A stretch of 6,707 nt of DNA, taken from the NCBI GenBank assembly GCA_021850505.1, contig JAJZLW010000100.1, positions 1-6,707 on the forward strand. The letters run 5' to 3'. The notes beneath the pieces were generated by a model, which worked only from the letters and a program-made list of their open reading frames with translations, was not told the origin of the DNA and searched no databases. A program made the translations under genes and the position numbers. This DNA is from Thermoplasmata archaeon (GTDB taxonomy: Archaea > Thermoplasmatota > Thermoplasmata > Thermoplasmatales > Thermoplasmataceae). The number at the start of each line of letters is the position of its first letter. Within the stretch, counting starts at the first letter, position 1. Below are positions 1-6,707 of the stretch, piece by piece.

Positions 1-802
1 GGTCTTCACTGAACCTTATAATATTGTGGTATGGAGGATGCAGGAAAACAATCTGTACTGTCTTTATATTATATGATCCAAGTAAACTGAGGAAATCAAG
101 GGTCAGCGTATCTCCCTGATGAAGTTCAGTCACAACACCATTTTGAATGCCTAATTCCTTCGTTTTAGAAGCTACTTTGCTCACTACATCACTGTTTAAT
201 TCAATTCCTATGGCATTCCTATGCACCCTTGCAGCTTCAAAGAGTGTCGTTCCGCTTCCGGCAAATGGATCAAGAACCCAGTCGTCTTCTTTTGTATACC
301 GCATCAGAAATTGTCTCGGTATTTCTGGTATGAAATTTCCCCAATACCAGGCAAGATTTTCAGGTGGACTGACCCTCCTGTCAGAAATCCAGAGACTGTC
401 GGTCCTGATATGATTATAGTTCTTCCATTGATTGAGGTTAATATCGTTTATTTTAGTCGTTCTCTTCTCCGATAGCGCTTTCTTGAGCGATTTCAGATAA
501 TATTTTGCCCTTTCAGCGGTATATGAGGCGCTGGCCTTATCAAGATACATTTTGAAGAAATCCAGTGCCACATTTTTCTGATCCTCCGGGTCTTTTATTT
601 TATCCCTTTGATCATAAAGATCAAGGTCTTTCTGGATGAGATCAATTTTTTCCCGTATTTCGCTGATGGTCTTCAACGAAAGTAGATCTTCCGCGATTTT
701 AATTCCTTCATTCGATTCGATCATTATCTTATTTCCCTCTGTATTTGGTTCCTTGGTTTTCTTAACTTTCGATCCCTCCGAACGGGAAGATTTTGATCTC
801 AA
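1..802 (-). CDS. amino-type DNA methyltransferase, 3'-truncated by window edge
   Basis: The reverse strand is open from 802 to base 1 without a stop (267 codons), so the C-terminus lies outside the window. Numbering from TTG at 802, residues 178-186 read DPFAGSGTT, the S-adenosylmethionine-binding motif I of N6-adenine/N4-cytosine methyltransferases. A motif X-like stretch (FIPEIPRQFLMRY) precedes it, GIEL at 199-202 fits motif II, and HPPY at 255-258 is the catalytic motif IV with His in place of the usual Asp/Asn/Ser. Motif I before IV with only about 70 residues between leaves the target-recognition part N-terminal or beyond the edge. The first ~30 residues are Lys/Ser-rich and residues ~40-125 look helical, perhaps coiled coil. 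TTG 802 is the first possible start after the in-frame stop at 892-890 and has a strong Shine-Dalgarno; ATG 724 is an alternative. No restriction enzyme is visible, so orphan or restriction-linked status is unknown. An RNA substrate is less likely but not excluded. Confidence 0.85.
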   Translation of the reverse strand, partial: MRSKSSRSEGSKVKKTKEPNTEGNKIMIESNEGIKIAEDLLSLKTISEIREKIDLIQKDLDLYDQRDKIKDPEDQKNVALDFFKMYLDKASASYTAERAKYYLKSLKKALSEKRTTKINDINLNQWKNYNHIRTDSLWISDRRVSPPENLAWYWGNFIPEIPRQFLMRYTKEDDWVLDPFAGSGTTLFEAARVHRNAIGIELNSDVVSKVASKTKELGIQNGVVTELHQGDTLTLDFLSLLGSYNIKTVQIVFLHPPYHNIIRFSED

Positions 803-810
803 CTTAAACG

Positions 811-817
811 CCTCCTT
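811..817 (-). promoter_or_regulatory. Shine-Dalgarno site deciding a TTG start
   Basis: The minus strand reads AAGGAGG at 817-811, eight bases before TTG at 802. This is the strongest ribosome-binding site in the window and is the reason for choosing TTG over the in-frame ATG 26 codons downstream. No ATG, GTG or TTG lies in frame between the upstream stop (892-890) and 802. Confidence 0.6.
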
Positions 818-854
818 AATGCAACCTCTGCTTTTTGTGGAATTTAATGGGCAA

Positions 855-880
855 ACCTTAAACCTTTTTGCATTATATGT
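855..880 (-). promoter_or_regulatory. putative archaeal promoter of the methyltransferase
   Basis: On the minus strand two A/T-rich boxes lie upstream of the Shine-Dalgarno: CATATAATG near 879-871 and GGTTTAAGG near 863-857. Either could be a TATA box, giving a transcript start around 850-830 and a leader of about 30-45 bases that carries the ribosome-binding site. This is assigned from spacing and composition only. Confidence 0.35.
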
Positions 881-901
881 TCTTGCCTCTTAAATGATGT
901 C

Positions 902-946
902 AAAATTATATTTTCCTATGCAGGCGGTGACGATCATGTTTTTAAG
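902..946 (+). promoter_or_regulatory. putative promoter of the phosphotransferase-VWA-PP2C operon
   Basis: Two candidate TATA boxes precede the operon: AAATTATATTTT at about 903-914 (start of transcription near 935, short leader) and TTTTTAAG at 939-946 (28 bases before ATG 970, leaderless). AGAGGA at 955-960, nine bases before ATG 970, favours a leadered transcript. The 167-base gap 803-969 is shared with the divergent methyltransferase, so both genes might respond to one regulator; no clear operator palindrome was seen. Confidence 0.35.
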
Positions 947-969
947 TTATGTAAAGAGGATGTTTAGAA

Positions 970-1917
970 ATGCCAGATAATATAGGGGCGATCACAGAGT
1001 TCCTGAAAAGCAGAATTCTGAAATATTTCCCTGACCTGAAAATTGAAAGTTCCGTTCTCATTGACAGCGGATGGGATAATCATGTGTTAATAATTAACAA
1101 TGAAATCGTTTTCAGGTTTCCAAAAAACAGTATCCAGGTTTCGAAGTTGTTGACGGAAATAAAATTATTGCAATCTTTGAAGGGTTTTCCATTCGAAATT
1201 CCAGACTATTCCTATCTTGTAAATGAAGGAGATGTGTTTGGCGGATACAGACTGATCCATGGTAATCCCTTGAATTCTGTGAAAAAACTTTCAGATTCAC
1301 TTCTGGAGGATTTCGGCATCCTGTTTTCATATCTGTGGAGCATCAAACCTGAAAAGTGTTCTGAAATTGGTGTTCCAATCCATTCTCGGTTTACATGGTT
1401 GAAGCACCTGAATGGGTTAATCAGTACTTTTTCCGACTCGCTTAACAGATTTATTCCTGCAGATTTTTTTCGTTCGTTGAAAGACCTTTCTGCTAATATT
1501 CTTTCAGACATGGACGAGAATGACCTCAAATTAATTCATGGGGACCTTTATAGAGAGAATGTCAGGATAACTGAAAGCGGCAATAATATTGCTGGTATCA
1601 TAGACTGGTCTGATGCTTCATTTGGTGATGTTGCTCTCGACATCGCTGCTGTCTCAATGGATTTTGACCTGACAGACCTGTTTCCCATTCTCGGAAGATT
1701 TAAGGGCCTCCTTAATGTGAATACTGCAAGAAGAATCAGGCTTTATCAGATGATAGAACCTCTTTATGCCGCCGATTATTTCTCGGAAACAGGAAACGTT
1801 GAAGAGGTTTCGAGGAGGTGCCGAATTATAACAGACAAATGGATGGATGATATGAAGTTCAGAAATATTTATAACATAAATGACGTTAAAGACCTATGGC
1901 ATACGAAGCAGAGATAA
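970..1917 (+). CDS. APH/choline-kinase-fold phosphotransferase
   Basis: A 315-residue protein of the aminoglycoside-phosphotransferase enzyme family (protein-kinase-like fold). The N-lobe carries GWDNHV near residues 34-39 and VFRFPK (47-52), where R49 takes the place of the usual nucleotide-binding lysine of FKFP-type proteins, followed by a probable helix-C glutamate at E63. The catalytic loop is HGDLYRENV at 190-198 (D192 catalytic base, N197 metal ligand). The metal-binding DWSD at 212-215 is followed by FGD at 218-220. All expected active residues are present, so an active ATP-dependent kinase is expected. The length is normal for the family. ATG 970 has AGAGGA nine bases upstream, and an in-frame stop lies at 952-954. 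The last 22 bases overlap the VWA gene, implying coupled expression. Family members phosphorylate antibiotics, choline, sugars or amino acids, so the substrate cannot be read from the sequence; an antibiotic-resistance role is not supported here. GC is lower than in the two genes downstream. Confidence 0.88.
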   Translation: MPDNIGAITEFLKSRILKYFPDLKIESSVLIDSGWDNHVLIINNEIVFRFPKNSIQVSKLLTEIKLLQSLKGFPFEIPDYSYLVNEGDVFGGYRLIHGNPLNSVKKLSDSLLEDFGILFSYLWSIKPEKCSEIGVPIHSRFTWLKHLNGLISTFSDSLNRFIPADFFRSLKDLSANILSDMDENDLKLIHGDLYRENVRITESGNNIAGIIDWSDASFGDVALDIAAVSMDFDLTDLFPILGRFKGLLNVNTARRIRLYQMIEPLYAADYFSETGNVEEVSRRCRIITDKWMDDMKFRNIYNINDVKDLWHTKQR

Positions 1918-2735
1918 GCAGAACAAACCCGTCTCTAATATTGTTTTTGATTGATCAATCCAGATCTATGAGTCATAAACTCCCTGGTGGACAGAGATCG
2001 AAAGCACAGGAAGCGTCAGACGCAATTAACAGGCAGATTGGCGATTTTGTTCTCAGGTGCACGAAAAGTGATGGCATCAGGGATTATTTCCACATAGGCG
2101 TTATTGGCTATGGTTTTGTTACTGGCAAGGCAGATTCAATATTAAAAGGTGAAAAAGTCCATCCAATATCTGAGCTGGCAGCGAATCCCCTAAAGACGGA
2201 AAAAAGGAAGATGAAGGTACCTGATGGATCCGGAGGTGACATTGAAGTGGATTATGATTTCGGTGTCTGGTTCGATCCTGTTGCGAATGGAGACACGCCA
2301 ATGTGCAAGGCACTGTCAATGGCAAAAGATATCATGCATGAATGGGTCGAGGATCACCCAGCATCATATCCGCCGATCCTCATTAACATCACGGATGGCC
2401 AGGCAACAGATGGGGATCCTGAGGAGATTGCCAGGGAAATCCTTGAGCTCAGGACATCAGATGGTACCCCGTTGATCTGGAACTGCCACCTGTCGTCAAA
2501 TCCTGCCACTCCAATAGCATTTCCAAGTGATGATTTGCAGCTTCCTGATGATAAATATGCCAAATCACTGTATTCAATCTCAAGCGTCCTTCCGTCGCAG
2601 TACGTCGGATACGCAAGAGAAATGCAGATTGACATGAAGGACAACGCGAGGGCATATGTTTTCAACGCTCAGCTGGAACAGCTGGTTGAATTCATTGATA
2701 TCGGGACGCGCGGACCACAGGGGCAGATGCAATAG
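1896..2735 (+). CDS. VWA-domain protein of TerY-like kinase/phosphatase triad
   Basis: A 279-residue protein that is almost entirely one von Willebrand factor A domain, with no signal peptide or membrane segment, so presumably cytoplasmic. The metal-ion-dependent adhesion site looks complete: D20-x-S22-x-S24 (DQSRSMS, with Arg where Gly is common), T134 in GDTPM, and D167 in ITDGQATDGDP. The start AEISRTNPSLILFLIDQS and the stretch DYFHIGVIGYG near 63-73 resemble VWA proteins that sit beside PP2C phosphatases and protein kinases, including TerY-type triads. Such proteins are thought to bind partners through the metal site; the partner here is unknown. ATG 1896 lies inside the end of the phosphotransferase gene (22-base overlap) and lacks a clear Shine-Dalgarno, which suggests coupled translation. 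That start is supported because the family-like N-terminus begins there. The stop TAG at 2733-2735 directly abuts the next gene. No TerD or TerC gene is in the window, so the symbol terY is not assigned. Confidence 0.88.
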   Translation: MAYEAEISRTNPSLILFLIDQSRSMSHKLPGGQRSKAQEASDAINRQIGDFVLRCTKSDGIRDYFHIGVIGYGFVTGKADSILKGEKVHPISELAANPLKTEKRKMKVPDGSGGDIEVDYDFGVWFDPVANGDTPMCKALSMAKDIMHEWVEDHPASYPPILINITDGQATDGDPEEIAREILELRTSDGTPLIWNCHLSSNPATPIAFPSDDLQLPDDKYAKSLYSISSVLPSQYVGYAREMQIDMKDNARAYVFNAQLEQLVEFIDIGTRGPQGQMQ

Positions 2736-3467
2736 TTGCTCTCGGTCAGGGAATTTCACAGGCAGAAATCCGGTTACAGGGCAGAGGAGTATGAGGATGC
2801 TTACTCTCTGCTTCCAGAGAAGGGTGCTTTTGCAATAGCAGACGGTGCTACTGAGTCCAGTTTTTCAAAGGTCTGGGCAAAAGCACTCGTCAAGACGTTT
2901 ACAGATGATCCTCCCAGCCTGGAAATGAATGACAGGGAGGCGATGAAACACATTCTTGATCGTGCCAGAAAGGAATGGTACGGAAGCATCTCATGGGAGG
3001 GCCTTCCATGGTTCCAGAAGAACAAGGCAATACTTGGATCGTATTCAACTTTCCTGGGTATTCAGATTGAAATGGAAGGGCAGAAGAGATACAGATGCAT
3101 CACAATAGGTGACTCATGCATTTTCCATGTGAGCGGTTCCAAGATGGAATCTTTCCCGTATTCCGATTACCGGGATCTAAATTTTACGCCGAGATTGATG
3201 TGGAGCGGACATGGCTATCCAATTGGTTTGAGCAAGGATGTCGAGGTACCGGGAATGGAAGTCAAATATGGCAGGCTCAAGGACGGAGATACACTGATAC
3301 TTGCAACGGATGCAATCTCAAAATGGATGCTGCAGAACAAGACAGAGAAACCATGGCTTTCCATTCTCGAGAATGCAGACAACTGGGATTCATTTATAGG
3401 GTCGCTCATATCAAGCGGCAAAATGAGAAATGATGATGTTACTATCGTATTCATCTCTGTATCTTAG
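2736..3467 (+). CDS. PP2C-family Ser/Thr protein phosphatase
   Basis: A 243-residue metal-dependent phosphatase catalytic domain without extra domains or membrane segments. The PP2C acidic motifs are in order: YEDA with D21, FAIADGATES with D36-G37, IGDS with D126, LATDA with D192, and NDDVT at 232-236. The metal ligands therefore appear intact and activity is expected: hydrolysis of phospho-Ser/Thr on a partner, probably reversing the nearby kinase. The start is TTG at 2736, immediately after the VWA stop and in the same reading frame. The next in-frame ATG is at residue 64, after two key motifs, so TTG is the only workable start unless the stop is read through. A weak AGGGGC at 2719-2724 could act as ribosome-binding site. 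The gene ends with TAG inside the convergent kinase gene (17 bases shared). GC is near 50% in a sampled block, like the VWA gene. Confidence 0.88.
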   Translation: MLSVREFHRQKSGYRAEEYEDAYSLLPEKGAFAIADGATESSFSKVWAKALVKTFTDDPPSLEMNDREAMKHILDRARKEWYGSISWEGLPWFQKNKAILGSYSTFLGIQIEMEGQKRYRCITIGDSCIFHVSGSKMESFPYSDYRDLNFTPRLMWSGHGYPIGLSKDVEVPGMEVKYGRLKDGDTLILATDAISKWMLQNKTEKPWLSILENADNWDSFIGSLISSGKMRNDDVTIVFISVS

Positions 3468-5088
3468 CTATATTTTCAGGGTTTATCCCATCCCATAAGG
3501 GATCGTGAGAAAGCGCCTCTATGAGCAGACGGGCAAGCTTTTTTATCCTGCCTCGTATCTGAAGTAATTCCGAAAGCACCGCAGATCCTGAAGGATCAGT
3601 GAAGTCACTCCTTCTGAATATCAGGCAATCCTGATCATTCTTGTTGTATTTAGCCCAGAATGTTTCATCATAGCTTACAGCTAAAATCGATAGATATATG
3701 ACAAGAACGGAAAAGTTGTCAAGGTTGTAGGAATACGAGTCAAGATTCCTGTTAGGATGCTGAAAATGATCATGTCCATTCTCAGTTGCCTTCAGCCCTT
3801 TGAGAGCCGGCACGAACATGCCATCGTAGTCGACAAGTGAAACAGAACCGTTCTCACTCACCATGATGTTGTCGCCAGAGAGATCGCCGTGTGCTATTCC
3901 AGCTGAGTGTATCCTTATCGCAACAGAGAGGAAATTCTTAGCAAGATCCTGTAACTTCCTGGGTGAATCCAGATGTTCAGATATGTAAGCGTTAAGGTTC
4001 TGGCCATCGATCCACTGCATTAAAAGTGATGGGAAATACACAGCTGGATTCTTTAGTGTGCGAATGGATTTGGGGAGATAATTGAAGTTGACGAATATGC
4101 CTCCTCCATCAAACGCACTTAAAGATTTTGAAATGATATAGTACCTCCTGCTCAGATCAGGTTTGCTCCTTGTAAAGCACTTTAGGGCATGAGCAGTAGA
4201 GCTGTTCTGCAGCTTGAATATTGTGCCGTAATTTCCGGACGAATAGACGACATTGCCCGGTATATTTACATAAGGATTTGGTACCACCGAGGAAGAGAGG
4301 ATCTCAGGATAATCCTGTGAAATGCTGAAGGAAAGATTCTGCATTGCGCGTGAATAATCACTCTGCCCAGGCCACTGTGCATTTGAAGGAACTGAGTCAA
4401 GATCAGGCGGAACTTCGACAACCTGTGGTATTTCAGGTTGATTCAAATGTGTCTGATCTTTATTTACACCATTATCCGGCTGAACATCTCCGGCTGGGAT
4501 CGTTGCAGGTTCTTTGGTATTTTTGGCTTGACTCTTTTCTCCATCCTTTTGAACCGATTCCTTTGCTGTCTTCTGTCTCAATGGTACTGAACGGGTTTTG
4601 GTGAACAGGAAGCTTGCGGCTATGAAAACAATAAAACCAAAGAGTACAAGCGTGTAGATTGGAACAACGAAGGAAATGATGATGGCACCGGCTATTGTTA
4701 AAACATAAGGTACCTTTTTTCTATTACCTTCGGCCAGAAATATGAAAATACCGCCTATTACAAAAAGCAAAACAAGAAGCAGGATTTCGTCCTCAACAAA
4801 TTTCAACGGGTTGTCATATAATGAAGCAACCGCGATTATGAGGAGTGAGAGCAGAGATATAGATGATCTATAGGAGCCAACTGTTTTTTTGGCAACCATA
4901 AATCCAAGAATTAGAAGCAGAATAATCGTAACGAAAACAATATGGTAATTCTCAAAATAGCCGAAGATAAGATATATTTTGGTATTTCTAGCGATATAGA
5001 TGAGAGCAGAGCTCACGAACTGCAGCGGTATAATTATAAGAAATAGTATGAGAAATAATACTGCAAGAAGTTTATTCTTTGTGCTCAT
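3451..5088 (-). CDS. membrane-anchored Ser/Thr protein kinase
   Basis: A 545-residue protein in three parts. Residues ~7-163 hold about six hydrophobic helices (roughly 7-27, 49-66, 75-91, 101-119, 127-143, 145-162). Residues ~165-270 are a polar Lys/Gln/Pro-rich linker. Residues ~275-545 are a kinase domain. Visible kinase features are a glycine loop SGNYGTIF at 284-291, the lysine K303 in ALKCF, the catalytic loop HGDLSGDN at 400-407 (D402, N407; Gly replaces the Arg of HRD), and DYDG at 420-423 in place of DFG. The stretch LVDYDGMFVPALKG, then HFQHPNR and LDNFSVLVIYLS, resembles kinases that travel with VWA and PP2C genes. An even helix count with a short N-terminus would place the kinase inside the cell. 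It presumably phosphorylates Ser/Thr of unknown proteins and is opposed by the adjacent PP2C. ATG 5086-5088 has a TATA-like box about 36 bases upstream and no clear Shine-Dalgarno. It is convergent with the PP2C gene and the two 3' ends overlap by 17 bases. Confidence 0.87.
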   Translation of the reverse strand: MSTKNKLLAVLFLILFLIIIPLQFVSSALIYIARNTKIYLIFGYFENYHIVFVTIILLLILGFMVAKKTVGSYRSSISLLSLLIIAVASLYDNPLKFVEDEILLLVLLFVIGGIFIFLAEGNRKKVPYVLTIAGAIIISFVVPIYTLVLFGFIVFIAASFLFTKTRSVPLRQKTAKESVQKDGEKSQAKNTKEPATIPAGDVQPDNGVNKDQTHLNQPEIPQVVEVPPDLDSVPSNAQWPGQSDYSRAMQNLSFSISQDYPEILSSSVVPNPYVNIPGNVVYSSGNYGTIFKLQNSSTAHALKCFTRSKPDLSRRYYIISKSLSAFDGGGIFVNFNYLPKSIRTLKNPAVYFPSLLMQWIDGQNLNAYISEHLDSPRKLQDLAKNFLSVAIRIHSAGIAHGDLSGDNIMVSENGSVSLVDYDGMFVPALKGLKATENGHDHFQHPNRNLDSYSYNLDNFSVLVIYLSILAVSYDETFWAKYNKNDQDCLIFRRSDFTDPSGSAVLSELLQIRGRIKKLARLLIEALSHDPLWDGINPENIAKIQR

Positions 5089-5119
5089 TTACTTCTTGGT
5101 TGATTGCGTATCTATGTAA

Positions 5120-5130
5120 TATTTTTTATG
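5120..5130 (-). promoter_or_regulatory. putative TATA box of the membrane kinase
   Basis: The minus strand reads CATAAAAAATA at 5130-5120. A start of transcription about 25 bases downstream would fall near 5098, leaving a leader of only about ten bases before ATG 5088. This fits the short-leader style of the other genes and gives the kinase its own promoter, separate from the VWA/PP2C operon. Based on spacing and composition only. Confidence 0.35.
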
Positions 5131-5224
5131 TCTTGGTCCCGACAGCTTCCACATGGCTAAAAATTGAAGAAAGTTCGTTTTATATTAAATATTAAGAAAC
5201 ATTTCAATTCAGATATATCAGGGC

Positions 5225-5235
5225 ATAAATTTAAG
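5225..5235 (+). promoter_or_regulatory. putative TATA box of the amidase (leaderless)
   Basis: ATAAATTTAAG at 5225-5235 is centred 28 bases before GTG 5258, which would place the transcript start at or next to the start codon. Between them lies AGGAA-AA-TTCCT (5241-5252), a short inverted repeat that could be an operator in the core promoter, but is short enough to be chance. Confidence 0.4.
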
Positions 5236-5257
5236 TTAAGAGGAAAATTCCTAACAA

Positions 5258-6181
5258 GTGATAAAAATAAGCGGGTTGGAGGAAAGAAACCTGCAATTTG
5301 AGTGGAGTGCGAAATCAAAGGAGATCACATCCGTTCCACTTGATGAATTTGTTTCCCTTGATATACCTGATTCTTCTACTTTACAGATCAGGGAAGATTC
5401 TGATGTTTCTGTGCTGACAAAACTAGATCCATCCAAATACGACGCTGCGGTCGGCCCTATAAAGGTTGATGGTGTAACAAAAGGGGATACCCTGATGGTG
5501 GAGATTGTAAAAATTAATACATGGAGATGGGGATGGACTTCGATTTCACCATCATTCGGCCTGCTCAAAGGAAGATTCAGCGATCACCTTATTCACTGGG
5601 ATATTGGGCTTTCGCACGCAGTAAGCAGAAACAGGTTTCTATCAGGAATCAAGATTCCTGTAAGACCCTTTCTGGGTGTCGTATCTACTTTGCCCGGGAA
5701 AGGAAGATACCCTATGATTCCACCCAGGCAATTTGGAGGTAATATGGATAACCGGCTTTTGACTGTGGGTTCAATACTGTATCTTCCTGTCAATGTAGAT
5801 GGTGCTATGGTTTCCTTCGGGGACCCACATGCGGCGCAGGGTGATGGTGAAGTTTGTGGAACAGCTATAGAGACAGGAGCTGAAGTGACGGTCAGGTTCC
5901 GTGTGATCAAAAACCAGACTGTAAAATATCCCAGAGCCATGATCCCGGCGTTTGGAGAGGGTATTTGTATCTTGACTACGGGAATATCGAGAAGTTTACG
6001 AAAGGCAGCATTGATAGCTATAGAAGAGATGATAGATGACATCACACGGACAACAGGTCTGAGCGAAGAAGAAGCGTATGCGCTATGCAGCGTTGCAGGA
6101 AACCTGAAAATTTCTGAAATAGTGGATGAACCGAATTATGTAGTTTCTCTCACTCTTCCCAAGAGTCTGCTATACCATTAG
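5258..6181 (+). CDS. acetamidase/formamidase family amidohydrolase
   Basis: A 307-residue cytoplasmic protein of the FmdA/AmdA family, which hydrolyses short amides such as formamide or acetamide to the acid and ammonia using a metal centre. Recognisable blocks are GPIKVDGVTKGDTLMVEI from residue 66, PPRQFGGNMD ending at D164, YLPV followed by GDPHAAQGDGEVCGTAIE from residue 188 (H191 and E198 among likely metal or catalytic residues), and LKISEIVDEPN near the C-terminus. The length matches the compact form of the family. GTG 5258 is chosen because it sits 28 bases after a TATA-like box and gives the first in-frame start before the conserved region; there is no good Shine-Dalgarno, so it is probably leaderless. 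Substrate is inferred from family only; formamide, acetamide or another small amide are all possible. It is divergent from the kinase and has no evident link to signalling. Confidence 0.9.
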   Translation: MIKISGLEERNLQFEWSAKSKEITSVPLDEFVSLDIPDSSTLQIREDSDVSVLTKLDPSKYDAAVGPIKVDGVTKGDTLMVEIVKINTWRWGWTSISPSFGLLKGRFSDHLIHWDIGLSHAVSRNRFLSGIKIPVRPFLGVVSTLPGKGRYPMIPPRQFGGNMDNRLLTVGSILYLPVNVDGAMVSFGDPHAAQGDGEVCGTAIETGAEVTVRFRVIKNQTVKYPRAMIPAFGEGICILTTGISRSLRKAALIAIEEMIDDITRTTGLSEEEAYALCSVAGNLKISEIVDEPNYVVSLTLPKSLLYH

Positions 6182-6205
6182 GATCTTCAGGACAATTAGA
6201 AAGAA

Positions 6206-6220
6206 GAAGGTCTTTTTTTA
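6206..6220 (+). terminator. T-run terminator after the amidase
   Basis: A run of seven T (6213-6219) in TCTTTTTTTATT lies about 30 bases after the amidase stop. Oligo-T on the coding strand, without a strong hairpin, is the usual intrinsic termination signal in archaea. It separates the amidase from the downstream Nre gene, which has its own promoter. Confidence 0.5.
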
Positions 6221-6246
6221 TTACAGACTGTAGTTAACTGAGAATC

Positions 6247-6255
6247 CTTTAATAG
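6247..6255 (+). promoter_or_regulatory. putative TATA box of the Nre gene (leaderless)
   Basis: CCTTTAATA at 6247-6255 is centred about 26 bases before ATG 6277, the spacing expected if transcription starts at the start codon. No Shine-Dalgarno is seen before the ATG. A perfect palindrome AGTTAACT lies just upstream at 6232-6239 and may be incidental. Confidence 0.4.
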
Positions 6256-6276
6256 TCAGTTGATCTCTTACTTTTG

Positions 6277-6707
6277 ATGCAGTTCAAAACATCATACCAG
6301 ATTCCAGCCTCACTGTGCATAAAATGCCGGGCTGCAAAGAATCTGTGCGGGCTTTCTTATTGCCCAATACTGGTGCAGACGATGACTATGCCAAAACTGC
6401 AGAAACCGATAAGCAATGAAGTTTCAGGATCCTCCCCTCCATCAATATTTGTTGGAAGATTTGGTTATCCCAAGATAAAAATATATCCGTCTACCCCGCC
6501 ACAGTTCGGGGAGACCACATCTTATGAAAGCCCCCCAGACTGGCTGAAGATGGATCTGGAAGCATTCCTGTCCATGCGGCTATCAATCATCAGAGGCGGG
6601 ATGGAGATTTCAGTGAAGGATGCTTCCAGGCCTGACAAGAATCTTGGAGATGCGCAGCTGCTGTCGATGGCATACAAGCCTGTTGATATGGAGATGATAT
6701 TTGACAA
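6277..6707 (+). CDS. nreA: Nre-type archaeal DNA repair protein, 3'-truncated by window edge
   Basis: The frame is open from ATG 6277 to the window end (143 complete codons) with no stop, so the C-terminus is missing. The N-terminus has a four-cysteine zinc-binding motif, C14-x2-C17-x6-C24-x4-C29 (CIKCRAAKNLCGLSYCP). It is followed by GSSPPSIFVGRFGYPKI at 51-67. This combination is the hallmark of the Nre family, which is nearly confined to archaea. Haloarchaeal NreA is linked to repair of DNA damage and carries a C-terminal PCNA-binding motif; that end lies outside the window and cannot be checked. NreA versus NreB cannot be settled from this fragment, so the symbol is tentative. The gene has its own promoter-like box and an apparently leaderless start. 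It is a core chromosomal gene and serves as the best taxonomic anchor here. Confidence 0.85.
   Translation, partial: MQFKTSYQIPASLCIKCRAAKNLCGLSYCPILVQTMTMPKLQKPISNEVSGSSPPSIFVGRFGYPKIKIYPSTPPQFGETTSYESPPDWLKMDLEAFLSMRLSIIRGGMEISVKDASRPDKNLGDAQLLSMAYKPVDMEMIFD

Follow-up and report, generated by a model that had tools for sequence, protein, structure and literature searches.

TerY-P triads, in which a VWA adaptor (TerY) is encoded with a PP2C-type protein phosphatase and a Ser/Thr kinase, have been described as stand-alone anti-phage systems (accessible portions of PMC7699616 and PMC11090510). In the TerY-P triads associated with ter loci and with CoCoNuT type II/III-A systems, the kinase carries a zinc ribbon (PMC11090510, citing Anantharaman et al. 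2012). In Sulfolobus, the VWA protein ArnB is phosphorylated by the kinases ArnC and ArnD (PMC6509490, in the portion available). Open-access literature yielded nothing that pairs TerY with Thermoplasma or Thermoplasmata, and the accessible portions of PMC2887360 and PMC1262709 contain nothing on the triad.

The DNA analysed here, called the window, is a 6,707-nt stretch of contig JAJZLW010000100.1 (GCA_021850505.1) from a Thermoplasmata archaeon, and all coordinates refer to it (Table 1). The four ORFs of the initial annotation (VWA, PP2C, kinase and APH-like) are all present, and their profile matches are far above chance. Its proposal of a TerY-kind triad in an archaeon agrees with the matches of three of these proteins to PADLOC models, and on sequence grounds we regard the VWA adaptor, PP2C and Ser/Thr kinase as a TerY-P triad of a distinct archaeal subtype. 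The triad had also been called ter-free. As a description this stands as far as TerD is concerned, with the TerD family (PF02342) found in none of 10 related genomes and controls positive in 2 of 14; as a novelty it does not, stand-alone triads being already described in the accessible portions of the papers cited above.

Table 1. Features of the triad locus and its APH-like neighbour
Feature	Coordinates	Strand	Evidence
APH-like small-molecule phosphotransferase, 315 aa	970..1917	+	PF01636 2.8e-13; TerY neighbour, probably outside core
TerY-type VWA protein, 279 aa, MIDAS metal site intact	1896..2735	+	PADLOC TerY 4e-93
Protein phosphatase (PP2C-type), 243 aa; starts with TTG right behind TerY stop	2736..3467	+	PADLOC PP2C 8.9e-28
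Ser/Thr membrane kinase of 545 aa, convergent with TerY-PP2C	3451..5088	-	PADLOC STK_OB 1.3e-58
Kinase N-terminal membrane module, residues 1-165	4594..5088	-	AlphaFold2 helices, hydrophobicity
Kinase linker, residues 166-235, mostly disordered	4384..4593	-	pLDDT
Kinase catalytic domain, residues 236-545	3454..4383	-	Foldseek, invariant catalytic residues
PP2C/kinase tail-to-tail overlap, 17 nt	3451..3467	both strands	gene ends

The kinase gene lies tail-to-tail against TerY and PP2C in all 44 Thermoplasmata loci that have all three genes, and the PP2C and kinase ends overlap by 7-17 nt in 32 of them. By contrast, TerY and the kinase share a strand in each of the seven bacterial loci with all three genes, which include one whose kinase is ~5 kb away (L052) and one with two copies (L050). 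What truly sets this triad apart from the bacterial one is its convergent gene order together with the membrane module, and the initial annotation overlooked both: it missed the opposite strand of the kinase and its 17-nt overlap with the PP2C end, the hydrophobic helices in kinase residues 1-165, and also the 22-nt overlap of the end of the APH-like gene with the TerY (VWA) start.

TerY matches its PADLOC model (PDLC02224) over the whole length, at profile positions 1-275 of 277, whereas its VWA score of 24.1 bits is below Pfam's own cut-off of 27. The metal site is intact, as initially proposed, with D20, S22, S24, T134 and D167 unchanged across 17 aligned TerY proteins. The acidic motifs ascribed to the phosphatase are likewise in place, namely DGA (36), GDS (125), ATDA (190) and NDD (232), and the protein also matches PF13672 (PP2C_2) at 6.3e-6. 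A PPM phosphatase of T. volcanium (Dahche et al. 2009, as referenced in the accessible portion of PMC3052367) was considered as the triad PP2C, and this identification was not adopted. Searching a Thermoplasma sp. genome (G001) with the window PP2C gives a single match, the triad PP2C. However, a second PP2C is present in G083 and in the window relatives G002-G004, and with PF13672 the triad PP2C of G001 went undetected and G090, G207 and G145 gave no match, so the link is a lead only.

The kinase also matches PF00069 (Pkinase) at 6.5e-8. Its assignment as a Ser/Thr kinase with HGD and DYDG motifs is confirmed by 32 aligned sequences, in which GNYG (285-288), K303, HGD (400-402), N407 and DYDG (420-423) are invariant. 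Foldseek returned 1840 PDB matches for the catalytic domain at E<=0.001, and the 50 listed are all protein kinases. The STK_OB match is confined to profile positions 4-288 of 562, so that the second (OB) half of the model has no counterpart, and the protein falls outside the OB-fold kinases. Because the catalytic domain ends the protein, with no C-terminal extension, there is no C-terminal zinc ribbon, unlike in CoCoNuT-associated TerY-P.

At the other end of the kinase, the AlphaFold2 model places the helices of the membrane module at residues 3-19, 22-36, 38-66, 72-88, 97-118, 122-141 and 145-161 (pLDDT 65-88), followed by residues 164-216 at pLDDT <50. Hydrophobicity predicts 4-6 TM segments in 12 homologues. 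No Pfam family scored above its cut-off on this module, and the Foldseek matches listed for both models are kinases or kinase complexes alone. The archaeal triad kinases have three kinds of N-terminal module (membrane helices, as in the window, PH-like, and beta-sandwich), which differ wholly between clades despite a conserved kinase domain, and for each of 40 kinases the kind of module agrees with membership of one of three TerY clades. The PH-like and beta-sandwich labels derive from weak Pfam matches (PF24081 at 0.084; PF00630 at 0.0021 and 0.019), from the strand pattern of one model and, for PH, partly from reading of the sequence. Support for a clade uniting all membrane-type kinases is 89/91 only.

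Of 61 genomes sampled from the family, taken here as Thermoplasmataceae in a broad sense, 47 have a single-copy TerY; G004 gives two matches, but these are fragments of one gene. One TerY gene each was found in 53 of 117 genomes of the order and in 7/8 of the Sysuiplasma order. Among the 14 TerY-negative family genomes, 13 have neither a match to the window PP2C (E<=1e-4) nor a triad-type kinase, and the remaining one (G301) has PP2C and kinase, with the last 34 TerY residues at a contig end. All three genes occur in each of six TerY-positive genomes checked. The triad is thus conserved, single-copy and all-or-none, being kept or lost jointly in related genomes. The possibility that the kinase is scattered independently of the VWA/PP2C pair is contradicted by these losses and by its presence in 45 of 47 Thermoplasmata TerY loci, that is, in 44 and in L039, where it is partly under N runs. 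The other two loci are truncated, one within PP2C (L006) and one within a putative transposon gene behind PP2C (L003). Among the TerY-negative genomes, G097 and G124 have only short kinase-motif matches (5e-7 and 3e-6), and G002 and G008 have similar ones besides the triad kinase.

Among archaea, TerY, PP2C and kinase distances correlate (r 0.75-0.82, Mantel p 0.001), a result that shared ancestry alone also favours. The triad is apparently missing from 13 of 61 family genomes, for which completeness is not given, and an essential role therefore does not follow. TerY from five Sysuiplasmatales loci nests within the family with support of 89/96, slightly below the starred level, which suggests transfer between orders.

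We think it somewhat probable that the locus represents an archaeal TerY-P phospho-switch subtype, which the broadly defined Thermoplasmataceae retain on the chromosome for signalling. A stable anti-viral defence, in which the membrane kinase detects infection at the envelope and TerY and PP2C gate growth arrest, as OB-fold TerY-P does against T7-like phages, is unlikely, at perhaps one chance in several. In its favour, each of the three proteins has a PADLOC match, to the models TerY, PP2C and STK_OB (PDLC02222-4), which we take to be models of the anti-phage TerY-P system, and a DNA methyltransferase (MTase_II, 4.2e-67) adjoins the triad in the window clade. However, this methyltransferase, the one neighbour gene compared with PADLOC, is limited to that clade (L001, L002, L003, L007 and L015), and no restriction enzyme was recognised beside it in L001. 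The nameable flanking genes are housekeeping-like, encoding Nre, formamidase, thermopsin and a proteasome subunit (L011, by reading). Moreover, TerY is not patchy in the family, two pattern scans did not find it in viral contigs, its two plasmid hits are both cyanobacterial, and the window kinase lacks the OB half of STK_OB. Since homologous stand-alone OB-fold triads are described as anti-phage, chromosomal stability is no proof of a non-defence role.

We give a low probability to a triad with a soluble or nucleic-acid target, whose N-terminal modules are anchors without sensing. The complete change of module across clades, beside a conserved kinase domain, would fit this idea, as would the extracytoplasmic loops of the membrane module, which seem short by reading of the sequence; but module kind is constant within each clade, in 40 of 40 kinases, and such retention suggests a selected role.

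The initial annotation had counted the APH-like gene as a fourth component, and this part was not supported. The outcome that the annotation itself named as refuting was obtained for this gene, whose homologues are scattered independently of the VWA/PP2C pair: among the 10 best-matching genomes of the order, with an APH match of at least 35% identity, seven have it away from TerY, and four of these seven lack a TerY match. It adjoins TerY in 6 of 47 Thermoplasmata loci, solely in the closest relatives of the window, and 39 of the 41 others have no APH match by TerY where there is room for one (L024 and L035 begin too near TerY to judge). The 22-nt overlap favours a link, as do a dN/dS of 0.27, which indicates purifying selection, and the tail DLWHTKQR/K expected from the overlap, shared by 8/8 close homologues found (58-96% identity), whose TerY adjacency is read from that tail alone. 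Outside the window's own group, however, a gap of 70-94 nt separates the two genes; the four other genes or gene parts for which dN/dS was computed all have lower values (kinase membrane part 0.22, MTase 0.18, FmdA 0.08, PP2C 0.04); and MTase, formamidase and Nre are about equally syntenic in the same clade. In an APH tree of 30 rows, with database rows called linked by tail only, the linked genes need two label changes, which is compatible with one origin, and a single old APH-TerY linkage is possible. The protein belongs to its Pfam superfamily (50.6 bits against a gathering cut-off of 23.2). A resistance phosphotransferase for aminoglycosides, macrolides or peptide antibiotics was rejected, as scores are far below every NCBIfam cut-off (at best 55.2 bits against 390 needed, for capreomycin phosphotransferase). 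The gene is probably a mere neighbour, and may encode an independent small-molecule kinase that came to overlap TerY in the window's own lineage. On its distribution we reject a reading of the four genes as one system, and a pathway in which its product, a phosphorylated small molecule, is sensed or used by the triad is improbable.

If the triad is a chromosomal signalling unit, its N-terminal module would hold the kinase at the cytoplasmic face of the membrane and alter its activity when the cell meets membrane, acid or metal stress. TerY and/or a client bound at its metal site would be phosphorylated by the kinase, and PP2C would reset that phosphorylation. In this mechanism, which we consider the likeliest, chromosomal stress signalling would depend on how far TerY or its clients are phosphorylated, as controlled by the membrane kinase and PP2C, and the overlap between the convergent genes may keep the two enzymes in balance. 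A more ambitious proposal, to which we give slightly less than even chances, is that Thermoplasmataceae domesticated TerY-P as a general phospho-signalling switch, with the input domain swapped between deep clades and with a fixed tail-to-tail arrangement of the genes for kinase and phosphatase that lets their transcripts balance each other. If true, this would give a TerY-P that has no defence role and whose sensor has a defined place. Because the subtype would fix the end of the kinase at which the input domain sits, and offers it in single copy and in three naturally occurring forms, domain swaps could reveal the signal. These cells have no rigid wall, and the triad is a candidate membrane phospho-signalling pathway for wall-less acid-loving archaea. 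Our observations suggest that a module filed under anti-phage defence can be a stable chromosomal part of a family.

In PrkC/PknB the kinase is N-terminal and the sensor lies outside. Bacterial PrkC/PknB-PP2C pairs resemble the archaeal triad in joining a membrane kinase with PP2C, but TerY is not known to belong to those pairs, and the window kinase is weakly similar to StkP/PknB chains (E 8e-4 to 0.02). The Arn network likewise has an archaeal VWA protein as a kinase target and includes a phosphatase, although that phosphatase belongs to the PP2A family and there is an FHA partner, ArnA (PMC6509490, accessible portion). The structure of an ArnB paralogue has been solved (5A8J), whereas TerY has no sequence match among PDB chains at E<=0.1. 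The TerY-P triads of ter loci and CoCoNuTs comprise the identical three protein classes; unlike ter loci, the related genomes lack TerD. Within the 6.7-kb window itself, no cnuHE helicase or nuclease genes were found. OB-fold TerY-P (Gao et al. 2020; accessible portions of PMC7699616 and PMC11090510) shares the three matched models, the stand-alone arrangement and the absence of TerD. The archaeal triad differs from it in a kinase gene that is convergent rather than co-directional, in a window kinase that has an N-terminal membrane module and no C-terminal OB half, and in its chromosomal location in most of one family. Judged by these sequence features, the window triad is a predicted membrane-bound form of a module that bacteria are known to use in phage defence.

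The VWA, PP2C, kinase and APH-like proteins of the initial annotation, with the motifs it gave, are all present in the window, and the first three match best the models TerY, PP2C and STK_OB, which we take to be models of the anti-phage TerY-P system. The proposal that all four form one system is partly supported. It holds for the VWA/PP2C/kinase triad, a known kind of triad in a new and well-bounded archaeal form; the APH-like fourth part is most likely a neighbour, its position being variable in the order.

Genes in the window and their matches to PADLOC models
Feature	Position	Strand	PADLOC match
DNA methyltransferase, incomplete (cut)	2-802	-	MTase_II, 4.2e-67
APH-like phosphotransferase	970-1917	+	
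TerY-type VWA	1896-2735	+	TerY (best), 4e-93
PP2C	2736-3467	+	PP2C (best), 8.9e-28
Ser/Thr kinase	3451-5088	-	STK_OB (best), 1.3e-58
Acetamidase/formamidase	5258-6181	+	
Nre	6274 on	+	

Searching a TerY alignment against a species-genome collection retrieved 61 loci, 47 in Thermoplasmata (46 assigned by title, L057 by its place in the tree) and 14 in bacteria. TerY occurs in 47 of 61 sampled genomes of Thermoplasmataceae in the broad sense, 53 of 117 genomes of its order, 7 of 8 of the order that holds Sysuiplasma, and 42 of 300 sampled for the class (38 at E below 1e-130, 4 near 1e-40); a search run without a positive control found it in none of five genomes of a neighbouring family. Close matches are single genes, the two in genome G004 being fragments of one. 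No TerY turned up in viral contigs in two pattern scans, and two plasmids, both cyanobacterial, carry one. A second, distant kind of TerY-P is present in other Thermoplasmata genomes. Two of the four distant carriers were inspected: TerY, PP2C and kinase share one strand in G179 (locus L083), and in a 3.2-kb contig of G273 (L084) TerY runs opposite to PP2C.

Within the family, TerY, PP2C and kinase strictly co-occur. Among the 14 of 61 genomes without a TerY match, searches detected no PP2C and no triad-type kinase in 13 (completeness not given), two of which have just short kinase-motif matches (5e-7 and 3e-6). The fourteenth, G301, has PP2C and kinase, and its TerY is cut by a contig end that leaves just the final 34 residues. 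All six TerY-positive genomes put through the same searches have all three genes. Distances for the three proteins are intercorrelated, as would be expected of co-inherited triad genes and also from shared ancestry alone.

The kinase is convergent in all 44 Thermoplasmata loci where the three triad genes were detected, and its end overlaps that of PP2C by 7-17 nt in 32 of them, whereas bacterial kinases lie on the TerY strand (7/7 loci). The kinase of bacterial locus L052 is about 5 kb off, and L050 has two copies. Three loci fall outside the count of 44. The contig of L006 ends within PP2C, and the L039 kinase, on the expected strand, is partly masked by runs of N. In L003, directly after PP2C and at the position expected for the kinase start, the contig enters a putative transposon gene (10570-10889), which we take to be the start of an IS605-type gene, and stops within it. 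The kinase of L034 (Thermogymnomonas acidicola) is split into separate ORFs of 82 and 252 aa, with one TGA within the whole-genome match, and appears broken; the TerY and PP2C genes of this locus have open frames.

Archaeal kinases with an intact N-terminus carry 110-288 residues N-terminal to the kinase domain and 0-17 C-terminal to it; by contrast, 13 bacterial kinase ORFs carry 2-43 and 57-1503, respectively. Forty archaeal kinases were typed by N-terminal module, after those cut, broken or masked were dropped (L003, L006, L007, L023, L034, L036, L039). Twelve have a membrane module of 4-6 predicted helices, 14 a PH-like module and 12 a putative beta-sandwich, and two Thermoplasma kinases have two membrane helices by hydrophobicity. 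Without exception these kinds map onto three clades of TerY, with 18 rows for membrane (support 89/91), 16 for PH-like (100/99) and 14 for beta-sandwich (100/98). Eight of the 12 membrane-module kinases are similar by profile; those of L011-L014 are linked by BLAST, not by profile. Modelling of the window kinase with AlphaFold2 (32 sequences, mean pLDDT 79, pTM 0.59) gives a kinase fold preceded by a module of helices and a linker that is disordered at 164-216. A model of a relative, P0039, has strands at residues 23-108 where the window kinase has helices. By our reading of the sequence under the positive-inside rule, both module ends would be cytoplasmic.

TerY proteins of Sysuiplasmatales (L010, assigned by title; L005, L006, L008 and L009, by coordinates matched to genomes of that order) are nested within Thermoplasmataceae, with supports just under the starred level. 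Because of this nesting, the tree points to at least one inter-order transfer, as if of the whole triad.

A search with the APH-like protein returned nine matches, eight of them close (58-96% identity), and all eight end in the C-terminal tail expected of a gene that overlaps TerY. The final 7 residues of the window protein are encoded in DNA overlapping the TerY start, and in homologues P0121-P0128 the last 19 residues are almost invariant, even at 58% overall identity. The gene adjoins TerY in 6 of 47 Thermoplasmata loci (L001, L002, L003, L004, L007, L015), was not found in 39, and two others lack upstream room to judge; five of the six have 35-40% identity to that of the window and end 70-94 nt before TerY. 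Some APH match at E<=1e-5 occurs in 37 of 101 sampled genomes of the order. Ten reach at least 35% identity: three beside TerY (G351, G003, G350), three away from it (G076, G195, G155) and four in genomes without a TerY match (G111, G328, G332, G334). In G076, G328 and G195 the flanking genes are presumably those for adenylosuccinate synthetase and isocitrate dehydrogenase. Between the window and L007, dN/dS is 0.27 for APH, 0.22 for the membrane part of the kinase, 0.18 for the methyltransferase, 0.08 for FmdA and 0.04 for PP2C. Given its varied placement across the order, the APH-like gene most likely encodes a small-molecule kinase whose location varies and became fixed next to the triad in one lineage.

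Within the window's clade the methyltransferase gene keeps synteny with the triad in L001, L002, L003, L007 and L015 and has no match in L004. Beyond it in L001 no restriction enzyme was recognised, the genes there reading as peptidase- and reductase-like; the window enzyme is perhaps an orphan methylase. In eight loci of one clade (L018, L019, L020, L021, L027, L032, L038, L039) a co-directional gene directly upstream of TerY encodes 763-792 aa; its product is thermopsin-like in L018, the sole member scanned.

Catalytic residues are conserved in kinase and PP2C, and the TerY metal site is intact. We propose that the kinase, with its predicted membrane helices, would be sited at the membrane, that TerY might be its substrate or hold a client, and that PP2C could act as the reset. 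Bacterial TerY-P is reported to act against T7-like phages and to have C-termini with an OB fold or a zinc ribbon, and a switch that senses metal has been proposed for it (PMC7699616, PMC11090510); the triad is also described in a Helicobacter island (PMC4978471). A defence role is possible for the archaeal triad also, and is compatible with its presence in most of the family. In the literature covered, the nearest tested archaeal parallel is ArnB of Sulfolobus, a VWA protein that the kinases ArnC and ArnD phosphorylate (PMC6509490).
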